Assembly (NCBI GenBank): GCA_012513125.1
Contig: JAAZCS010000287.1
Span: forward strand, 1-11,137
Direction of reading: 5' to 3'
DNA from: Treponema sp.
GTDB taxonomy: Bacteria; Spirochaetota; Spirochaetia; Treponematales; Treponemataceae
DNA length: 11,137 nucleotides
Below the pieces are notes generated by a model. That model saw only the letters and a program-made list of their open reading frames with translations. It did not search any database and had not been told where the DNA came from. Positions 1 to 11,137 of this stretch are shown in pieces. Position numbers and translations under genes: made by a program. The first letter of the stretch is position 1; every line of letters begins with the position of its first letter.

Positions 1-29
1 GTGTTTATAAATTTAATGAGGGGTAGAAA

Positions 30-227
30 ATGATTTTTCCTTTGGAACAGTTAGTAGAATTTAAGGATAATATTTATGAAATTACAGTAGCTGCTAGTCA
101 CAGAGCTTATCAGATGGCAAAAATCAATGATCCTGAAATAGCAGCAAATTATGATAAAGTAGTATGTGTTGCAGCAAAACAATTATTTACAAAAAAAGTA
201 AATTATCGTATTGAAGAAAAGAAATAG
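30..227 (+). CDS. rpoZ: DNA-directed RNA polymerase omega-like subunit (RpoZ/Rpb6 family)
   Basis: This 65-residue protein resembles the short omega-type subunits annotated in treponemes. Omega binds the beta-prime subunit and helps RNA polymerase assemble. The visible family signature is the helix around residues 21-29 (AASHRAYQM, with the Arg-Ala pair), followed by a second helix containing VVCVAAKQLF at residues 44-53. It lacks the longer C-terminal tail of proteobacterial omega. The ATG at 30 has a GAGGGG Shine-Dalgarno at 18-23, six bases upstream, so the start is well supported. Its TAG stop shares its final G with the GTG start of miaA, so the two are very likely co-transcribed and translationally coupled. 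The promoter must lie left of the window. The family call rests on resemblance of a short sequence and is good but not certain. Confidence 0.8.
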   Translation: MIFPLEQLVEFKDNIYEITVAASHRAYQMAKINDPEIAANYDKVVCVAAKQLFTKKVNYRIEEKK

Positions 228-1165
228 TGTCAAAAATACCAGTTATTGTAGTTTTTGCTCCAACAGCTTCGGGAAAGACTGCCTTGATGCATGATTTATT
301 TTCATGCAAAGGTAGTCCTTTTTTTTTAAAGGGTGAAATAATAAGTGCTGATTCAATGCAAGTTTATAAATACATGGATATTGGAACAGCGAAACCGACA
401 GCCGATTTTTGCAAAAAAATTCCTCACCACTTAATAAATCTAATTACTCCAGATGTTCAATTTTCTGTTGCAGAATTTCTTGATGAAGTTGATAAAGATT
501 GTGAATTAATCAATTCAAAAGGAAAGATACCTGTTGTTTGTGGCGGAACAGGATTTTATATAAGAAGCTTTTTATATGGACTTCCAAAGACACCAGAATC
601 TGACAGTTCTGTTAGAGATATGCTAAAAAAGCGAATAAAAGATGAAGGAAACGAAAAGCTTTATCAAGAATTAGCAAGTATTGATCCTTTAAGTGCAGCC
701 GTAATTCATAAAAATGATGAATATAGAATTTGCAGAGCTCTGGAAGTATATTATACGACAGGAAAAACAAGAAGTAGTTATAAGTGTGAACAGCGGTTTA
801 GAGAAAAATATAATCCAATTTTCATTGTTTTAGAGCCGGATAGAAAAATCCTTTTTGAACGAATAAATAAAAGGGTTGATAAGATGATTAGTGAAGGATT
901 AAAAGAAGAAGTTCTATCATTAAAAAAGATGGGTTATACAAAAGATATGCCAGGAATGAAAGCAATTGGCTATCAAGAGTGGTTTTGTGATGATGAAGAC
1001 ACTCTGATTATTGAGAAAATAAAACATAACAGTTGTAAATATGCAAAAAAACAATACACATACATACGAAATATACCAGAAAATTTAGTTCATCCTTTTT
1101 CTGGAGAAAAATGCGATATTGATGAAATAATTAAGATAATTCAAAAAGAATTGAAAATATTTTAA
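227..1165 (+). CDS. miaA: tRNA dimethylallyltransferase
   Basis: MiaA transfers the dimethylallyl group of DMAPP to N6 of A37 in tRNAs that read codons starting with U. The 312 residues match the family's normal length. Visible motifs are the P-loop APTASGKT (residues 11-18), DSMQVY (42-47) followed by DIGTAKP, the IPHHL segment (65-69), GGTGFYI (106-112), and the RALEVY helix with TGK. Translation starts at GTG 227, overlapping the rpoZ stop (TAGTG). The next methionine lies beyond the P-loop, so GTG is required. No strong ribosome-binding site is visible, which fits coupling to rpoZ. A run of nine T at 319-327 encodes residues 31-34 in a slightly extended loop before GEIISADS. Its substrate DMAPP comes from the pathway begun by Dxs, whose damaged gene lies just downstream. 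Confidence 0.96.
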   Translation: MSKIPVIVVFAPTASGKTALMHDLFSCKGSPFFLKGEIISADSMQVYKYMDIGTAKPTADFCKKIPHHLINLITPDVQFSVAEFLDEVDKDCELINSKGKIPVVCGGTGFYIRSFLYGLPKTPESDSSVRDMLKKRIKDEGNEKLYQELASIDPLSAAVIHKNDEYRICRALEVYYTTGKTRSSYKCEQRFREKYNPIFIVLEPDRKILFERINKRVDKMISEGLKEEVLSLKKMGYTKDMPGMKAIGYQEWFCDDEDTLIIEKIKHNSCKYAKKQYTYIRNIPENLVHPFSGEKCDIDEIIKIIQKELKIF

Positions 1166-1194
1166 AATAAATTGTTTCAATCGTTTTTGAACAC

Positions 1195-1223
1195 TTGACT
1201 TGATAACTAGATTCTGTAATAAT
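1195..1223 (+). promoter_or_regulatory. Sigma-70-type promoter for the small ribosomal-protein gene
   Basis: TTGACT at 1195-1200 is followed after 17 bp by AATAAT at 1218-1223. An extended -10 TGn lies directly before it (TG at 1215-1216). Each hexamer matches the consensus at five of six positions. The predicted transcript starts near 1230 and gives a leader of about 25 bases that contains the AGGAG site. This is inferred from sequence only. Confidence 0.7.
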
Positions 1224-1254
1224 AAAAGTCACTTTATAAAGTAGGAGTGCCATC

Positions 1255-1344
1255 GTGCCTTGTGGAAAGAAGAGAAAACGCCAGAAGATGGCGACACATA
1301 AGCGAAAGAAGATGCTTAGACGTAATCGACATAAGAACAAGTAG
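1255..1344 (+). CDS. AURKAIP1/COX24-domain small basic ribosomal protein (bS22/mS38-like)
   Basis: This very short gene encodes 29 residues, of which more than half are Lys, Arg or His. The pattern is MPCGKKRKRQKMATHKRKK followed by MLRRNRHKNK. It matches small bacterial proteins annotated as AURKAIP1/COX24 domain proteins. That domain is shared with mitochondrial ribosomal protein mS38 and mycobacterial bS22, which bind rRNA in the small subunit. Translation starts at GTG 1255, seven bases after AGGAG (1243-1247), and stops at TAG 1342. The gene has its own strong promoter and a rho-independent terminator, so it forms a monocistronic mRNA of about 185 bases. It is easily missed because it is short and has a GTG start. 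The family call is fairly secure from the KKRKR-x-KM-x-x-H-K-R-K-K-x-L-R-R-x-R pattern; ribosomal location is inferred from relatives. Confidence 0.88.
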   Translation: MPCGKKRKRQKMATHKRKKMLRRNRHKNK

Positions 1345-1374
1345 TTTTTTGAGATAACATTTTTTGTGTCAAAT

Positions 1375-1414
1375 AGACCGCGATAGTTGAAAGACTGGAG
1401 CGGTCTTTTTTTTT
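1375..1414 (+). terminator. Rho-independent terminator after the small ribosomal-protein gene
   Basis: AGACCGC (1375-1381) pairs perfectly with GCGGTCT (1400-1406) and is followed by a T run at 1406-1414. The 18-base loop can form a small inner helix (AGT 1385-1387 with ACT 1394-1396). It lies 30 bases after the small gene's stop and about 45 bases before the expected start of dxs, so it should reduce read-through into dxs. Confidence 0.85.
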
Positions 1415-1459
1415 GAAGCTTCTCTGCTTTTTAATATTACTTCTTAATGGGGAAATTAA

Positions 1460-3367
1460 ACGTTACTGTCAAAAATTTCATCACCTGATGATATAAAAAA
1501 ATATAATCAAAAAGAAATCTCTGAATTAGCAAGTGAAATTAGAAAAACTATAATTGATATTGTTGGAAAAAATGGTGGTCATTTGGCTAGCAATTTAGGC
1601 GTAGTTGAATTGACAATAGCTCTTCATCGTGTTTTTGAAAGTCCATCTGATGCGATAATTTGGGATGTTAGCCATCAGTGTTATGCCCATAAGTTGATTA
1701 CTGGAAGATATAAAGATTTTTCAACATTGCGTAAAAAAGATGGTATTACAGGTTTTACAAATTCAAATGAAAGTGAACATGATTTTTTTATAAATGGACA
1801 TTCATCCACGTCAATTTCAACTGCATTGGGATTGTTGACATCTTGGGAATTGCAAAATAAGCACGGCAAAGTTATCGCTGTTATTGGAGATGGTGCATTA
1901 ACTGGAGGAATGGCCTTGGAAGGGCTTTCGAATGCGGGGCTTATTCAGAAAAATTTAATCGTCGTTTTAAATGATAATCAAATGTCAATTGAACATAATA
2001 CAGGTGCTATTTCAAGCTATTTAAGTAGATTAACGATGTCTCATCAATATCAGAAATTTAGATATGGATTTGATAAATTGATTGATAAAATACCTTATTT
2101 AAATACTTTTTTTAGAAAATTCATTTTTAGATTTAAAAGATCTTTGAAAGGATTATTATTAACTAATAATTTATTTACGGATTTAGGTTTTGAATATGTA
2201 GGTCCATTAGATGGTCATAATGAGGCTGGACTTGAAAGAGTTTTTAGAAAAGTAATGAAGCTTCAAGGTCCGGTTGTTGTTCATGTTGTTACAAAGAAAG
2301 GCAAAGGTTATAGTCCTGCTGAAAATCATCCTTAAATTTTTCACGGAGTCGGTCCATTTTGTACAAGTGATGGTACTGTTGAAAAATATGATACATTAAG
2401 CTTTACAGAAGCATTTAGTAACGAAATTGTAGAATATGCGTCTAAAAATGATAAGATTGTAGCAATTACAGCCGCTATGGCAAAAGGAACAGGATTGTCA
2501 GCCTTTGAGCGGAAATTTCCAAATAGATTTTTTGATGTAGGTATTGCAGAAGAACACGCAGTAACTTTCGCTGGTGGATTGGCAAAAGGGGGATTGATTC
2601 CCGTTGTTTGCATTTATTCAACATTTATACAAAGGGCAGTAGATCAAATTATTCATGATATTACAATTCAAAAGGCTCATGTAGTAATAATGTTAGATCG
2701 TTCCGGGGCGGTTCCTGCTGATGGAATAACTCATCAAGGGATGTTTGACATTCCTCTTTTTAGATGTATTCCAAATTTGCAAATGATTACAGTTTCTAGT
2801 TCGATAGATTTAAAATTGTGTTTTGAATGGGCTGTTGAAAAAGGAAACTCAGTAATAATTAGATATCCAAAACTTTCATGTCCTACAGAAATTCCAGAAT
2901 TTACACAGGATGTTCAGATTGGAAAAGGTATTTTTGTATCATGTTCGCGTTTTTTAATATCGAATATCACAGAATTCCAGTTGATTTCAAGACAAAATAA
3001 AGCTCTTATTGTATGTACAGGCGGAATGTATAATGAAGTTCAGAAAGCAACTAGGTCAATAGTCTTAAATAATGGCTATGCAGACATTTTCATTCTTCGT
3101 TTTATAAAACCTTTTGATCTTGAGTATTTTTGGTCTTATGCAAAAAAATATAAAGGAATAGTGTTTGTAGAAGATAGTGTAAAAATTGGTGGAATAAGTG
3201 AATATTTGAATGGATTTTTGGCAAAACGAGAATTTTACAATACAAAAATATTAGCATTTAAAGATGAATACATAAATCAAGGCACAAGAGATGAAATTTT
3301 GGAATATGAACAAATTTCGTCAAAAAATATAGAGGAAGCTGTATTTAATTTATTCAATGTCAAATAA
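1460..3367 (+). pseudogene. dxs: 1-deoxy-D-xylulose-5-phosphate synthase, interrupted by an in-frame stop and lacking a normal start
   Basis: Dxs condenses pyruvate and glyceraldehyde 3-phosphate with thiamine diphosphate, the first step of the MEP isoprenoid pathway. One frame covers the family's usual length (636 codons from 1460). Numbering from 1460, it shows the N-terminal GGHLASNLG, DVSHQ (His72), GHSSTSIS (His114), the thiamine-diphosphate motif GDGALTGG (143-150) with NDN (171-173), GIAEEHAVTF with catalytic Glu364, Arg392 in STFIQR, and DGITHQG (His425). Two lesions are visible. TAA at 2333-2335 (codon 292) falls between AENHP and FHGVGPF, where the family has an amino acid. The expected start at 1460, 7 bases after GGGG (1449-1452), is ACG, with TAA at 1457 closing the frame upstream. 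The first usual start codon is TTG 1583, which would remove 41 conserved residues. The open parts are 1460-2332 and 2336-3367. A terminator lies just upstream and no clear promoter was seen. The otherwise intact sequence points to very recent decay or to assembly error. Confidence 0.85.
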
Positions 3368-3373
3368 AAAAAA

Positions 3374-3403
3374 TTGACAGATAATAAGGTATTTTTTTAT
3401 AAT
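3374..3403 (+). promoter_or_regulatory. Near-consensus sigma-70 promoter for the folP-cdaA-cdaR-acpS-DUF2225-truA operon
   Basis: A perfect TTGACA (3374-3379) and a perfect TATAAT (3398-3403) are separated by 18 bp of AT-rich sequence. Transcription should start near 3410, leaving a leader of about 47 bases before folP. The promoter begins only seven bases after the dxs stop, so the downstream operon is independent of dxs. No operator-like inverted repeat stands out. Confidence 0.82.
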
Positions 3404-3443
3404 TCAAGATATGCTAATTTCTTGTCACTATTAATGTTTCATT

Positions 3444-3460
3444 AGGGGAGGAATATGTGA
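3444..3460 (+). promoter_or_regulatory. folP ribosome-binding site with an overlapping ATG-TGA start-stop
   Basis: AGGGGAGGA (3444-3452) is the strongest Shine-Dalgarno in the window. The GTG start of folP at 3457 lies five bases after GGAGG (3447-3451). An ATG at 3455-3457 overlaps it and runs straight into TGA (3458-3460), so ATG cannot be the folP start and GTG must be. Confidence 0.75.
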
Positions 3461-4272
3461 AAAAAATATTGAAATTGAAAAATCGCACAATAGAAACACA
3501 AAGACCCGCTTTTGTTATGGGCATTGTAAATATTACTCCAGATTCATTTTGGTCTGAAAGTAGAGGCTCTGTTGAAAGAGCTATGAAATTAATTGAAGAA
3601 GGGGCTGATATTCTTGATTTAGGAGCAGAATCGACAAGACCGGGTTATGTTGAAGTTGATGCTGAAGAAGAAATCAAAAGAATTCTCCCTGTGATTAGAC
3701 AAATTAGAAAAGAATCTGATATTCCTCTTTCAATTGATACAAGAAAATCTATAGTAATGAAATCTATGTATAATGAAGGTGCTGATATTTTGAATGATGT
3801 TTCTGCGTTAGAAGATGATAAGGCAATGGCTTCTGTAGTGGCCAAAATTAAAATACCAGTAATTTTAATGCATAGGTTTTTGCAAGATGAAAAAGAGCGA
3901 AAACCAGAAAGTGATATTGTTGGAGTAGTAAGCAAATATTTATTTAACAGAATTAAATATGCGTTAGATAATGGAATAGAAAAAGAAAAAATAATAATTG
4001 ACAGTGGAATTGGTTTTGGAAAAACTAATGAAGAAAATATTGAACTGATTAAATGTGGAAATAAAATTTGCAATGAAGAATATCCTGTATTAATGGCGTT
4101 GTCACGAAAACGGGTAATTGGATATATGACAGATAAAACAGTAGAAGATAGATTATATGGAACTTTGGCTGCTGATATGATTGCTGTTCAAAATGGAGCA
4201 TTTATGATTAGAGTTCATGATGTTACTCCTGCTATAGATACTTTAAATGTGATGAGGTATATTACTAAATAA
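3457..4272 (+). CDS. folP: Dihydropteroate synthase
   Basis: FolP joins p-aminobenzoate to dihydropterin pyrophosphate to give dihydropteroate, the sulfonamide-sensitive step of cytosolic folate synthesis. The 271 residues fit the single-domain TIM-barrel enzyme. Visible motifs are NITPDSF (25-31), the ESTRPG loop (58-63), SIDTRK (92-97), LND (112-114), the pterin-binding stretch IDSGIGFGKT (181-190), SRK (216-218) and the C-terminal RVHDV (252-256). The usual DPG of the pterin site reads DSG here (Ser183), a mild variation. Translation starts at GTG 3457 behind a strong ribosome-binding site. The stop TAA (4270-4272) is followed directly by the ATG of cdaA with no gap. It is the first gene of a six-gene operon behind the promoter at 3374-3403. 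Confidence 0.96.
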   Translation: MKKILKLKNRTIETQRPAFVMGIVNITPDSFWSESRGSVERAMKLIEEGADILDLGAESTRPGYVEVDAEEEIKRILPVIRQIRKESDIPLSIDTRKSIVMKSMYNEGADILNDVSALEDDKAMASVVAKIKIPVILMHRFLQDEKERKPESDIVGVVSKYLFNRIKYALDNGIEKEKIIIDSGIGFGKTNEENIELIKCGNKICNEEYPVLMALSRKRVIGYMTDKTVEDRLYGTLAADMIAVQNGAFMIRVHDVTPAIDTLNVMRYITK

Positions 4273-5088
4273 ATGGAAGTTTTAGATAGGTTAATTTATT
4301 TATATAATTATTTAAGACCAATTTTGGACATTTTGATTTTGACTTTTATTTTATATAAAGCATACGATTTAATGTTCAAAACTAATAGTATACAATTAAT
4401 AAAAGCAATGATATTAATTGCTATTGTTTATGCTATTGCTGTCTTATTGGATTTAAGAACAATGCTTTGGTTGATGAATTTTCTAGCTCCAGGATTGATT
4501 ATAGCTTTTGCAGTTATTTTTCAACCGGAAATTAGAAAATTATTTTTAAGAATAGGTCAATCAAAATGGTTATCTTTTGGTAGCCGTTCCAAACATACAT
4601 ACGTGGATTCTGTTTTAATGGCAGCAGAAATCCTATCAAAAAAAAGAAGAGGTATGCTTGCTGTTTTTGTTCGCCACACAAAATTGGATGATATTATGCA
4701 AACAGGAACAAAATTGAATGCAGATTTGTCATCGAGTCTTCTTGTTACAATTTTTGGAATGGACACTCCTTTGCATGATGGAGCTTGTGTTATTCAAAGT
4801 GGAAAGATATTGTCTGCAGGTTGTTTTTTACCGCTAAGTGAAGTATACGATATTAAAAAAACTTTTGGTACAAGACATAGAGCTGCGTTGGGATTGTCTG
4901 AAAATTCTGATGCAGTTGTTTTGGTAGTATCCGAAGAAACTGGAGCTATAAGTTTAGCGTATGATTCAAAATTAAATTACGATTTAACAATAAATGAAAT
5001 TACAAAAATATTGGAAAATCTTCTTGAAATAACACCTGATGCATACAATCTGGAGGATACAGTCGATGAAAGTAAACCAGTTGGTTGA
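4273..5088 (+). CDS. cdaA: Membrane diadenylate cyclase CdaA (DAC/DisA_N domain)
   Basis: CdaA makes the second messenger cyclic di-AMP from two ATP at the cytoplasmic membrane. The 271 residues show the standard layout: three predicted membrane helices (about 14-32, 41-60 and 63-84), a short linker with QPEIRKLF, then the DAC domain (about 110-255). The catalytic signatures are present: HDGA with the DGA triad (169-171), GTRHRAALGLSE with RHR (201-203), and the SEETGAIS strand (220-227). The ATG at 4273 directly follows the folP stop. No good Shine-Dalgarno is visible (GAGG lies about 15 bases upstream), which suggests coupled translation. Its last 23 bases overlap the start of cdaR, the usual partner regulator. 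Unlike the Firmicutes locus, glmM does not follow. Confidence 0.95.
   Translation: MEVLDRLIYLYNYLRPILDILILTFILYKAYDLMFKTNSIQLIKAMILIAIVYAIAVLLDLRTMLWLMNFLAPGLIIAFAVIFQPEIRKLFLRIGQSKWLSFGSRSKHTYVDSVLMAAEILSKKRRGMLAVFVRHTKLDDIMQTGTKLNADLSSSLLVTIFGMDTPLHDGACVIQSGKILSAGCFLPLSEVYDIKKTFGTRHRAALGLSENSDAVVLVVSEETGAISLAYDSKLNYDLTINEITKILENLLEITPDAYNLEDTVDESKPVG
5052..5056 (+). promoter_or_regulatory. Ribosome-binding site that fixes the cdaR start
   Basis: GGAGG lies nine bases before ATG 5066 and within the end of cdaA. An in-frame ATG at 5039 would add nine residues but lies ahead of this site and has none of its own. The downstream ATG is therefore the better start. Confidence 0.75.
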
Positions 5089-6052
5089 AAAGTTGCTTGA
5101 TAAGTGGCCTGTAAAAATCATTTGTTTTGTAATAGCTGTTTTTTTGTATTTGGCACATCAAATATATAGCGTTGAAAAAAAGACTTTTGTAATTCCTGTA
5201 ACGGTTATTCAAAATGGTTCTGTTATGAACATTGATCAAAAAAGAACTAACGTCAATGTAACTGTAAAAACAAGCAGTCAAGATATCAATTCTATTCATA
5301 ATAATTCATTTAGGGCATCTGTTAATATAGCTGGCATTTCTGATATTCCTGAAAATGGAATTTGCTCTGTTCCTGTTCTTTTGGACGTTGATGATTCAGT
5401 GCTGATTTTAGATTCATTGGAAATTCAAATAAAACCAGAAAGAATTGAATTACAGATTGAAAAAAAAGATTTGAAACCAATGCGAATACAACCTCTGTTA
5501 TCAGGGGATGTGGAGCACGGATATATTGTCGATAGTGTTGATATTGATCCACCTTTTGTAGATGTGCTTGGACCTTCTTCAATTATCAAAAATACTCAAT
5601 ATATTTATTCTGACAGCATTAATATTGAAGGACTAAAACAAACTAAAAAGTTCAATGTTTATTATACAGAAATAAATCAATTGCTAACTGTTGAAAATAA
5701 AGGACCTTATTCGATAACTGTTAATTTGAGTCCAGAAATGATAGATAAAAAATATGCAAATGTTCCAGTTTCAATAAAGGGACTTTCCGAGAATTTTGAT
5801 ACAAAAAATTCAATTACTTCTGATATAAGGCTAAATGGTACTGTTTTATTTTTGGAAAATTATAAAATTCCAAAATCAGCGATTAGTATTGATTGTTCAG
5901 AAATAAAAGAAATTGGTACATATACCGTAAATGTAATGTATGATTTTCCAAATAACGTAAAACTTGTTGAATCGTCTTTAGACAAAGTAGAAATTGAAAT
6001 AATTAAAAAGGAAAATGAAGTAGAAACTACTGAAATAATTAATAAAGAATAA
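5066..6052 (+). CDS. cdaR: YbbR-domain protein, CdaA regulatory partner CdaR
   Basis: YbbR/CdaR proteins sit in the membrane with their repeats outside the cytoplasm and modulate the diadenylate cyclase CdaA encoded beside them. From ATG 5066 the protein has 328 residues. It begins with a short cytoplasmic stretch (MKVNQLVEKLLDKWPVK), one membrane helix at about residues 16-31, then a long beta-rich region without cysteines. Repeated YbbR-like units are suggested by recurring IPV/VPV starts (VIPVTV, VPVLLDV, VPVSIKG), the segment VDIDPPFVDVLGPSSII (about 159-175) and other IxLNG/LxLS strands. The C-terminus is Lys/Glu-rich. It overlaps cdaA by 23 bases, and acpS follows after one base. The assignment rests on membrane topology, the VDVLGP-type repeat and position after cdaA. 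The exact number of repeats is not certain by eye. Confidence 0.88.
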   Translation: MKVNQLVEKLLDKWPVKIICFVIAVFLYLAHQIYSVEKKTFVIPVTVIQNGSVMNIDQKRTNVNVTVKTSSQDINSIHNNSFRASVNIAGISDIPENGICSVPVLLDVDDSVLILDSLEIQIKPERIELQIEKKDLKPMRIQPLLSGDVEHGYIVDSVDIDPPFVDVLGPSSIIKNTQYIYSDSINIEGLKQTKKFNVYYTEINQLLTVENKGPYSITVNLSPEMIDKKYANVPVSIKGLSENFDTKNSITSDIRLNGTVLFLENYKIPKSAISIDCSEIKEIGTYTVNVMYDFPNNVKLVESSLDKVEIEIIKKENEVETTEIINKE

Positions 6053-6053
6053 A

Positions 6054-6428
6054 ATGATATATGGAATTGGAACAGATATAACAAAAGTTGAAAGATTTAA
6101 AAAATGGTTGGATAATGATAATTTATACAAACGATTTTTTAATGAAAAAGAGCTAAGAATAAATGAAAGTGAAGCTTCAAAGTTACAACATTTGGCAGTA
6201 AGATTTGCAGCTAAAGAGGCTTTTTCAAAAGCATTAGGAACTGGAATTTGCGGATTTAAATTAAAAGATGTCTATGTTCAAAATAATGAAGATGGAAAAC
6301 CGTTTCTTGTTGTTGAGGACACTGCTAAAGAATTATTAGAAAAAAGATGCGGAAAGTGCAATTTATGTTTATCGTTGAGTCATGAAAAAGAATATGCAAT
6401 TGCATTTGTCGTAATAGAAAAAATATAA
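6054..6428 (+). CDS. acpS: Holo-[acyl-carrier-protein] synthase
   Basis: AcpS transfers the 4'-phosphopantetheine arm of coenzyme A to a serine of apo-ACP, activating it for fatty acid synthesis. The 124 residues match the normal trimeric AcpS size. The two metal/CoA signatures are clear: GIGTDITKVERF with Asp8, and RFAAKEAFSKALGTG with Glu55. SLSHEKEYAIAFVV (107-120) is the typical C-terminal strand. The ATG lies one base after the cdaR stop and no separate ribosome-binding site is obvious, so translation is probably coupled. It belongs to the same operon as the cyclic di-AMP genes; a functional link to them is not implied by the sequence. Confidence 0.96.
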   Translation: MIYGIGTDITKVERFKKWLDNDNLYKRFFNEKELRINESEASKLQHLAVRFAAKEAFSKALGTGICGFKLKDVYVQNNEDGKPFLVVEDTAKELLEKRCGKCNLCLSLSHEKEYAIAFVVIEKI

Positions 6429-6451
6429 TAGAATATATTAACGGGTAAAAA

Positions 6452-7333
6452 ATGGCGACAAGTAAGCAAAAAGACGAAAATGTTAAAAAACCTCAGATTT
6501 CATATTGGTCAAAAGATAAGTGTGAATGTCCAGTTTGTCATAAAAGCTTTGAAAGAGAGATTATGCGAAGTGGAAACGGTCGTATGATAGCAGGTGGTTT
6601 GTCTGATGAATTGCATAGAACTTTTGAACCTTCGGCAAAATTTGGCAGAATTTATCCTTTGATTTATGAAGTAGGTGCTTGTCCACATTGTTATTCTGCT
6701 TTTTTTTGGACTGATTTTGGTGAAATAAAAAAGACTGAAACAGTTGATAGGGTTTATGAAAATTCAGAGAAAAGAAAAAAAACTTGTGAAACTATATTTC
6801 CTTATTTTAATTTAAAGCGAGAAAGAACATTATTTGATGGTGCTGCCATGTATTACTTAGCACTGATGACTTATGATAAAGTTGGAGTTGATATGCTTCC
6901 AACAATGAAAAAAGCAATAATTTCGTTAAGGTTAGCTTGGTTATGTGATGAATTAAACCTTCGTTGCAACGGACATAATTATGATTATGTAGCACAGGTT
7001 TTTTACAGAAAAGCTTTGTTTTTTTATCAGCAAGCGGTTTTAAATGAAACTTCCAGAACTGAAAAAAGTTCTACACTTAATAATTTTGGCCCTGATATGG
7101 ACAAAAACTATGGTTGGGACGGTGTAATTTATTTATGTGGTTTGCTTGAATTTAAATATGGACAACAAGAGGATATTCAGCTTCGATTAAAGAAATTAAG
7201 TGAATCTAAAACTGCTATCGCGAGAATTTTTGGACTTGGAAAATCATCAAAAAATAAACCAGGTCCTTTACTTGAACATGCAAGAAATCTTTATGATGAG
7301 TTAACAAAACTAGTTAATGATGATGAATTCTAA
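6452..7333 (+). CDS. DUF2225 zinc-ribbon protein of unknown function
   Basis: This 293-residue protein fits the DUF2225 family, whose role is not established. Near the N-terminus it has a likely zinc site built from CPVC (26-29) and CPHC (77-80), about 48 residues apart, with the intervening text (RSGNGRMIAGGLSDELHRTFEP) typical of the family. The remainder is mostly helical, with Tyr- and Ala-rich helices that resemble tetratricopeptide-like packing (for example the stretches around residues 115-160 and 175-200). No signal peptide or membrane segment is seen, so it is probably cytoplasmic. The ATG at 6452 has only a weak GGG (6443-6445) upstream. It sits 23 bases after acpS and two bases before truA, in the middle of the operon. 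The family name is fairly secure; the function is not known. Confidence 0.85.
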   Translation: MATSKQKDENVKKPQISYWSKDKCECPVCHKSFEREIMRSGNGRMIAGGLSDELHRTFEPSAKFGRIYPLIYEVGACPHCYSAFFWTDFGEIKKTETVDRVYENSEKRKKTCETIFPYFNLKRERTLFDGAAMYYLALMTYDKVGVDMLPTMKKAIISLRLAWLCDELNLRCNGHNYDYVAQVFYRKALFFYQQAVLNETSRTEKSSTLNNFGPDMDKNYGWDGVIYLCGLLEFKYGQQEDIQLRLKKLSESKTAIARIFGLGKSSKNKPGPLLEHARNLYDELTKLVNDDEF

Positions 7334-7335
7334 AA

Positions 7336-8142
7336 ATGGAAGAAAATAAACGAAATATTCTTTTAACAATTTCTTATGACGGTACTGATTTTTGTGGTTG
7401 GCAAAGACAAGACAATAAAAAAGGGTTCAAAAATGATAGAACTGTACAAGAAGAGATAGAGAAAGCGTTAGAAAAACTACATAAGCAAAAAGTTATACTT
7501 TATGGTTCAGGCAGAACAGATAGCGGTGTACATGCGATTGGTCAAGCAGCAAATTTTTATTCACCTATTGATTCAATTCCTGTAAAAAATTATATTCGTG
7601 CTTTAAACAGTATTTTGCCATCTGACATTAGAATTATGGATGCCGATGAAAAACCAAGTGATTTTAATGCACGTTTTAACGCAACTAGTAGAGTGTATCG
7701 TTACTTTATTAATCCAAGTGAAATTCAAAATGCAGCAATGTCACGATTTACATGGAATATCAGAAATTATACTCCAAATATTCAAAAATTAAATAAATTA
7801 TCAGCTTGTTTAAAAGGTGAGATTGATTGTGCTTCATTTGCCGCTGCCGGAGATGAAAGCATTTCTACTAATAGATATTTGAATGAGGCTTTCTTTTTCA
7901 TTCAAAAAGATACTTTTGGAAATGATTTATTAGTTTTTCAGATAGAAGCAAATGCTTTTTTGTGGAAAATGGTTAGAACGTTAACTGGAACAATAATAAA
8001 TCTTGATAGACTGAATAAAGATGATGATTCACTTCAGAAAATTCTTATTCAAAAAGACAGAACAAAAGCGGGTGTAACTGCACCATCAGAGGGATTGTTT
8101 TTATATAAAATTAATTTTGATGGAATAAGACGTCATGTTTAG
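7336..8142 (+). CDS. truA: tRNA pseudouridine(38-40) synthase
   Basis: TruA converts uridines 38, 39 and 40 of the tRNA anticodon arm to pseudouridine. The 268 residues cover the complete two-lobed enzyme. SYDGTDFCGWQRQ near residue 13 is the family N-terminus, GSGRTDSGVHA (57-67) contains the catalytic Asp62, and NARFNATSRVYRYFI, then FLWKMVRTLTGT in the C-terminal half, are the tRNA-binding and core motifs. The ATG lies two bases after the DUF2225 stop. It is the last gene of the operon, and its TAG stop (8140-8142) directly abuts the stop codon of priA on the other strand. No terminator hairpin separates them. Confidence 0.96.
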   Translation: MEENKRNILLTISYDGTDFCGWQRQDNKKGFKNDRTVQEEIEKALEKLHKQKVILYGSGRTDSGVHAIGQAANFYSPIDSIPVKNYIRALNSILPSDIRIMDADEKPSDFNARFNATSRVYRYFINPSEIQNAAMSRFTWNIRNYTPNIQKLNKLSACLKGEIDCASFAAAGDESISTNRYLNEAFFFIQKDTFGNDLLVFQIEANAFLWKMVRTLTGTIINLDRLNKDDDSLQKILIQKDRTKAGVTAPSEGLFLYKINFDGIRRHV

Positions 8143-10125
8143 CTACAAAAGATTTAGTGGATCAATATCATATTCAATATAAATGTCATTTTTGTGTGTA
8201 TAACCATAAAGTAATTTTCTTGTAATGTTTTGTAAAGCTGTAATTGATGGACTTTTTAGAAGAATCTGATATCTATAATTCTGACTAATTTTAGAAATTG
8301 GACATTCAGCTGGACCAATGATTTCTATATCATTTTTAATATTTTCATTTAAAATTGAATACGCATCTTTTGCGGTTTCAATTGCCAATTTTTGATTATA
8401 TGAACGAAAAACCAATCTAATCAATCTTGAAAATGGAGGAAAGTCTACCAGCTTTCTATTTTCAATTTCGTATTTATAAAACTCGTCGATTTCACTGTTA
8501 CAGGCAGATGATATCGCTTTTATATCAGGATTATAGGTTTGAACAATAACTTTTCCATCAGGTAAAAAACGTCCGGCTCTTCCTGAAACTTGTGTAATTA
8601 ATGAAAAAGTTCTTTCACCAGCTCTAAAATCAGGCATGTGGAGACCAGTGTCTGCTAGAATTATTCCAACTAATTGCAGATTTGGAAAATTGAGACCTTT
8701 TGCTATCATTTGAGTTCCTAGCATAATATCGTATTTTCCATTTTTAAAATCATCAAGTTTATTTAAAAGTTCTTCTTTTTTCTTAAACGAATCTGTATCA
8801 ACTCTGATAATTTTTGCATTTGGGAATTTTTCTCTAGTTTCATTTTCTATAAACTCAGTACCAAAGCCAGAAATGCCAATATCTAATGATCCACATTTTG
8901 GACATGATTGCGGTAATAATGTTTGCCAGCCACAATAATGGCATTTTAATTTATTATCATTTTTGTGATAAGTGAGAGGAACTGAACAATTTTTACACTT
9001 TAATTCAAAACCACACGAATTACATCTGAAGAAATGGGAAAAACCTCTCCTGTTTAAAAACAAAATCACTTGATGCTTATTTTCAATAGTCTGATTTATT
9101 TCATTTTCTAGTACAGGCGAAATACAACCTTCCATTTTAAAATTGGATAAATTAACACATTCTATTTTTGGTAATGTTCCACCCGATAATCTTTTTGTCA
9201 AAACATGCTTAATTATTTTTCCCTCATTCATTAGTTGCCAAGCTTCAAGAGATGGAGTTGCACTTCCCATAACTAAGGGAATTTTTAATTTAGATGCTCT
9301 ATACATTGCAACTTGTCTTCCGTGATAACGAGGTGTTGTTCCCGATTTGTATGAGTTGTCATGTTCTTCATCGATTATAATTAATCCTAAATTAATTACA
9401 GGTGCAAATATTGCACTTCTAGCTCCAATTACAATATTTGCTTTTTGATTCATAATTCTGTGCCATTCTGAAAGCTTTTCACTTGGAGTTAATCCTGAAT
9501 GGAGAATTGCAACATTATCGCCAAATCTTTCAATGAACGCTTTTGTAACTTGAGCTGTTAAACTTATTTCTGGAACTAAATAAATAACGCTTTTGTTTTG
9601 TGCTATGACATGTTCCGCAAGTTTTAAAAATACTTCAGTTTTTCCACTTCCTGTGCAACCATAAACGTAATGGTAAATTTCTTTACTATTCAAAATATTT
9701 TTAACAACAGACGCTTGTTCTTCTGAAAGTGTTATTTTTTTTGGTACTAAATCTTCAAATGAAAAACTGTTTGCACTAATTTCCCTACGACCTGAAGGAA
9801 TCATTGAAAAAACAGCTTCTCCAAATGTACACAAATAATAATATGATATCCATTTTGCTAATGAAATCAATTCTTCACCAAATAAAGGTTCTTTGTCTAA
9901 AACTTTACGTATTTCTTTTATTTTTGAATCATCGATTGTACATGTAGAAGGTTTTTCGTTTGAAACATTAACAATAAAACCAGTCGTTTTTTTATTGCCA
10001 AACATAATCTCAGCACGTTTTCCAATTTTAGGGAATAATTCTGAATTTTCGTTTTCATCTGAGGAGTACGAATATATAAAAGGCATATTAACTGGTAAAT
10101 TTAAGATTATTTCTATATATTTCAA
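8143..10125 (-). CDS. priA: Primosomal protein N' (replication restart helicase PriA)
   Basis: PriA recognises stalled forks and D-loops, unwinds DNA 3' to 5' and reloads the replisome. The 660 residues contain an N-terminal 3'-DNA-binding domain (about 1-110), a helicase core with Walker A GCTGSGKT (156-163), DEEH (252-255), GSATPS (287-292), and a second lobe with GTQMIAKGLNFP and QVSGRAGR. Eight cysteines (368/371, 377/380, 395/398, 408/411) form the two zinc sites between the helicase lobes. All key residues are present. The start is TTG at 10123-10125, supported by AGAGGA (10131-10136) five bases upstream and by the family-like N-terminus MKYIEIILNLPV. It follows udg with a nine-base gap, in the same operon. 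Its 3' end abuts truA tail to tail. Confidence 0.96.
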   Translation of the reverse strand: MKYIEIILNLPVNMPFIYSYSSDENENSELFPKIGKRAEIMFGNKKTTGFIVNVSNEKPSTCTIDDSKIKEIRKVLDKEPLFGEELISLAKWISYYYLCTFGEAVFSMIPSGRREISANSFSFEDLVPKKITLSEEQASVVKNILNSKEIYHYVYGCTGSGKTEVFLKLAEHVIAQNKSVIYLVPEISLTAQVTKAFIERFGDNVAILHSGLTPSEKLSEWHRIMNQKANIVIGARSAIFAPVINLGLIIIDEEHDNSYKSGTTPRYHGRQVAMYRASKLKIPLVMGSATPSLEAWQLMNEGKIIKHVLTKRLSGGTLPKIECVNLSNFKMEGCISPVLENEINQTIENKHQVILFLNRRGFSHFFRCNSCGFELKCKNCSVPLTYHKNDNKLKCHYCGWQTLLPQSCPKCGSLDIGISGFGTEFIENETREKFPNAKIIRVDTDSFKKKEELLNKLDDFKNGKYDIMLGTQMIAKGLNFPNLQLVGIILADTGLHMPDFRAGERTFSLITQVSGRAGRFLPDGKVIVQTYNPDIKAISSACNSEIDEFYKYEIENRKLVDFPPFSRLIRLVFRSYNQKLAIETAKDAYSILNENIKNDIEIIGPAECPISKISQNYRYQILLKSPSITALQNITRKLLYGYTHKNDIYIEYDIDPLNLL

Positions 10126-10130
10126 AGAAA

Positions 10131-10136
10131 TCCTCT
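10131..10136 (-). promoter_or_regulatory. Ribosome-binding site that fixes the TTG start of priA
   Basis: On the minus strand AGAGGA lies five bases before TTG 10125 and overlaps the stop codon of udg (10135-10137). This supports the unusual TTG start and translational coupling of the two genes. Confidence 0.75.
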
Positions 10137-10899
10137 ATTTTATAATAAAGTTTTCATCATATGCAGGAGCTAATTCTTTTAGCTTGGTCCTAAAAAGCTT
10201 TAAATCTTCCCAAGTAGGGCGTTTAAGCTCTTCATTTCGTAGAAGTGCACTTGGATGATATGTGACCATTAGCGGAATATGATTATACTCATAGAATTTT
10301 CCGTGCAAGTTGCTTATTGAATCTGTTGTGTCTAGCAGTTTATGTGATGAAATTCTTCCTAAGCAAAGAATGATTTCTGGTTTAATTATTTGAATTTGAG
10401 CTTCAAGAAAAGAAATACAAGCATCTTGTTCATCAGGATAGGGATCTCTGTTTTCTGGCGGTCTGCATTTTACAATATTTGTAATATAGCAGTTTGTTTT
10501 TCTGTCTAATGATATTGCAGAAAGCATTTTATCTAATAAAAATCCTGCTGTTCCAACAAAAGGTAATCCTTGCTTATCTTCTTCAAATCCAGGACCTTCT
10601 CCAATTATAAGAATGCGGGATGTTGGAATTCCACACCCACAAACAACATTATTTCTTGTTCGAGCAAGTTTACATCTTGTACATTTTTTAATTTTTGTGT
10701 TTATATCAGTAAGAGTTATTGTTTGTGTTATTTTTGTTTCAATATTTTCTTGTATCTCTTTTGATTCGTTGTTAACAGATATTTCTTCGTCGTCTAAAAA
10801 ATTAATATCAGAAGAAAAACTTAGAGGTTTATATCCATGAAAATAGCAGGCAGTTTTTTTTAGTAAAGAATAAAGTATTTCTTTTTCATTAGCTCTCAT
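10135..10899 (-). CDS. Uracil-DNA glycosylase, family 4 type with iron-sulfur cluster
   Basis: The enzyme removes uracil from DNA, starting base-excision repair. The catalytic domain starts near residue 70. Four cysteines fit the 4Fe-4S cluster of family-4 enzymes: CTRC (73 and 76), Cys145 in KCRPPENRDP and Cys161. The active-site motifs are GEGPGFEEDKQGLPFVG (100-116) and HPSALLR (215-221). The 254 residues exceed the roughly 200 of minimal members because of an N-terminal segment of about 70 residues that is acidic and Ser/Thr/Asn-rich (31-65) and probably a flexible linker. Two further cysteines, in the CGCG stretch (87-90), lie where relatives usually have none. The ATG at 10897-10899 is the only standard start before an upstream stop. 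No Shine-Dalgarno is visible. It is the first gene of the udg-priA operon. Confidence 0.92.
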   Translation of the reverse strand: MRANEKEILYSLLKKTACYFHGYKPLSFSSDINFLDDEEISVNNESKEIQENIETKITQTITLTDINTKIKKCTRCKLARTRNNVVCGCGIPTSRILIIGEGPGFEEDKQGLPFVGTAGFLLDKMLSAISLDRKTNCYITNIVKCRPPENRDPYPDEQDACISFLEAQIQIIKPEIILCLGRISSHKLLDTTDSISNLHGKFYEYNHIPLMVTYHPSALLRNEELKRPTWEDLKLFRTKLKELAPAYDENFIIK

Positions 10900-10905
10900 T
10901 CCAAT

Positions 10906-10935
10906 AGAATACCATATTACTTGTTTTTAGTGCAA
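10906..10935 (-). promoter_or_regulatory. Possible promoter for udg-priA
   Basis: On the minus strand TTGCAC (10935-10930) is followed after 18 bp by TATTCT (10911-10906), with an extended TGn before the -10. The hexamers match only moderately. The predicted transcript starts at about 10899, which is the A of the ATG, giving little or no leader. This is an inference. Confidence 0.4.
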
Positions 10936-10949
10936 TAAACATTTATAGT
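10921..10949 (+). promoter_or_regulatory. Possible promoter for the glycosyltransferase gene
   Basis: TTGTTT (10921-10926) and TATAGT (10944-10949) are separated by 17 bp. The -10 matches at five of six positions and the -35 is weak. The predicted start near 10956 coincides with the ATG. It overlaps the proposed udg promoter on the other strand. Confidence 0.4.
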
Positions 10950-10955
10950 ATATAT

Positions 10956-11137
10956 ATGAGTGATGATAAGCGAAAAATTTTGTTTTTCTATTTGAATACA
11001 GGAGCTGGCCACATTTCAGCGGCTAAAGTATTACAAAAATATTTACAAGAAGAATCTCCCAACGTTGAGATAAAAATAATTAATGGTTTTAATCGAAGAA
11101 ACTTGCTTGGAAAAATAGTATTTGAGAAATTCTACAA
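10956..11137 (+). CDS. MGDG-synthase/UgtP-like glycosyltransferase, N-terminal part (truncated by window end)
   Basis: Only the first 60 residues are present and the frame is open at the right edge. The start MSDDKRKILFFYLNTGAGH followed by ISAAKVLQKYL matches the N-terminal domain of the MGDG-synthase family (glycosyltransferase family 28), in which the glycine-rich GAGHxSAA loop (16-23) follows the first beta strand. Such enzymes add sugars to diacylglycerol at the inner face of the membrane to make glycolipids. Substrate and sugar cannot be judged from this fragment. ATG 10956 is the only plausible start; no Shine-Dalgarno precedes it. The gene is divergent from udg, with 56 bases between the two start codons. 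Confidence 0.8.
   Translation, partial: MSDDKRKILFFYLNTGAGHISAAKVLQKYLQEESPNVEIKIINGFNRRNLLGKIVFEKFY

Follow-up and report, generated by a model that had tools for sequence, protein, structure and literature searches.

A probably private interior stop codon and a putative ACG start codon in dxs of a gut Treponema

The dxs locus and its features

The stretch of DNA analysed here, hereafter the window, comprises 11,137 nucleotides and is the entire contig C112 of a metagenome bin (G000; 406 contigs, 80.6% complete). The source bin is an uncultured T. bryantii-like gut Treponema, and T. bryantii XBD1002 belongs to the same genus. The window carries dxs, the gene for 1-deoxy-D-xylulose-5-phosphate synthase, with two oddities, namely a stop codon in its interior and the absence of a standard start codon. 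The features of the locus are as follows.

1255..1344, + strand: gene for a 29-residue basic protein with a GTG start, upstream of dxs, used as a control gene
1375..1414, + strand: terminator-like hairpin (about -17 kcal/mol) and nine consecutive T, in the gap that separates dxs from the small upstream gene
1449..1453, + strand: GGGGA, Shine-Dalgarno-like, ahead of the ACG (-5.5 versus a median of -8.9 kcal/mol in ACG genes)
1457..1459, + strand: in-frame TAA immediately 5' of the ACG, which rules out starts farther upstream in the dxs frame
1460..1462, + strand: ACG, putative start codon of dxs; relatives carry ATG, TTG, GTG, ATT or ACG at this position
1460..3367, + strand: dxs, 635 codons plus the stop TAA 3365-3367, broken once
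1466..2293, + strand: Pfam domain PF13292 (DXP_synthase_N), 375.5 bits
1583..1585, + strand: TTG, first codon of the database protein P0001; 41 residues are lost, including the GGH of GGHLASN
2333..2335, + strand: in-frame TAA just past the N-terminal (TPP-binding) domain; residue 292 of 635 with ACG 1460 as residue 1

The DXP_synthase_N score of 375.5 bits compares with a Pfam cut-off of 21.2. The encoded protein is 89% identical to the database protein P0002, whose best structure match is the Dxs structure PDB 2o1s, and 69-72% identical to the remaining 118 of the best 120 database matches, leaving P0001 aside. The product of the small upstream gene presumably resembles the small proteins with an AURKAIP1/COX24 domain.

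The terminator-like hairpin in the window lies 45 nt ahead of the ACG, and a consensus scan placed a hairpin at 1389-1409, overlapping it. This arrangement is common in the genus, as a hairpin followed by a T run was found at most 150 nt upstream of the dxs start in 137 of 153 loci. The distance from the T run to the start codon has a median of 30 nt and is 35 nt or less in 84 loci. In many loci a separate promoter would have little space here, suggesting that dxs may be transcribed by read-through past the terminator-like hairpin. A known RNA element was rejected for the window, as no Rfam family matched there at gathering thresholds.

The interior TAA codon

The initial annotation described an in-frame TAA in the middle of an otherwise intact dxs. 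We confirmed that TAA 2333-2335 is in frame, that it lies just beyond the end of the PF13292 match (2293) and that the Dxs sequence continues on both sides (...KGKGYSPAENHP, stop, IFHGVGPF...). Behind it the frame stays open up to TAA 3365-3367. This assembly hence lacks a single unbroken Dxs chain, the TAA standing at residue 292. The frame is interrupted only once. The description as otherwise intact had overlooked that a standard start codon is missing as well.

Searching 200 genomes of the genus at an E-value of 1e-60 yielded a dxs match in 185, and the 15 unmatched genomes were all less than 90% complete. In the 85 good genomes, with completeness of 90% or more and contamination of 5% or less, dxs was matched without exception. 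A set of 155 loci was examined, consisting of the window and 154 further loci of the same genus, with 30 of the 185 matched genomes lying outside this set. A stop ahead of residue 560 occurs in the window and in none of the 154 others; in three of these (L145, L205, L234) the dxs frame is open to the end of the extracted stretch. Four loci flagged as possible precedents (L020, L148, L176, L221) were rejected, since their flagged stops are the normal C-terminal ones. Likewise, a frameshift in the dxs of genome G011 was rejected, as the two pieces of the match share one frame and the corresponding locus L026 has no interior stop. At the stop column, the 152 other loci compared encode glutamate (72), alanine (39), serine (30), aspartate (7), glutamine (3) or valine (1). 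Aligning the dxs genes of relatives, which had been proposed as a check, thus revealed glutamate in all of the 25 nearest relatives and no interior stop in 154.

The best database match, P0001, is identical to the window at 593 of 593 compared residues outside the stop and has glutamate at the stop itself. P0001 begins at TTG 1583, so that the first 41 residues of the window lie outside this comparison. Its cluster counts four member sequences and nine contigs, the longest of 30,446 nt, and some of these contigs may belong to the same assembly. It had been suggested that the stop could have arisen from two compensating indels, a loss of AC and a gain of TT beside the T run. We found no support for this, because glutamate stands in the same phase in P0001 and in the same column in relatives; with a glutamate codon in the same phase in near relatives a single substitution suffices and the two-indel account becomes unnecessary.

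The disabling lesion is seen in contig C112 of the bin, while an intact and otherwise identical protein exists in the database. Signs of further decay are absent, the frame being open elsewhere and the 593 compared residues identical to those of the intact protein. Fixation of the TAA in the species is therefore unlikely, and the codon is most likely a consensus error of the draft bin or an allele that is rare or arose very recently. The initial annotation had offered a young pseudogene, an assembly error or stop read-through. Of these, an assembly error agrees with the data, and so does a recent private allele, because the intact, otherwise identical protein exists and dxs occurs in all of the good genus genomes; read-through is neither needed nor supported.

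The search for a second dxs, also proposed at the outset, found none above the cut-off in the contigs of the bin, which is about 81% complete. A match to PF13292 below the cut-off (18.6 bits) lies on contig C62, where the open frame spans 661 residues, and was absent from the full-length search; we take this frame to encode a transketolase. For dxr, two fragments were found (G000:C15:4-753 and G000:C238:113-262), neither of which is above the cut-off alone. The middle part of dxr is missing between the two contigs, a sign of the fragmented assembly. The bin also contains ispH, and HMG-CoA reductase gave no match in this bin of about 81% completeness. The retention of dxr fragments and ispH together with the missing match to HMG-CoA reductase suggests that the MEP pathway is in use in the source organism, as far as gene content can tell.

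These data bear on three other explanations of the stop. We regard it as unlikely that dxs is a young pseudogene, recently inactivated in a strain that lives on imported isoprenoids or on an undetected second dxs. The stop is present in the bin, after all, and with about 81% completeness a second dxs could be missing. This explanation is opposed by the existence of the intact P0001, by the retained dxr fragments and ispH in a bin in which HMG-CoA reductase was not found, by a dxs frame with no second break and by the presence of the gene throughout the good genomes of the genus. Far less probable is a split enzyme, in which the stop separates domains one and two and the halves are made apart and then assemble as in split transketolases. 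The position of the stop just past PF13292 would suit such an arrangement, and split-chain transketolase structures (6yak, 6yaj) exist. Yet there is no in-frame ATG, GTG or TTG at 2336-2476, the next ATG, at 2477, would lie inside the second domain, and P0001 as well as the 154 examined relatives are unsplit. Even less credible is that programmed read-through or recoding of the UAA yields full-length Dxs. Its sole point in favour is that both halves are conserved in frame, and it is countered by the lack of a stop at this place in all 154 relatives, by the sense residue in P0001, by miaA and folP in the window, which also end at TAA, and by the lack of an Rfam element at gathering thresholds in the window.

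The start codon of dxs in the genus

The dxs frame of the window is closed upstream by TAA 1457-1459 and contains no ATG, GTG or TTG until TTG 1583, which sits within the conserved GGHLASN block. The position of the start codon was assigned by homology, which covered 153 loci; contig ends cut two further ones. At the homologous position, these loci carry ACG (41), ATT (22), ATG (26), TTG (26), GTG (4), CCG (1) or AGG (1), and others start one codon later with ATG (22), TTG (9) or GTG (1). In 28 of the 153 loci, including the window, the frame is closed and lacks ATG, GTG and TTG through codon +18, and these carry ACG (19) or ATT (9). As the groups were defined by the codon, invariance within a group carries no meaning alone. 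Among threonine codons at the start position, ACG accounts for 41 of 42, the exception being an ACT that is followed by ATG; in the bodies of the dxs genes, 900 of 4592 threonine codons (20%) are ACG. This 41 of 42 and the 28 closed frames are the informative counts, and both come from related loci and are not independent. As four single-contig genomes (G043, G048, G049, G053) have ACG at the start position, it cannot be put down to the fragmentation of bins. The dxs genes of T. bryantii XBD1002 and NK4A124 carry ATT at the start position. The codon next to the start is TTG in 3 of 22 ATT loci and ATT in 24 of 41 ACG loci, and in these the start may lie at either codon.

The onset of coding constraint coincides with this position. 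In the ACG group, amino-acid identity does not exceed 0.20 over the 15 upstream codons and rises sharply from the start onward, and from codon +1 bases 1 and 2 of the codons are mostly constrained, with base 3 being freer. The ATT, TTG and ATG groups share this onset, with upstream identity maxima of 0.29, 0.17 and 0.14, respectively. The commonest spacing between the start codon and the central A of the Shine-Dalgarno (SD) sequence is 8 nt in the ACG, ATT and TTG groups alike. A match to the SD of at least 4 nt was found 18 to 4 nt ahead of the start in 37 of 41 ACG and 19 of 22 ATT loci; the window itself matches the 16S tail over 3 nt only (GGA). From these features we infer that dxs initiates weakly at a near-cognate codon, ACG or AUU, with which bacterial proteins very rarely begin.

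Pairing with the 16S tail differs between the groups. Its median is -3.35 kcal/mol for ATG (n=48), -6.85 kcal/mol for TTG and GTG (n=40) and -7.4 kcal/mol for ACG and ATT (n=63); in ACG loci alone it reaches -8.9 kcal/mol. For ACG and ATT against ATG the difference has a p of 1e-12 uncorrected for kinship. We also compared SD strength between pairs of loci that share no branch on a FastTree of the 153 proteins, on which start codons change at least 26 times and the standard or non-standard state at least 13 times. The SD was stronger with non-ATG than with ATG starts (mean 7.1 vs 0.4 of 11 pairs, median p 0.031). The comparison of ACG and ATT with ATG was not significant in such pairs (4.6 vs 0.3 of 8, median p 0.125), nor was that of ACG and ATT with all standard starts (3.4 vs 1.7 of 10, p 0.69). 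Compensation by a stronger SD is thus suggestive.

An initiator tRNA dedicated to ACG by a CGU anticodon was rejected, as one exact stem-loop pattern gave no match in 59 genomes of the genus; the anticodon stem-loop of the normal initiator tRNA gave one match in the bin's own genome. Moreover, we rejected non-standard starts as a genus-wide habit, since three control genes have standard codons. Of 146 loci, the small upstream gene starts with GTG in 115 and with ATG in 30, and a contig end cuts the remaining one; the gene was found at none of nine further loci. For dxr and infC, the best-scoring 30 loci each from 79 searched genomes each were inspected, a looser test than that for dxs, and the surroundings of the first conserved block contained a standard codon in all 30 dxr loci and in 28 of 30 infC loci, the remaining two infC loci lying outside the search motif. 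As far as three genes can tell, the non-standard start would not be general in the genus. The infC loci (L244-L273) mostly carry TTG behind a near-perfect AGGAGG rather than the AUU of E. coli or the AUA of S. aureus.

Database records place the N-terminus of Dxs differently. P0001 is cut at the TTG, and P0002 and P0003 begin ahead of the conserved start position and may reach into the terminator region. TTG 1583 as the start of P0001 is probably mis-called, since 41 residues would be lost with it, among them the GGH of GGHLASN, and the N-termini of all three proteins seem mis-called. A near-identical short N-terminal form was not found among the best 120 database proteins, in which fragments may be merged in clusters. 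The ORF caller used in this study does not accept ACG as a start, and ACG is not known to be among the start codons of common gene callers. With ACG outside these start codons, the N-termini of Dxs in the genus are liable to mis-calling, as the three proteins suggest.

Such records also raise the alternative that dxs starts elsewhere, by an upstream extension or as a short form from a downstream TTG, and that ACG or ATT is incidental. Database proteins do begin at other places, P0001 downstream and P0002 and P0003 upstream, and 26 of the 63 ACG or ATT loci (16 of 41 and 10 of 22, respectively) have an in-frame ATG, GTG or TTG upstream. Nevertheless, 36 of the 63 are closed upstream without a standard codon and one more runs off its contig. 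The upstream codons are without coding constraint, and in all 28 loci that lack a standard codon up to +18 the start position is ACG or ATT. In the window, the upstream codon is TAA and the downstream TTG would drop the GGH block. We consider a start elsewhere improbable, a little more so than the young pseudogene.

Proposed reading and comparison with known systems

Taken together, we think it quite probable that the dxs of the window has a private interior TAA and an ACG start. The window carries the only dxs found in the bin, a gene predicted to be functional in the species. The interior TAA would be a private single base change, either an error of the draft consensus or a null allele that is rare or arose very recently, and neither a fixed pseudogene nor a recoded stop. 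The gene would begin at ACG 1460-1462, a putative near-cognate start for which the normal initiator tRNA would presumably serve. Across the genus, dxs starts appear to be spread over ATG, TTG, GTG, ATT and ACG, with stronger SD pairing on average at non-ATG starts, and the gene lies just behind a terminator-like hairpin in most loci. The likely effect would be a low and possibly IF3-sensitive expression of the first enzyme of the MEP pathway. Cellular initiation at ACG and the weakness of this start are what we infer from sequence comparison, as are transcription by read-through and any regulation. More tentatively, and somewhat against the odds in our judgement, selection might keep dxs of the genus on near-cognate starts (mostly ACG, also AUU) and behind a terminator as a weak gene sensitive to IF3 or growth state.

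The interior stop would be ordinary and cautions against diagnosing pseudogenes on the strength of a single draft bin. The start codon is out of the ordinary. Near-cognate starts are known in bacteria, and ACG in dxs would be an added case. If initiation at ACG and AUU is true, the 153 loci form a natural series in which one gene swaps ATG, TTG, GTG, ATT and ACG, and the question why bacteria retain near-cognate starts becomes directly testable. If selection for near-cognate dxs starts is true as well, this would be the first conserved ACG initiation in a core bacterial enzyme, and the entry step of isoprenoid synthesis would depend on a weak gene that is sensitive to IF3 or growth state. Among the literature matches listed, which covered mainly open-access papers, there was no report of dxs start codons in Treponema, nor of bacterial enzymes with a conserved ACG start.

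Non-AUG starts have been described for infC (AUU in E. coli, AUA in S. aureus), pcnB (AUU) and the S. aureus genes ccpN, cvfC1 and citZ in a study in which near-cognate starts gave about 10% of the expression of an AUG reporter in poor medium and had extended SDs (PMC13009471). In the text of that paper ACG does not occur. The dxs genes share with the infC and pcnB kind a near-cognate start with an SD ahead. In contrast to these, dxs encodes a metabolic enzyme, and its commonest non-standard codon is ACG, with a mismatch at the second base. Unlike infC as known elsewhere, the infC loci of this genus have standard codons in reach. According to Belinky 2017, the SD is stronger with GUG and UUG than with AUG, and a single switch to AUU occurred among 61,358 ancestral AUG starts (PMC5622118); ACG is likewise absent from its text. 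By comparison, dxs shows at least 13 changes between standard and non-standard starts in one gene and one genus. In one in vitro study, IF3 was reported to accept no pairing other than Watson-Crick at the first and second base of the codon (PMC10158994). Such a restriction implies that an ACG start should be weak and sensitive to IF3, and it speaks against efficient ACG starts.

In comparison with the Dxs family, the gene in the window is full-length and has the Dxs domains, and it differs by its interior stop and the absent standard start. Split-chain transketolases (6yak, 6yaj) likewise have a break between the N- and C-terminal parts; in contrast to these, two products are not evidenced for dxs.
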